DNA of 64,000 nucleotides. It comes from Paractinoplanes atraurantiacus. Its GTDB lineage: Bacteria > Actinomycetota > Actinomycetes > Mycobacteriales > Micromonosporaceae. This document shows, in pieces, positions 1 through 64,000 of this stretch. The notes under the pieces were generated by a model. That model ran no database searches. It had not been told where the DNA came from and saw only the letters and a list, made by a program, of their open reading frames with translations. The position numbers and the translations under genes are program-made. The DNA is taken from NCBI RefSeq assembly GCF_900215205.1, contig NZ_OBDY01000017.1, forward strand, positions 69,381 to 133,380, written 5' to 3'. Position 1 is the first letter of the stretch. Every line of letters begins with the position of its first letter.

Positions 1-1578
1 GACTTCGGATCCGGGCCGCTTCCTGGTCGGCACGGGCAGGACGGTGACTTCGGGTCCGGGCCTCTTCCGGGAGCGGCCGGGCGGCATGGGCAGGACGGGG
101 ACGACGACTTCGGGACCGGGCGGCGCAGCCGTCATGGGCAGGAGGACTTCGACCCTGAGGCTTCGGGTGAGCTGCCGCGTGGGCGCGGTGGGCGTGGGCC
201 TGGTGAGCGCAGCCTGTCGCCAGGGCGCAAGCTCGGGCCGGGTGGTGGCTCAGGAGCATTCGCCGGCGGCGCGGCGGCCGGTGCCGCATCAGTGGGCCGG
301 CCAGGTGGCCCCGTGCCGCGGGGTGGGCCGGCGGCCGGCTCCGCCTCGGTCGGCGGGCCGAAAACGGGTTCCGCCCCTGTGGGCGGTCCGGCGACCGGCG
401 CTGCCTCGGTAGGCGGCCCGGGCGCGGCCCCTCGCGGCGGCCCGGCAGCGGGTTCAGCATCCGTGGGTGGCCCGGCGACTGGCGCTGCCTCGGTGGGTGG
501 CCCGGCGACTGGTGGTTCCTCGGTGGGCGGCCCCGCGACTGGTGGTTCCTCGGTGGGCGGCCCCGCGACTGGCGCTGCCTCGGTAGGCGGCCCGGCGACC
601 GGCGCCGCGCCGGTGGGCGGCCCGGCAGCGGGTTCGGCTTCCGTCGGAGGGCGGGCGTCCGCATCGGTGGGTGCCGCGTCTGTGGGTGCCGCGTCTGTGG
701 GTGCCGCGTCTGTGGGGGCTGCGTCCGTGGGGGCCGCCTCCGTGGGGGCTGCTTCTGTGGGGGCGGCGCGCGTGGGCGGCGCCCCTTCCGACGTGCGGGC
801 CGGGGCTCCGGGCGTACGTCAGACGGGTGAAGATGGAGCGCCGCAAGGCGCGAGAGTCAGTCCGGTTGTCGGTGCTCGGGCTGGGGCGGCCAAGGCCGCT
901 GGGGTCGTGACGGCCGACGAGGACGACGGTGACGACGCCAAGGGCGGGTTCCTCGAGAAGCTGCGGACCCAGCGGCGCCTTCGGGTGGTGACTCTGGTCT
1001 CTCTGGCCGCCGTCGTGCTTCTTGTGCTGCCCGCCTTCTTCGGGCTCCGGGCCGCCGGCAACGATCCGGTCTTCGGGTCGCTGAACGCGCTCGACGTTCC
1101 GTCCTGGGCGGCGGAGAAGGTGGACGATCAGAGCAGCGGCAGCCGCTGGTGCTTCATGGACTGCACCTTCCGGGAGCGGATCGCCCAGTCGGCCAAGCCG
1201 TTCCAGGAGACCACCCAGGCCTACACCGCCGCGCTGAGCGCCGCCGGCTGGCAGCCGTGGAAGGTCGCCGAGTGTCCTGAGCAGCCCGTCGGCAAGGACG
1301 ACGGCACGTACAGCTGCTGGAAGCGAGACGAGTTCACTTTGGACCTGTGGGTGCGGCTGCCCGAATGCCAGGTGGACCAGGTCGCCGCTCAGGAGACGGG
1401 CACCGAGCCGGTCGATCCGAAGAACTGCACCGGGTCAACGGTGAGCATCAAGGTGCAGAACGCGATCGCCGACACCCGGGGCGAGCCGGAAGTGCAGGAG
1501 AGCCCGCTCGTGGGCGAGACGCCGGACCCGGTTCTGTCGAATGATCCGCTCTTGGAGCCGACACCCTCGGCGTCGTGA
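1..1578 (+). CDS. Repeat-rich membrane protein, 5' end outside the window
   Basis: The reading frame is open from base 1 with no stop or convincing start, so the N-terminus lies upstream. Seen: a Gly/Asp-rich segment, then Gly-Pro-Ala-Ser decapeptide and pentapeptide repeats (about 304-780), a charged linker, one hydrophobic segment (about 980-1060, LVSLAAVVLLVLPAFFGL) and an extracytoplasmic domain of about 165 residues with at least six cysteines (WCFMDC, AECPEQ, YSCWK, PECQ, KNCTG). The topology suggests a cytoplasmic or linker-like disordered N-terminus and a disulfide-stabilised outer domain. I do not recognise the family and assign no function. It is followed by two small membrane proteins and alaS in the same direction. 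Confidence 0.7.
   Translation, partial: DFGSGPLPGRHGQDGDFGSGPLPGAAGRHGQDGDDDFGTGRRSRHGQEDFDPEASGELPRGRGGRGPGERSLSPGRKLGPGGGSGAFAGGAAAGAASVGRPGGPVPRGGPAAGSASVGGPKTGSAPVGGPATGAASVGGPGAAPRGGPAAGSASVGGPATGAASVGGPATGGSSVGGPATGGSSVGGPATGAASVGGPATGAAPVGGPAAGSASVGGRASASVGAASVGAASVGAASVGAASVGAASVGAASVGAARVGGAPSDVRAGAPGVRQTGEDGAPQGARVSPVVGARAGAAKAAGVVTADEDDGDDAKGGFLEKLRTQRRLRVVTLVSLAAVVLLVLPAFFGLRAAGNDPVFGSLNALDVPSWAAEKVDDQSSGSRWCFMDCTFRERIAQSAKPFQETTQAYTAALSAAGWQPWKVAECPEQPVGKDDGTYSCWKRDEFTLDLWVRLPECQVDQVAAQETGTEPVDPKNCTGSTVSIKVQNAIADTRGEPEVQESPLVGETPDPVLSNDPLLEPTPSAS
304..780 (+). repeat. Coding minisatellite: 30-bp units then 15-bp units
   Basis: Inside the first gene, about ten 30-bp units encode variants of VGGPATGAAS, followed by about seven 15-bp units encoding VGAAS. 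Adjacent units are nearly identical at DNA level (two identical VGGPATGGSS units near 502-561), a sign of slippage or recombination. All units keep the reading frame. Confidence 0.85.
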
Positions 1579-1653
1579 CGCGGCCCGCGGTCACGGACGG
1601 TAGGGTCTGCTCGTTGACTCGCCACCCGTGACCACGTAAGGGAGAAGCGCCTC

Positions 1654-2103
1654 ATGGACGCCGGAGAAATCGCAGGCCTGATCGCGGCGGGCGCCTTCTT
1701 GATGCTCGTCATCGTGCTGGCCGTGCCGATCCTCAAGCTGGGCCGCACCGTCGACGCCGCCACCCGGGCGATCAATGACCTGACCGACCGGACCGGGCCG
1801 CTGCTCGGTGACGTCAACGACACGGTGCGTAACGTGAACTCGGCGCTCGGCCAGGTCCAGGTCTCTTTGGACGGTGTCAACGTCCAGCTGGCCAAGGTCG
1901 ACACGATCACCGAGCACGCCGCGCACGTGACCGCCAATGTGGCCAACCTGTCCACGGTCGTCGCCGCGGCCGCCGCGAACCCGCTCGTCAAGGTGGCCTC
2001 GTTCGGGTACGGCCTGCGCAAGGCCGCCGCCGCGCGCCGCCGGGCCGACGAGGACCGCGCCGTGCGTACCGAGCTCAAGACCCGCCGCAAGGCCAACCGC
2101 TGA
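1654..2103 (+). CDS. DUF948-type membrane protein
   Basis: 149 residues. An N-terminal hydrophobic helix (about residues 5-30, GLIAAGAFLMLVIVLAVPIL) is followed by an amphipathic helical region (TVRNVNSALGQVQVSLDGV) typical of DUF948 proteins, ending in a basic tail (ELKTRRKANR). The start is preceded by AAGGGAGAAG. The family has no firm function. Its conserved place just before alaS, together with the next small protein, is usual in actinobacteria. Probably co-transcribed with the downstream genes (31-nt gap). Confidence 0.85.
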   Translation: MDAGEIAGLIAAGAFLMLVIVLAVPILKLGRTVDAATRAINDLTDRTGPLLGDVNDTVRNVNSALGQVQVSLDGVNVQLAKVDTITEHAAHVTANVANLSTVVAAAAANPLVKVASFGYGLRKAAAARRRADEDRAVRTELKTRRKANR

Positions 2104-2134
2104 AGCCCGTCCCACCCACTCGGAGGAAAAAGCC

Positions 2135-2401
2135 ATGAAGCGCCTGCTCTGGCTGGGCGTCGGCTTGGCCGTCGGCGCCATCGTCGTTCGCAAGCTCACG
2201 CAGAAGGCGAACGAGTACACCCCGTCCGGCATCGCCACCTCGCTGTCGCAATCCGCTGGCGGCCTGGTCGAGTCGATGCGTAGCTTCGTGGATGACGTCC
2301 GCGAAGGCATGGCCGAGCGGGAGCAGCAGATCCACCAGGCGTTCGCCGAGGGTGAGCTGTACGAGGACGAGCCGGACGAGGCTCAGGAGGGGAACCGATG
2401 A
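2135..2401 (+). CDS. Small membrane-anchored hypothetical protein
   Basis: 88 residues: a short N-terminal transmembrane helix ([18 protein letters not shown]), then a polar and acidic helical tail ([20 protein letters not shown]). The start is fixed by GGAGGAAAA seven bases upstream. The stop overlaps the alaS start (ATGA), so translation is probably coupled. It resembles the small protein found between the DUF948 gene and alaS in many actinomycetes. Function unknown. Confidence 0.8.
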
Positions 2402-5082
2402 AGACGGCGGAGATCAAGCGGCGCTATCTGGCGCATTTCGAGGCCAACGGGCACACGGTCGTGCCGAGTGCCCCGCTGCCGGCCATCGACGACCCGAACC
2501 TGCTGTTCATCAACGCCGGCATGGTCCAGTTCGTGCCGTACTTCCTGGGCCAGCAGACGCCCGCGTTCAAGCGCGCGGTGTCGGTGCAGAAATGCATCCG
2601 GACGCCGGACATCGACGAGGTCGGCAAGACGTCCCGGCACGGCACGTTCTTCCAGATGAACGGCAACTTCTCGTTCGGCGACTACTTCAAAGAGGGCGCG
2701 ATCAAGCTCGCCTGGGAGCTGTCGACGAAGTCGCAGGCCGAGGGCGGCTACGGGCTCGACCCCGAGCGCATCTGGCCGACGGTCTACCACGACGACGACG
2801 AGGCGTTCTCGTTGTGGCGCCAGATCGGCGTGCCTGAAAAGAGAATTGTCCGCCGGGGCAAGAAGGACAACTACTGGTCGATGGGCATCCCGGGTCCGGC
2901 CGGCCCCTGCTCCGAGCTCTTTTATGACCGGGGTCCGGAGTACGGCAACGACGGCGGCCCCGAGGTCGACGAGGACCGGTTCATGGAGTACTGGAACCTG
3001 GTCTTCATGCAGTACGAGATCACCGATGTGAAGTCGAAGACCGACTTCACGATCGTCTCCGAGCTGCCGAACAAGAACATCGACACCGGCATGGGCCTGG
3101 AGCGGATCGCCTCGATCCTGCAGGGCGTCGACAACCTGTACGAGATCGACGAGGTCCGCCCGATCCTGGCGCGCGCGGCCGAGATGACCGGCAAGCGCTA
3201 CGGCGCCCACTCCGGTCACGTCGCGGGCGAGTCGCACCCCGATGACGTGCGCCTGCGGGTGATCGCCGACCACGTCCGTACGGCCCTGATGTTGATCGGT
3301 GATGGGGTCACCCCGTCGAACGAGGGCCGGGGCTACGTGCTGCGGCGCATCATGCGGCGGGCGATCCGGGCGATCCGCCTGCTGGGCTGGCAGGAGCGGG
3401 CGCTGCCCGAGCTGCTGCCGATCGCGCGGGACTGCATGGCGCCGTCGTACCCGGAGCTCGAGAAGGACTTCGAGCGGATCTCCACGTACGCGTACGCGGA
3501 GGAGGACGCGTTCCTGTCCACCCTGCGCGCGGGCACGACGATCCTGGACACCCACATCGCCGAGACGCGTAAATCGGGACAAAACGCGCTCAGTGGCGCT
3601 CAGGCGTTCCAGCTCCACGACACGTACGGCTTCCCCATCGATCTGACCCTGGAGATCGCGCAGGAGCAGGGTCTGGACGTCGACCAGGACGGCTTCCGGC
3701 GTCTGATGGCCGACCAGCGGGCCCGCGCGAAGGCGGACGCGGCGGCGCGCAAGACCGGCCACGCCGACCTGTCGGCGTACCGCAACGCGCTCGACGCCGG
3801 CGGCCCGGTCGAGTTCACGGGATATCAGGAGGTCTCCCGCGAGTCGCGGGTCCGCTCGATCATCGGTGGCGGCGGCTCGGTCGAGGTGGCCGGCGAGGGT
3901 GAGTTCGTCGAGCTGGTCCTCGACACGACCCCGTTCTACGCCGAGGGCGGTGGCCAGCAGGCCGACACCGGCATCATCAACGTCGGCGGCGGGCGGGTCG
4001 AGGTCGTCGACGTGCAGCAGCCCATCCCCGGCCTCATCGTGCACAAGGCCAGGATCATCCAGGGCGAGGTCCGTACGGGCGAGACGGGTTTCGCCGAGAT
4101 CGACGTGACCCGCCGCAAGGCGATCTCGCGCTCGCACACCGCGACCCACCTGGTCCACCAGACCATGCGGGCGTTCCTCGGCGAGTCGGCGACCCAGGCC
4201 GGTTCGCTGAACGCGCCAGGCCGGCTGCGCTTCGACTTCAACACGCCCGGGGCCGTCTCGCCCGCGGTGCTGCACGACGTCGAGCAGCAGGTCAACGAGG
4301 TGCTGCTGCGTGACCTCGAGGTCCACTGGTTCCTCACCTCACAGGAGGAAGCGCGCCGGCTGGGCGCGATGGCGCTGTTCGGTGAGAAGTACGGCGATGA
4401 GGTCCGTGTGGTTGAAGTGGGCGACTATGCGCGTGAGCTCTGTGGTGGCACGCACGTCGACCGCTCGGGCCAGCTGGGCCTGGTGAAGATCCTCAACGAG
4501 CAGTCGATCGGTTCCGGTGTACGCCGGGTGGAGGCGCTCGTCGGCATCGACGCGTTCGGCTTCCTGGCCAAGGAGCACCTGCTGGTCTCGCGGCTCGCGG
4601 AGCTGTTCCGGGTGCCCGGCGACCAGGTCGCCGACCGGGTCGAGCAGACCGTGACGGCGCTGCGCGACGCCGAGAAGGAGCTCGAGAAGCTGCGGGCGCA
4701 GATGGTGCTGGGCGGTGCTTCGACGCTCGCGTCGCAGGCCAAGGACCTGCGCGGTGTGGCGTACGTCGGCACGGAGGCTCCCGAGGGCGCGGCCGGCAAC
4801 GACGTGCGTACGCTGGCTCAGGAGATCCGCGGCAAGATCGACGCGGCTCGTCCCGCGGTCGTCGCGGTGGCGGCCCGGTCGAACGGCAAGGCGTCGCTGA
4901 TCGTGGCGCTGAACAGCGCGGCCAAGGGCCGTGGCCTGTCGGCGGCGGATCTGGTCAAGGGCGCCCTGTCCGGCCGGGGTGGCGGAAACGCCGACCTCGC
5001 GCAGGGTGGCGGTCTCCCGGCCGACCAGGTTCCGGCGCTGCTCGCGGCCGTGGAAAAGGCGGTGGGTGACACCGCTTCGTAG
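2398..5082 (+). CDS. alaS: Alanine-tRNA ligase
   Basis: 894 residues, full length for the family. It charges tRNA-Ala with alanine and edits mischarged Ser/Gly. The N-terminal class II catalytic core is present ([30 protein letters not shown]). The editing domain carries the zinc-site motifs HTATH (about residues 579-583) and CGGTH (about 681-685), and the C-terminal DHHA1-type domain has the glycine-rich stretch [13 protein letters not shown]. Cytoplasmic, single housekeeping copy here. It overlaps the preceding small gene by 4 nt and is followed after 24 nt by ruvX. Confidence 0.98.
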
Positions 5083-5106
5083 TCGACAAATACGGGGAGT
5101 GGTCAG

Positions 5107-5565
5107 GTGAGCGCACTGTCGCGGGGTAGGCGGCTGGGCGTCGATGTCGGTAAGGTGCGCGTCGGGGTCGCGATCAGCGACCCTGACGGGATCCTGGCCA
5201 CCCCCCTGGTCACGGTGCCCCGTGACATGGGCGCGGCAGACGATGCCGTGCCCGCTGACATTGCTGAGCTTGTCCGTCTCGTGGGGGAACACGAGGTGGT
5301 GCAGATCGTGGTGGGGCTCCCGGTTCGCCTGAACGGGGCCGAGGGACCTGCCGCCATCGACATTCGTGCGTACGCTGGGCGACTGGTGGAGGCGGTCGGT
5401 AGTGTGCCGGTCGTCCTGGCGGACGAGAGGATGTCGACCGTGGTCGCGACCCGCAGGCTCGCCGAGCGAGGCGTACGCGGCAAACGGCAGCGGGCAGTCG
5501 TCGACCAGGCGGCCGCGGTGGAGATCCTGCAGGGCTGGCTGGAAGCTCAGCGGAGGCAGAGATGA
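5107..5565 (+). CDS. ruvX: RuvX/YqgF-type Holliday-junction resolvase or 16S pre-rRNA nuclease
   Basis: 152 residues starting at GTG. RNase H-fold motifs are present: GVDVGKVRVGVA near the N-terminus, GLPVRLNG in the middle, LADERMST and a C-terminal VDQAAAVEIL containing the last acidic residue. Family members mature the 5' end of 16S rRNA, and some cleave Holliday junctions. Which activity applies here cannot be read from sequence. The stop overlaps the mltG start by 4 nt; the order alaS-ruvX-mltG-aroE is standard in actinobacteria. Confidence 0.95.
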   Translation: MSALSRGRRLGVDVGKVRVGVAISDPDGILATPLVTVPRDMGAADDAVPADIAELVRLVGEHEVVQIVVGLPVRLNGAEGPAAIDIRAYAGRLVEAVGSVPVVLADERMSTVVATRRLAERGVRGKRQRAVVDQAAAVEILQGWLEAQRRQR

Positions 5566-6755
5566 TCGACGAGCTGGACCTCGCGTTCGACGAGAACGCC
5601 GAAAAAGGGAGACCCCGACATCGCCGGGGCTCTCGAGGCGGGAAGAAAAGCGGCGGTAAGTCCGGTGTCGCCTTTTTGATGGCCTTCGTCCTGCTCGCCG
5701 TCCTCGGTGGCGGCGTCTGGTTCGGCTACACCAAGGTCAAGGACTTCTTCGTCGCCGCCGACTACGACGGCGCCGGCGGCGCGGCCGTGCAGATCGACAT
5801 CGCCAAGAACTCGACGCTCACCGACATCGGCAACGTCCTGGTCGACAAGGACGTCGTCAAGAGCACCAAGGCCTTCGTGAACGCGGCGGACGCGAACCCC
5901 AAGGGCAAGAACATCCAGTCGGGCACGTACAACATGAAGAAGCAGATGTCGGCCGAGAACGCCGTCACCCTGCTGCTCGACCCCAAATCGCGCGTCTCCA
6001 AGGGCGTCACCATCCCCGAGGGCAAGACCGCCAACCAGGTGTACGACATCCTGGCCAAGGCGACCGGCAAAAAGGTCGACGATTTCAAGGCGGCCGCCAA
6101 GGATCCCGAAGCGCTCGGCGTGCAGGACTTCTGGTTCAACCGCAGCAACAACGTGAAGGCGACGAAGTCGATCGAGGGCTTCCTGTTCCCCGACACGTAC
6201 GAGTTCGACCCCAAGGCGTCGGCCGCTGACATGCTGACGACGATGGTCAGCCACTTCAACACGGTGGCCGAGGAGACGGGCTTCGTCGACAAGTCGCAGA
6301 GCGCCCGCAACCTGACACCGAACGAGGTGCTGACCGTGGCGTCGCTCGCGCAGGCCGAGGCGGGCAACAAGGACGACCTGGGCAAGGTCGCGCGTGTCGC
6401 GTACAACCGCCTTTACGTCGGCACACCCGAGATCGCCTGCGGCTGCCTCGAGTTCGACGTCGGCATCAACTACTACTACCAGCTCACCGGCCGGCCGACG
6501 AAGCCGTCCGGCAAGATGACGACCGCCGAGCTGAACGACCCGAAGAACCCGTACCGCCTGCACGGCAAGAAGGGCCTGACCCCGACGCCGATCAACAACC
6601 CGGGCAAGGCGGCCATGGAGGCGGCGCTGAATCCGCCGAAGGGCGACTATTTCTTCTTCGTGGCGATCGACAAGCAGGGCCATTCGGCCTTCGCGAAGAC
6701 GTACGCCGAGCACCAGAAGAACATCGACAAGGCCAAGAAGGCCGGCGTCCTCTAG
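5562..6755 (+). CDS. mltG: Endolytic murein transglycosylase
   Basis: 397 residues. A charged, Lys/Arg-rich cytoplasmic N-terminus (about 35 residues) leads into one transmembrane helix (about 37-58, VAFLMAFVLLAVLGGGVWFG) and an extracytoplasmic YceG/MltG domain. The catalytic-glutamate region VASLAQAEAG is at about residues 259-268, followed by the conserved VARVAYNRL and the C-terminal LTPTPINNPG. MltG cuts nascent glycan strands internally and so limits their length. Overlaps ruvX by 4 nt; aroE follows after 11 nt. Confidence 0.96.
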   Translation: MIDELDLAFDENAEKGRPRHRRGSRGGKKSGGKSGVAFLMAFVLLAVLGGGVWFGYTKVKDFFVAADYDGAGGAAVQIDIAKNSTLTDIGNVLVDKDVVKSTKAFVNAADANPKGKNIQSGTYNMKKQMSAENAVTLLLDPKSRVSKGVTIPEGKTANQVYDILAKATGKKVDDFKAAAKDPEALGVQDFWFNRSNNVKATKSIEGFLFPDTYEFDPKASAADMLTTMVSHFNTVAEETGFVDKSQSARNLTPNEVLTVASLAQAEAGNKDDLGKVARVAYNRLYVGTPEIACGCLEFDVGINYYYQLTGRPTKPSGKMTTAELNDPKNPYRLHGKKGLTPTPINNPGKAAMEAALNPPKGDYFFFVAIDKQGHSAFAKTYAEHQKNIDKAKKAGVL

Positions 6756-6766
6756 GGTCTTTAGCC

Positions 6767-7597
6767 GTGCAACGACCACGCCGGGCCGCCGTCTGCGGCA
6801 AGCCGATCGCCCATTCGCTCTCGCCGGTCATCCACACGGCGGGCTTCCAGGCGGCCGGCCTGACGAACTGGCGGTACACGTCGTTCGAGGTCGACGAGCT
6901 CGGGCTGCCCGAGCTCGTCGACTCCCTCGGTCCGGAGTGGGCGGGCCTGTCGCTGACCATGCCGCTGAAGGAGACAGCGCTTCGCCTGGCGGCGGAGGCG
7001 TCGCCGCTCGCGGTGGCGACGGGTGCGGCAAACACTCTCGTACGGCGTGAGGACGGCTCCTGGTACGCGGACAACACCGACGCGACCGGCATGATCCGGG
7101 TGCTCCGTGAGGCGGGGGCCGTGGCCCCGCGGTCGCTGACGGTGCTCGGCGGCGGAGGCACGGCCCGGGCGGCGCTCGCGGCGGCGGCGTCGCTGGGGGT
7201 GCCCGAGGTGGCGGTGGTGACCCGGCGGTCTTCGGCACAGCTCGAGCTGGCGCCCGCGGCGGAGGCTTTGGGTGTACGGCTGGTGGGGCGCGCCTGGGAG
7301 GACGCGGCGGCGGCCTTGACGGCGGACGCGGTGATCTCGACGGTCCCCAAGGGCGCGGCCGACCATTTGGCGATCGAGGCGGAGTGGCGGCCGGGCACGG
7401 TGCTGTTCGACGCGATCTACGACCCGTGGCCGACCCCGCTGGCGGCTTCGGCCGTGGCCCGCGGCCTCGCGGTGATCTCGGGGCTCGACCTGCTGCTGGC
7501 CCAGGCGTACTCGCAGTTCACGCAGTTCACAAAGGTCTCGCCGGCGCCCGAGACCGCTATGCGGGAGGCGCTTTTCACGGCCGCGGCGGCCCGCTGA
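6767..7597 (+). CDS. aroE: Shikimate dehydrogenase
   Basis: 276 residues from GTG. It reduces 3-dehydroshikimate to shikimate with NADPH. Substrate-site motifs GKPIAHSLSP and LTMPLKE and the NTDATGM segment are visible, then a nucleotide-binding glycine-rich loop (LGGGGTARAAL). It belongs to the scattered shikimate set of this window (aroC, aroK, aroB and aroQ lie further on). Cytoplasmic enzyme with normal length and no missing motif. Confidence 0.96.
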   Translation: MQRPRRAAVCGKPIAHSLSPVIHTAGFQAAGLTNWRYTSFEVDELGLPELVDSLGPEWAGLSLTMPLKETALRLAAEASPLAVATGAANTLVRREDGSWYADNTDATGMIRVLREAGAVAPRSLTVLGGGGTARAALAAAASLGVPEVAVVTRRSSAQLELAPAAEALGVRLVGRAWEDAAAALTADAVISTVPKGAADHLAIEAEWRPGTVLFDAIYDPWPTPLAASAVARGLAVISGLDLLLAQAYSQFTQFTKVSPAPETAMREALFTAAAAR

Positions 7598-7697
7598 CGG
7601 CTCATGTGCCGCAGGTCACAGTGAAACCGCCAACCTTTTCCCGGCTCGCGCGTCCTCCCAGGCGACAGTGCACCGACTGACAGTGCTGGAGCTTGAG

Positions 7698-8198
7698 ATG
7701 CGCAGATCCACCCGGGCCTTCGCGGTCGCCGCCGGAGCCGTGGCCGTCGTCGCCATCGGCGGGGTGGCCGCCGCCGCGGCCTTCGCCGACGACGCGACCC
7801 CCGCCCCGGCCCCGACGACATCACCGACCGCCGCGACCTCACCGGCGGGACCGGCCCCCTCCGCGTCCGCCCCCGGGCCGACGACCTCGGCCTCCGCCGG
7901 AAAGGCGACCGCTGCGCCGGCCCCCTCAGCCTCCACGAAGGCGACCGCTGCGCCCGCCCTCTCGGCTTCCGCAAAGGCGACCGTTGCGCCGACCCCGGAA
8001 AAGGCGACCACCGCAGTGCCGGCTTCGCCCGCGTCGGGCCGGAAGCCCACTGCTGTGCCGGCTTCGCCCGCGTCCGGCCAGAAAACCACCGCGAAGGCGA
8101 CTTCGTCCGAGTCCGGGTGGAAGCCCGCCGCGGGGCCGGTCTCCACCGCACCGGCTCCTGCCGCAACGGGACGGAAGCCGGCCCGGGCCGCTTCCTGA
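7698..8198 (+). CDS. Secreted Ala/Pro/Ser/Thr/Lys-rich low-complexity protein
   Basis: 166 residues from ATG 7698, which has GGAG six bases upstream; an in-frame GTG at 7668 lacks this. A signal peptide is clear (MRRSTRAFAVAAGAVAVVAI, then Ala-rich to AFADD). The mature part is imperfect repeats of the type SASAKATAAPAPSAS and PASPASGRKPTAVP, rich in Pro, Ala and Lys, without cysteines or an obvious anchor. It may be a disordered wall-associated or surface protein. It lies upstream of an ECF sigma factor in the same direction, which makes a regulatory link possible but unproven. Confidence 0.6.
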   Translation: MRRSTRAFAVAAGAVAVVAIGGVAAAAAFADDATPAPAPTTSPTAATSPAGPAPSASAPGPTTSASAGKATAAPAPSASTKATAAPALSASAKATVAPTPEKATTAVPASPASGRKPTAVPASPASGQKTTAKATSSESGWKPAAGPVSTAPAPAATGRKPARAAS

Positions 8199-8274
8199 GG
8201 TCTCGCGCGCCGGCCTCGTCGGCCGGCGCGCGACCGGTCCGCCCGCCCCACCTACCCACACCGCGAGGCCCTTT

Positions 8275-8841
8275 GTGATCTTCGTGCTGCCGATGCCCAG
8301 GTCGCTGCTGCGCTGGCGGCGAGGGGCCGCCGCCGGCCCGGTGGTGGCGGCGCCCGCCGCGCCCGCGATCGACGATCTGTATCGGGAGCGCCGCCTGCCG
8401 CTGGTCCGGCTGGCCGTGCTCATGGTCGACGACCTGCACACGGCCGAGGACATCGTCCAGGACGTCTTCACCCGCCTGTACCGCCGTCACGGCACCGGCC
8501 TGGACGCCGTCACCGACCCGGAGGCGTACCTCGTCTCCGCCGTCATGAACGCGGCCAGATCGGCCCTGCGCCGCCGCCGCATCGCCCGGGCCTACCTGCC
8601 GCCACGCCCGGCCCCGGCCCCCGCCGCCGAGGACGAGGCCCTGCTCGGAACGGCCGACGGCGACGTGATCCGGGCCTTGAGCCGGCTCACCATCCGCCAG
8701 CGCCAGGTCATCGTCCTGCGCTACTGGTCCGGCCTCTCCGAACGGGAGATCGCCGGCACCCTGCGAATCACCACGGGCACCGTCAAGTCGACCGCACACC
8801 GCGCGCTGACCCTGCTCCGAGCCCAGCTGGAGGAGAGATGA
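8275..8841 (+). CDS. ECF-type RNA polymerase sigma factor
   Basis: 188 residues from GTG 8275 (GAGG six bases upstream); ATG 8293 is an alternative. Region 2 is seen as LYRERRLPLVRLAVLMVDD followed by TAEDIVQDVFTRLYRR. Region 4 is seen as LTIRQRQVIVLRYW and LSEREIAGTLRITTGTVKST, a helix-turn-helix. The Pro/Ala linker PPRPAPAPAAED separates them. It resembles the SigE-like subfamily of actinomycete ECF factors. The stop overlaps the next gene, a single-pass membrane protein, in the usual sigma/anti-sigma arrangement. Target promoters are unknown. Confidence 0.88.
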   Translation: MIFVLPMPRSLLRWRRGAAAGPVVAAPAAPAIDDLYRERRLPLVRLAVLMVDDLHTAEDIVQDVFTRLYRRHGTGLDAVTDPEAYLVSAVMNAARSALRRRRIARAYLPPRPAPAPAAEDEALLGTADGDVIRALSRLTIRQRQVIVLRYWSGLSEREIAGTLRITTGTVKSTAHRALTLLRAQLEER

Positions 8842-9329
8842 CCGAAGCCGACCTGGAACGGCGCCTCCGCGAGGCCCTGTCCGCCCGAGCCGCCGCCGTG
8901 ACAACCCAGGACCTGCGCCCCACCCCGGCTCCGTCCCGCCACCGATCAGCGGCCGCCCGCTGGTGGCTGCCCCTGACCGCCGGAATCGCCGCCGCCGCGG
9001 TATCGATCGTCGCCTTCGCCCTGCTCAGGCCGGCAAACCCAGACCCCGCACCGCCGGCCTCACCGGCAGTCCCCGCCTCACCGGCTTCACCCGCTTCCTC
9101 GACGATCCCCGCTTCGCCGACCTCTACCGCCATCCCCGCTTCACCGACCGCCCCGGCCTCGGCGAGCGGATCCGCATCGCCCACCTCGCCACCGGAAACC
9201 CCATCAACCGTCACCTCGCCCGGTCCTTCCATCTCATCGTCCAAGCCCGAGTCGACCCCTACCGCGTCCCATGGAAAGGCACCCGCCACGCCCGAAGGAA
9301 AACGGATGGTTGGTCCTATTTCGCGCTGA
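8838..9329 (+). CDS. Single-pass membrane protein, possible anti-sigma partner
   Basis: 163 residues. It has a short cytoplasmic N-terminus (MTEADLERRLREALSARAAA), one transmembrane helix (about residues 43-63, LPLTAGIAAAAVSIVAFALL) and a Pro/Ala/Ser/Thr-rich outer tail. Overlap with the sigma gene (ATGA) and the topology suggest a membrane anti-sigma factor, but no zinc-binding anti-sigma motif (HxxxCxxC) is present, so the role is inferred from context. The last codons and stop lie in sequence that matches the repeat family immediately downstream, so the C-terminus may have been replaced by repeat DNA. Confidence 0.65.
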   Translation: MTEADLERRLREALSARAAAVTTQDLRPTPAPSRHRSAAARWWLPLTAGIAAAAVSIVAFALLRPANPDPAPPASPAVPASPASPASSTIPASPTSTAIPASPTAPASASGSASPTSPPETPSTVTSPGPSISSSKPESTPTASHGKAPATPEGKRMVGPISR

Positions 9330-10180
9330 AAGGGCGGACAAAGTAGACGCGGATGGTTGAGGCCATTCCGCGCTGAAAGGGGCGGACTGGGGCACCCGGG
9401 CGGTTGGCTCGGTCCGGGGGCGGCGTGGGCCAGGTGGGCGGTTGCTCTCGGCTGGGGCGGAGCGGGAGACCCGGCGCGGTTGGGCTCGGTCTGCGGTGGA
9501 GGGGGCGAAGCGGGGGGACCCGGCGGTTGGGTTCGGTCCGCGCTGGAAGGCGTGGCGGCGGGGACGCGAGCGGTTGGGTTCGGTCCGCGCTGGAAGGGCC
9601 GGGAGTTGGGGACGCGGGCAGTTGGGCCAGTTCTGCGCGGCAAGGGCGGCGGTGGTGACGCGGCGGTTCGGCTCGGTCCGCGCTGGAAGGGCCGGGAGTT
9701 GGGGACGCGGGCAGTTGGGCCAGTTCTGCGCGGCAAGGGCGGCGGTGGTGACGCGGGTGGTTGGGCACGGTCCGCGCTGGCGGGGGCGGGAGTGGAGCAC
9801 CCGGGCGATTTGGCGTATTTCGCGCCGGAGGGGCGCGGCCGGGGAACGCGGACCGTCGAGGCCGCTGTGCCGGAAGGGGCGGCCGCGGCTGGGGAACCCG
9901 CACCGTCGAGCCTGCTCTGTGCGCCGGAAGAGGCGGAGTGGGAGCCGGACCGTGCGCCCGGTCTGTGCCGGAAGGAGCGAGGCGGCTGTGGCGGGAGCGC
10001 GGACCGTGGAGCTCGGTTTGTGCTGGAAGGGGCGGAGGCTGCTGCGGCTTGGGGAAGCGTGGAACGTCGAGCCCCGTTCGCGTTGGAGGGGTGGGGGAGT
10101 GCGGACCGTGGAGCCCGGTTCGCAGGGGCGGAGCTGACGGCGGCCGGAGGCGCAGACCGATGGGGCTGGTCCGTGCTGAG
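9311..10180 (+). repeat. Array of about 18 degenerate ~47-bp G-rich repeat units
   Basis: Units of 45-48 bp begin with (C/T)CGCGCTG(G)AAGGGGCGG, continue through GGGGACGCGG and end with (G)CGGTTGGGTTCGGT. Clear unit starts are at 9321, 9367, 9538, 9585, 9633, 9678, 9726, 9772, 9820 and about 9866. Later units are more diverged and irregular. A two-unit block at 9581-9663 recurs exactly (83 bp) at 9674-9756, so the array has duplicated recently. Long open frames exist on both strands, but they are repetitive and do not resemble proteins; I see no gene between 9330 and 10409. The array lies directly upstream of aroC. Confidence 0.85.
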
Positions 10181-10409
10181 TTGCCGTGAGAGGCCCTCCG
10201 CGGGTGCCGGCCGCGCAAGAAGGAAGCGGACCGTTGAACCAAAGGGCCGGCCGTGGGCCGTTGGGGCGGGCGTGCGGGCTGGTGAGGAGCGGTCTGCGGC
10301 GTTCCGGTTGGGGGCGGGCGCGCCATGGTTGAGGGGTCTGGGCAGTCCGGCTGGCGGGACGCGGGTGGGTGCGCCGGGAGGGCGCGGCGGGGCGTGGGAG
10401 AATTCTGGG

Positions 10410-11588
10410 GTGTTGCGCTGGCTTACCGCAGGTGAATCGCATGGACCGGCGCTCGTTGCGCTTCTCGAAGGCGTTCCGGCCGGGGTGGAAGTGACGAGTG
10501 CGGAGATCGGGCGCGATCTCGCGCGCCGGCGTCTGGGTTACGGGCGTGGCGCCCGGATGCAGTTCGAGCAGGATGAGATCGAGATCATCGGTGGCATCCG
10601 GCATGGGCTGACGCTCGGTTCGCCGGTGGCCATCCGGGTCGGTAACTCCGAGTGGCCCAAGTGGCAGACCGTCATGGCGGCCGACCCGGTCGACCCGGAG
10701 GAGTTGGCCTCGCAGGCCCGGAACGCTCCTTTGACGCGGCCCCGGCCGGGGCACGCCGATCTCGCCGGTATGCAGAAGTACGGGCACACCGATGCCCGGC
10801 CGATTCTCGAGCGGGCCAGTGCCCGCGAGACCGCGGCCCGCGTGGCCGTCGGTGTCGTGGCCAAGGCGCTGATCAAGCAGGCTCTGGGCATCGAGATCGT
10901 GTCGCATGTGATCGAGCTCGGGTCGGTGGCGGCCAAGGTCGGGCTCATCCCGACGCCGGAGGACGCCGGCCGCATCGACGCCGATCCGCTGCGCTGCCTC
11001 GACCCCGAGGCCAGCGCGCGCATGGTGGCCGAGGTCGACGCGGCCAAGAAGGACGCGGACACGCTCGGCGGCATCGTCGAGGTGCTGGCCTACGGTGTGC
11101 CGCCGGGCCTGGGCACCCATGTGCAGTGGGACCGCAAGCTCGACGCCCGTCTCGCGGCCGCGCTCATGTCGATCCAGTCCGTCAAGGGTGTGGAGATCGG
11201 CGACGGGTTCACGCAGGCCCGGTCGCGTGGTTCCGTCGCCCACGACGAGATCATCCCGACTGCGGACGGGGTGCGCCGGGTGACCGACCGGGCCGGTGGG
11301 CTCGAGGGCGGCATCACCAACGGCGAGCCGCTGCGGGTGCGGGCCGCGCTCAAGCCGATCTCGTCGCTCAACCGGGCGCTGCAGACGGTCGACGTGGTCA
11401 CCGGAGAGCCGGCCACCGCCATCAACCAGCGGTCCGACGTCTGTGCCGTGCCGGCCGGCGGTGTGGTCGCCGAGGCCATGGTGGCGCTGACGCTGGCCGA
11501 GGCCGCCGTCGAGAAGTTCGGTGGCGACTCGGTGGCCGAGATCCGCCGCAACCTGGCCAGCTACCTGGAAAGCCTGGTCATCCGCTGA
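10410..11588 (+). CDS. aroC: Chorismate synthase
   Basis: 392 residues from GTG 10410, preceded by GGGAG nine bases upstream; the open frame extends further upstream only through repeat DNA. It converts 5-enolpyruvylshikimate-3-phosphate to chorismate with reduced FMN. Signatures are [18 protein letters not shown] at the start, [34 protein letters not shown] and, near the C-terminus, [13 protein letters not shown]. The stop overlaps the aroK start by one base, so coupled translation is likely. Any promoter must lie in or beside the repeat array. Confidence 0.97.
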
Positions 11589-12094
11589 TGGCGCCGCGGG
11601 CCGTGTTCGTGGGCGCGCCGGGCGCCGGCAAGTCGACCATCGGCGCCGCCGTGGCGGCGCTGTTGGAGACGGAGTTCGCCGACGCCGACACGATCATCGA
11701 GGAGCGGGCCGGCAAGCCCATCCCGGAGATCTTCATCGACGACGGTGAGGAGGCGTTCCGCGCGCTGGAGCGCCAGGTCATCGCCGAGACGCTGGGGAGC
11801 TTCGACGGGGTGCTGGCGCTCGGCGGCGGTGCCGTCCTGCACGACGGCACGCGCAAGCTGCTCACCGAGCACACTGTGGTCTACCTGTCGGTCGAGCTGA
11901 GCGACGCGGTCAAGCGGGTCGGCCTGGGCGCGGGGCGCCCGCTGCTCAACCTGAACCCGCGGGCGACGCTCAAGTTCCTTCTCGATCAAAGGCGTCCGTT
12001 GTACGCCGAGGTCGCCACCCACACGGTGCCGACCGACGGCCGTGAGCCGCACGAGATCGCGGCCGAGGTGGCGGGGCTGCTCAGGGCAGCCTGA
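11588..12094 (+). CDS. aroK: Shikimate kinase
   Basis: 168 residues. It phosphorylates shikimate with ATP. The Walker A loop GAPGAGKST (about residues 9-17), the shikimate-contact region around DDGEEAFRALE, the Walker-B-like LGGGAVL and the lid segment LGAGRPLL are visible. It starts at ATG overlapping the aroC stop. The 3' end overlaps by 14 nt the convergent end of the NACHT-LRR gene, so the accessory cassette abuts or slightly invades this operon. Confidence 0.96.
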   Translation: MAPRAVFVGAPGAGKSTIGAAVAALLETEFADADTIIEERAGKPIPEIFIDDGEEAFRALERQVIAETLGSFDGVLALGGGAVLHDGTRKLLTEHTVVYLSVELSDAVKRVGLGAGRPLLNLNPRATLKFLLDQRRPLYAEVATHTVPTDGREPHEIAAEVAGLLRAA

Positions 12095-15000
12095 TCCGCA
12101 CGGCCGGGGGCAGGCCCTTCCGGCCGGTGATCCGGTTGCGTTTGGAGAAGGCGATCTCCAGCGGGCCGCCGTGCCAGTCGAGGAACGGCGACAGGTCGAT
12201 CGTGCGGCCCGTCGGGAGCCAGATGCCGATCTCGGTGAGCTGACTCAGACGTACGACCGGGGTCAGATCCACAGCGTCGTCCATGCTCAGCCACAGCATG
12301 CGCAGGCGCGGCGGCGGCCGCAGCGTCTGCAGCGCCGGCGACGTGGGGTCGCGGAGCACCAGGTATTCGACCTGCGGCAGGTCACCGGCGAAGGCGATGT
12401 CGGTCCACTCGGCGCCGGAGAGGGTCAGCACCCGCAGCCGCGGGAAGGCCTCGGCGAGCCGGGCCGGGTCGTCGGCGGTCAGGGTGCCGTGGCCGAGTTC
12501 GAGATGGCCCAGGGCGCTCGGCGGTCCGAAGTCCGCGATCGGCGCCCCTTCGAGGCCCAGCTCCTCCAGCGCGGGCATCGTGGTGAGGGCGGAGACGTCG
12601 GCCGGCTCCGGTCCGAGCCGGACGTGCAGGCTGCGCAGCCCGGTCAGGCCGGCGACCGCGGCGACCGCGTCCGGGTGCAGGGCCGCGCCGTCCGAGACGG
12701 CGAACGTCCGCAAGCCGGCCAGACCCTCCACATCTCGGCGGGTGACCGCGTCGCCGTTCCACAGGTGCAGCTCGCGCAGGCCGGGATAACGGTCGAGGAG
12801 ATGCAGGTTGCGGTGGCCGCGGCCGACCAGGAACAGGTCGGTGAGGGCGGGCGCGGGCGCGAGGTCGGCCACGTCGACCGGGCGGTCGAACCGGGCCCGG
12901 AGGGTGCGCAGGTGGCGCAGATGCCGGGTGGCGCCGAGCAGCGTGGGCTCGGTGATGGTGACGCTGCCGTCGTCGAGGGGCGCCTCGGCCAGCACCCGGG
13001 TCGCGTACTCGGCGGGGTCGAAGGCGCGCCAGGCGTCGATCAGGAGCGTCTGCACCTTCGGGCGCGGGTCGGCGGCGTAGCCGGCCAGCATCGAGAGCGC
13101 GGCCGGGCTGTTGACCAAGGTCACCGTGTCGATGACGGCGGCCGCCTGCGACTCGGTGAGTCCGTCCAGACAGCGGGGCAATCGCGAAAGGATCGGCTCG
13201 CCGATCATCGCCAGTGAGCGGGCCTCCGACTCGCGGCGCGGCGGCAGCAGGGTGTCGAGGCGGCCGAGGATCTCCCCGATCAGGCTGGGCGGCTCCAGCG
13301 CGGGCATCGTCTCCAGGCAGGCCGTGGCCAGCAGGATCAGGGCCCGCCGATAACGCGGCTCGGTGTCGGCCCGGCGCAGCAGGCCCTCGATCAGCTCGGT
13401 GCGCATGGGCGCGTTGCCGTGCCCGGCCGCCATCACGATGATCTCGCGCCACGTGTCGAGGTGAGCCTGGCCGGCCAGCATGCCGCCCATGTTCTGCTCG
13501 GCCGCCTCGTGGGCGGCCAGATATTCGCCGAAGGTGCGGTGGACGAAGTCGACCCGGCCGCCGGCCGGCTCCCGGAGCACGCCGCTGCGCTCGATCAGGT
13601 GATCGAGGACCGGGCCGGGCTCGGCGTGCACGCGCGGCATGGCGGCGAGCCGCCGGGCCAGGTACGCCTCCGCCTCCGTACGGGAAAGCTCGGATCTGTT
13701 GTTGAGAGACAACCGCCAGGCCAGGTCCTGGAGAAGTTGGAGGCGCTCGCGGGCGGTCATGTCGGGCAGGGCGGACGGCACGCCGCGCTCGGTGTCCCGG
13801 CGGTGCAGCAGCATGTCGACCGCGGCCTGATAGACGCCCATCCGATCGGGTGGCAGGTGGGCCTCACGGTCGAGGTTGAGGGCGCACAGCATGGCGGCCA
13901 GCAGCGGGTTGCCGGCCAGACGGTAGAGGTGGCGGTTGGCGGCCAGCCGGGTCAGCAGCGACCGCTCGTACCGGGGCAGCTCGGCCGGCGGGCACGGCAG
14001 GGACGGCGAGTCACGGGCGGCCCGGTGCCACTGGCCGATCAGGGCGCGGACGTCGGCCGGGGAGAGCCGTTCCAAGGTGAGGGAGTCGAACCCGTCCAAC
14101 CGCCCCACCGCCACCCTTGAATCGTGAGCGGCGGGCGGCCGTGAGGTGACGACGACGATTGATGGGGGGTACGTGTCGAGCAGGTCCCGCAGCCAGGTGC
14201 GCACCCGGGGGCGGCGGTCGGCCGGCAGTTCGTCGACGCCGTCGATCAGCAGCAGGGCGCGGCCCTCGGCGAGCTGCCGGTGCGCCCAGCCCGGCGGCAT
14301 CGTGCCGGCGATCGGATCGGCCACACCGGTCAGGAACTGCTCGGGCGCGGGGAGGGCCGACGGCCAGCTCCGCAACTTGATCAGGAACGGGACGCGGCCG
14401 TTCCAGTCGGTGAGCGGGCCGGTGAAGCCGCCGCGGGCGGCGGTCACGGCCAGCCAGCGCAGGAGTGTGGACTTGCCGGCGCCGGCCTCGCCGCGGATCA
14501 GGGTGCGCCGGCGTTTGGCCAGGGCCTGTTCAACGCGCTCGGCGCCGGTGTTGTCGGGGCGGGAGTGCCGCAGCAGGGCCGGCTCCCAGTGGGGCTTGCC
14601 GGTGGGGCGGTCGCCGGTGACGGCGAGGCTGATGTAGGCGACGCTCAGTGTGGTGCGGGGGCGGAACTGGGTCTCGACGCCGACGAGCTCGAGGACGTTG
14701 AGTTTGGCGGTCAGCACATCGGCGTAAGAGCGAAGGAAGTCGGCCGGAACCGGACCGCCCACCGCGAGATGGCGCAGGGCCTCCGACATCGTCCGGGTGA
14801 GCTCGGTCAGCCGGGACAGCGTCTCGACGGCGGCGCGGTGGCCGAACGGGGCCGTCCGCACGACGAACTGGGTGAAGCAGCGGCTGCAATCGTCGAGCGC
14901 GACGTCGTACAGCCGCTGACCGAGCTCGGAGAGGCCGGCCGGCGGCGCGCTCCGCCGCAGGTGGGCGGCGAGGCGTACGGGGTCGAGGTCGGTCGCGAAG

Positions 15001-15317
15001 AGCGCGTCGTCGGTGAGATCGGCCCGGCGGAACGTGTCGGCGACGGCGTCCAGGGCGGCGACGGCCTCGTGCGGCGGCAGCGCGGCGAAACGGGTCGTGA
15101 CCAGCGGTCCGAGCCGTTCGGCGACCTCGTCGACGACCGCCTCGATCTGGCGCTCGCCGCGGCGTCGGGTGAACTCGTCCTTCGCGGTCTGCTGGAGCAG
15201 GTCGGCCAGCGGCAGGGTGCGCTCGCGGGTCTGCCGCCGGCCGCTCAGCCAGCGCGTGAACAGGGGCGTGACGACGGCACGGCCCACATTGAGCAGTGCG
15301 GTCTCGACTCCCGTCAC
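12081..15317 (-). CDS. NACHT-domain NTPase with C-terminal leucine-rich repeats
   Basis: 1078 residues from GTG 15317; the frame stays open further upstream, but only through the antisense of other genes. Seen: a helical N-terminal region of about 230 residues (MTGVETALLNVGRAVVTPLF), Walker A GEAGAGKSTLLRWL at about 275-290, the NACHT-type Walker B ALLLIDGVDELPAD at about 355-368, VVVTSRPP after it, and LAGNPLLAAMLCAL further on. About 250 C-terminal residues form leucine-rich repeats spaced 22-25 residues (LRELHLWNGD, LRSLHVRLGP, LEELGLEGAP, LRVLTLSGAE). This is the STAND/NLR-like architecture shown for several bacterial NACHT proteins to give phage defence. No effector domain is recognised in the N-terminal part. 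The gene follows the Clp-N-like gene by 14 nt and is probably its operon partner. Confidence 0.92.
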   Translation of the reverse strand: MTGVETALLNVGRAVVTPLFTRWLSGRRQTRERTLPLADLLQQTAKDEFTRRRGERQIEAVVDEVAERLGPLVTTRFAALPPHEAVAALDAVADTFRRADLTDDALFATDLDPVRLAAHLRRSAPPAGLSELGQRLYDVALDDCSRCFTQFVVRTAPFGHRAAVETLSRLTELTRTMSEALRHLAVGGPVPADFLRSYADVLTAKLNVLELVGVETQFRPRTTLSVAYISLAVTGDRPTGKPHWEPALLRHSRPDNTGAERVEQALAKRRRTLIRGEAGAGKSTLLRWLAVTAARGGFTGPLTDWNGRVPFLIKLRSWPSALPAPEQFLTGVADPIAGTMPPGWAHRQLAEGRALLLIDGVDELPADRRPRVRTWLRDLLDTYPPSIVVVTSRPPAAHDSRVAVGRLDGFDSLTLERLSPADVRALIGQWHRAARDSPSLPCPPAELPRYERSLLTRLAANRHLYRLAGNPLLAAMLCALNLDREAHLPPDRMGVYQAAVDMLLHRRDTERGVPSALPDMTARERLQLLQDLAWRLSLNNRSELSRTEAEAYLARRLAAMPRVHAEPGPVLDHLIERSGVLREPAGGRVDFVHRTFGEYLAAHEAAEQNMGGMLAGQAHLDTWREIIVMAAGHGNAPMRTELIEGLLRRADTEPRYRRALILLATACLETMPALEPPSLIGEILGRLDTLLPPRRESEARSLAMIGEPILSRLPRCLDGLTESQAAAVIDTVTLVNSPAALSMLAGYAADPRPKVQTLLIDAWRAFDPAEYATRVLAEAPLDDGSVTITEPTLLGATRHLRHLRTLRARFDRPVDVADLAPAPALTDLFLVGRGHRNLHLLDRYPGLRELHLWNGDAVTRRDVEGLAGLRTFAVSDGAALHPDAVAAVAGLTGLRSLHVRLGPEPADVSALTTMPALEELGLEGAPIADFGPPSALGHLELGHGTLTADDPARLAEAFPRLRVLTLSGAEWTDIAFAGDLPQVEYLVLRDPTSPALQTLRPPPRLRMLWLSMDDAVDLTPVVRLSQLTEIGIWLPTGRTIDLSPFLDWHGGPLEIAFSKRNRITGRKGLPPAVRIRLP

Positions 15318-15331
15318 GTGGCGGACTGTAC

Positions 15332-16009
15332 TCAGCCCACGCGACTTTCCAAGCGTTCGATGCGTTCGATCAGAGGAGCGAGCACCGCGGCCAGCGTCTC
15401 GCTCGGGCGAGCGTTGTTCGCGCGCAGGTGGGCGTATCCGGCGAGGGCCGCGCTGACCGCGCGGCGGGTGGCCCGGGCGTCGGCGCCGCGGGCGCGCAGG
15501 GTCTCGCCGGCGGCGCCGTCGGGCTCGGCGGCCAGGGCGATGAGCAGGTGCTCGCAGCCGACGTAGTTGTGGCCGAGGCCGATCGCCTCGCCGACGGCCA
15601 GTTCCAGGGCGATGGCGGCCGACCGGCTGAAGCGCGGGCCGGTGGCGTCGCTGGTCGGCTCGGCCGTGGTGGGCGCGGTCAGCGTGGTGGGCGGGATGTC
15701 CATCGCGGTGAGGATCTGCAAGGCCAGGTTGTCGCCCTCGGCCAGGATGCCGTGCAGCAGGGCGCCGCTGGTCACGGGCTCCCCGCGCTGGGCCGCCAGC
15801 CCCAGGACGGTGACCAGGCGGGCGGTGAAGCTGGGGAGGCGCTCGGCCAGGGCGGCCGGGTCGAGGTCGTGGGCGGTGGCGTCGCGGATGGCGGCGACCC
15901 GCTGGACGGCCTGTTCGAGGGCGCGCTGGCAGATCGCCGAGACGGGGATGCCGCTCTCGCGGACGGCGTCGGCGAGATCGTCGGGCAGGTACACGTTGAT
16001 TTTCGGCAT
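15332..16009 (-). CDS. Ribbon-helix-helix-like plus Clp N-terminal repeat protein
   Basis: 225 residues. The N-terminus (MPKINVYLPDDLADAVRES, then ICQRALEQAVQR) looks like a ribbon-helix-helix DNA-binding or dimerisation module. Residues of about 75-115 and 130-195 look like two Clp N-terminal (ClpA/C substrate-recognition) repeats, the second with the typical LGHNYVGCEHLLIALAAEP. There is no AAA+ domain, so it is not a Clp ATPase; it may be a regulator, adaptor or sensor. It lies directly upstream of the NACHT gene and divergent from aroB. Its association with the NACHT gene is inferred from the 14-nt spacing. Confidence 0.85.
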   Translation of the reverse strand: MPKINVYLPDDLADAVRESGIPVSAICQRALEQAVQRVAAIRDATAHDLDPAALAERLPSFTARLVTVLGLAAQRGEPVTSGALLHGILAEGDNLALQILTAMDIPPTTLTAPTTAEPTSDATGPRFSRSAAIALELAVGEAIGLGHNYVGCEHLLIALAAEPDGAAGETLRARGADARATRRAVSAALAGYAHLRANNARPSETLAAVLAPLIERIERLESRVG

Positions 16010-16037
16010 GGCTCATGTGTAACCCGTCTGGGGGTAG

Positions 16038-17590
<1,553 letters not shown>

Positions 17591-17650
17591 ACGCGTCCGC
17601 CGGTAAACTCGGTCGGTCACCGACAGCTTCCATAGAAATCAAGGCAGGGC

Positions 17651-18208
17651 ATGGCTTCCACGAACGACCTGAAGAACGGCCTGGTGCTCAACCTCGACGG
17701 CGGCCTCTGGTCCGTGGTGGAGTTCCAGCACGTCAAGCCGGGTAAGGGTGGGGCGTTCGTGCGCACCACGCTGAAGAACGTGCTGTCCGGCAAGGTGGTC
17801 GACAAGACGTTCAACGCCGGCACCAAGGTCGAGACCGCCACGGTCGACAAGCGCACGATGCAGTACCTCTACCAGGACGGCGAAGACTTCGTCTTCATGG
17901 ACCTCGACACCTACGAGCAGATCACCGTGGCCGGCGCCACGGTCGGCGAGAACGCCAACTACCTGCTCCCCGAGGCCGAGGCGACGGTCGCGACGCACGA
18001 GGGCGTGCCGCTCTACATCGAGCTGCCGACCAGCGTGTTCCTCGAGGTCACCTACACCGAGCCGGGCCTGCAGGGCGACCGCTCGACCGGCGGCACCAAG
18101 CCGGCGACGGTCGAGACCGGCGCCACGGTGAACGTTCCGCTGTTCATCACCACCGGCGAGAAGATCAAGGTCGACACCCGCGACGGCCGTTACCTCGGTC
18201 GTTCCTGA
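17651..18208 (+). CDS. efp: Elongation factor P
   Basis: 185 residues, three beta-barrel domains expected. The tip loop [15 protein letters not shown] (about residues 30-44) holds the lysine that helps stalled ribosomes make Pro-Pro bonds. The C-terminal signature region [20 protein letters not shown] is present. EF-P is relevant here because many neighbours are proline-rich. It is followed by nusB after two bases. Confidence 0.97.
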
Positions 18209-18210
18209 TC

Positions 18211-18648
18211 ATGGCTGATGCCCCTCGCTCGACGCAGACGCCGGCTCGTCGCAAGGCCCGCAAGCGGGCCCTGGACGTGCTCTACGAGGCCGATCTGCGC
18301 GATCTCCCGCCGCGGGAGGTCCTCGCGACCTACCTCGAGCGCATCGCCAAGCCCCACCCGGACCACCTGGAATACTCGATCGGCCTGGTCGAGGGTGTGG
18401 CCGAGCACCTCGACCGGATCGACGAGCTGATCGCCAGCTACGCCGAGGGCTGGACCCTCGAGCGCATGCCGGTCGTCGACCGCAACCTGGCCCGGATCGC
18501 CGTCTACGAGCTGCTCTTCGTCCCCGAGATCGACGACCCGGTCGCGATCTCCGAGGCGGTCGAGCTGGCCAAGACGATGTCCACCGACGACAGCCCGCGC
18601 TTCCTCAACGGCATCCTCGGCCGCATCGCCGAGTTCGCCACGCGCTGA
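18211..18648 (+). CDS. nusB: Transcription antitermination factor NusB
   Basis: 145 residues. The all-helical NusB fold is indicated by RRKARKRALDVLYEADLR at the N-terminus, RMPVVDRNLARIAVYELLF in the middle and a C-terminal FLNGILGRIAEFA. With NusE (S10) it binds boxA of rRNA leaders. It is the last gene of the efp-nusB unit and is followed by a strong terminator. Confidence 0.96.
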   Translation: MADAPRSTQTPARRKARKRALDVLYEADLRDLPPREVLATYLERIAKPHPDHLEYSIGLVEGVAEHLDRIDELIASYAEGWTLERMPVVDRNLARIAVYELLFVPEIDDPVAISEAVELAKTMSTDDSPRFLNGILGRIAEFATR

Positions 18649-18658
18649 GCGCTTTCCG

Positions 18659-18689
18659 GCCCCGAGCTCTGAAGGAGCTCGGGGCTTTT
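18659..18689 (+). terminator. Rho-independent terminator after nusB
   Basis: A perfect 11-bp stem GCCCCGAGCTC / GAGCTCGGGGC with loop TGAAG is followed by TTTT, 10 bases after the nusB stop. Confidence 0.93.
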
Positions 18690-19135
18690 CGCTGCCCTGA
18701 TTCCTCGATCTACTGGCTTGATCAAACCGGTCGACATCACTCCGCGTGGCGATCACCACGTGGCGTGACCAGCTTTGCGGCGGTTTGACACCCACGGTGA
18801 GCAGCCGATCACGTGCCCTTGCGATCTCCTCGCGCGAAAGACGCGCTATGGCCCCGCGTGGCAGGCGGTCGCGTGGCGCCTCCGGGGCGGCGTTTTCTGC
18901 GGTTGGGGGAGCCGGCGAGGCGTACCTCTGCGGTTGAAGGGCGCGAAAAAGCCCGCGTGACAGGACGCGGGCTTTTCAGCGTGTGTGGACCCGGGGCCGG
19001 CGGGAGGCGGGGGGCCTGGCCGGCGGCGAGTCGATGGGGGAAGGGGGATGTGGCCGATGGGGAGATCGGCGTTGTGTTTCGCCTGGTGGGGAAACTCGGC
19101 CTCGGCGGAGGCCGGAACGTTTCAGTTGGCGAAAA
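18690..19135. other. Intergenic region between nusB and bldD
   Basis: Apart from one bidirectional hairpin (18946-18975), I see no gene, RNA or repeat here. Short open frames have no coding character. It separates the convergent ends of nusB and bldD. Confidence 0.6.
18946..18975. terminator. Bidirectional terminator-like hairpin
   Basis: The arms AAAAGCCCGCGT and ACGCGGGCTTTT are perfect complements around a six-base loop. Because A-rich and T-rich flanks are part of the stem, it can act in both directions, ending bldD transcripts on the minus strand (about 160 nt past its stop) and read-through from nusB. Confidence 0.8.
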
Positions 19136-19624
19136 TCAGCTGGCGAAGAAGGCGCGCGGGTCGGCCACGAGAACGCCCTGCTCGGTGAGGCGCTCGATGA
19201 GGCCCGAGGGGGAGATGTCGTAGACGATGGCGAGCGCCCGCAGGTCGTCGGCGCGGATGGAGAGGACGCGGCCGTTGTAGTCGCCGCGCTGCTGCTGGAT
19301 CGCACGGGCGTACCGCGCGACGTAGGCGAGGTCCTCGCCGGTGGTGTCGTACAGCTTCTCGAGGTCCAACACGATCTTGTTGGTGGCCTCGAGGCGGACA
19401 CCGCTGCCGTCGGGCAGCAGCTCCGACACGGGAACGCGGTAGAAGTCGGCCAGCTCGGCGAGACGCGAGACGGTGACCGCGCGGTCGCCACGCTCGTACG
19501 ATCCCACCACGACGGCCTTCCAGCGGCCGTTCGACTTCTCCTCCACGCCCTGCAGGGACAGGCCCTGCTGCTGGCGGATGGAACGCAGGCGGGCGCCCAA
19601 CGACTTGGCGTACTCAGACGGCAT
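19136..19624 (-). CDS. bldD: Developmental master regulator BldD (c-di-GMP-responsive)
   Basis: 162 residues from ATG 19624 (an in-frame ATG five codons upstream is less like the family start). The N-terminal helix-turn-helix domain is MPSEYAKSLGARLRSIRQQQ followed by WKAVVVGSYERGDRAVTVSR. The C-terminal domain keeps the published c-di-GMP-binding signature RxD-X8-RxxD as RGDYNGRVLSIRADD. In Streptomyces, BldD dimers bound through tetrameric c-di-GMP repress sporulation genes. All key residues are intact, so the same second-messenger control is likely. It is transcribed away from the pyr operon; a possible autoregulatory box lies upstream. Confidence 0.96.
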   Translation of the reverse strand: MPSEYAKSLGARLRSIRQQQGLSLQGVEEKSNGRWKAVVVGSYERGDRAVTVSRLAELADFYRVPVSELLPDGSGVRLEATNKIVLDLEKLYDTTGEDLAYVARYARAIQQQRGDYNGRVLSIRADDLRALAIVYDISPSGLIERLTEQGVLVADPRAFFAS

Positions 19625-19722
19625 TCGGAACACTCCCACTGTGCATGCCGCGGAGGGTTCTTCCTCCGCGATCGCTACGCAGCGTGACGGTACGGAGTTT
19701 GCGACTTCCGGTCAAGTGTCGG

Positions 19723-19736
19723 TTACCGATGAGTCG
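19723..19736. promoter_or_regulatory. Possible BldD box upstream of bldD
   Basis: TTACCGATGAGTCG matches the BldD consensus TNAC-N5-AGTNA except at the last base. It lies about 100 bp upstream of the bldD start, between bldD and pyrR. BldD is known to autoregulate in Streptomyces. One mismatch in a short motif makes this tentative. Confidence 0.35.
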
Positions 19737-19881
19737 TGTGGCCCACGGTAGATCTGTCTGATTAGTCCGTCTGATGTGACCGTCAGCCACGTCACCATGG
19801 TCATCGCCGCGCGCACTGGTAACGTAGCGTCAGCCCGTTCGGTGACCCCCTCCGGGGGCCACCATGAACTTCCTTTAACGA

Positions 19882-19907
19882 CCCGTCCCGTGAGGCGGGG
19901 AAGGAGG
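19882..19907 (+). promoter_or_regulatory. PyrR-binding RNA element overlapping the pyr leader and SD
   Basis: TCCCGTGAGGC (19886-19896) fits the conserved PyrR-recognition sequence UCCNGNGAGGY, presented in a small hairpin with stem CCCG/CGGG (19882-19885 with 19896-19899). The Shine-Dalgarno AAGGAGG (19901-19907) follows immediately, six bases before the pyrR GTG. This suggests UMP-dependent PyrR repression of translation initiation, as reported for mycobacterial pyr operons, rather than Bacillus-style attenuation. Confidence 0.75.
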
Positions 19908-19913
19908 TCCGCC

Positions 19914-20474
19914 GTGGCGCAGCCACGTGCCGACACGCCCAGCAAGATCATTTTGAGCGCGTCCGACCTGCACCGGGTCGTCGACCGTGTCGCTCATCAG
20001 ATCCTGGAGAAGACGTCCGGCGCCACCGGCACCGTTCTTCTCGGGATTCCCACCCGCGGCGTGCCGCTGGCCCACCGCCTGGCCGCCCGCATTCACGCGT
20101 TCGAGGGCATCGACGTGCCCGTCGGATCGCTCGACATCACCCTCTACCGCGACGACCTGCGGCTGCACGCCACCCGCGCGCTCGGCAAGACCGAGCTGCC
20201 CGGCGGCGGCATCGACGGCCTGCGGGTCATCCTCGTCGACGACGTGCTGTTCAGCGGCCGCACGGTCCGCGCCGCCCTGGACGCCCTGAACGACGAGGGC
20301 CGCCCCAGCTCGGTGCAGCTCGCGGTGCTGGTCGACCGGGGCCACCGGCAGCTGCCGATCCGCGCCGACTACGTCGGCAAGAACATTCCGACCGCGCTCT
20401 CGGAGAGCGTCCGCGTCTCACTGACCGAGACGGACGGGCTCGACGAGGTACGACTGACGGGGAGTGAGAAGTGA
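19914..20474 (+). CDS. pyrR: PyrR, pyr operon regulator / uracil phosphoribosyltransferase
   Basis: 186 residues from GTG 19914, which has a perfect AAGGAGG six bases upstream. The PRPP-binding loop [18 protein letters not shown] (type I phosphoribosyltransferase) and [12 protein letters not shown] are visible, as is [18 protein letters not shown]. It senses UMP and binds pyr mRNA. First gene of the pyrimidine operon; it overlaps pyrB by 4 nt. Confidence 0.95.
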
Positions 20475-21394
20475 TCAAGCATCTCCGTTCGGCCGCCGAT
20501 CTCGACGCGGCCACCGCCACCCTGATCCTGGACACCGCGGGCGAGATGGCCGCCCTGGCCGGCCGCGAGGTCAAGAAACTGCCGACGCTGCGCGGCCGCA
20601 CCGTGGTCAACCTCTTCTACGAGGACTCGACACGCACCCGCATCTCGTTCGAGGCGGCGGCCAAGCGCCTCTCGGCCGACGTCATCAACTTCTCGGCCAA
20701 GGGCTCCAGCGTCTCCAAGGGCGAGAGCCTCAAGGACACCGCGCTGACCCTGCAGGCCATGGGCGCCGACGCGGTCGTCATCCGGCACCCCGCGTCGGGC
20801 GCGCCGCACCGGCTGGCCCAGTGGGTCGACGGGTCGGTGGTCAACGCCGGCGACGGCACGCACGAGCACCCCACCCAGGCGCTGCTGGACGCGTACACGA
20901 TGCGCTCCCGTCTCGGGAAGCTCGACGGGCTGAACGTCGCCATCGTGGGTGACGTGCTTCACAGTCGTGTCGCGCGATCAAACCTTCTGCTGCTCACGAC
21001 CCTGGGCGCTTCCGTGACCCTGGTCGGGCCGCCGACGCTGATCCCGCTGGACGTCGCGGCCGCGCTGTCGCCCTCGGCAAAAGTGTCGTACGACCTCGAT
21101 AGCGTCCTGCCCGACATGGACGTCGTGATGATGCTTCGCGTGCAGACCGAGCGCATGCAGGACTCGTACTTCCCGTCCGCGCGGGAATACAGCCGGCGCT
21201 ACGGTCTCGACCTCGCGCGCATGCGCAAGATGCCCGAGCACGCGATCGTCATGCACCCCGGCCCGATGAACCGGGGCATGGAGATCACGCCCGAGGTGGC
21301 CGACTCCTCCCGATCCACCATCGTCGAACAGGTCGCCAACGGGGTCAGCGCCCGCATGGCCGTCCTTTATCTGCTGCTTGGGGGCAAGGCGTGA
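20471..21394 (+). CDS. pyrB: Aspartate carbamoyltransferase catalytic subunit
   Basis: 307 residues. It condenses carbamoyl phosphate with aspartate. The carbamoyl-phosphate loop [13 protein letters not shown], the [11 protein letters not shown] region, the flexible-loop segment [11 protein letters not shown] and a late [11 protein letters not shown] are all intact. No regulatory pyrI lies next to it, as in other actinobacteria. It overlaps both neighbours by 4 nt (translational coupling). Confidence 0.97.
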
Positions 21395-22653
21395 GCTCGT
21401 TCGTTCTTCGTGGGGTCTCGGTACTCGGTGGGGCGCCCACCGACCTGTTCATCCGCGACGGCGTGATCTCGTCGGAGGCGCCTGACGCGGAGATCATCGA
21501 CGCCGCCGGCCTGGTCGCGCTGCCGGGCCTGGTCGACCTGCACACCCACCTGCGCGAGCCGGGCCGCGAGGACGCCGAGACGGTCGAGACCGGCTCCCGG
21601 GCGGCCGCGCTCGGCGGCTACACGGCGGTCTTCGCGATGGCCAACACCTCGCCGGTGGCCGACACCGCGGGCGTGGTCGAGCAGGTCTGGCGGCTGGGCC
21701 GCGAGGCCGGCCTGGTCGACGTGCAGCCGATCGGCGCCGTCACCGTCGGGCTGGCCGGCAAGCAGCTGGCCGAGCTGGGCGCGATGGCCACCTCGGCCGC
21801 CGGGGTGCGCATCTTCTCCGACGACGGCTTCTGTGTCGCCGACCCGCGCCTCATGCGCCGCGCCCTGGAATACGTGAAGGCGTTCGACGGCATCATCGCC
21901 CAGCACGCCGAGGAGCCCCGGCTCACCGAGGGCGCCCAGATGCACGAGGGCGAGGTCAGCACCCGCCTCGGTCTCACCGGCTGGCCCGCGGTCGCCGAGG
22001 AGGCGATCATCGCCCGCGACGTGCTGCTGGCCGAGCACGTGGGCAGCCGCCTGCACGTCTGCCACGTCTCCACCGCCGGCTCGGTCGAGGTGCTCCGGCA
22101 GGCCAAGGCCCGCGGCGTCCGCGTCACGGCCGAGGTCACGCCGCACCACCTGTTGCTCACCGACGAGCTGGCCGCGTCCTACGACCCGGTCTTCAAGGTC
22201 AACCCCCCATTGCGTACGGCCTCAGACGTGCACGCCCTGCGCGAAGCGCTGATCGAGGGTGTCATCGATGTGGTCGCGACCGACCACGCGCCGCACGCGG
22301 TGGAGGACAAGGAGTGCGAGTGGGCGTACGCCCGGCCCGGCATGGTGGGGCTGGAGACGGCGCTGCCGGTCGTGCTCTCGGTGCTGGGCGAGCGTTGGGA
22401 GCTGATCGCCGACCGCATGTCCCGCACCCCCGCCAAGATCGCGGGCCTCACCGGCCACGGCACCGACCTGGCGGTCGGCAGCCCGGCCAACCTCACGCTG
22501 GTGGACCCGTCCGCCCGCCGGGTCGTCGACCCGGCCGAGCTGGCGAGCCGCAGCCGCAACACACCGTACGCGGGCACCACCCTGCCGGGTCGCATCGTGG
22601 CGACGTTCCTCCGGGGAGTTCCTACGGTCCTCGATGGGAAGGCTGTTAAGTGA
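21391..22653 (+). CDS. pyrC: Dihydroorotase
   Basis: 420 residues from GTG. A type I (long) dihydroorotase of the amidohydrolase superfamily: metal-binding [25 protein letters not shown], histidines in [13 protein letters not shown], and [13 protein letters not shown] with the catalytic aspartate. It cyclises carbamoyl aspartate to dihydroorotate. It overlaps carA by 4 nt in the operon. Confidence 0.97.
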
Positions 22654-23756
22654 CAAAAGCGATTTTGGTCCTGGAAGACGGACGGACCTTCTCCGGTACG
22701 GCATACGGCGCTGTCGGGGAGACGTTCGGCGAGGCCGTCTTCACGACCGGCATGACGGGATATCAGGAGACGCTGACCGACCCCTCGTACCACAAGCAGG
22801 TCGTCGTTCAGACCGCGCCGCAGATCGGCAACACGGGCGTCAACGAGGAGGACGACGAGTCCTCTCGCATCTGGGTCGCCGGCTATGTCGTGCGCGACCC
22901 GGCCCGCCGGCCCTCCAACTGGCGCTCCACCGGTGACCTCGGCGAGCGCCTGGCCGCCGAGGGGATCGTCGGGATCAGCGGCGTCGACACCCGGGCCCTG
23001 ACCCGCCACCTGCGCTCGCGCGGCGCGATGCGAGTCGGCATCTCCTCGGTCGACCTCGACCCGCAGTCGCTGCTGGCGCGTGTCCAGGCTCAGCCGCAGA
23101 TGGTCGGCGCCGACCTCTCGGCCGAGGTCTCCACACCGTCCCGCTACACCGTCGACTCGGTTGGCGAGCACCGCTACACGGTGGCCGCGCTCGACCTGGG
23201 CATCAAGCGCAACGTCACCCGGCGCCTGGCCTCGCGCGGAGTGACCACTCACGTCTTCCCGGCCTCCGCGACCATCGATGACCTGCTCGCGGTCAGCCCC
23301 GACGCGGTGTTCTTCTCGCCCGGCCCGGGTGACCCGGCCACGGCGGACGGGCCGGTCGCGCTGGCCCGCGAGGTCATGCGCCGCGAGAAGCCGCTGTTCG
23401 GCATCTGCTTCGGTTCGCAGATCCTCGGCCGGGCGCTCGGCTTCGGCACGTACAAGCTGGGCTACGGCCACCGCGGCATCAACCAGCCGGTGCTCGACAA
23501 GACCACCGGCAAGGTCGAGGTGACCAGCCACAACCACGGCTTCGCGGTCGACGCCCCGCTGAACAAGGTGATCGACACCGACTTCGGCGCCGTCGAGGTG
23601 TCGCACGTGTGCCTCAACGACGACGTGGTCGAGGGCCTGCGGGGCATCGAGGTCCCCGCGTTCACCGTCCAGTACCACCCCGAGGCCGCTGCCGGCCCGC
23701 ACGACGCCGACTACCTGTTCGACCGGTTCGTCGAGCTCGTGGAAAAGAAGGGCTGA
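22650..23756 (+). CDS. carA: Carbamoyl phosphate synthase small (glutaminase) subunit
   Basis: 368 residues from GTG. The N-terminal CPSase small-subunit domain ([29 protein letters not shown]) precedes a class I glutamine amidotransferase with catalytic cysteine in [12 protein letters not shown] (about residue 252) and the His-Glu pair in [10 protein letters not shown] (about 342). It supplies ammonia to CarB. Five-base gap to carB. Confidence 0.97.
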
Positions 23757-23761
23757 CCCAC

Positions 23762-27072
<3,311 letters not shown>

Positions 27073-27076
<4 letters not shown>

Positions 27077-28101
27077 CCCTCTTCGAGTCCACCGTCCGGC
27101 CGGTCCTGTTCCGGCTGGGCGGTGGCGACGCCGAGGCGGCGCACGAGTTCACGCTGCACCGGCTGGCTGGGCTGCCGGCGCCGGCGCGGTCACTGATGCG
27201 GGCCCGCTACGCGACGAGCGCGCCGGTCGAGGCGTTCGGGGTCCGCTTCCCGAACGCGGTCGGCCTGGCCGCCGGCATGGACAAGAACGGCATCGCGCTG
27301 CCGGCCTGGCCGGCCCTCGGGTTCGGCTTCGTCGAGGTCGGCACGGTCACCGCGAAGGCGCAGCCCGGCAACGACAAGCCGCGGCTGTTCCGCCTGCGCG
27401 GCAGCGAGGCGATCATCAACCGGATGGGCTTCAACAACGCCGGCGCGGCCGCCCTGGCCACCCGCCTGGCCGCGCTGGGCCCGATCGGGGTGCCGCTGGG
27501 CGTCTCGCTCGGCAAGTCGAAGGTGACCCCGCTGGAGGAGGCGGTCGAGGACTACTTGACCTCGCACCGCCTGCTCCACCCGTACGCGGACTACATCGCG
27601 GTCAACGTCTCCTCGCCGAACACGCCGGGCCTGCGCAGCCTGCAGGACAAGTCGGCGATCGCCGACCTGCTGAAGGCCCTGGTCGGCCCCAAGCCGGTGC
27701 TCGTGAAGATCGCCCCCGACCTGACCGAGCCGGCCATCGCGGAACTCCTCGAGGTCTGCCTGAGCCACGGCGCGGCCGGCGTGATCGCCACGAACACGAC
27801 GCTGTCCCGCGACGGCCTGGCCCAGTCGGACCAGCCCCGGGCGACGGAGGCGGGCGGCTTGTCCGGCCGCCCCCTGACGGAGAAGGCCCGCAAGGTGGTC
27901 CACTTCGTCCACACGGAAACCGGCGGCCGCCTCCCGATCATCGGAGTGGGCGGCATCATGGAGCCGGACGACGCGGCCCGCCTGCTCGACGCGGGCGCCT
28001 CACTGGTCCAGCTCTACAGCGGCTTCATCTACCGCGGCCCGGCTTTGGTGCGGGCCGCGGCCAAGGCCGCCGCCAACCACCAGGCGGCCTCGGCGCGATG
28101 A
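27073..28101 (+). CDS. pyrD: Dihydroorotate dehydrogenase, quinone type (class 2)
   Basis: 342 residues. FMN enzyme oxidising dihydroorotate with membrane quinone. Class 2 is indicated by the serine base in [14 protein letters not shown], the N-terminal extension of about 40 residues and the motifs [33 protein letters not shown] and, near the end, [20 protein letters not shown]. The ATG overlaps the carB stop; its own stop overlaps bioA, tying biotin and pyrimidine genes into one transcript. Confidence 0.97.
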
Positions 28102-29453
28102 CCACCCCTCCGCCCCCGGGCAGCACGTCACCTCCGGCCGGCGGGTCGGGGCGGTTGCTCGCGCTGGATCGGGCGCATGTCTGGCATCCGTATGGGCCGA
28201 TGCCCGGGCGGAGTGAGCCCTATCTGGTCGAGAGCGCTTCGGGCGTGCGGCTGAAGCTCGCCGACGGCCGTGAGCTGGTCGACGGGATGTCGTCGTGGTG
28301 GGCGGCGATCCACGGCTATCGGCATCCGGTGCTGGACGAGGCGCTGATCGAGCAGTCGCGGCGGATGAGCCATGTGATGTTCGGCGGGCTCACCCACGAG
28401 CCGGCCATCGAGCTCGCGGCCGAACTCGTCGAGCTCGCGCCTCGGGCGGGCGGCTCAGCGTCGTCCGGCTCAGCGTCGTCGGGCGCGCCGGGGTTGGAGC
28501 ACGTCTTTCTCTGCGACTCGGGGTCGGTCAGCGTCGAGGTCGCCTTCAAGATGGCTCTTCAGGCGCAGCGGGCGCTCGGGCATCCGGGGCGGCGGCGGCT
28601 CGCGACCTGGCGGGGTGGCTATCACGGGGACACCTTCCATCCGATGAGCGTGTGTGACCCGGATGGTGGGATGCATTCGCTGTGGAGCGGGGTGCTGCCG
28701 GCGCAGGTCTTCGTTGACGCGCCTCCGGTTGAGTTCGACGAGGCGTACGCGGAAAAGCTCGTTGAAATGATTGCGCGGCACTCGGGGGAGATCGCGGCGG
28801 TGGTCGTCGAGCCGGTCGTGCAGGGCGCGGGTGGCATGCGGTTTCATGATCCGCGTTACCTGCGCGTGCTGCGGGAGGCGACCGAGGCGTACGGCATCCT
28901 TCTGATCTTCGATGAGATCGCCACGGGGTTCGGGCGGACCGGGAAGCTCTTCGCGGCCGAGCACGCCGGGGTCGTGCCCGACATCATGTGTGTCGGGAAG
29001 GCGCTCACCGGTGGCTACCTGACGCTCGCGGCGGCGCTGTGCACGACCGCGGTCGCCGAGGCGATCTCGGGCGGCGCGGGCGGGGGGCTCATGCACGGGC
29101 CGACCTTCATGGGTAATCCGCTCGCGTGCGCGGTCGCCAGAGCGTCGCTGCGGCTTCTGCGGGACGGGGCCTGGGTAGATCAAGTGCGACTGATCGGAAA
29201 CGGTCTCAGGGACGGCCTGGAGCCGTTGCGTGGGCGGCCCGGCGTCGCGGACGTCCGGGTCCTGGGCGCCATGGGGGTGGTGCAGCTGGATCATGACGTG
29301 GACATGCACGCCGCGACGGCCGCGGCGGTCGCCGAGGGGGTCTGGTTGCGGCCGTTCCGCGACCTCGTCTACACGATGCCGCCGTACGTCACCGGGGCCG
29401 AGGACGTCGCCCGGATCGTCGCGGGGGTCGCCGCGGCGGCCACTGTCGGCTGA
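28098..29453 (+). CDS. bioA: Adenosylmethionine-8-amino-7-oxononanoate aminotransferase
   Basis: 451 residues. PLP class III aminotransferase of biotin synthesis that uses SAM as amino donor. Seen: [83 protein letters not shown], catalytic lysine in [15 protein letters not shown], and [17 protein letters not shown] short Gly/Ser/Ala insert ([15 protein letters not shown]) near residue 120 is unusual and looks like a low-complexity expansion. Its place between pyrD and pyrF, overlapping pyrD by 4 nt, is odd because no other bio gene is in the window. Confidence 0.95.
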
Positions 29454-29489
29454 TTTCGGCGCACTGCGGCGCAGAACACACTGAGATTT

Positions 29490-29640
29490 TTCGACTGCTT
29501 TGTCCGGCCGCTGCCCGGCCGGTTGATCCGACCGTTTTGTCCGGCTGAAGGCGTTGAGGCCACGCCGACCGAGCGCCCGTTTTGTCTGGCTCACCCGCGG
29601 GGCGCCGGTCCGGTTTGTCCCGGCCGCCTGGCCGCCCGTC
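29490..29640. repeat. Degenerate TTTTGTCCGGC motifs between bioA and pyrF
   Basis: Variants of CCGTTTTGTCCGGC occur four times, with TTTGT at 29499, 29536, 29581 and 29614, in a G+C-rich spacer. On the minus strand they read as GCCGGACAAAACGG. The first unit of the 9.3-kb array contains GGCGGACAAAG, so a distant relation is possible but weak. No gene is seen in this 261-nt gap. Confidence 0.45.
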
Positions 29641-29714
29641 AACGCAGGACTCGCATTACCGCATCGGCCGCCCGAGCGCTGGCGGCCACCCGACACGGAA
29701 GAGGAATGACAGCG

Positions 29715-30545
29715 ATGGAGACCTTCGGCAAGCGCCTCGTGGAGGCGACCGCCAAGCGCGGCCAGTTGTGCGTCGGCATCGATCCGCACGCCGCCCTGCT
29801 GGCCAAGTGGGGCCTGTCCGACGACGTGGCCGGCCTGGAACGCTTCGCCCTAACGGTGGTCGAGGCCCTGGCCGATCGGGTGGCCGTGCTGAAGCCCCAG
29901 TCCGCGTTTTTCGAGAGATTTGGGTCACGCGGCATCGGCATTCTTGAGTCAACTATCCGACAGTCCCGGGAGGCCGGAGCCCTCGTTCTGCTCGACGTGA
30001 AGCGCGGCGACATCGGTTCGACCATGGCCGCGTACGCCTCCGCTTACCTGGATCCGGCGAGTTCTCTGCGTGCCGACGCGATTACTGTGAGTCCCTATCT
30101 CGGATTCGGATCGTTGCAGCCGGCACTCGACGTCGCGGCCGCCAACGGCGGCGGCGTCTTCGTCCTGGGACTGACGTCCAATCCGGAGGGACCGTCCGTC
30201 CAGCATGCCGTCGGCGCCGGCGGCAAGACCGTCGCGCAAACGATGATCGACGAGATTTCCCAGCTCAACAAGGGTGCGGAGCCCCTCGGGAGCTTCGGTC
30301 TGGTGATCGGCGCGACGATCGGCGAGACCGGTCACGACCTGTCCGCAGTGAACGGTCCACTGCTCGCACCGGGCCTCGGAGCGCAGGGCGCGACCCCCTC
30401 CGACCTGCGCCGCGTCTTCGGCGAAAGCCTGCGTAACGTGCTGCCGTCGTACTCACGGGAAGTTCTGACAGCGGGACCATCAGTGGCCGAGCTGCGTCTA
30501 GCAGCCGAGCGCGCCACAGACGAGTGCGCAGCTGCGCTCGGGTGA
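29715..30545 (+). CDS. pyrF: Orotidine 5'-phosphate decarboxylase, type 2
   Basis: 276 residues from ATG 29715 (GAGGA nine to ten bases upstream; ATG 29706 would add three residues). It decarboxylates OMP to UMP, completing the pyrimidine set. Active-site motif LLDVKRGDIGSTMAAYA, GIDPH near the N-terminus, VLKPQSAFFERFG, and VIGATIGETG late. The type 2 (long) form is usual in actinobacteria. A 261-nt repeat-bearing spacer separates it from bioA, so it may have its own promoter. Confidence 0.96.
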   Translation: METFGKRLVEATAKRGQLCVGIDPHAALLAKWGLSDDVAGLERFALTVVEALADRVAVLKPQSAFFERFGSRGIGILESTIRQSREAGALVLLDVKRGDIGSTMAAYASAYLDPASSLRADAITVSPYLGFGSLQPALDVAAANGGGVFVLGLTSNPEGPSVQHAVGAGGKTVAQTMIDEISQLNKGAEPLGSFGLVIGATIGETGHDLSAVNGPLLAPGLGAQGATPSDLRRVFGESLRNVLPSYSREVLTAGPSVAELRLAAERATDECAAALG

Positions 30546-30732
30546 AAAGGTCCCTGCTTACCAGGGACGCGAACAGCGGGCGCGGGGGTACCCCCACGTT
30601 GCCGAAAGCGCCGTTGACCGCTAGTTTTCCCGGCGCCGGGGAACCACATGCCCCTTTGGTTACCTGGCACACCACGTTTCACAGAAGCGCCGGTATTGAC
30701 CTACCGTCGCGATAGGGACCTGAGGAGAACTG

Positions 30733-31050
30733 GTGCCGCTCCCGTCACTGAGCCCCGAGCAGCGCGCTGCAGCGCTGGAGAAGGCCGCGGAAGTCCGCAA
30801 GGCTCGGGCTGAGCTGAAGGAACAGCTCAAGTCCGGCAAGACCACCCTCGCCGCGGTGCTCGACCGCGCGGAGGAGGACGAGGTCGTCGGCAAGCTGAAG
30901 GTTTCGGCCGTGCTTCAGGCGCTGCCGGGCATCGGCAAGATCCGCGCGACGCAGATCATGGAGAAGCTCAAGATCGCTGACAGCCGCCGGCTGCGCGGTC
31001 TCGGCGACCAGCAGCGCAAGGCCCTCCTGGGGGAGTTCGCTGCGAACTGA
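30733..31050 (+). CDS. mihF: Actinobacterial integration host factor
   Basis: 105 residues from GTG 30733 with GGAG five bases upstream. The actinobacterial IHF signature is complete: LSPEQRAAALEKAAEVRKAR at the N-terminus, then LKVSAVLQALPGIGKIRA with a helix-two-turn-helix and the C-terminal RRLRGLGDQQRKALLGEF. A nucleoid-associated protein, unrelated in fold to enterobacterial IHF. Its position just before gmk-rpoZ is conserved. Confidence 0.95.
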   Translation: MPLPSLSPEQRAAALEKAAEVRKARAELKEQLKSGKTTLAAVLDRAEEDEVVGKLKVSAVLQALPGIGKIRATQIMEKLKIADSRRLRGLGDQQRKALLGEFAAN

Positions 31051-31068
31051 CTCATGGGCTCGTGTTGA

Positions 31069-31683
31069 ATGAGCCTTGTGAGCATGGATGACGACGCGCG
31101 CCCGGCGGCCCGACTCACCGTCCTCTCCGGCCCCAGTGGGGTCGGCAAGGACAGCGTGATCGAGTTGATCCGGGCGCGCTCGCCTTGGATCAAGCTGTCC
31201 GTGTCCGTGACGACACGGAAGAAGCGCGACTACGAGACCGACGGCGAGCACTACCACTTCGTGACCCGCCAGGAGTTCCAGCGGCTGATCGATGGCGGTC
31301 AGCTGTTGGAGTGGGCCGAGTTCGCCGGCAACCTCTACGGCACGCCGCGGGCGCAGGTCGAGGGCTGGCTGGGCCAGGGCCGCCCGGTCCTGCTGAAGAT
31401 CGACCTGCAGGGCGCGCGCCAGGTCCGGGCCTCGATGCCCGACGCGCAACTGATCTTCCTGGCCCCGCCGAGCGTCGAGGAGCTGCGCCGCCGCCTGGTC
31501 GGCCGGGGCACCGACGACGAGGAGACCATCCGGCGCCGGCTCGCCCACGCGGACGAGGAACTGGAAGCCGAGAAGGAGTTCGACCGCACGGTCGTCAACG
31601 ACTTCGTCGAGCGCGCGGCGGACGAGCTGGTAGGATTGCTCGGTTCGTCATTTCTGACGCCAGCGCAAGCCCCAGAGCATTAA
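31069..31683 (+). CDS. gmk: Guanylate kinase
   Basis: 204 residues from ATG 31069; GTG 31078 and ATG 31084 are alternatives and no start has a strong SD. The P-loop [10 protein letters not shown] is followed by [21 protein letters not shown] (GMP-binding region) and [13 protein letters not shown]. Phosphorylates GMP to GDP. It is followed after 13 nt by rpoZ, the classical gmk-rpoZ-coaBC order. Confidence 0.95.
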
Positions 31684-31696
31684 GGATCTTGAGACT

Positions 31697-31960
31697 GTGG
31701 GAACCATCGCGAACCCCGAAGGCATCACCAACCCGCCGATCGACGAGCTGCTGGACAAGACCTCGTCGAAGTACTCGCTGGTGATCTTCGCGGCCAAGCG
31801 CGCCCGTCAGGTCAACGCCTACTACAGCCAGCTCGGTGAGGGCCTCCTCGAGTATGTTGGCCCGCTCGTCGAGACGACCCCGCAGGAGAAGCCGCTCTCG
31901 ATCGCCATGCGCGAGATCAACGCCGGTCTCCTGACCGCCGAGGCGACCGACAACCCCTGA
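31697..31960 (+). CDS. rpoZ: RNA polymerase omega subunit
   Basis: 87 residues from GTG. The core motif is [20 protein letters not shown] followed by [12 protein letters not shown], which contacts beta-prime; the C-terminal [14 protein letters not shown] is also family-like. Omega assists assembly of RNA polymerase. Confidence 0.94.
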
Positions 31961-32055
31961 TCGGGTCACGTCACCGAACTTGGCGGCCCCGCGCCGCACG
32001 CGATCCCGCGTCCCCGAGAATGGGGCGCGGGATCGATTCGTTTCTGGGGGTCGCG

Positions 32056-33282
32056 GTGACTGAGGTCGTGCTCGGGGTCGGTGGCGGCATCGCCGCGTAC
32101 AAGGCGTGCGAGCTGCTCCGGCTGTTCACGGAGTCGGGCCATGGGGTGCGTGTGGTGCCCACGGCGTCGGCGCTGCAGTTCGTGGGGGCGCCCACGTGGG
32201 CGGCGCTGTCCGGGCGGCCCGTCGCGACCGAGGTGTGGGACGACGTGCATGAGGTGCCGCACGTGCGGATCGGGCGGGCGGCCGAGCTTGTCGTGGTGGC
32301 GCCGGCGACCGCTGATCTGCTGGCCAAGGCGGCGCACGGCATCGCCGACGATTTGCTGACGAACACGCTTCTCACGGCGACATGCCCGATCGTGTACGCG
32401 CCGGCCATGCACACCGAGATGTGGGAGAACCCGGCCACGCGGGCCAACGTGGCCACCCTGCGGGCGCGCGGCGCCGTCGTCATCGAGCCGGCGGTCGGGC
32501 GGCTGACCGGCAAGGACACCGGCAAGGGGCGCCTGCCGGATCCTTTCGAGATCTTCGAGCTTGCTCAGCGCGTACTCAAACGAGGTCTTGACCTTGATCT
32601 GCGAGGTCGTCACGTCGTGGTGACGGCGGGCGGGACGCGTGAGCCGCTCGATCCGGTCCGGTTCCTGGGAAATCGATCTTCCGGCAAGCAGGGGTACGCC
32701 CTGGCGAAGGCCGCCGCCGCGCGAGGGGCGCGCACGACGCTGATCGCGGCCAACGTGACGCTGCCCGATCCGGCGGGTGTCGAACTGATCAGGGTGGGTA
32801 CGACCGAGGAGTTGCGCGCGGCGACCGTGAAGGCGGCGGCCGAGGCGGACGTGATCGTGATGGCGGCGGCGCCGGCGGACTTCCGGCCGGTGACCGTCGC
32901 GGCCGAGAAGATCAAAAAGACAGACAGTGGAACGCCGGCGCCGATCGAGCTCACCACCAACCCGGACATCGCGGCGGAACTGGGCGCGGCCAAGCGGGAA
33001 GGGCAGGTCCTGGTGGCTTTCGCGGCCGAGACGCACGACGCCCTGGAGAACGCTCGGGCTAAGTTGATCAAGAAACGTGCCGACCTGATCGTCGTTAACG
33101 AGGTGGGAGTGGACCGCGTGTTCGGTGCCGACCACAATGAAGTCACGCTGCTGGGGGCTGACGGGAGTACGGCGGTTCACGCCGAACTCCCTAAAGACGA
33201 TGTGGCCGATATGATTTGGGACCGCGTCGCCGTCCTACTGGATGGGCAGGTGGGCGGCGGTGAGCCAGCCCGGGTGCGGTGA
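32056..33282 (+). CDS. coaBC: Bifunctional phosphopantothenoylcysteine decarboxylase/synthase
   Basis: 408 residues from GTG 32056 (GGGGG five bases upstream; an ATG at 32020 is possible). The N-terminal flavoprotein domain (VVLGVGGGIAAYKACELLRL, HVRIGRAAELVVVAPATADL, PAMHTEMWENP) decarboxylates; the C-terminal domain (VVTAGGTREPLDPVRFLGN, KQGYALA, AEKIKK, VAFAAETHD) ligates cysteine to 4'-phosphopantothenate. Two steps of CoA synthesis. Next in line is metK. Confidence 0.95.
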   Translation: MTEVVLGVGGGIAAYKACELLRLFTESGHGVRVVPTASALQFVGAPTWAALSGRPVATEVWDDVHEVPHVRIGRAAELVVVAPATADLLAKAAHGIADDLLTNTLLTATCPIVYAPAMHTEMWENPATRANVATLRARGAVVIEPAVGRLTGKDTGKGRLPDPFEIFELAQRVLKRGLDLDLRGRHVVVTAGGTREPLDPVRFLGNRSSGKQGYALAKAAAARGARTTLIAANVTLPDPAGVELIRVGTTEELRAATVKAAAEADVIVMAAAPADFRPVTVAAEKIKKTDSGTPAPIELTTNPDIAAELGAAKREGQVLVAFAAETHDALENARAKLIKKRADLIVVNEVGVDRVFGADHNEVTLLGADGSTAVHAELPKDDVADMIWDRVAVLLDGQVGGGEPARVR

Positions 33283-33327
33283 CTACACTTCCCGGTTACG
33301 TTGTATTCGACAAATCTGAGGAGCACC

Positions 33328-34518
33328 GTGGCACGCCGCCTGTTCACCTCCGAGTCGGTCACGGAAGGCCACCCGGACAAGATCGCTGACCAGATCAGCG
33401 ACGGTATTCTCGACGCGCTGCTCCGGCAGGACCCGCGCAGCCGCGTCGCGGTGGAAACGTTGATCACGACCGGCCAGGTGCACGTGGCGGGTGAGGTCAC
33501 CACCCAGGCCTACGCCGACATCCCGAGCATCGTGCGCGACACCATCCTGCGCATCGGCTACGACTCGTCGAAGAAAGGCTTCGACGGCGCGTCCTGCGGC
33601 GTCAGCGTGTCCATCGGCTCCCAGTCGCCCGACATCGCCCAGGGTGTGGACAGCGCCCTCGAGCTGCGCGAGGGCGACAGCGAGCACGTGCTCGACTCCC
33701 AGGGCGCCGGCGACCAGGGCATGATGTTCGGCTTCGCCTGCTCCGAGACGCCCGAGCTGATGCCGCTCCCGATCGCGCTGGCGCACCGCCTGGCCCGCCG
33801 CCTGTCGAAAGCCCGCAAGGACGGCACGATCCCGTACCTGCGTCCCGACGGCAAGACCCAGGTCACCATCGAGTACGACGGTTTCAAGCCGGTACGCCTC
33901 GACACGGTGGTCGTCTCGTCGCAGCACGCGGCCGACATCTCCCTGGAGTCACTGCTCACGCCGGACATCCGCGAGCACGTGATCGCCCCCGAGCTCGAGG
34001 GCCTCGGCCTCGACATCGACGGCTACCGCCTGCTGGTCAACCCGACCGGCCGCTTCGAGATCGGCGGCCCGATGGGCGACGCCGGCCTCACCGGCCGGAA
34101 GATCATTGTCGACACGTACGGCGGCTACTCGCGCCACGGCGGCGGCGCGTTCTCGGGCAAGGACCCGTCCAAGGTGGACCGCTCGGCGGCCTACGCGATG
34201 CGCTGGGTGGCGAAGAACGTGGTGGCGGCCGGCCTGGCCGAGCGCTGCGAGACCCAGGTGGCGTACGCCATCGGCAAGGCCCACCCGGTGTCGCTGTTCG
34301 TGGAGACGTTCGGCACGGAGAACGTTCCGGTGGAGCGCATCGAGAAGGCCATCAACGAGGTCTTCGACCTGCGCCCGGCGGCCATCATCCGCGACCTCGA
34401 CCTGCTGCGGCCGATCTACCAGCAGACGGCGGCGTACGGGCACTTCGGGCGGGAGATCCCGGAGCTGCTCTGGGAGAACACGGACCGTGCCCAGGATCTG
34501 AAGAACGCGGCTGCCTGA
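33328..34518 (+). CDS. metK: S-adenosylmethionine synthetase
   Basis: 396 residues from GTG 33328, with GAGGAG four bases upstream; a TTG further upstream is unlikely. It makes SAM from methionine and ATP. Motifs: [51 protein letters not shown] and the lysine/aspartate set around. A terminator follows. No SAM riboswitch was recognised in its short leader. Confidence 0.97.
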
Positions 34519-34533
34519 GGTTTCCGCTCTTGA

Positions 34534-34576
34534 GCCGGTGCCCCGCGTTTGTGGGGTGCCGGCTTTTGGCTTTCTT
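34534..34576 (+). terminator. Rho-independent terminator after metK
   Basis: The 13-bp stem GCCGGTGCCCCGC / GTGGGGTGCCGGC (three G-T pairs) with a GTTT loop is followed by TTTTGGCTTTCTT. It starts 15 bases after the metK stop. Confidence 0.9.
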
Positions 34577-34586
34577 GCGCTGGGAC

Positions 34587-34665
34587 GGTTGAGGGCCGGG
34601 TGTGGCCGACCCTGACTGGCTGGGGAGCGCTTTATGTCTGGGTCGGCCACACCCGGCCCTCAACC
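34587..34665. repeat. Perfect 26-bp inverted repeat with 27-bp spacer
   Basis: The left arm 34587-34612 (GGTTGAGGGCCGGG...) and right arm 34640-34665 are exact reverse complements over 26 bp, with 27 bp between them. It lies just beyond the metK terminator. It could form a large cruciform or RNA hairpin, or be the remnant of a small palindromic element. There is no coding sequence inside. Confidence 0.9.
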
Positions 34666-36248
34666 TTGCGTGGTGGTCGGCTGCGGCTGGGTGGGTGGTT
34701 ACTCGCTGCTTGGTGGTACGACGGGTTGCTGCTCACCTTGCGCGGGATGCGGGAGATGTTCGCTGCCGCGCTGGGGTGCGGCCGGGGGAGCCGGTCGGGC
34801 GGGCGGGGCTGAGTGGTGGGTTGATCGGCAATTCCATGCCGGTCACGCGGGTTCGATGGCTGGGGAAGACCTTGCGGGCGTACGGCCTCCCGTGCGCGGG
34901 GCGTTCGTCTCGTCGCTCGGGTCTCGCTTGGCCGGGCCTTGTCCTGTCCCTCAGCCGCCTTGGCCTTCGTTCGGGTGCTTGTTGTGGTGGCGCTCGCTAT
35001 TTGCCCGGCCGCACCCTTCTCGCATTGCCACCATTTCGCCGCCGTTCGGGCCGTCGGCTCGGCCGCGGTGTCGTAACCCGGCCGCTGTTCGGCTCGGCTT
35101 GCGCTTTGCCTTCGGTCGGCCGTAGGGCCGCTCCGCTTTACCCCGGCTGGCCGTTGCGCGGCACCGAGTCCGACCTGGCCTCCGTCCGGTGTTCGGTCGG
35201 CTCCGGCTCCACCGGCGTTCGGCCTACGGTTCGGCTCTGGGCTTGCCGGCCGCGCCGGTCTTGCGGCGCCCTTGCTCGCCTGCCTTTGCGCTTGCGTGGC
35301 TCCCCGATCGGTCGCGCGTGCATCCGGCGGTCGGCCGTCTGCGTCCTGCTTCCTGCGCCCGCGCGATCTGGCTCGGTCGCCGCGTACCACGCCGTCCGCC
35401 GTCTGCGCTTCGTCATCCTGCGCCTGCGTGCCCGCGCTGGGTCGCCTGCGCCTTGCCCCTGCGCCCTGACCCCCTGCGCCCGCGCTTCGGCTTCCTGCGC
35501 CCGCGCCCAGGCCTTTGCGCGTGCGCCCCGGGCCTCTGCGCCTCGGCTCCTTGCGCCTGCGCCTCGGCTCCTTGCGCCTGCGCCTCGGCTCCTTGCGCCT
35601 GCGCCTCGGCCCCCTGTGCCCGGGCTCTGCGCCCGCGCCCTGGGCCTTTGCGCTTGCGCCTCACCCTCAGCCTCTGCGCCCGCGCCTCGGCCCCTTGCGT
35701 CCGCGCCTCGGCCCCCTGCGCCCGGGCTCTGCGCCTGCACCCCGGGCCTCCGCGCTTGCGCCTTAGCCCTCTGCGCCTGGGCCCGGGCCCCCTACGCCCG
35801 CGCCCGCGCCTCTGCGCCCGCGCCCGCGCCTCGGCCCCCTGCGCTCGGGCCCGCACCTGCGCCTCCGCTCCCTGCGCCCGCGACCCGGCCCCTGCGCCTG
35901 CGCCCCGCGCCTCGGCCCCCTGCGCCCGGCCTCTGCGCCCGCGCCCGGCCTCTGCGCCCGCGCCCCGGCCTCTGCGCCCGCGCCCCGGCCCCTGCGCCCG
36001 CGCCCCGGCCTCCTCCGCTTGCGTGTTGCGGGCTCGGCGCCCGTGTGAGCCGCTCTCGGGCGCGTGGGGCACTGTCTTGGTTGCTTTCTGCTTTTGGGTG
36101 GCCGCCGGGATGCTCACTATCGGTTACGGGAAAGGGGCTTATGGGGGCTTGGGAGGAAAGGGGTTTGGGGTGTGTAAAGGGGGCAGGATGCATTCTGAGC
36201 TGGGGAGCGTGTGTTGTTGGGATGATCTTGGCGGTAGTCTCTCGGGGC
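34666..36248. other. Non-coding region, pyrimidine-rich on the plus strand
   Basis: About 1.6 kb between the inverted repeat and the SMI1/KNR4-like gene. Long open frames on both strands are a by-product of extreme G+C and low complexity; none reads as a protein I recognise. The plus strand is C/T-rich from about 34900 to 36040, most strongly in the tandem repeats of 35400-36040. From 36050 to 36248 composition returns towards normal and probably carries the promoter of the downstream gene. Confidence 0.6.
35400..36040. repeat. C-rich short tandem repeats including a 21-bp unit
   Basis: At 35541-35610 the unit CCTCGGCTCCTTGCGCCTGCG recurs with exact 21-bp period (35541, 35562, 35583, 35604). 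Variants of CTGCGCCCGCGCC(C)CGGCC fill the rest to about 36040 with less regular spacing. The minus strand carries many runs of three to five G at short spacing, so it has quadruplex-forming potential. No in-frame constraint is apparent. Confidence 0.85.
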
Positions 36249-36935
36249 ATGGGTCAAGATCAAACTGGGGGAGCCGTCACGCTGTGGTGTGCGGTGGGGG
36301 TTGGGGAGCTCGAGGAGATCGAGGCCGGTGAGTGGCGGGGTCTGCCGGAAGGTGGGGACCGTCGGGTGTTCGCGTTCCGGGAGGCGGCGGAGCGTGTTGC
36401 CCGGGAAGAGTTTGTGGGTGAGGGCGGCGCGGGCTTCGTACTGAAGCTTGAGGTTGGCCCGGAGTTCTTCGCGGATGGTGCGGCGCCCGAAGAGATGCGG
36501 GTGGACACCGCGGAACTGAACACGCAGCTTGTGGGGGCTGTCGTGGAGGTTCTGGACTTTCGCGGGGCGGTTGATGACAAGGAGTTCGCCGAGGGGGCTG
36601 CGCTTCCGGCTGAGTGGCGCGCCTATCTGCAGTCGGACTCGTGGCTTCGGCGGGGGCTGCTGGCGTCGGGGAAGTACGTGTGGCTCTATCCGCCGGCAGA
36701 AGGGCGTGCGGTTCTGGCGATCTGGGAGGCCGAGGAGCGGTTTCCGGGGATCGCGCTCATCGGTGGGGATGGTGGGCTCGAGAACTTCGTCTTCGATCTG
36801 CGGCAGGACCCGGCTCCGGTTCTGATGGTGAGCAACGCCAGCGAGTCGTGGGATGACGCGATCGTTCAGGCGCCGGATGCGAAGGACTTCGTCAAGCGGC
36901 TCGAGGACGGCACCTTCGACTTGGTGGTCGGCTAG
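36249..36935 (+). CDS. Hypothetical protein with SMI1/KNR4-like C-terminal region
   Basis: 228 residues from ATG 36249; the open frame continues upstream only through repeat DNA. The N-terminal 110 residues (AVTLWCAVGVGELEEIEAGE, VFAFREAAERVAREEF) resemble a domain often found in actinomycete proteins that start VTLWRPVG. The C-terminal part (ERFPGIALIGGDGGLENFVF, VSNASESWDDAIVQAPD) looks like the second half of a SMI1/KNR4 (SUKH) domain, common among immunity proteins of polymorphic toxins. No toxin gene is nearby. It ends convergent with priA, overlapping it by 4 nt. Confidence 0.75.
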   Translation: MGQDQTGGAVTLWCAVGVGELEEIEAGEWRGLPEGGDRRVFAFREAAERVAREEFVGEGGAGFVLKLEVGPEFFADGAAPEEMRVDTAELNTQLVGAVVEVLDFRGAVDDKEFAEGAALPAEWRAYLQSDSWLRRGLLASGKYVWLYPPAEGRAVLAIWEAEERFPGIALIGGDGGLENFVFDLRQDPAPVLMVSNASESWDDAIVQAPDAKDFVKRLEDGTFDLVVG

Positions 36936-39133
36936 AAGAGAGCTGTGGGGTCGACCTCGATGCGTACGGGCTGAGGTGCCTTTTTGGCGCTGCGGACGGC
37001 GGCGGCCTCGTGCAGAGCGTGAGCGAGCGGGGCGGCCTTGGAGCGGGGGACCCGCAGGAGCATGCGCTCCTGGTCGTCGGGGGCGGGCACCGGGCCGAGC
37101 AGTTCCACGTCGGCGGGTAGACGGGCCGTGTCGAGGAAGTCGTTGACGGCCTCGGTCAGGCCGGTGACGCTGGCCATGCGGGCGGCGGGCGGGAAGCCGA
37201 GCTCGCGGCGTTCGGTCAGTTCGCGCGTGGCGAACCAGGCCGGATCCCAGCGGATCAAGGCCTGGACGGTGGCCAGGGAGCCGTCGGCGACGACGATGAC
37301 GCGGCCGTGCGGCGCCGGCTTGGCCAGGGCGGCGGCGTTGAACCAGCGGCGCATGGTTTCCTCGGCGGCGCGCAGGTCGGAGCGGGTCAGCAGCGCCCAC
37401 GTGTCGAGCAGGAGCACGGCGCCGTAGCCGCCCTCGGCGACCGGCTCGGCGCCGGGCGTGGAGACGACGACGCTCGCCTCGGCGGGGACGGTGTCGAGGA
37501 CCTCGTCGCGGCCGGACGTGCGCACTGTCGCGCCGGGAAAGGCACGGCCCAATTCTTCGGCCGTACGCCGGGCGCCGGTCACCGAGGCGCGCAGGCGCCG
37601 GCCGCCGCAGGTGGGGCACGCGTACGCGGCGGCGGCCCGGCCGCACCAGCGGCAGGTGGGCACGTCGCGGGCGCCGGAGAGCTCGAGCGAGCCCGAGCAA
37701 TGTGGACACCGGGCGGGCGTACGGCAATCGGCGCAGGCGATCGACGGCAGATAGCCCCGCCGGGGAACCTGGACCAGCACCGGCGTGCCGGCCTGCAAAG
37801 CTTGCCGCGCCGCCTGCCAGGCCAGACTGGGCAGCCGCGCGGTGGCGGCGCCCGGATCCCGCGCCAGCTGCGGATCGTCGCCGGTCGGCTGGATCGCCGG
37901 CGCCCGCTGCCGCAGCACATCCCGCCCGGCGCTGATCTCTTTAGCCCAGCCGGTTTCGAGGAGCAATTGCCCTTCGCCCGTACGCGCGAAGCCCGCCACA
38001 AGCGCAGCCGACCCCGCCAGCTGGGCCCGCGTCAGAAGCACCTCCCGCGCGTGCGGATAGGGCGCTCGCGGCTCCCCGTGCAGATCGTCCCCGTCGTCCC
38101 AGATGACCACGAGCCCGAGCTTGGCCACCGGCGCCCACATGCCCGCCCGCGTGCCCACCACCACCGGCACCTGATGCCGGCTGGCTGCGAGGAACCGCCG
38201 GTACCGCTCCGCCGGCCCGAGCGCCGCGTTCAGCGCCACATGCTGTCCAGGCCCCAGCGCCACCCCGAGGGCCCGATCCACCCGTTCGAGATCCCGCGCG
38301 TCCGCCACCACGATGACAACCCCGCGCCCACCCCGAACCGTGGCCGCGGCCGCCTCAGCGATCCGGGCCGCCCAGTCCTCACCCGGCAGCGCCCCCCAGA
38401 CGGCACGCGCATCGCGCCCGTCCGCGAGCGCCCGCAGAAAGGCCGGCCCAGCGACATACGAACCCCAGCCACCAACCTCAACCGCAGTACGCGCCACGTG
38501 TTCCTCGTCCGCGCCGCTTCCGGCCGTGCTCTCCTCCCGGCCGACCGCGCTGTCTCCTGCCGCGCCGTCCTCGGTCCTGGCGTCGGTCGTGCCGGGCGAT
38601 TCAGCTCCGAGGGCCGCGGCCGCGTCGCCGGTGTTCCCGCCAGCGACGGCGAGGTCGGCGACGGCGAGGTGGGCGACGGCGAGGTCGGTGGCGGCGAGGG
38701 GGGCTGAGGGCTTGGCGGGCTGTGCCTCCACCCGGGCGTGGCGTGGGGGGACGGCCAGGCGCAGGACGTCGCAGAGGTTGCCGGCGTAGCGGTCGGCTGT
38801 GGCTCGGGCCAAGCGGGCGATCTCGGGGTCGAGGACCTGCTCGGGGGAGACGACCTTTTCGAGGTAGGCGAGTTTGCCGCCGTGGGGGGACGTCTCCGCG
38901 CGCTCCAGCAGGAAGCCGCTCACCAGCTGGCCGGCGAAGCGGACCTTTACCCGCACGCCGGGCTGGGCGGCCTCGTCGTCGGTGGCGGAGACCAGGTAGT
39001 CGAAGGGGCGGTCCAGGTGGGGCAGCGGGACGTCGACGCAGACGCGGGCCACCGGCAGGGTCTCTGCCGGTACTCGGTCTGCTCGCGTGCCCTTGGTCGC
39101 CATCGCAGCCATTCTGCCCGGACCCCCTGACAT
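36932..39133 (-). CDS. priA: Primosomal protein N' (PriA-type, degenerate helicase)
   Basis: 733 residues from ATG 39133 (ATG 39112 is an alternative). The N-terminal 3'-DNA-binding domain (VARVCVDVPLPHLDRPFDYL, RVKVRFAGQLVSGFLL) is followed by a helicase-like core and the zinc-binding region CADCRTPARCPHCSG ... CRWCG ... CPTCGG. Where other PriA proteins have Walker A, GKT is absent (GGRGVVIVVADARDLERVD), as known for actinobacterial PriA, so it is probably not an active ATPase. An Ala-rich insert of about 70 residues (DLAVAHLAVADLAVAGG) between domains is unusual. Confidence 0.93.
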   Translation of the reverse strand: MSGGPGRMAAMATKGTRADRVPAETLPVARVCVDVPLPHLDRPFDYLVSATDDEAAQPGVRVKVRFAGQLVSGFLLERAETSPHGGKLAYLEKVVSPEQVLDPEIARLARATADRYAGNLCDVLRLAVPPRHARVEAQPAKPSAPLAATDLAVAHLAVADLAVAGGNTGDAAAALGAESPGTTDARTEDGAAGDSAVGREESTAGSGADEEHVARTAVEVGGWGSYVAGPAFLRALADGRDARAVWGALPGEDWAARIAEAAAATVRGGRGVVIVVADARDLERVDRALGVALGPGQHVALNAALGPAERYRRFLAASRHQVPVVVGTRAGMWAPVAKLGLVVIWDDGDDLHGEPRAPYPHAREVLLTRAQLAGSAALVAGFARTGEGQLLLETGWAKEISAGRDVLRQRAPAIQPTGDDPQLARDPGAATARLPSLAWQAARQALQAGTPVLVQVPRRGYLPSIACADCRTPARCPHCSGSLELSGARDVPTCRWCGRAAAAYACPTCGGRRLRASVTGARRTAEELGRAFPGATVRTSGRDEVLDTVPAEASVVVSTPGAEPVAEGGYGAVLLLDTWALLTRSDLRAAEETMRRWFNAAALAKPAPHGRVIVVADGSLATVQALIRWDPAWFATRELTERRELGFPPAARMASVTGLTEAVNDFLDTARLPADVELLGPVPAPDDQERMLLRVPRSKAAPLAHALHEAAAVRSAKKAPQPVRIEVDPTALF

Positions 39134-39156
39134 TTCCCGGCGGCGGCCAGGGGATT

Positions 39157-39188
39157 CGGATCACACATCCGATCGGATAAAAAATCCG
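39157..39188. promoter_or_regulatory. Two adjacent CGGAT-N5-ATCCG inverted repeats
   Basis: CGGAT-CACAC-ATCCG (39157-39171) and CGGAT-AAAAA-ATCCG (39174-39188) are separated by AT; the junction forms the perfect palindrome ATCCGATCGGAT. They lie 45-76 bp upstream of the epimerase start and between it and the divergent priA. The layout fits a dimeric regulator such as TetR or MerR family, whose gene is not adjacent. Confidence 0.6.
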
Positions 39189-39232
39189 ATGCAATGCTAC
39201 GGTCGAGGCCGGATCTACGAACGGAGCTGGTC

Positions 39233-40066
39233 ATGGACGTGTTTCTCACCGGAGGCAGCGGCTATCTCGGCGGTGTGGTGCTGGAGCGCCTGATCGAGGC
39301 GGGGCACCGGGTCGAGGCGCTCGCGCGGTCGGAGCGGGCGGCCGAACGGGTCGCCGAGCTGGGCGCGGAGCCGGTCCGTGGCGACCTGAGCGAGACCGGC
39401 GTGCTGGGGAAAGCAGCCGATCGGGCCGCCGCCGTGATCCACACCGCAGTCGACTACGTGGACCCGAACATGGCCGACATCGAGGCGGTCGCCCTGAACG
39501 CCATGCTCGCCGGCCGGCCTTTCATCTACACCAGCACCGGCCTCGTCTACGGCGAAGGGCAGCGGAGTGAGGACGACCCGGTCGGCGTGAGCACCGCCGC
39601 GCAGCCGCACAAGGTGCTGGGGGAGCGGACCGTGCTCGCGGCCGGTGGCACGGTGCTGCGGGTCCCGCTCATTCACGGGCGCGGAGGATCGGCGCTCATT
39701 CAAGGGCTGATGGGCTTCGGCCGTACGCGGGAAACCGTGCCTTTCATCGGCGACGGCAAGCAGATGTGGTCGGCGGTGCACGTGGACGATCTGGCCGATC
39801 TGTTCGTGCTGGCGCTGGAGAAGCCGCAACCCGGCCGGATCTTCAACGCCGCTTCGGGCGACACGTTCGAGATGGGGCAGCTCGTGCGGCTGATCGCCGA
39901 GCGCACCGGCGCGGCCGCGGTGTCGCTCAGCCCGGAGCAGGCGCGGGGGCAGCTGGGTGTGCTGGCGCGCAGCGGTGGCATGGACGCGACGCGGGCGCGG
40001 GAGACGTTCGGGTGGGCGCCGAGCCGGTCGTCGCTGCTCGATGATGTCCGTGGGGAGTCGTATTAG
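39233..40066 (+). CDS. NAD(P)-dependent epimerase/dehydratase family protein
   Basis: 277 residues from ATG 39233 (GGAG six bases upstream). Extended short-chain dehydrogenase: nucleotide-binding TGGSGYLGGVVLERLIEAG, AVIHTAVDY, a YTSTGLVYGEG segment, and SAVHVDDLADLFVLALE near the C-terminus. The classical YxxxK is not clear (the lysine follows at QPHKVLGE). The substrate is unknown. It is five nt upstream of a cytochrome P450 gene, so the pair probably works on one small molecule. Confidence 0.9.
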   Translation: MDVFLTGGSGYLGGVVLERLIEAGHRVEALARSERAAERVAELGAEPVRGDLSETGVLGKAADRAAAVIHTAVDYVDPNMADIEAVALNAMLAGRPFIYTSTGLVYGEGQRSEDDPVGVSTAAQPHKVLGERTVLAAGGTVLRVPLIHGRGGSALIQGLMGFGRTRETVPFIGDGKQMWSAVHVDDLADLFVLALEKPQPGRIFNAASGDTFEMGQLVRLIAERTGAAAVSLSPEQARGQLGVLARSGGMDATRARETFGWAPSRSSLLDDVRGESY

Positions 40067-40071
40067 CGAGA

Positions 40072-41256
40072 ATGTCCACCATGGATGCCGCTGAAGCTGT
40101 GAAGACCCTGCTGTCGCCGAGCGCCACCCACGACCCGGTGCCCGCCTACGCCGCGCTGCGGAAGTACGGGCCGGTGCTGCCGGTGGCCGACGGGTACTAC
40201 TTCGTCTCCGGCTACGCGGCGGTGGACGGCATTCTGCGGGACGCGGCCATGGAGACGTACGACATCAAGCGTCTCGACAGCCGCTGGGACGACTGGCGTG
40301 ACAACAAGGCGCTCGAGTTGTTCGCCGACTCGATGTTGCGGTCCAACCCGCCGGATCACACCCGGATGCGCCGGCTCGCCGCGGGGGTCTTCACCGCGCG
40401 GCGGGTCGGCACGCTCCGCGCGGTCATCGAGGAGCAGGTCGCCGAGGCGCTGGACGGGCTCGACGGCACGGCCGATCTGATGTCGGAGCTGTGCTATCCG
40501 CTGCCGATCGGGGTGATCACCGCCCTGCTCGGGGTGCCGGCCGAGGACCGCGGGCAGTTCCGGCGGCTGGCCGAGGCGCTCACCGCCGTGCTCGAGGTGC
40601 GGTGGACCCCGGAGGACGAGGCGAAAGCGCACGAGGCGGCGGTCGAGCTGGAGGACTACTTCATCCACCTCGTCGCTCAGAAGCAGCGGGAGCCCGGCGA
40701 CGATCTGACCACCGCGCTGGCCAAGGGCGGCGAGCTGTCCGGGCGGGAGCTTCTCGGCAACCTGATGCTGCTGCTCGTGGCCGGCTTCGAGACCACCACC
40801 AACCTGCTCGGCAACGGCATCGTGCTCCTACTTGATCATGGAGCAACCCCGCCGCAAAGCTGTGTCGAGGAGATCCTCCGCTTCGACTCCCCGGTTCAAC
40901 TGACCGAGCGCTACGCCACCCATGCCGTACAAATCGGAAATGTCCAAATCGAGGAAGGCGCCGAGCTCGTCCTCCTGCTCGGAGCGGCCAATCGTGACCC
41001 CGAGCGGTTCGAAAAGGCTGACGAATTCTGGCCGGAACGACCCAACAACACCCCACTGTCGTTCGGCGCGGGAGCCCACTACTGCCTCGGCGCACCCCTG
41101 GCGAGGCTCGAAGCGCAGATCGCCCTGCCCGCTCTCTTCCGCCGCTTCCCCGAGCTGCGCCTGACCGGGAAACCGGTGCGGCGACCGCGGATGAACCTGC
41201 GCGGCTGGGACGCCCTGCCGGTGACGCTCGGCACGCCGGAGCACTCCGTAGACTAG
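40072..41256 (+). CDS. Cytochrome P450
   Basis: 394 residues from ATG 40072 (ATG 40081 possible). Soluble bacterial class: I-helix LLVAGFETTTNLLGN, K-helix EEILRFDSP with ExxR, and heme loop LSFGAGAHYCLGAPLARLE with the axial cysteine. Between the I-helix end and ExxR only about 13 residues remain (LLLDHGATPPQSCVEEIL) where most relatives have about 22, so the J-helix region looks shortened. It likely hydroxylates a small metabolite with a ferredoxin partner not encoded here. Confidence 0.95.
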   Translation: MSTMDAAEAVKTLLSPSATHDPVPAYAALRKYGPVLPVADGYYFVSGYAAVDGILRDAAMETYDIKRLDSRWDDWRDNKALELFADSMLRSNPPDHTRMRRLAAGVFTARRVGTLRAVIEEQVAEALDGLDGTADLMSELCYPLPIGVITALLGVPAEDRGQFRRLAEALTAVLEVRWTPEDEAKAHEAAVELEDYFIHLVAQKQREPGDDLTTALAKGGELSGRELLGNLMLLLVAGFETTTNLLGNGIVLLLDHGATPPQSCVEEILRFDSPVQLTERYATHAVQIGNVQIEEGAELVLLLGAANRDPERFEKADEFWPERPNNTPLSFGAGAHYCLGAPLARLEAQIALPALFRRFPELRLTGKPVRRPRMNLRGWDALPVTLGTPEHSVD

Positions 41257-41292
41257 TTGGGTGCCAGCCCACGATGTCAGGAGCCTTGTCGC

Positions 41293-41850
41293 GTGACAGT
41301 CCAGCCCATCCGTCTGTTCGGCGACCCGGTGCTCCGGTCGCCGGCCGATCCCGTCGTCGACTTCGACAAGGAACTGCGCAAGCTGGTCAAGGATCTCACC
41401 GAGACCATGCAGGACGAGGGCGGCGCCGGTCTGGCCGCCCCGCAGCTCGGCGTCGGCCTGCGGGTGTTCGCCTTCGACGTGGATGACGTGGTCGGGCACA
41501 TCGTCAACCCGGTGCTGTCGTTCCCGGACGACGAGGAGCAGGACGGTCCCGAGGGCTGCCTGAGCATCCCGGGCGTCTACATCGACACCAAGCGCCGCCA
41601 GCATGTGGTCGCCTCCGGCTTCAACCAGCACGGCGACCCCATCCAGCTGGTCGGCGACGGCCTGATGGCCCGCTGCGTGCAGCACGAGACCGACCACCTC
41701 GACGGTGTCCTGTTCATCGACCGGCTCGACGCCGCCGCCCGCAAGGACGCGATGAAGCAGATCAGGTCGGCCGAGTGGTACGACGCCGGCAAGCCGCCCA
41801 TGATCAAAGAGAGCCCGCACGGCCGGGGCATCTTCGGCCTGGGGCGGTGA
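41293..41850 (+). CDS. def: Peptide deformylase
   Basis: 185 residues from GTG 41293 (AGGAG nine bases upstream). It removes the N-formyl group from new proteins. Three motifs are complete: [22 protein letters not shown] (metal cysteine) and [12 protein letters not shown] (HExxDH with two metal histidines). It precedes fmt by four nt, the usual def-fmt pair. Confidence 0.97.
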
Positions 41851-41854
41851 CCGG

Positions 41855-42781
41855 GTGCGCCTGATCTTCGCCGGCACGCCGGCCGTCACCCTGCCCAGCC
41901 TCGACGCCATCGCCGCGTCCGGTCACGAGCTGCTGGCCGTGGTCACCCGCCCCGACGCGCCGGCCGGGCGCGGGCGGCGCCTGGTCCGCTCGCCCGCCGG
42001 CGCCTGGGCCGACGAGCGCGGCATCGAGGTGCTCACCCCGGCCAAGCCGCGCGAGCCCGAGTTCCAGGAGCGGCTGCGCCGGCTCGCGCCCGACTGCGTC
42101 CCGGTGGTGGCCTACGGCGCTCTGGTGCCGCCGAGCGCCCTCGAGATCCCCAAGCACGGCTGGGTCAACCTGCACTTCTCGCTGCTGCCCGCCTGGCGCG
42201 GCGCCGCGCCCGTGCAACACGCCGTGCTGCACGGTGACGAGGTGACCGGGGCCAGCGTCTTCGAGCTCGAGGCCGGTCTCGACACCGGCCCGGTCTACGG
42301 CACGCTGACCGAGGACATCCGCCCCACCGACACTTCCGGCGACCTGCTCGAGCGGCTCGCCACCGAGGGCGCGGGGCTGCTCGTGGCCGTGCTCGACGCG
42401 ATCGAGTCCGGCGCCGCCCGGGCCCACCCGCAGCCGGCCGACGGTGTGACCATCGCGCCGAAACTGACCGTGGACGACGCGCGCGTCCGCTGGGACGACC
42501 CGGCGTTCGCCGTCGACCGCCGCATCCGGGCGTGCACACCCGCTCCGGGCGCGTGGACGACGCTGCGCGACGACCGGCTCAAGCTGGGTCCGGTGCGCCC
42601 GGTGGCCAACGCGCCACAGCTCGCGCCGGGTGATCTGCTCGTCGAGCGCACCCAGGTGCTCGTGGGCACGGCGACCACACCGGTGGCGCTGGGAGAGGTA
42701 CGGGCCGCCGGCAAGAAGCCGATGCCGGCCACCGACTGGGCACGAGGGCTGCGCATCCAGCCGGGGGAGAAGCTTCAGTGA
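41855..42781 (+). CDS. fmt: Methionyl-tRNA formyltransferase
   Basis: 308 residues from GTG. It formylates Met-tRNA-fMet. Seen: [19 protein letters not shown], the formate/folate-site [19 protein letters not shown] and [13 protein letters not shown] with the catalytic Asn-His-Asp set, and a C-terminal OB domain. Overlaps rsmB by 4 nt (GTGA). Confidence 0.97.
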
Positions 42782-44253
42782 CCGACCACAGGGCCAGCAG
42801 GCCGCACGGTTCCGGACGTCCGCGCCGCGGCGGCGAGGGGCCGGGCTACGACCGTGACTCCCGTTCCGGCCGGGCGCCACGGGCCGGCCGCCCGCCGTCC
42901 GACCCGGCCCGCCAGGCCGCGTACGAGGCCATTGCGGCCGTGCACCGCGACGACGCCTACGCCAACCTCGTCCTTTCCGAGATCCTGCGGGACATGGGGC
43001 TGGACGGGCGCGACGCGGCGTTCGCGACCGAGCTGACCTACGGCACGCTGCGCACGCTGGGCACGCTCGACCTGATCATCGCCTCGGCCGCCGGCCGGGA
43101 GGTGTCGCGCATCGACCCGCCGGCCCGCGACGCGCTGCGGCTCGGCGCCTACCAGCTGCTGCACACCCGGGTCCCGGCGCACGCCGCGGTCAACCAGACC
43201 GTCGACCTGGTGCGCTCGGTCGCGCCCGGCGCGGCCGGTTTCGCCAACGCGGTGATGCGCACGATCTCCGAGACGCCGCTGGAGGCGTGGCTGGAGCGGC
43301 TCGCCCCGTCGTTTGAGGAAGACCCGATCGGCAACCTGTCGGTGCTGCACAACCACCCGCAGTGGATCGTCCGGGCCTTCGACGAGGCGCTCGGCGGCGA
43401 CCTGGCCGACACGACCCGCCTGCTGATCGAGGACAACCAGCCACCGGTCGTGCACCTGTGCGCCCGTCCCGGCCGGGCCGACGCGATCGAGCTGGCCGAC
43501 GAGGTCGGCGGCGTCCCGGCCGCGTTCTCGCCGTACGCGGTCTACCTCAACGGCGGTTCCCCGCGCGAGCTGGCGGCCATCCGCGAGGGCCGCGCCCACG
43601 TGCAGGACGAGGGCTCCCAGCTGGTGGCGGCGGCGCTGCTGGCCGCGCCGGTCGAGGGCCGCGACACCCGCTGGCTCGACCTGTGCGCGGGCCCCGGCGG
43701 CAAGACGGGCCTGATCGGCGCGATCGCGTCGGCCCGGGGCGCCGAGGTGACGGCGGTCGAGGTGGCCGAACACCGCGCCCGCCTGGTGGAAAAGGCGACG
43801 GAGGGCATGCCGGTGACGGTCCTGCCGATGGACGGCCGTTCGGTGGGCCGCGACCCCGACCTGCCCGAGGAGTCCTTCGACCGGGTGCTGGTCGACGCGC
43901 CGTGCACGGGCCTGGGTTCTCTGCGCCGCCGCCCCGAGTCCCGTTGGCGCCGCCAGCCCGCCGACCTGCCGCCGCTGACCAAGCTGCAGCGAGAGCTCCT
44001 GGTGGCGGCCCTGCGAGCCGTCCGCCCCGGCGGCGTCGTGGCCTACGTGACCTGCTCCCCCCACATGGTCGAGACGCAGGTGACGGTCACCGAGGGCGCC
44101 CGCCGCAGCGGCGTCGAGGTCGATTTCGTCGACGCCCGCCCCCTGCTCCCGCCCGGCATGCCCGGCCTCGGCGCCGGCCCGACCGTCCAGCTCTGGCCCC
44201 ACAAACACGGCACCGACGCCATGTTCCTGGCCGTCCTCCGCCGCACGGCCTGA
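42778..44253 (+). CDS. rsmB: 16S rRNA m5C967 methyltransferase
   Basis: 491 residues from GTG. A basic, Gly/Arg-rich N-terminal tail precedes a NusB-like RNA-binding domain ([20 protein letters not shown]) and a SAM methyltransferase domain: [28 protein letters not shown] (catalytic cysteine) and [12 protein letters not shown] (second cysteine). Final gene of the def-fmt-rsmB unit, followed by a long stem-loop. Confidence 0.95.
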
Positions 44254-44611
44254 CCTCCCCTCCTCTCTCCAAGATCAACACCGCGACCTGGATACGCCTT
44301 CTCCGGCCACCAGACGGCGAGAGCGCTGTCTGAGCCACTTCCCGGGGCGCCTCGCGGCCTCTCTGCAACGAGAGGCCGCAGGGCGCGTCTCGCGTGTAGT
44401 TGTGGTTGGCGCGGCAGGTGGCCAGGGGCCGGCCGCGGCCGTCAGCAAGAGCTCGGCGAGGCGATGACCTGGTGGGCGGCGGGGTCGGTGGTGGCCTCGG
44501 CCGTGCAGTGGCGCGAAAGTCGCCCTGCGGCCTGAAGCCGCTCGGAGGTCGCGCTGACGGAGCGGGTGGTCGTCGCTGCGGTCGGGTGGGCGCGGATGCG
44601 TATGTCTGCGG
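44254..44611. other. Intergenic region after rsmB
   Basis: 358 nt between convergent rsmB and the lipoprotein gene. The only structure seen is the strong stem-loop at 44347-44386. No convincing gene. Confidence 0.6.
44347..44386. terminator. Stem-loop without U-tract after rsmB
   Basis: GCGGCCTCTC / GAGAGGCCGC is a perfect 10-bp stem around TGCAAC, extended by GCGCC/GGCGC beyond a 2-nt mismatch. It lacks a T run; such hairpins are thought to end transcription in many actinomycetes. Confidence 0.6.
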
Positions 44612-45472
44612 TTATCGGTAGACGTAGTGGATTTTGAGTTTTCTGGTGCCGGCGTCGCGGTAGGAGCCCGTCATCTTCTCGCCGTTGAGCCAGAGGAAGC
44701 AGCGGATGGCGTGGTCGCCCTGGCGCCAGGAGTCCTTGTCGGGTGGGAAGCCGAGCCAGCCGACGCGGTTTTTGATGGTGTTGTCGTTGGGGATGCCGGT
44801 GAACTTCGCGATCGCCGCGTTGCAGCCCTTTTCCATCTCGGCCGACGTGACCGCGGCGGCGGTGGGGCGCTTGCTCACGAAGAGGCCGGCGAACTCCGAC
44901 GTGTGCTTCGCGGCGCAGGGCATCGTGCGCAGGCCGGTCACCTGATCGCCCTCGACGGCGGCGTCGGCGCAGGTCATCTTCAGCTTGCCGGCGCCTTTCA
45001 GGCCGTCGCGGACGCTTCCCGAGCGGCGGACCAGCGTGCCGTCCGACGGCGCCGTCTCGGCCAGGTCGCAGCGGACCCAGCGGGCGCCGCCCGACCAGGC
45101 GCTGTCGCTGGGCAGGACGGGCTGCAGGAGGAGCCAGCCGGTGCGCCAGTCGCCGCCGACGAAGCCCGCGGCACGCGACGAGCACTCCTGGAAGGCCCGC
45201 GCCTCCCGGGCGGCGCTGGACACCTCGCCCAGGTCGGCCACCGCGAACGTCTCGGCCAGGTGGGGGTCGTCGCAGGAGACCGGGTCGTAGTCGTCGATCG
45301 ACGAGGTCTCGGCCAGGTCGGCGTGGCAGCCGGCCGTCGGGCGGAACTGCAGGGCGGCCGGCGGGGTGTGCCAACCGTCGGTGAGATCGCCGTCGACCCC
45401 CTGGGGAAGCTCGCCGCACCCGGCCAGGGCGAGCATCAAGGCGCCGGCCAGGACGGCCGCCCACCTTCGCAT
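44612..45472 (-). CDS. Septum-formation-family lipoprotein
   Basis: 286 residues. The lipoprotein signal peptide is [19 protein letters not shown] with the lipobox cysteine at 19. The mature part has two septum-formation-type modules with the Cys/His pattern ([16 protein letters not shown] and [14 protein letters not shown]) and about eight cysteines likely forming disulfides. The family name comes from weak evidence; the actual role is unproven. Divergent from rpe. Confidence 0.85.
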
Positions 45473-45564
45473 GGTCTGTCCCCCACTCTCGAATCAAGAG
45501 GGGTCACTCTATCGGTTGTCCACAGGCCGTGAAGACCGGTGGCCGGAGGCCATACACTTCAGCC

Positions 45565-46233
45565 GTGACACCATCGCCGATCATCGCCCCGAGCATTCTG
45601 GCCGCCGACTTCGCGCGTCTCGCCGACGAGGTGCGCGCGATCGAGGGCGCCGCCGACTGGGTGCACGTGGACGTCATGGACAACCATTTCGTGCCCAACC
45701 TGACGATCGGGTTGCCGGTGGTGCAGAGCCTGCGCAAGGCGACGGAGATCCCGTTCGACGTGCACCTGATGATCACCGACCCGGAGCGCTGGGCGCCGGG
45801 TTATGCCGAGGCCGGCGCCTACAACGTCACCTTCCACGCCGAGGCCTGCGAGGACCCGGTGCACCTGGCCAAGACGCTGCGCGCGGCCGGGGCCAAGGCG
45901 GGCCTGGCCATCGACCGGGACACGCCCGTCGAGCCCTATCTCGAGCTCCTTCCCTATGTGGACACCGTGCTGATCATGACGATCAAGGCCGGTTTCGGCG
46001 GGCAGAAATTCATGCCCGAGATGCTGGACAAGGTGCGTGACGTGCGGCGGCGCATCTCGGCGAAAGACCTTGATGTGCGCCTCGAGGTCGACGGTGGCAT
46101 CGCGGCCGGCACCATCGAGCAGGCCGCCGAGGCGGGCGCCGACGCGTTCGTGGCCGGCACGGCGGTCTACGGGGCGGCCGACCCGGCCGAGGCCATCCGT
46201 AAGCTCCGTGCCCTCGCGGAAGGAGTCTCATGA
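45565..46233 (+). CDS. rpe: Ribulose-phosphate 3-epimerase
   Basis: 222 residues from GTG 45565; an in-frame GTG 12 codons upstream would add residues not seen in the family. TIM-barrel metal enzyme: [53 protein letters not shown] and [12 protein letters not shown]. Interconverts ribulose-5-P and xylulose-5-P; ribulose-5-P is also the RibB substrate in the riboflavin operon downstream. Overlaps the next gene by 4 nt. Confidence 0.96.
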
Positions 46234-47246
46234 GCACTGGGGTCATCCCCGACAAGCCCGACGAGCTCGGTCGCGAGCCCGATGACCGGCCCGACCTCAT
46301 CCTGGTCGTCGACGACGACCAGGACATCGCGAGTTTCGTGGAGTTCAACCTCAAGGTCCACGGGTATGACGTGGTCCGCGCCCGCGACGGGCAGGAAGCG
46401 CTCGAGGTGATGGACTCCCAGCGGCCCGACCTGGCCGTGGTCGACTGGATGATGCCGCGCATGGACGGCGTCGAGCTGACCCGCCGGCTGCGCGCCGAGC
46501 CGCTCACCTCGGCCCTCCCGGTGATCATGTTGACCGCCAAGAGCATGACCGTCGACAAGGTGGTGGGCCTCACCGCCGGTGTCGACGACTACCTGGTCAA
46601 GCCGTTCGACACCGCCGAGCTGATCGCCCGCGTCTCCTCCACGCTGCGGCGCAACAAAGAGTTCCGCGAGGTGTCGCCGCTGACCGGCCTGCCCGGCAAC
46701 GCCCGGGTCCGGCGCGAGATCGCCGACCGGATGAAGGCCGGCGGGGAGTATTCGGTCGGGTATATCGACGTCGACCGGTTCAAGAGCGTCAACGACGTGT
46801 ACGGCTTCGACCGCGGCGACGAGTTCATCACCGAGCTCGCCCGCAGCCTGCACCGCGCCGTGGTCGCGGTCGGGCCGCCCTCGATCTTCCTGGGCCACAT
46901 CGGCGGCGACGACTTCGTCTTCATCTGCCACCCCGACCAGGTGCTGCCGCTGACCAAGCGCACGGTCACCGACTTCGAGCAGTCGGCCGACCAGCTCTAC
47001 GACCCGGAGGACGCGCGGCGTGGCTACATCGAGGTGCCCGACCGCCGCGGCAACAAGAACCGGGCCGCCCTGGTGACCCTGTCCATCGGCGTGGCCCAGG
47101 CGACGGTCGAGGGCCGCCGTTTCACCGATCCCCGCGTGGTGATCGCCGTGGCCTCCGAGATGAAAAAGGTCGCGAAATCCCAGCCCGGGTCGTATGTCGC
47201 TATCGACCGCCGCCGCGCCGAGTCCGAGGACGAGGGCGACGCTTAA
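46230..47246 (+). CDS. Response regulator with variant GGDEF domain
   Basis: 338 residues. Receiver domain about 22-140: acidic pocket VVDDDQD, phospho-acceptor in [17 protein letters not shown] and the lysine in YLVKPFD. GGDEF-type domain about 150-325: [14 protein letters not shown], metal-binding [20 protein letters not shown], then [10 protein letters not shown] where GGDEF/GGEEF is expected. The Asp in place of Glu and absence of an RxxD inhibitory site leave diguanylate cyclase activity uncertain. No histidine kinase is adjacent. Possible link to c-di-GMP-dependent BldD in the same window. Confidence 0.92.
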
Positions 47247-47256
47247 AGGTGTTGCA

Positions 47257-47289
47257 ACATGTTCGTCAAGCTGAGGACATGTGACATGT
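47257..47289. promoter_or_regulatory. Three ACATGT palindromes upstream of the rib leader
   Basis: ACATGT occurs at 47257-47262, 47277-47282 and 47284-47289, starting 10 nt after the response-regulator stop and about 65 nt before the FMN riboswitch. This may be an operator or promoter-proximal element; no specific regulator is known to me. Confidence 0.35.
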
Positions 47290-47353
47290 CTCGCCCGGGG
47301 TCGGCAAACACGATCGCGCGTGTAAAACTCGTGGGTGACCCACCACGCGCTGG

Positions 47354-47513
47354 CGGGACTCGGTGAAATTCCGAACCGGCGGTGATCCGGCCTTCTCAGG
47401 CCGGTAAGCCCGCGACCCGGACGTCGACACCACGACGGACGGTGGATCTGGTGAGAACCCGGAGCCGACGGTTGATCAGGGCAACCTGATCAGACAGTCC
47501 GGATGGGAGACAG
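47354..47513 (+). ncRNA. FMN riboswitch (RFN element)
   Basis: All conserved segments are visible: GGTGAAATTCCGAACCGGCGG near the 5' side, TAAGCCCGCGACCCG, GATCTGGTGAGAACCCGGAG, GCCGACGG, the stem GATCAGG/CCTGATC, and AGTCCGGATGGGAGA at the 3' side. It binds FMN and should lower expression of ribD-ribE-ribBA-ribH when flavin is plentiful. About 125 nt of expression platform separate it from the ribD start. Confidence 0.96.
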
Positions 47514-47639
47514 CGCGCGGAATCGGACCCTGCCCTCGGCGGGGCCGGGGTGCGCGAAGCGTACCCTCGTGTCCGATTCCCGGCGTTTCCTCCCTCTTTC
47601 TCCAGCGCTTGGCTAGTAGCGCGCGAGAGGAAGACGCGG

Positions 47640-48701
47640 ATGGTGACCGAGGACGAGGCGATGCGCCGCGCGATCGCGCTGGCCGCCAGGGGCCTCGGCA
47701 CGACAAGCCCCAACCCGGTGGTCGGCTGCATCCTGCTCGACGCCGACGGCGAGATCGTCGGTGAGGGCTTCCACGCGTACGCCGGCGGGCCGCACGCCGA
47801 GATCGTGGCGCTGGCCCAGGCCGGCCAGCGGGCCCGCGGCGGCACCGCGGTCGTCACCCTCGAACCGTGCAACCACACCGGGCGCACCGGGCCGTGCAGC
47901 CAGGCGCTGATCGGTGCCGGCGTGCGCCGGGTGGTCATCGCCGTCGACGACCCGACACCGGTCGCGGCCGGCGGCGCGGTCACGCTGCGGGCGGCCGGCA
48001 TTCACGTCGAGACGGGCATCCGCCGCCAGGAGGCCAGCCAGGGCAACATCGCCTGGCTGACCGCGGTGCGGCGCGGCCGGCCGTACGTGACCTGGAAGTT
48101 CGCCGCCACCCTGGATGGGCGCGCGGCGGCCGCCGACGGCACCAGCCAGTGGATCACCTCGCAGCCCGCCCGCACCGACGTGCACGCGCTGCGGGCGACG
48201 GTCGACGCGATCGTGGCCGGCGTCGGCACGGTCATCGCCGACGACCCGCATCTGACCGTCCGTGATCTGCGCGACGGCTCGCTCGCCATCAAGCAGCCCC
48301 TGCGTGTGGTTGTCGACTCGCACGGGCGTACACCCGAGAACGCGCGAGTGAACGACGCCGCCGCGCCCACCTGGGTCGTCACCAACCAGGAGGTGGGCGA
48401 CGGGCCGGACGGGCGCGTCGACCTGAACGCCCTGCTCACCGCGCTGCACGGCCGGGGGATCCGGTCGGTGCTGCTGGAGGGCGGCCCGACGCTGGCCGGC
48501 GCCTTCCTCGCGGCCGGACTGGTCGACCAGGTCGTCGGTTACGTCGCGCCCAAGCTGCTCGGCGCGGGCAAGACGGCCCTGCTCGACGCGGGTGTCGCCA
48601 CGATCGGCGACGCCATCGAACTCGATCTCACCGATATCGCGCAGATCGGTCCCGACCTGCGCTTCACCGCCACGCTTCGCGACAAAACCCTGGAGGGCTG
48701 A
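47640..48701 (+). CDS. ribD: Bifunctional riboflavin deaminase/reductase
   Basis: 353 residues from ATG 47640 (GAGG nine bases upstream); frame is open further upstream into the riboswitch region but without a family N-terminus. N-terminal zinc deaminase: TSPNPVVGC, GGPHAEIVAL (HAE) and EPCNHTGRTGPC. C-terminal reductase: PYVTWKFAATLDGRAAAADG, VGTVIADDP and LLEGGPTLAGAFL. Two steps from the GTP-derived pyrimidine. The stop overlaps the ribE start by one base. Confidence 0.97.
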   Translation: MVTEDEAMRRAIALAARGLGTTSPNPVVGCILLDADGEIVGEGFHAYAGGPHAEIVALAQAGQRARGGTAVVTLEPCNHTGRTGPCSQALIGAGVRRVVIAVDDPTPVAAGGAVTLRAAGIHVETGIRRQEASQGNIAWLTAVRRGRPYVTWKFAATLDGRAAAADGTSQWITSQPARTDVHALRATVDAIVAGVGTVIADDPHLTVRDLRDGSLAIKQPLRVVVDSHGRTPENARVNDAAAPTWVVTNQEVGDGPDGRVDLNALLTALHGRGIRSVLLEGGPTLAGAFLAAGLVDQVVGYVAPKLLGAGKTALLDAGVATIGDAIELDLTDIAQIGPDLRFTATLRDKTLEG

Positions 48702-49300
48702 TGTTCACCGGCATCGTCGAAGAACTGGGTGAGGTCGTCGGCCTCACGGACACCGGCGGCGACTCGGCCGTGCTCGCCGTGCGCGGGCCGCTGGTCACGT
48801 CGGACGCGCGGCACGGCGACTCGATCTCGGTCAACGGGGTCTGCCTCACCGTCATCGACAACGTGGACGGGGTGTTCACCGCCGACGTGATGGGCGAGAC
48901 GCTGCGGCGCTCGTCGCTGGGCGCGCTGGAGGAGGGCAGCCCGGTCAACCTGGAGCGGGCGGCCGCGCTCGGCAGCCGCCTCGGCGGCCACCTGGTGCAG
49001 GGGCACGTGGACGGCGTCGCCACGATCGTCGCTCGCGAGCCGGGCGCGGACTGGGAGGTCGTGCGGTTCTCTCTGCCCGCGTCGCTCGCGCGCTACGTCG
49101 TGGAGAAGGGCTCGATCACCGTCGACGGGGTGTCGCTGACCGTCATGGCGGTGGACGACGAGACGTTCAGTGTCGGACTCATCCCCACCACCTCCAAGCT
49201 CACCGTGCTGGGCGGCAAGGACGTCGGCGACCCCGTGAACCTCGAGGTCGACGTGATCGCGAAGTACGTGGAGAAGATGATCGGGGCGCGCAATGTTTGA
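48701..49300 (+). CDS. ribE: Riboflavin synthase, alpha chain
   Basis: 199 residues. Two lumazine-binding repeats: [15 protein letters not shown] and SVNGVCLTV in the first half, [13 protein letters not shown], then [11 protein letters not shown] in the second. It dismutates 6,7-dimethyl-8-ribityllumazine to riboflavin. Overlaps ribBA by 8 nt. Confidence 0.96.
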
Positions 49301-50498
49301 GGACATCGAAAGGGCGATCAAAGACATCGCCGCCGGTAAGGCCGTCATCGTCGTCGACGACGAGGACCGCGAGAACGAGGGCGACCTGATCTTCGCCGCC
49401 GAGAAGGCCACCCCCGAGCTGGTCGCCTTCATGGTCCGCTACACCTCGGGCTACATCTGCGTGCCGATCCCCGAGTCGGAGGCCGACCGCCTCGACCTGC
49501 CCCCTCAGTTCCACACCAACCAGGACGCCCGGGGTACGGCGTACGCGGTGACCGTCGACGCCCGCGAAGGCGTGGCCACGGGCATCTCGGCCGCCGACCG
49601 CGCGCACACGATCCGCCTGCTCGCGTCGGCCGAGACCCGGCCCACCGACCTCACCCGCCCCGGGCACGTGGTGCCGCTGCGGGCCCGCGCCGGCGGCGTG
49701 CTGCGCCGCCCCGGCCACACCGAGGCCTCGATCGATCTGGCCGAGATGGCCGGGCTGCGGCCGGCCGGCGTGCTCTGCGAGATGGTCAACGACGACGGCA
49801 CCATGCAGCGCCGCCCCGACCTGGAGAAGTTCGCCGAGGAGCACGACCTGGCGCTGATCACGATCGCCGACCTGGTCGCCTACCGCAAGCACCGCGAGTC
49901 GCAGGTGCAGCGGGTCGTCGAGACCCGGCTGCCGACCGAGCACGGCGACTTCACGGCCGTCGGCTACCGCGCGCTGGTCGACAACGGCGAGCACGTGGCG
50001 CTGGTCTTCGGCGAGATCGGCGACGGCCAGGACGTGCTGGTGCGGGTGCACTCGGAGTGCCTGACCGGCGACGTCTTCGGCTCGAAGCGCTGCGACTGCG
50101 GCCCTCAGCTCGACGCGGCCCTGGAGAAGGTGGCGGCGGCCGGGCGCGGGGTGGTGCTCTACATGCGCGGGCACGAGGGCCGCGGGATCGGCCTGCTGCA
50201 CAAGCTCCAGGCGTACCAGTTGCAGGACAAGGGCTTCGACACGGTCGACGCCAACCTGGAGCTGGGCCTTCCGGCCGACGCGCGTGATTACGGCACCGGG
50301 GCGCAGATCCTGTACGACCTGGGCGTGCGCTCGATGCGGCTGCTCACCAACAACCCGGCCAAGCGGGCCGGGCTCGAGGGGTACGGCCTGACCGTCACCG
50401 GCCGGGAGGAGCTGCCCGTGCGGCTGCACCCGGAGAACGTGCACTACCTGCGCACGAAGCGGGACCGGATGGGGCACCTGTTCGAGGCGTTGGGCTGA
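49293..50498 (+). CDS. ribBA: Bifunctional DHBP synthase / GTP cyclohydrolase II
   Basis: 401 residues. The N-terminal RibB half has [31 protein letters not shown] and GHTEASIDL. The C-terminal RibA half has [20 protein letters not shown] (zinc cysteines) and [11 protein letters not shown], with [13 protein letters not shown] late. It makes both riboflavin precursors from ribulose-5-P and GTP. Confidence 0.97.
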
Positions 50499-50544
50499 CT
50501 CCTAAGTTTTATGGCGCGATACTGTCCGATAAAGGGGGACTTAC

Positions 50545-51021
50545 ATGGCCGGCTTCGGTGATCCGCACCTGCAGACCGTCGACGCGAAGGGGCTGCGCCT
50601 CGGCATCGTCGGCTCCCGCTGGCACGCCGACCTGATCGATCACATGATCGAGCGGGCCAAGGCGGCGGCCGAGGCGTGCGGCGTCGAGGACATCGTGGTG
50701 CACCGGGTGGCGGGCTCGGTCGAGCTGCCGGTCGTCGCTCAGGCCCTGGCCCGCCAGTGCGACGCGGTGGTCGCCCTCGGCGTCGTCATCAAGGGCGAGA
50801 CCGACCACTTCAAATACGTCAACGACTCGGTGACCGCCGGTCTGACCAGGATCGCCCTGGACGAGGCGACCCCGGTCGGCCACGGCGTGCTGACCGTGCA
50901 CAGCCTGGGCCAGGCCCGCGACCGGGCCGGCCTGGAGGACTCGGTCGAGGACAAGGGCTGGGCCACCGCGGTGGCCGTGCTCGACGCGGCCCTCGTCCTG
51001 CGGGAGCTGTCGAAGCCCTAG
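50545..51021 (+). CDS. ribH: 6,7-dimethyl-8-ribityllumazine synthase
   Basis: 158 residues. Conserved RLGIVGSRWHADLID, GSVELPVVAQALA, ALGVVIKGETDHFKYV and GHGVLTVHSLGQA are visible. It condenses the two riboflavin precursors, often as an icosahedral shell. Last gene of the riboswitch-controlled operon; it overlaps the convergent secreted gene by 4 nt. Confidence 0.96.
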   Translation: MAGFGDPHLQTVDAKGLRLGIVGSRWHADLIDHMIERAKAAAEACGVEDIVVHRVAGSVELPVVAQALARQCDAVVALGVVIKGETDHFKYVNDSVTAGLTRIALDEATPVGHGVLTVHSLGQARDRAGLEDSVEDKGWATAVAVLDAALVLRELSKP

Positions 51022-51404
51022 GGCGTCTTGGTGACCCGGATCGTCTGGTTGAGCGGGGTGCTGAAGCACCCCCGCTCATCGCAGGCGACCACCTGCATGG
51101 CCAGGGTCGCCCGGCCCCGCTCGAAGGGCGCGCCGGTGACGTCCGCGGTGACCCGCTGGGTGTAGAGCAGCCCCGTTCCCGAGCAGGTCAGGGCGGTCAC
51201 GGCGGTGCCCCGGGCCGGGAGCCCGTCAGAGGGGCGGGCCTGGGCCACGCTCACGGTGGCCGTGCCGGTGAAGCCTTCGGGGCATGCGACGCCGAACGCC
51301 ACGTCGACCGCCGCGCCCTTCGCGGCGATGGTCGTCCACAGCACATCGATCGTGGCGGCCGGCGGGGCCAGGAGCAGCGCCGCCGCGAGCACCGGGGCGA
51401 TCAC
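51018..51404 (-). CDS. Small secreted protein, paralogue A
   Basis: 128 residues from GTG 51404, overlapping the stop of the upstream gene (GTGA). The signal peptide is MIAPVLAAALLLAPPAATID. The mature domain (AVDVAFGVACPEGFTGTATV, then CDERGCFSTPLNQTIRVTK) has four cysteines and looks like a beta-sandwich. It resembles the upstream gene product in cysteine placement and in the terminal TIRVTK/TIRITK, suggesting tandem duplication. Function unknown. Confidence 0.75.
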   Translation of the reverse strand: MIAPVLAAALLLAPPAATIDVLWTTIAAKGAAVDVAFGVACPEGFTGTATVSVAQARPSDGLPARGTAVTALTCSGTGLLYTQRVTADVTGAPFERGRATLAMQVVACDERGCFSTPLNQTIRVTKTP

Positions 51405-51781
51405 TTCGTGATCCGGATGGTCTCGTCGAACGGGATGACCTCGCAGCCGGCCGCGTCGCAGACCGTTCGCACCGTACGGGCGGTGGCGGGCCCCCGGACG
51501 AAGAGCGCGCCGGCCGAATCGCGGTCGACCCGCAGGACGAGTTCCTGGGCGGCGCCGGTGCAGTCGGCCTTCTTGCGGTGGGTGCCCTGGGCGATCGCGG
51601 TGCCGTTGACGGCGGTGAGGGTCACCTCGACCCGGATCGTGGCGCCGGCCGGGCACGTGGCCGACAGGGTGACCCGCACCCGTTCACCGCCGAGGCGGAG
51701 CTCGGCGGCGTCGACTCTCGTGGTGGAAGCGGCCGATGGCGCTGTCAGGAGCGCGGCCAGAACAGCGGAGACAGGGTGCAT
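51401..51781 (-). CDS. Small secreted protein, paralogue B
   Basis: 126 residues from ATG 51781. Signal peptide MHPVSAVLAALLTAPSAAST; mature part LRLGGERVRVTLSATCPAGA and TVCDAAGCEVIPFDETIRIT, with four cysteines. Same pattern as the following gene, with which it overlaps by 4 nt; the two are translationally coupled. I do not recognise the family. Confidence 0.75.
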   Translation of the reverse strand: MHPVSAVLAALLTAPSAASTTRVDAAELRLGGERVRVTLSATCPAGATIRVEVTLTAVNGTAIAQGTHRKKADCTGAAQELVLRVDRDSAGALFVRGPATARTVRTVCDAAGCEVIPFDETIRITK

Positions 51782-51882
51782 GGCGGTCCTTCCCCGTGGG
51801 CAGGGGCCGCCGTCCCCGTATCAGGCGGTTCACCCCCGTGCCCGCCGTCACACCCTGTCATTGCGTGACTACGGTCGTCAAT

Positions 51883-52623
<741 letters not shown>

Positions 52624-52624
52624 C

Positions 52625-53473
52625 TCAGGTCCCCGCGTTCTGGCGTCGGGCGGCGCGCAGCGTCACGAAGTCGGTGACCCCGATCAACGGCAACGCCAAA
52701 AGGACGAAGAGCACACCCGCGACGACGTACGGGGTGAAGTTCGCGTCCGAGGCGACGCCGATCTGCGCCGCCCTGATCGCGTCGATCGGGCCGGCCAGCG
52801 AGATCAACCCGACGTCCTTCTGCATGGCCACGGTGTCGTTGAGCAGCGGCGGCGCCGACCGCCGGACGGCCTGGGGCAGCACCACGTGGCGCATCGCCTG
52901 GCGGTAGCTGAGCCCGAGCGACCGGGCCGCGGCGACCTGGCTCGGATGCACCGACTCGATGCCGGAGCGGATCACCTCGGCCAGGTAGGCGCCGTAGGTG
53001 ATCACGAGGGCCGCGCCGCCGAGCACGGTCACGCTGGGCGTGCCCTGAAGGCGCAGGCCCGGGATGCCGAAGGCGAACAGGTAGATCACGATGATCAGCG
53101 GCAGGCCGCGGAACGAGTACGTGTACGCCGTGGCGAGCGCGCGGACCGGGAAGAAGACGGGTCCCCGCAGCGTGCGCAGGATGGCGATCACCAGGCCGAG
53201 CGCGAGGGCGCACACGGCGCAGACCACGAAGAGCCGGATGTTGAGCCACAGGCCCTCGAGGATCGCCGGCAGGTACTCGCGGGCGACGTCGGGGTCGAAG
53301 AACGACTGCTTGACCCGGTCCCAGCCGGGCGCCCCGGTGACCAGCACGACCAGAACGGCGCCGATCACCGCCGTCGAGAGCGCGGCGAGCAGCACGGACC
53401 GGATGGCTTGCTTGCGTCGGTAAGCGATCCGGCCGCGCTGAATCTCGCTTGGTTGGTGGAGCTGGACCGTCAC
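52625..53473 (-). CDS. Amino-acid ABC transporter permease
   Basis: 282 residues. HisM/GlnP-type permease with a cytoplasmic N-terminal tail, about five to six transmembrane helices, and the EAA-loop ESVHPSQVAAARSLGLSYRQ that contacts the ATPase. RALATAYTYSFRGLPLIIVI is the typical early motif. GTG start; overlaps the binding-protein gene by 4 nt. Confidence 0.94.
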   Translation of the reverse strand: MTVQLHQPSEIQRGRIAYRRKQAIRSVLLAALSTAVIGAVLVVLVTGAPGWDRVKQSFFDPDVAREYLPAILEGLWLNIRLFVVCAVCALALGLVIAILRTLRGPVFFPVRALATAYTYSFRGLPLIIVIYLFAFGIPGLRLQGTPSVTVLGGAALVITYGAYLAEVIRSGIESVHPSQVAAARSLGLSYRQAMRHVVLPQAVRRSAPPLLNDTVAMQKDVGLISLAGPIDAIRAAQIGVASDANFTPYVVAGVLFVLLALPLIGVTDFVTLRAARRQNAGT

Positions 53474-54342
53474 GACAGTTCTTTTGCTCCACCGGAGTCG
53501 GCCAGCCAGGTCTTCTCAAGCACGGCGAGGGTGCCGTCCTGGCGCAGCTGGTCGACCGCCTGGCTGACGCAGCTGGTCAGCACCGAGTCCTTGTCGAGCA
53601 CCAGCCCGAACTGCTCCGGCGTGCCGACCTGCGGCAGCTGGCCGACGATGACGCCGTTGTCGAGCTCGGCCGAGGTCATGTAGAACGCGGTCGGCAGGTC
53701 GACCACGATGCCGTCGACGGTGCCGTTGACCAGGGCCGCCTTGGCGTCGTCGTTGTTGTTGAAGACCGACGGCTTGGCGCTCGGCTTGATCAGGTCGGTG
53801 ATCGCCTGGTAGCTGGTCGTGCCGACCTGGGCGCCGAGCTTCGCGCCCTTGAGGTCGGCGATCGAGGCGGCCGAGGCGATCTTCGAGCCCTTGGTGGTGA
53901 TCACCGTCTGGCGCACGAGGTAGTACGGCGACGAGAAGTCGACCGCGTTACGCCGTTCGGGTGTGATCGAGAACTCGTTGATGTCGAAGTCGAACGCCTT
54001 CGGGCCCGGGGCGATGGCGTTGTTGAACGTCACAGAGGTCCAGATCACGTTGTCCTGCGTGTACCCGAGGCGCTGAGCGACCTGGTACGCCACGGCCGAT
54101 TCGAACCCTTTGCCGTTCTTGGGGTCGTTGTCGGAGAACCACGGCTCGTACGCGGGGTTGTCGGTGCCGATCGTCAGCTTGCCAGCCGTCTTGGTGGTGA
54201 GCGCGCCAGCAGGGCAAACGTTCCCCGAGGACGACGCGGACGCGGTGGGGGACGAGTTTTCGTCGGCGGGAGCGCAGCCCGCCAGGGCGGCGACCAGCAG
54301 CGCGGCGCCGCCGACCGAGGTGAAGGTGTTTCGGCTGACCAT
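53470..54342 (-). CDS. Amino-acid ABC transporter substrate-binding lipoprotein
   Basis: 290 residues. Lipoprotein signal VGGAALLVAALAGCAPADEN (lipobox LAGC). A Ser/Thr-rich linker is followed by a family 3 solute-binding fold: LTIGTDNPAYEPWF, ESAVAYQVAQRLGY, FDFDINEFSITPERR, AVDFSSPYY and LVNGTVDGIVVDLPTA. The ligand is probably a polar amino acid but cannot be specified. First gene of the importer operon, divergent from hisE. Confidence 0.94.
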   Translation of the reverse strand: MVSRNTFTSVGGAALLVAALAGCAPADENSSPTASASSSGNVCPAGALTTKTAGKLTIGTDNPAYEPWFSDNDPKNGKGFESAVAYQVAQRLGYTQDNVIWTSVTFNNAIAPGPKAFDFDINEFSITPERRNAVDFSSPYYLVRQTVITTKGSKIASAASIADLKGAKLGAQVGTTSYQAITDLIKPSAKPSVFNNNDDAKAALVNGTVDGIVVDLPTAFYMTSAELDNGVIVGQLPQVGTPEQFGLVLDKDSVLTSCVSQAVDQLRQDGTLAVLEKTWLADSGGAKELS

Positions 54343-54410
54343 GTCCGGCAGCCTAGGCCACGTCTCACCTGCTGGGGCCGTTCGTCGCCATCCCGTGACG
54401 AGTTGGCAAA

Positions 54411-54683
54411 ATGCTCGGCGTGAAGACGTTCGAAGAGCTGTTCGCCGAGCTTCAGGCGAAAGCGGTGGCCAAGCCCGAGGGGTCGTCCACCGTCGCCGCC
54501 CTGGAGCGCGGAGTCCACTTCATCGGGAAGAAGGTCGTCGAGGAGGCGGCCGAGTCCTGGATGGCCGCCGAGCACGAGGGCCCCGAGCGGGCCGCCGAGG
54601 AGATCTCCCAACTGCTCTACCAAGCCCAGGTCCTGATGATCGCCACTGGTCTCAAGCTCGAGGATGTCTACCGACATCTGTGA
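54411..54683 (+). CDS. hisE: Phosphoribosyl-ATP pyrophosphatase
   Basis: 90 residues from ATG 54411; GTG 54420 ([12 protein letters not shown]) is an equally likely start. All-alpha NTP pyrophosphohydrolase: [20 protein letters not shown] with metal-binding glutamates, then [19 protein letters not shown]. Second step of histidine synthesis. Next gene hisG catalyses the first step. Confidence 0.95.
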
Positions 54684-54732
54684 CGTGCCGCCCCGATGAG
54701 TTCCCCCATCGATCAAGAGGAGCACGTCCACC

Positions 54733-55575
54733 ATGCTGCGCATCGCCGTACCCAACAAGGGGACCCTGTCCCAGCCCGCGTCGCAGATGCTGCGTGACGC
54801 CGGCTACCGCCAGCGCACCGACCCCAAGGACCTCGCCTGCCGCGACGAGGCCAACCACGTCGAGTTCTTCTACCTGCGGCCCCGCGACATCGCCACGTAC
54901 GTCGGCTCGGGCGACCTCGATCTCGGCATCACCGGCCGCGACCTGCTGGTCGACTCGGGTGTCCCGGCCAGCGAGGTGCTCGACCTGAACTTCGGCGGGG
55001 CCACGTTCCGCTGGGCCGCCCCGGCCGACAGCGACATCACGGCCGACGCGATCGGCGGCCGGCGCATCGCCACGGCGTACCCCGGTGTCGTCGAGCGTTA
55101 TCTGGCCGAGCGGGAGCTCAAGGCCGACGTCGTGCGGCTCGACGGCGCGGTGGAAAATGCGGTCCGCCTCGGCGTGGCCGACCTGATCGCCGACGTGGTC
55201 GAGACCGGTGCCACGCTGCGCCAGGCCGGGCTGGTCACCTTCGGCGAGCCGCTGCTGCGCTCGTCGGCCATCCTGATCGGCCGGCCCGACGAGGAGGCCG
55301 CGGGCGCCGCTCAGCTGGTCCGCCGGCTCCAGGGCGTCCTGGTCGCCCGGAGTTACGTGATGCTGGCGTACGACGTACGGGCCGATCTGCTCGACGAGGC
55401 GACCGGGCTGACCCCGGGCTTCGAGTCGCCCACGGTCTCGCCGCTGCACCGCGAGGGCTGGGTCGCCGTGCAGGCGATGGTGCCGCGCCGCGACGTCCAC
55501 CGGATCATGGACGAGCTGTACGAACTGGGCGCCCGGGCCATCCTCGTCACCGATATCGCGAATTGCAGGCTGTAA
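54733..55575 (+). CDS. hisG: ATP phosphoribosyltransferase, long form
   Basis: 280 residues. N-terminal MLRIAVPNKGTLSQPASQML and GSGDLDLGITGRDLLVDSG, product-binding ADLIADVVETGATLRQAGL, and a C-terminal regulatory domain (KGWVAVQAM-type: EGWVAVQAMVPRRDVHRIMD) that binds histidine. Long form, feedback-inhibited, so no HisZ is needed. AAGAGGAGCA precedes the ATG. Confidence 0.96.
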   Translation: MLRIAVPNKGTLSQPASQMLRDAGYRQRTDPKDLACRDEANHVEFFYLRPRDIATYVGSGDLDLGITGRDLLVDSGVPASEVLDLNFGGATFRWAAPADSDITADAIGGRRIATAYPGVVERYLAERELKADVVRLDGAVENAVRLGVADLIADVVETGATLRQAGLVTFGEPLLRSSAILIGRPDEEAAGAAQLVRRLQGVLVARSYVMLAYDVRADLLDEATGLTPGFESPTVSPLHREGWVAVQAMVPRRDVHRIMDELYELGARAILVTDIANCRL

Positions 55576-55576
55576 A

Positions 55577-56035
55577 TTGACTGTTGTGGACGCAAAGCCG
55601 GTGGTTTACCGGCCCCTCAAAATTCGCTGGGTGGCTGTGCCGCTCGCCGTGGGTGTGGCGCTGCTGTTCACCGTGCTGAGCTTCGGCCTGCACGGGTCGG
55701 CCGGCTTCGACAACTCCGGCACGTTCCAGCGCGGCGACCAGGCCGCCATGATCGGCCTCGGGATCCTGATCGGCCTCGGCGTCCTGGCCTTCTGCCGGCC
55801 CAAGGTGACGGCCGACGCCGACCACATCAAGATCCGCAACGTGGTCGGCGGCTACGACCTGCCGTGGTCGGTGGTGCGCAAGGTGCGCTTCGACCGCAAC
55901 TCGCCCTGGGCCCAGCTGGAGCTGCACGACGAGGAGCAGATCTCGATCCACGCGCTCCAGGCGGCCGACAAGGACTACGCGGTCGAGGGCGTGCGCACCC
56001 TGCGCGCCCTGCATGCGGCCTCCGTCGAGGCCTGA
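55577..56035 (+). CDS. Small membrane protein with PH-like domain
   Basis: 152 residues from TTG 55577 (GTG 55586 is an alternative; neither has a good SD). Two transmembrane helices (about 18-40 and 56-75: VAVPLAVGVALLFTVLSFGL, MIGLGILIGLGVLAF) are followed by a cytoplasmic PH-type domain (DHIKIRNVVGGYDLPWSVVR, FDRNSPWAQLELHDEEQISI). It sits directly after hisG, as in many actinobacteria. Function unknown. Confidence 0.85.
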   Translation: MTVVDAKPVVYRPLKIRWVAVPLAVGVALLFTVLSFGLHGSAGFDNSGTFQRGDQAAMIGLGILIGLGVLAFCRPKVTADADHIKIRNVVGGYDLPWSVVRKVRFDRNSPWAQLELHDEEQISIHALQAADKDYAVEGVRTLRALHAASVEA

Positions 56036-56221
56036 CCTTCAGCACCTGATAGACTTCACGGCAGTCGACCACGCCCACACGAAAGTGGGGGCGCGAAAGA
56101 GGAGCCCGCCGGCTCCCACCCGCAGTCCTCGATTCATTCGGAGGGCCGGGTCCGGTCACCTGCGACGGGAATATTCTCGTCGCGGGGTGCGTCCTCCTGG
56201 ACGCCGATGACCGGTCGAGCG

Positions 56222-56273
56222 GGCCCCGGCATGCGCTTTTGCAAGAAAGCGCGAGCGGGGCCTTCTGCTTTCC
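56222..56273 (+). promoter_or_regulatory. Terminator-like hairpin (attenuator) in the infC leader
   Basis: An outer stem GGCCCCG/CGGGGCC (56222-56228 with 56256-56262) encloses an inner stem GCGCTTT/AAAGCGC (56233-56239 with 56246-56252), followed by TTCTGCTTTCC. It lies about 100 nt upstream of infC in a 328-nt leader that otherwise holds no gene. It could provide feedback on the infC-rpmI-rplT operon, as leaders of this operon do in other bacteria. Confidence 0.55.
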
Positions 56274-56363
56274 CGGCGCCCGGTAACCGAGGGTGCGGGG
56301 CCGACCGACATTGGCAATGATCTCCCGCGCCTGCGGGGGTGATCCACGTTCTGAGGAGGCCCC

Positions 56364-56990
56364 ATCAGCGTCGAACCACGCGTTAACGAACAGATCCGGG
56401 CTCGTGAGGTCCGACTGGTCGGCCCCGAGGGTGAGCAGGTGGGTATCGTCCCGCTCGAGCGCGCTCTCCAGCTGGCCGCGGACGTCGATCTGGACCTGGT
56501 CGAGGTTGCTCCGATGGCGCGGCCGCCGGTGTGCAAGCTCATGGACTTCGGCAAGTTCAAGTACGAGAGCGCACTGAAGGCACGCGAAGCGCGGCGCAAC
56601 CAGCAGCAGACCGTCATCAAGGAAATGAAGCTCCGTCCGAAGATCGACCCGCACGACTACGAGACCAAAAAGGGTCACGTGGTGCGGTTCCTCAAGGCGG
56701 GCGACAAGGTCAAGGTGACGATCATGTTCCGCGGTCGCGAGCAGAGTCGCCCGGAGCTGGGTTTCCGGCTCCTGCGCCGGCTCAGCGAAGAGATCTCGGA
56801 GCTGGGTTTTGTCGAGGCCAGTCCGAAGCAGGACGGCCGAAACATGATCATGGTGCTGGCTCCGCATCGGGCCACGAAGGCCGCCGCCGTCGCGGCCAAC
56901 GTCGCCGCCGCCAAGCCCGGCCGTGAGCCGCGCGAGGGCGAGGGTGAGGCCGTCGCACCGGACGCGCCCGCCGAAACCACCGCAGAGTAG
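56364..56990 (+). CDS. infC: Translation initiation factor IF-3, ATC start codon
   Basis: 208 residues when started at ATC 56364, four bases after AGGAGG. The family N-terminus ([20 protein letters not shown]) lies upstream of the first ATG/GTG/TTG that would give a full-length protein, so the rare ATC start is required. This agrees with the AUU/AUC starts of infC in other bacteria, where IF-3 represses its own translation. The core is [20 protein letters not shown], the linker [17 protein letters not shown], and [10 protein letters not shown]. An Ala/Glu-rich tail extends past the usual C-terminus. Confidence 0.93.
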
Positions 56991-57059
56991 ACAGCTTTTC
57001 CGTGCGACGTGGGGCCGATCGGCCCCTCGCTCGCATGGAAAGATCAGAAAGAGGCTCAA

Positions 57060-57254
57060 GTGCCTAAGTTCAAGCCGCACACCGGCACGGGCAAGCGGGT
57101 GAAGGTCACCGGCAAGGGCAAGCTCCGCACGGAGCAGGCCGGTAAGCGCCACCTGCTCGAGGGCAAGTCCTCGCACGTCACGCGCCGTATGACGGGCACC
57201 ACCGCCGTCGCCAAGGCGGACATCCCGCGAGTGAAGAAGCTGCTCGGCCGCTGA
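57060..57254 (+). CDS. rpmI: 50S ribosomal protein L35
   Basis: 64 residues from GTG 57060 ([20 protein letters not shown]). Basic, conserved, with the family signature at [12 protein letters not shown] and [17 protein letters not shown] precedes the start. Between infC and rplT as in most bacteria. Confidence 0.96.
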
Positions 57255-57291
57255 CGCGCGCCACACACGTTCCCCTGTTAGGAGTACTGAA

Positions 57292-57684
57292 ATGGCACGC
57301 GTCAAGCGGGCAGTCAACGCCCAGAAGAAGCGTCGCACGTTGCTGGAGACCGCCAGCGGATATCGCGGTCAGCGCTCCCGCCTTTACCGCAAGGCCAAGG
57401 AGCAGGTGCTGCACTCGATGCAGTACTCGTACCGCGACCGCCGTGACCGCAAGGGCGACTTCCGCCAGCTGTGGATCACGCGCATCAACGCGGGTGCTCG
57501 GGCCAACGGCCTGACCTACAACCGCCTCATCCAGGGCCTCAAGCTGGCCGGCGTCGAGGTGGACCGCAAGATCCTGGCCGACCTCGCGGTGAACGACGCC
57601 GCCGCCTTCGCGGCGATCGTCGAGGTCGCGCGGGCCGCCGTGGCGGCCGAGGGCACCGGCGGCGCCGCCGCGCAGGCTGCCTGA
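57292..57684 (+). CDS. rplT: 50S ribosomal protein L20
   Basis: 130 residues. Signatures [58 protein letters not shown] and a C-terminal Ala-rich tail. Binds 23S rRNA early in assembly; in some bacteria it also represses the infC operon. A strong stem-loop follows. Confidence 0.97.
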
Positions 57685-57700
57685 TTTCGAAGAACCATTC

Positions 57701-57732
57701 AGGGCGTCTCCCGTACGAACGGGAGGCGCCCT
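57701..57732 (+). terminator. Stem-loop after rplT
   Basis: AGGGCGTCTCCCGT / ACGGGAGGCGCCCT form a 14-bp stem (one G-T pair) around ACGA, 16 nt after the rplT stop. There is no U-tract, so termination may be partial and allow read-through into the methyltransferase gene. Confidence 0.7.
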
Positions 57733-57751
57733 GCTTCGTGGGAGAGCCCCG

Positions 57752-58528
57752 ATGACATTCACGTCCCGTACGCCCAGGGTTGTCGCCGCCCGTAAGTTGC
57801 AGCGCCGCAAGGATCGCGACCAGGCCGGCCGATTCCTCGCCGAAGGACCGCAGGCGGTCCGGGAGGCGCTCGCCGCGGGGGTCGTCCTCGAGCTCTTCGG
57901 CACCGGCGACGGCCTGTCCCGGCACGCCGAGCTGGCGGCCGAGGCGCCGGTCGTCTCGCCGATCGACGACGACGGGCTGGCCTCCCTCGCCGAGACGGTC
58001 AACCCGCAGGGCCTGGTCGCGGTCTGCGAGCAGGTGGACGTGCCGATCCACGAGGCGCTGGCCAAGCAGCCGCGGCTGGTCGCGGTGGTCGCCGAGATCC
58101 GCGACCCGGGCAACGCGGGCACGATCCTGCGCACCGCGGACGCGGCCGGAGCGGAAGCGGTGATCTTCGCCGGGGACGCGGTCGACCCGTACAACGGCAA
58201 ATGCGTCCGCGCCTCGGCCGGATCGTTGTTTCATGTAGATGTGGTCCGTGCCCCGCTCGACGTCGTTCCCGAGTTGACAGCCGCCGGTCTCCAGGTGCTC
58301 GCCACCAGCGGATACGGCGCCGACGACCTGGACTCCCTGGCCGATGACGGCGTGCTGGCCGCGCCGACCGCCTGGATGTTCGGGTCGGAGGCGCACGGCC
58401 TGCCGGCCTCCGTGTTGGAGGAGGCCGACCGCCGGGTCCGGGTGCCGATCTACGGCGGCGCCGAGAGCCTGAACCTGGCCGCGGCCGCCGCCGTCTGCCT
58501 GTACGCGTCGGCCCGGGCCCAGCGCTGA
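57752..58528 (+). CDS. TrmH/SpoU-family RNA 2'-O-methyltransferase
   Basis: 258 residues. N-terminal substrate-binding domain, then the knotted SpoU domain with EIRDPGNAGTILRTADA (motif 1), AWMFGSEAHGLP (motif 2) and ESLNLAAAAAVCLY (motif 3). It 2'-O-methylates rRNA or tRNA; the target is not determined. In many genomes this gene lies between rplT and pheS, as here. The stop overlaps the next start by one base. Confidence 0.94.
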   Translation: MTFTSRTPRVVAARKLQRRKDRDQAGRFLAEGPQAVREALAAGVVLELFGTGDGLSRHAELAAEAPVVSPIDDDGLASLAETVNPQGLVAVCEQVDVPIHEALAKQPRLVAVVAEIRDPGNAGTILRTADAAGAEAVIFAGDAVDPYNGKCVRASAGSLFHVDVVRAPLDVVPELTAAGLQVLATSGYGADDLDSLADDGVLAAPTAWMFGSEAHGLPASVLEEADRRVRVPIYGGAESLNLAAAAAVCLYASARAQR

Positions 58529-59529
58529 TGCGCGCCATCGTCTACGACGCCGTCGGCGCGACGCCGCATGTGGCCGACGTGCCCGAGCCGGACTGCCCGC
58601 CCGACGGCGCGGTCGTCGACGTGCGGGCCACCGGCATCTGCCGCTCCGACTGGCACGCCTGGCGCGGGCACGACCCGGTTCCGCTGCCGCACACCCCGGG
58701 CCATGAGTTCGCCGGCGTCGTCTCGGCGGTCGGGCCGCACGTCAAGGGCTTCGCCGTCGGCGACCGGGTGACCGCGCCCTTCGTCAACGGGTGCGGGTGG
58801 TGCCCGTTCTGTCTCGCGGGCCGGGCGCAGATCTGCCCCAACCAGACCCAGCCCGGCTTCACCCACCCCGGGTCGTACGCCGAGAAGGTCCAGGTGCGGG
58901 CGGCCGACACCAACCTCGTACGGCTGCCGGACGCTGTTGATTTTGTACCGGCGGCGGCCCTGGGGTGTCGGTTCGCCACCGCCTTCCGGGCGCTGACCGG
59001 GCACGGGCCGGTGGCCGACGACGCCGTGGTCGCCGTCTACGGCTGCGGAGGCGTCGGGCTCTCGGCGGTGATGATCGCGGCGGCGCTGAAGCTGCGGGTG
59101 CTCGCCCTCGACCCCTCGCCGGCGGCGACCGCGATGGCGGCCTCCCTCGGCGCGGTCGTCGTCCCGTCCGTGGTCGGCGAGGCCGACATCGCCATCGACG
59201 CCTACGGCTCGGCCGAGACGGCCGAGGCTTCGGTGCGGAGTCTGCGGCGCGGCGGACGGCACGTCCAGGTCGGCCTGATGCTCGGCGTCGCCGCGCGGGC
59301 GCCGCTGCCCTGGGACCTGGTCGTCTCACAGGAGCTGGAGATCGTCGGCTCGCACGGGATGGCCGCCGTCGACTATCCGCCGATGCTCGATCTCGTGGCC
59401 CGCGGGCGGCTCGATCCGGGCCGTCTGGTCTCCTCCGTCGTCGATCTCTCGGAAGCCGGTGCGGCGCTGACCGCGATGGACTCGCCGATCCCGGACCACG
59501 CGGGCATCACGGTCGCTGTCCCGTCGTGA
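58528..59529 (+). CDS. Zinc-dependent alcohol dehydrogenase family protein
   Basis: 333 residues. MDR fold: catalytic zinc ligands in GICRSDWHAW and PGHEFAGVV, structural zinc tetrad CGWCPFCLAGRAQIC, cofactor loop VYGCGGVGLSAVMIA. Substrate unknown. An insertion in the rplT-pheS interval of the backbone; coupled to the methyltransferase gene by a one-base stop/start overlap. Confidence 0.94.
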   Translation: MRAIVYDAVGATPHVADVPEPDCPPDGAVVDVRATGICRSDWHAWRGHDPVPLPHTPGHEFAGVVSAVGPHVKGFAVGDRVTAPFVNGCGWCPFCLAGRAQICPNQTQPGFTHPGSYAEKVQVRAADTNLVRLPDAVDFVPAAALGCRFATAFRALTGHGPVADDAVVAVYGCGGVGLSAVMIAAALKLRVLALDPSPAATAMAASLGAVVVPSVVGEADIAIDAYGSAETAEASVRSLRRGGRHVQVGLMLGVAARAPLPWDLVVSQELEIVGSHGMAAVDYPPMLDLVARGRLDPGRLVSSVVDLSEAGAALTAMDSPIPDHAGITVAVPS

Positions 59530-59537
59530 CGACCGGT

Positions 59538-59600
59538 ATGCTGGGCCACGTGCCAGGACTGATGATGCTGTTTAGCCGGCCCGCTGGTCGCGGGCGCTAG
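59538..59600 (+). CDS. Possible leader peptide upstream of pheS
   Basis: A 20-codon frame (MLGHVPGLMMLFSRPAGRGR) ends 98 nt before pheS. GCCCGC/GCGGGC at its 3' end can form a hairpin, and GCCCGC could instead pair with GGCGGGC further down, an arrangement that recalls attenuators. Only one Phe codon is present and no clear SD exists, so this is a weak call. Confidence 0.3.
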   Translation: MLGHVPGLMMLFSRPAGRGR

Positions 59601-59683
59601 ACACTCCTGGGCGTCTTCCCTGACCGGCGGGCTGCGGCTGAGCCGTGCCTCCGTACACTGCCCGATGGCTCATCAGGTGTTAG

Positions 59684-60760
<1,077 letters not shown>

Positions 60761-60764
60761 CGCG

Positions 60765-63242
60765 ATGAAGACCACGCTTTCGTGGCTGCGCGAGTACGTC
60801 GAGCTGCCCGCGGACCTCACCGCCGATCAGCTGGACTCCGCCCTGACCAACCTGGGCATGGAGGTCGAGTCGATCGTCGACCAGTCCGCCACGATCAAGG
60901 GTGACCTGGTCGTCGGGCGGGTGCTGACGATCGAGGAGCTGACCGGCTTCAAGAAGCCGATCCGGTTCACCACGGTGGACGTCGGCCGCGACGCTCCCCA
61001 GGAGATCGTCTGCGGGGCGAGGAACTTCGCCGAGGGCGACCTGGTGGTCGTGATCCTGCCCGGTGGCGAGCTGCCGGGTGGCTTCAAGATCGGTGCGCGC
61101 AAGACGTACGGGCGCAACTCGAACGGCATGATCTGCTCCGCGGCCGAGCTCGGGCTCAGCGGCGACCACTCGGGCATCATCGTGCTGCCGGCCGGCTCGG
61201 CGGCGCCGGGCACCGACGCGCGCGGGGCCGTGGGTCTCGACGACGTCGTGGTCGAGGTCGAGATCACCCCGGATCGTGGCTACGAGATGAGCCTGCGGGG
61301 GCTGGCACGTGAGCTTTCGTATGCGTTCTCGGCCGCGTACACGGATCCGGCTGCCATTGATTTCGCCGCGGCCACTTCGGCCTCGCCTTTCCCGGTCACC
61401 GTGGAGGACACCGTCGGCTGCGACCGGTTCTCGGCGCGCGTGGTGCGGGGGATCGACCCGAGCGCGCAGTCGCCCGACTGGATGCAGAAGCGGCTGGTCG
61501 CGGCCGGCATCCGGGCGATCTCGCTGCCGGTCGACATCACGAACTACCTGATGCTCGAGCTCGGGCAGCCGATGCACGTCTTCGACCTCAACCGGCTCAA
61601 CGGCGGCCTCGTCGTGCGCCGGGCCCGGGCCGGGGAGAAGCTGACCACCCTGGACGGCGTGGCCCGCGTGCTCGACGCCGAAGACATGGTCATCTGCGAC
61701 GACACCGGCCCGATCTCGCTGGCCGCGGTCATGGGCGGCGAGACCAGCGAGTGGCAGCCGGACACGGTGGACGTGCTGCTCGAGGCGGCGCACTGGGATC
61801 CGGTGATGGTCGGGCGTACGGCCCGCCGGCACAAGCTGTTCAGCGAGGCGGCCAAGCGGTGGGAGCGTGGGGTCGACCCGCAGCTGACTTTGGTCGCTTT
61901 GGAACGAGCCGTGCAGATCTTGACCTCGCAGGCCGGCGGAACCGTTGACGACGCGGTGCTCGACATCGACCACGTCGTCGCGCCTTCCACCATCGCTGTG
62001 GATGCGGATCTGCCGGCACAGCGCATCGGCCTCGCGTATTCCTCCTCGGACGTCGTGAAGCTGCTGTCCCAGGTCGGCTGCCAGGTGCGCGAGAGTGTGC
62101 CGCTCGAGGTCACGCCGCCGTCGTGGCGTCCCGACCTGCTCACGCCGATCGACCTGGTGGAGGAGGTGGCCCGCCTCGGCGGGTACAACGACATCCCCAG
62201 CATCCTGCCGCCGGCCCGTGGCGGCTCCGGCATCACGCCGGCCCAGCGCCGTCGCCGCACGGTGGGCCGGGCGCTGGCCGAGAACGGCTACGTCGAGGTG
62301 CTGTCGTACCCGTTCGTGGCGCCGTCGGCCGCCGACCAGCTCGGCTACCCGGCCGACGACCCGCGGCGCAGCGCGGTCCGGCTGACCAACCCGCTGTCCG
62401 AGCAGGAGCCGCTGCTGCGCACGTCGCTGCTGCCCACGCTGCTGGCGACGCTCAAGCGCAACCTGGGCCGCGGCCACCGCGACCTGGCGATCTTCGAGAC
62501 CGGCCTGGTCTTCCTCCCGACGCTCGCGGTCACCGCGCCGCCGGCGATGGGCGTCGACCGCAAGCCGACCGACGAGGAGTGGAAGGCCGCCAACGCGATC
62601 GTCCCGCACCAGCCGTGGCACCTGGCCGCGGCCGTGACCGGCGACATCGCCCCCGCCGGGTGGTGGGGCGCGGGCCGCGAGGCCACGTGGGCCGACGCGA
62701 TCGAGGCGGCGCGGGTCGCGCTGTCGGCGGCCGGCATCACCGCCGGCCGGGTGACGGTGGCGGCGGCCGAGCTGGCGCCGTGGCACCCGGGCCGTTGCGC
62801 GGCGATCAGCGTGGACGGTGAGGTCGTGGGCCACGCGGGCGAGCTCCACCCGGCGGTCGTGTCGGCGCTGGAGCTGCCGAAGCGTACGAGCGTGATGGAA
62901 CTCGACCTCGACGCCGTGCCCGCGGCGCCGGTCACGCAGGCGAAGAAGATCTCGTCGTTCCCGCCGGCGCTGATCGACGTGGCGCTGGTCGTCGACGCCG
63001 GCACCCCGGCCGCCGCGGTCTCGTCCGTGCTGGAACAGGGCGCGGGGGAGCTGCTGGAGTCGGTCGCGCTCTTCGACCTGTACGAGTCGGACCAGCTCGG
63101 CGAGGGCAAGAAGTCCCTGGCCTACAAGCTGACCTTCCGGGCCCCCGACCGCACGCTGACCTCGGAGGAGACCCTGGCCGCGCGCGACGCCGCCGTGGCC
63201 GCCGCGGCGTCACGTTTCGGGGCTACCCTGCGGGGCGCCTGA
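60765..63242 (+). CDS. pheT: Phenylalanine-tRNA ligase beta subunit
   Basis: 825 residues. Order of domains: N-terminal B1, an OB-type tRNA-binding domain (about 40-150, IVCGARNFAEGDLVVVILPG), the B3/B4 editing domain (about 215-375), B5 (about 405-475), a class II-like core and a C-terminal ferredoxin-fold anticodon-binding domain (about 730-825, ISSFPPALIDVALVVDAGTP, KSLAYKLTFRAPDRTLTSEE). Full length. The 3' end overlaps the convergent TetR gene by 20 nt. Confidence 0.97.
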   Translation: MKTTLSWLREYVELPADLTADQLDSALTNLGMEVESIVDQSATIKGDLVVGRVLTIEELTGFKKPIRFTTVDVGRDAPQEIVCGARNFAEGDLVVVILPGGELPGGFKIGARKTYGRNSNGMICSAAELGLSGDHSGIIVLPAGSAAPGTDARGAVGLDDVVVEVEITPDRGYEMSLRGLARELSYAFSAAYTDPAAIDFAAATSASPFPVTVEDTVGCDRFSARVVRGIDPSAQSPDWMQKRLVAAGIRAISLPVDITNYLMLELGQPMHVFDLNRLNGGLVVRRARAGEKLTTLDGVARVLDAEDMVICDDTGPISLAAVMGGETSEWQPDTVDVLLEAAHWDPVMVGRTARRHKLFSEAAKRWERGVDPQLTLVALERAVQILTSQAGGTVDDAVLDIDHVVAPSTIAVDADLPAQRIGLAYSSSDVVKLLSQVGCQVRESVPLEVTPPSWRPDLLTPIDLVEEVARLGGYNDIPSILPPARGGSGITPAQRRRRTVGRALAENGYVEVLSYPFVAPSAADQLGYPADDPRRSAVRLTNPLSEQEPLLRTSLLPTLLATLKRNLGRGHRDLAIFETGLVFLPTLAVTAPPAMGVDRKPTDEEWKAANAIVPHQPWHLAAAVTGDIAPAGWWGAGREATWADAIEAARVALSAAGITAGRVTVAAAELAPWHPGRCAAISVDGEVVGHAGELHPAVVSALELPKRTSVMELDLDAVPAAPVTQAKKISSFPPALIDVALVVDAGTPAAAVSSVLEQGAGELLESVALFDLYESDQLGEGKKSLAYKLTFRAPDRTLTSEETLAARDAAVAAAASRFGATLRGA

Positions 63243-63870
63243 CGTCCTGTTCCCCGGAGCGGTGGTGACACTCTCCGGGGAACACCCGCCGCAGCTCATC
63301 GGCGATCGTCTCGCGGGCGGCGATCGCCGACGGCTCGGTGTAGGCGTGCAGCCGTAGACCCTCGGTGAGGGCCAGAAGGCGTACGGCGGCCGCGGTCTCA
63401 TCGGTCTCCTCGGGCACCTCGCCGCACTCCTTGCCGTTCTGCACGGCCTGCGTGATCGTGCCGCGGATGTGGGAGTTGCTGCGGCCCAGCGCCCCGGCCA
63501 GCTTCGGGTTGTCCACCGTGCGGCCGGTGAAGGCCAGCTCCACCCGGCACTCCCGGCGTCTCCTTTCGTCCAGGGGCATCAGTCGCGTCAGCGCGTTCAG
63601 CAGGATCTCCTCGATGCGCGCGCCTTCTTGGTCGGCTCTTTTCGCCTCGTCCTGGATCTGCTGCTCGAGGCGCTCACGCGCAGTCGTGAAGGCATGAAGC
63701 AACATTTCATCTTTTGTCCGAAAATAATGCTGCACTAAGCCTACCGAGATGCCGGCGGTGGCGGCGGTCCGCGCCACGGTGACGGCGTCGAAGCCCTCGG
63801 TCGCCACGATCTCCTCGACGGCCTCGGCGACCTGACGGCGGCGAGCTTCATGATCAGCGGTCCTGGCCAT
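63223..63870 (-). CDS. TetR-family transcriptional regulator
   Basis: 215 residues. N-terminal helix-turn-helix: RRRQVAEAVEEIVATEGFDA and VTVARTAATAGISVGLVQHY with FRTKDEML. C-terminal ligand-binding domain helical, no recognised ligand. It is divergent from a gene cut by the window end, and two matching operators lie in the 65-bp gap, so autorepression and control of the divergent gene are likely. Confidence 0.93.
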   Translation of the reverse strand: MARTADHEARRRQVAEAVEEIVATEGFDAVTVARTAATAGISVGLVQHYFRTKDEMLLHAFTTARERLEQQIQDEAKRADQEGARIEEILLNALTRLMPLDERRRRECRVELAFTGRTVDNPKLAGALGRSNSHIRGTITQAVQNGKECGEVPEETDETAAAVRLLALTEGLRLHAYTEPSAIAARETIADELRRVFPGECHHRSGEQDVRRPAG

Positions 63871-63872
63871 TG

Positions 63873-63928
63873 CATAACCATATCGGCATACGGTTTACTG
63901 CCATAACCATACAGCCATACGGTTATGG
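63873..63928. promoter_or_regulatory. Two tandem operator repeats for the TetR regulator
   Basis: CATAACC-N12-GGTTTAC (63873-63898) and CCATAACC-N12-GGTTATGG (63901-63928) share their arms and spacer (ATAxxGxCATAC) and repeat with 29-bp spacing. The second is a perfect inverted repeat. They start 2 bp from the tetR start codon and end 7 bp before the divergent ATG, covering both promoters. Confidence 0.75.
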
Positions 63929-63935
63929 AGGCTCC

Positions 63936-64000
63936 ATGCTCATCCATGCGCTCCTGGCTCTCACGCTCGCCGTGCCCACGTTCGTCGAGCAGCAGCAGAA
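63936..64000 (+). CDS. Start of a secreted or membrane protein, cut by the window end
   Basis: ATG 63936 follows GGAGG seven bases upstream (63926-63931 GGAGGC). Twenty-one codons are visible, beginning MLIHALLALTLAVPTFVEQQ, which looks like a short signal peptide. Divergent from the TetR gene and behind its operators, so likely its regulated target. Function cannot be judged. Confidence 0.6.
   Translation, partial: MLIHALLALTLAVPTFVEQQQ

What the first reader, a model, noticed from the sequence alone, without database searches (positions are those of the whole stretch)
12081..16009. Clp-N/ribbon-helix-helix protein plus NACHT-LRR NTPase: candidate defence or signalling cassette inside the aro operon
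Seen: a 225-residue protein with an RHH-like N-terminus and two Clp N-terminal-type repeats lies 14 nt upstream of a 1078-residue protein with Walker A/B of NACHT type and C-terminal leucine-rich repeats. Both run against the shikimate operon and split aroK from aroB. Known: bacterial NACHT and other STAND NTPases act in phage defence as NLR-like sensors with varied effectors. Inference: the LRRs sense, NACHT switches, and the Clp-N protein regulates or recruits proteolysis. I know of no described system with this pairing. No effector domain is recognised in the NACHT N-terminus, so the partner or the helical N-terminus would have to supply it.
Basis: partly seen in the sequence, partly recalled or inferred. 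Interest (0 to 1): 0.75.

Follow-up and report, generated by a model that had tools for sequence, protein, structure and literature searches.

The report
ClpC-decoy repressor beside a solitary bacterial NLR
Two neighbouring genes in an Actinoplanes-type soil bacterium look like one defence cassette but are more likely independent: one is a self-regulating look-alike of the part of the ClpC protease that several natural antibiotics bind, with a DNA-binding head unlike that of its known relative, and the other is an ordinary immune-receptor-like protein that shares the same gap in the chromosome.

Summary
Both genes are real and the coordinates are right. 15332-16009(-) is a CcdA-type ribbon-helix-helix (RHH) head fused to a ClpC N-terminal domain; 12081-15317(-) is NNH1-NACHT-LRR. 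They are not a conserved pair: in 67 genus genomes the aroK-aroB slot holds both in 3, NACHT alone in 3, Clp-N alone in 45, neither in 16 (p=0.34), and only here are they adjacent. Slot NACHTs form one clade with one exception and reach a second genus, which suggests mostly vertical descent with loss.

The better finding is the small protein. It resembles mycobacterial ClpC2, an autorepressor and cyclomarin sponge, but has another DNA-binding head and operator. GGGGTTA/TAACCCC-like half-sites lie directly upstream in 77 of 81 loci (control genes 1 of 1096). A genus-wide pattern gave 48 sites, all 20-24 nt upstream of this gene. The genome also carries a ClpC2-like gene with the published operator. 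Two of three cyclomarin-contact residues are kept. Outside the slot its recurrent downstream neighbour is an asparaginase (18 of 50 loci). I read it as a second, separately wired, autoregulated ClpC decoy. The NACHT is a solitary NLR-like protein whose LRRs diverge between lineages but not among closest kin. No function was tested.

The parts
15332..16009 (-). RHH-ClpN gene, 225 aa: autoregulated ClpC-NTD decoy (proposed)
15881..16003 (-). Ribbon-helix-helix DNA-binding head (residues 3-43); MPKINVYL invariant in 66 of 66 aligned sequences
   Evidence: Pfam CcdA over cut-off; invariant columns; AF2 monomer: residues 1-9 without assigned structure, helices 10-19 and 23-43 (the strand would form only in a dimer, which was not modelled); profile hits to VapB26 E 0.013 and a CopG RHH protein E 0.2, both weak
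15416..15859 (-). ClpC N-terminal-domain-like double Clp repeat (residues 51-198); F127 = ClpC1 F80, E136 = ClpC1 E89
16019..16051 (-). Proposed operator of RHH-ClpN: GGGGTTATATCTTTCTACCCCC (16030-16051) plus GGGTTAC (16019-16025); the first site ends 20 nt before the ATG
12081..15317 (-). NNH1-NACHT-LRR STAND NTPase, 1078 aa, GTG start; its 3' end overlaps the aroK 3' end by 14 bp (convergent)
14775..15293 (-). NNH1 (NACHT N-terminal helical domain 1), residues 9-181
   Evidence: Pfam 173.7 bits; AF2 all-helical, mean pLDDT 72.6; no PDB match at E<=0.001
14019..14510 (-). NACHT NTPase domain, residues 270-433
12180..12920 (-). Leucine-rich repeats, residues 800-1046; divergent between lineages
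15325..15352 (-). Possible own promoter of NACHT: TTGGAA-16 nt-TACAGT overlapping the 3' end of RHH-ClpN; TACAGTCCGC recurs just before the NACHT starts in L150 and L153 (read by eye)
   Evidence: not tested statistically
11588..12094 (+). aroK, one edge of the slot
16110..17165 (+). aroB, other edge of the slot (start 16110 or 16137), divergent from RHH-ClpN

Best explanation
The two genes are independent occupants of one permissive gap in the aro operon. (1) RHH-ClpN is a stand-alone copy of the ClpC N-terminal (ligand-binding) domain on an RHH head. A dimer represses its own promoter by binding GGGGTTA/TAACCCC half-sites just upstream. When its Clp domain meets a ClpC ligand (an antibiotic peptide, a misfolded substrate or a phage protein) repression lifts, the protein accumulates, and it competes for the ligand, sparing ClpC1P. 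Shown by sequence: the Clp domain, operator-like sites whose exact pattern occurs only at this gene in the genus, and conservation of two ligand-contact residues. Inferred from ClpC2: repression, ligand release and sponge action. (2) NNH1-NACHT-LRR is a solitary NLR-like switch: LRRs sense, NACHT oligomerises, and the helical NNH1 domain signals or kills by an unknown route. Shown: architecture, purifying selection on the core, LRR divergence between lineages, one slot clade with patchy presence. Inferred: immune function.
For: Clp domain: profile hits ClpC1 E 4e-34 and ClpC2 8ad9 E 3e-23; best fold match ClpC1-NTD with ecumicin, E 2e-7. E89 -> E136 in 66 of 66 and F80 -> F127 in 64 of 66. Operator: at least two relaxed half-sites in 77 of 81 upstream regions against 1 of 1096 other genes; genus pattern 48 sites in 67 genomes, all 48 at 20-24 nt upstream of this gene (reversed-pattern control 1 site); one site in 10.9 Mb of the own genome. 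ClpC2 precedent: PMC10030653. Independence: slot table 3/3/45/16, Fisher p=0.34; layout in G041 and G056; 0 of 29 NACHT upstream regions with the motif. NACHT: tree; dN/dS in the seven unsaturated pairs of eight: 0.03-0.24 in NNH1, NACHT and 434-640, 0.23-0.69 in LRRs.
Against: F2, the third cyclomarin contact of ClpC1, aligns to L58 here and is L in 49 of 66, so cyclomarin itself may not bind. The motif was seen by eye in the sequences then counted; these are the best 80 of 209 loci plus the window; the control regions include genes inside operons. 19 of 67 genomes have no exact pattern match, and 13 of those do have a Clp-N gene. A palindrome pattern gave 0 of 148 in a class sample where only 6 (own genome included, which lacks that exact palindrome) carry the gene, so specificity beyond the genus is untested. 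In this window the 14-nt gap would let NACHT be read through from the Clp-N promoter. Listed contig lengths suggest both genes share a contig in five further records (71,200 and 16,570 bp; also 311,570, 863,814 and 10,745,302 bp, where this need not mean proximity). No dN/dS exceeds 1, and LRRs are 91% and 74% identical in the two closest proteins. Ilamycin and ecumicin bind Mtb ClpC2 without inducing it (PMC12913811 passages).
Confidence: 0.65

Rival explanations
1. Functional cassette: the Clp-N protein is the regulator, partner or guarded decoy of the NACHT-LRR, and ligand binding to the decoy is what the NLR senses or is switched on by.
For: 14-nt spacing in one orientation; both genes in the slot in 3 of 67 genus genomes and possibly on one contig in five further records (listed contig lengths only); a chaperone-linked NLR precedent: bNACHT25 needs DnaJ to sense phage (PMC12169576 passages).
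Against: No association in the slot (p=0.34); NACHT without slot Clp-N in G004, G026, G036; Clp-N without NACHT in 45 of 67; a 644-aa ATPase-like gene and an oxidoreductase-like remnant between them in L021/L149; no shared operator.
Confidence: 0.12
2. RHH-ClpN is an antitoxin-like or general RHH regulator whose Clp domain is a degron or adaptor that delivers it to ClpC1P (regulated proteolysis) rather than a ligand sponge.
For: CcdA-like RHH head; some records name it a CcdA-family antitoxin; RelI of M. tuberculosis is a ClpC2-related antitoxin (PMC13284704 passages).
Against: No small toxin-like gene stood out among the recurrent neighbour families of 50 non-slot loci (the 12 largest were shown; the largest is an asparaginase). 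The double Clp repeat is a ligand-binding domain in ClpC, and two pocket residues are conserved.
Confidence: 0.15
3. The NACHT-LRR is not immune: it is a developmental or transcriptional STAND regulator of these filamentous bacteria.
For: PADLOC gives only a weak mad8 hit to the P-loop (15 bits); relatives do not sit among defence genes (98 neighbours: 8 PADLOC models at E<=1e-10, each matched by one protein); slot copies appear mostly vertical.
Against: LRR divergence between lineages, patchy presence (8 of 67 genus genomes at E<1e-200; 28 of 354 family genomes at E<=1e-150), and an architecture shared with bacterial NLRs.
Confidence: 0.3

Closest known systems
ClpC2 (Mycobacterium; PDB 8AD9, 8ADA; PMC10030653)
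   Same: Small protein without AAA+ modules; ClpC1-NTD-like C-terminal domain; operator-like sequence directly upstream of its own start
   Different: RHH head instead of a four-helix-bundle N-terminal domain; half-sites GGGGTTA/TAACCCC instead of CGTCAAC-n5-GTTGACG; F2 contact replaced by L; a ClpC2-like gene with the published operator coexists in this genome
Mycobacterial ClpC3 (PMC10864484 passages only)
   Same: Described there as a second small Clp protein sharing the ClpC1 ligand-binding site
   Different: Not compared by sequence here
Bacterial NLR / bNACHT proteins (PMC12169576 passages)
   Same: N-terminal domain, central NACHT, C-terminal sensor (LRR); apparently a single-gene unit
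   Different: NNH1 in place of a recognised effector; no antiphage test; no known trigger
RelI antitoxins (PMC13284704 passages)
   Same: DNA-binding protein related to ClpC2
   Different: RelI resembles ClpC2 in the HTH region and pairs with the toxin RelS; here the HTH is replaced by RHH and the Clp domain is kept

Membership tests
ClpC2 | C-terminal region homologous to the ClpC1 NTD (two Clp repeats) | tested here: met
ClpC2 | No AAA+ modules | tested here: met
   225 aa; only Clp_N and RHH-type families found
ClpC2 | Four-helix-bundle N-terminal dimerisation domain | tested here: not met
   residues 3-40 match CcdA RHH; two helices 10-19 and 23-43 in the AF2 monomer; RHH profile hits weak but consistent
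ClpC2 | Operator CGTCAAC-n5-GTTGACG just upstream of the start | tested here: not met
   absent here; present twice at the ClpC2-like gene of the same genome (L160); here GGGGTTA/TAACCCC
ClpC2 | Cyclomarin-contact residues F2, F80, E89 of ClpC1 conserved | tested here: inconclusive
   F80 and E89 kept; F2 is L58
ClpC2 | Autorepression relieved by ligand; sponge protection | not testable with these tools
   needs DNA-shift, binding and deletion experiments
Bacterial NLR (bNACHT) | NACHT domain with Walker A/B | tested here: met
   PF05729 80.8 bits over cut-off 26.7; motifs
Bacterial NLR (bNACHT) | C-terminal LRR | tested here: met
   matches to solved LRR proteins over 799-1046; Pfam LRR below cut-off
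Bacterial NLR (bNACHT) | Recognisable N-terminal effector domain | tested here: inconclusive
Bacterial NLR (bNACHT) | Antiphage activity | not testable with these tools
   no experiment
EruA antiphage protein (NF058535) | Score above the curated cut-off of 1000 bits | tested here: not met
   34.8 bits

The most novel reading that the evidence does not exclude
RHH-ClpN is a modular sensor that wires 'something is occupying ClpC's ligand pocket' to whatever gene lies downstream: an asparaginase in many genera and, in this lineage, an NLR. The NACHT-LRR would then be an immune receptor whose expression is gated by a decoy of the cell's own protease, a bacterial decoy-guard arrangement that responds to ClpC-targeting toxins or phage proteins.
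Probability: 0.1. Interest if true: 0.8.

Novelty: new variant of a known kind. Interest (0 to 1): 0.52.

Why it matters
ClpC1 is the target of cyclomarin, ecumicin, lassomycin and rufomycin/ilamycin (PMC10030653, PMC10864484, PMC12913811). ClpC2 showed that mycobacteria can carry an inducible decoy of the targeted domain. A second decoy type, with an unrelated DNA-binding head and operator and present beside a ClpC2-like gene in one genome, would mean that this wiring arose at least twice in actinomycetes. It also offers one short, apparently single-target operator, so the idea can be tested on one promoter. The asparaginase neighbour is a lead to what is sensed. The NACHT part adds an uncharacterised NLR-like family whose LRRs diverge between lineages.

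Tried and rejected
Cassette hypothesis: rejected as the main reading on the slot table, the layouts in G041 and G056 and the lack of a shared operator. For the slot table I gave the script 10 of the 18 NACHT places; the other 8 lie on other contigs than aroB or, in one single-contig genome (G051), megabases away, by inspection. 'In the slot' means opposite strand and within 8 kb upstream of aroB; slots cut by contig ends were not checked.

Defence-neighbourhood hypothesis: 100 neighbour references from 27 loci were generated, 98 scanned (two in the aroB/aroQ part of L186 were left out by me). PADLOC at E<=1e-10 matched 8 models, each in one protein: two WYL, two QatA, PifA, two PDC candidates, Cas3c. 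Pfam neighbours were mixed (102 families, 25 shown). No recurrent partner seen.

Regulon beyond itself: one site in the own genome, no site away from the gene in 67 genus genomes. Class-wide palindrome: 0 of 148, uninformative.

LRRs as steadily fast-evolving: weakened (LRR identity 91% and 74% in the two closest proteins, then 27-40% in the next four aligned, NNH1/NACHT/434-640 at 78-83% in those four). This looks like jumps or replacement between lineages; recombination was not tested.
Full report
WHAT IS THERE. The window lies in a 10.9 Mb genome; the nearest named relatives of the Clp-N protein are Actinoplanes species (full-length hits at 88-91% identity). Between aroK and aroB, antisense to both, lie a 225-residue gene (15332-16009) and, 14 nt further on, a 1078-residue gene (12081-15317). 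A codon-usage gene caller trained on window genes picks both with these ends (printed before that script stopped). Pfam finds CcdA-type RHH (residues 3-40, 24.7 bits, cut-off 22.4) and two Clp_N stretches in the small protein; NNH1 (9-181) and NACHT (270-433) in the large one. The C-terminus of the large protein matches solved bacterial LRR proteins over residues 799-1046.

THE TWO GENES ARE SEPARABLE. I searched 67 genus genomes (own included) with each protein and with aroB and compared coordinates. The Clp-N gene is in 61 of 67, in the slot in 48. NACHT is in the slot in 6. Both are in the slot in 3 (G000, G041, G056), NACHT alone in 3 (G004, G026, G036), Clp-N alone in 45, neither in 16. 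Fisher p=0.34. Among the three with both, only the window has them adjacent: G041 has a 644-aa ATPase-like gene (AAA_16 32.5 bits, just under the cut-off of 32.6) and an 84-aa oxidoreductase-like remnant between them, and G056 about 1 kb without a called gene. In 30 named slot loci among the 80, my caller finds no gene between Clp-N and aroK in 12; the others hold an oxidoreductase, a polysaccharide deacetylase, a WYL-type regulator with or without an alpha/beta hydrolase, the ATPase, or (L021) NACHT (names given by me from sequence, apart from the ATPase). Against this reading: contig lengths listed for homologs suggest that both genes share a contig in five further records, two of them short enough (71,200 and 16,570 bp) to mean proximity, so co-location may be commoner in the window's subclade than the 67 genomes show.

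THE NACHT PROTEIN. Of 354 family genomes, 28 have a relative at E<=1e-150, in varied contexts. In a 30-row tree the seven slot NACHTs, including one from another genus (G331, between aroK and aroB with two more reading frames), form one clade together with one other row, the second copy of G036 (L153). I read this as mostly vertical descent with loss. Window against five slot copies (L149, L148, L150-L152), L153 and L186: NNH1 58-80%, NACHT 68-79%, residues 434-640 69-80%, residues 641-799 53-66%, LRR 22-39%. Pairwise dN/dS (Nei-Gojobori, eight pairs, one saturated outside the LRRs) is 0.23-0.69 in the LRRs and 0.03-0.24 in NNH1, NACHT and 434-640 for the seven other pairs; none exceeds 1. The two closest database proteins keep the LRRs (91% and 74%) and the next four aligned drop to 27-40%, so divergence is between lineages rather than continuous. 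Neighbours of relatives show no recurrent partner and little defence content (98 proteins). NNH1 gave no structural match. A paper search for NNH1 with NACHT gave one irrelevant hit.

THE SMALL PROTEIN. Residues 51-198 fold as a ClpC NTD (AF2 mean pLDDT 86; best match ClpC1-NTD with ecumicin). A family profile hits ClpC1 at E 4e-34 and ClpC2 8ad9 at E 3e-23. Across 66 aligned sequences MPKINVYL and E136 are invariant. Aligned with the ClpC1 of this genome, F80 -> F127 (64 of 66 F), E89 -> E136 (66 of 66), F2 -> L58 (49 of 66 L, 14 F). PMC10030653 names these three as critical for cyclomarin binding to ClpC1, and describes Mtb ClpC2 as a cyclomarin-induced autorepressor and sponge with a four-helix-bundle N-terminus and operator CGTCAAC-n5-GTTGACG (first of eight parts and passages read). 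The head here is RHH instead: Pfam over cut-off, helices 10-19 and 23-43 in the AF2 monomer with residues 1-9 unassigned (the dimer strand was not modelled), and top profile hits to VapB26 and a CopG protein (weak, E 0.013 and 0.2).

OPERATOR. Reading the upstream regions of the best 80 of 209 loci plus the window, I saw GGGGTTA/TAACCCC-like half-sites. Counting in 120 nt: at least one exact half-site in 78 of 81, at least two relaxed half-sites in 77 of 81 (31 of 31 slot, 46 of 50 others; L042, L052, L063, L074 have one). In 1096 other genes of the same loci the figures are 1 and 1; many of those lie inside operons, so the control is generous. The commonest spacing places TAACCCC and GGGGTTA 10-12 bp apart, start to start. 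Because the motif was found in these sequences, I ran a fixed pattern over 67 genus genomes (many of the same species): 48 sites in 48 genomes, reversed-pattern control 1, all 48 lying 20-24 nt upstream of this gene, including copies outside the aro slot (G013, G026, G030, G053). Of the 19 genomes without an exact match, 13 have the gene, so the exact pattern is not universal. The own genome has one site. None of 29 NACHT upstream regions has the half-sites.

RELATIVES IN THE SAME GENOME. A 233-aa ClpC2-like protein (L160, 4544-5245) has two copies of the published ClpC2 operator directly upstream (read by eye; not compared residue by residue with Mtb ClpC2). A 201-aa Clp-N protein without a DNA-binding domain (L161, 4233-4838) follows a 78-codon reading frame that looks like an HTH. 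If borne out, three wirings of the same domain coexist.

NEIGHBOUR OUTSIDE THE SLOT. In 18 of 50 loci outside the aro slot an asparaginase (PF00710 and PF17763, two members checked) lies downstream on the same strand, starting 727-1180 nt after the Clp-N start; none does in the 30 slot loci or at the own locus. Fourteen are in the family found by my gene caller (two of them short); L052, L073, L074 and L081 were seen by tblastn only. Its role is unknown.

READING. Sequence shows the Clp domain, the dedicated operator-like sites and the conserved pocket residues. Autorepression, ligand release and sponge action are inferred by analogy with ClpC2. In Mtb, ilamycin and ecumicin bind ClpC2 but do not induce it (PMC12913811 passages), so the ligand cannot be guessed. 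For the NACHT protein an NLR-like sensing role is inferred from architecture and the LRR pattern; bNACHT25 shows that such proteins can sense through a host chaperone (PMC12169576 passages), which keeps a link to a protease decoy possible but unsupported.

NOVELTY. Eight paper searches in an open-licence library showed, in the listings and the passages I read, no description of an RHH-headed ClpC-NTD protein or of this gene pair; one search listed 20 of 166 papers, and subscription papers are not covered. I file the small protein as a new variant of the ClpC2 kind, not as ClpC2 itself, since the head and operator tests failed, and the NACHT protein as a member of the bacterial NLR kind by architecture only.

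Noticed in passing
L160:4544-5245(-), own genome C22 about 150.5-151.2 kb: ClpC2-like protein (233 aa) with two copies of the published ClpC2 operator CGTCAAC-n5-GTTGACG directly upstream
   Followed up: partly
L161:4233-4838(-), own genome C23 about 65.2-65.8 kb: ClpC-NTD-like protein (201 aa) without DNA-binding head, preceded by a 78-codon frame that looks like an HTH: perhaps a split version of ClpC2
   Followed up: no
18 loci, for example L046, L048, L054, L063, L079: Asparaginase gene directly downstream of RHH-ClpN in 18 of 50 non-slot loci
   Followed up: partly
own genome C42:240424-242839 (L157): NACHT paralogue read as two adjacent frames (846 and 199 aa): two genes, a frameshift or an assembly error
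   Followed up: no
L017, L019, L020, L021 slot: 584-818 aa ATPase-like gene in some Actinoplanes slots, in three of them overlapping the 3' end of RHH-ClpN
   Followed up: partly
window 34001-37000: Very strong AT skew (-0.43 to -0.45) unlike the rest of the window
   Followed up: no
window about 8900-10400: GC-rich stretch between the aroE region and aroC with long overlapping, probably spurious ORFs on both strands
   Followed up: no
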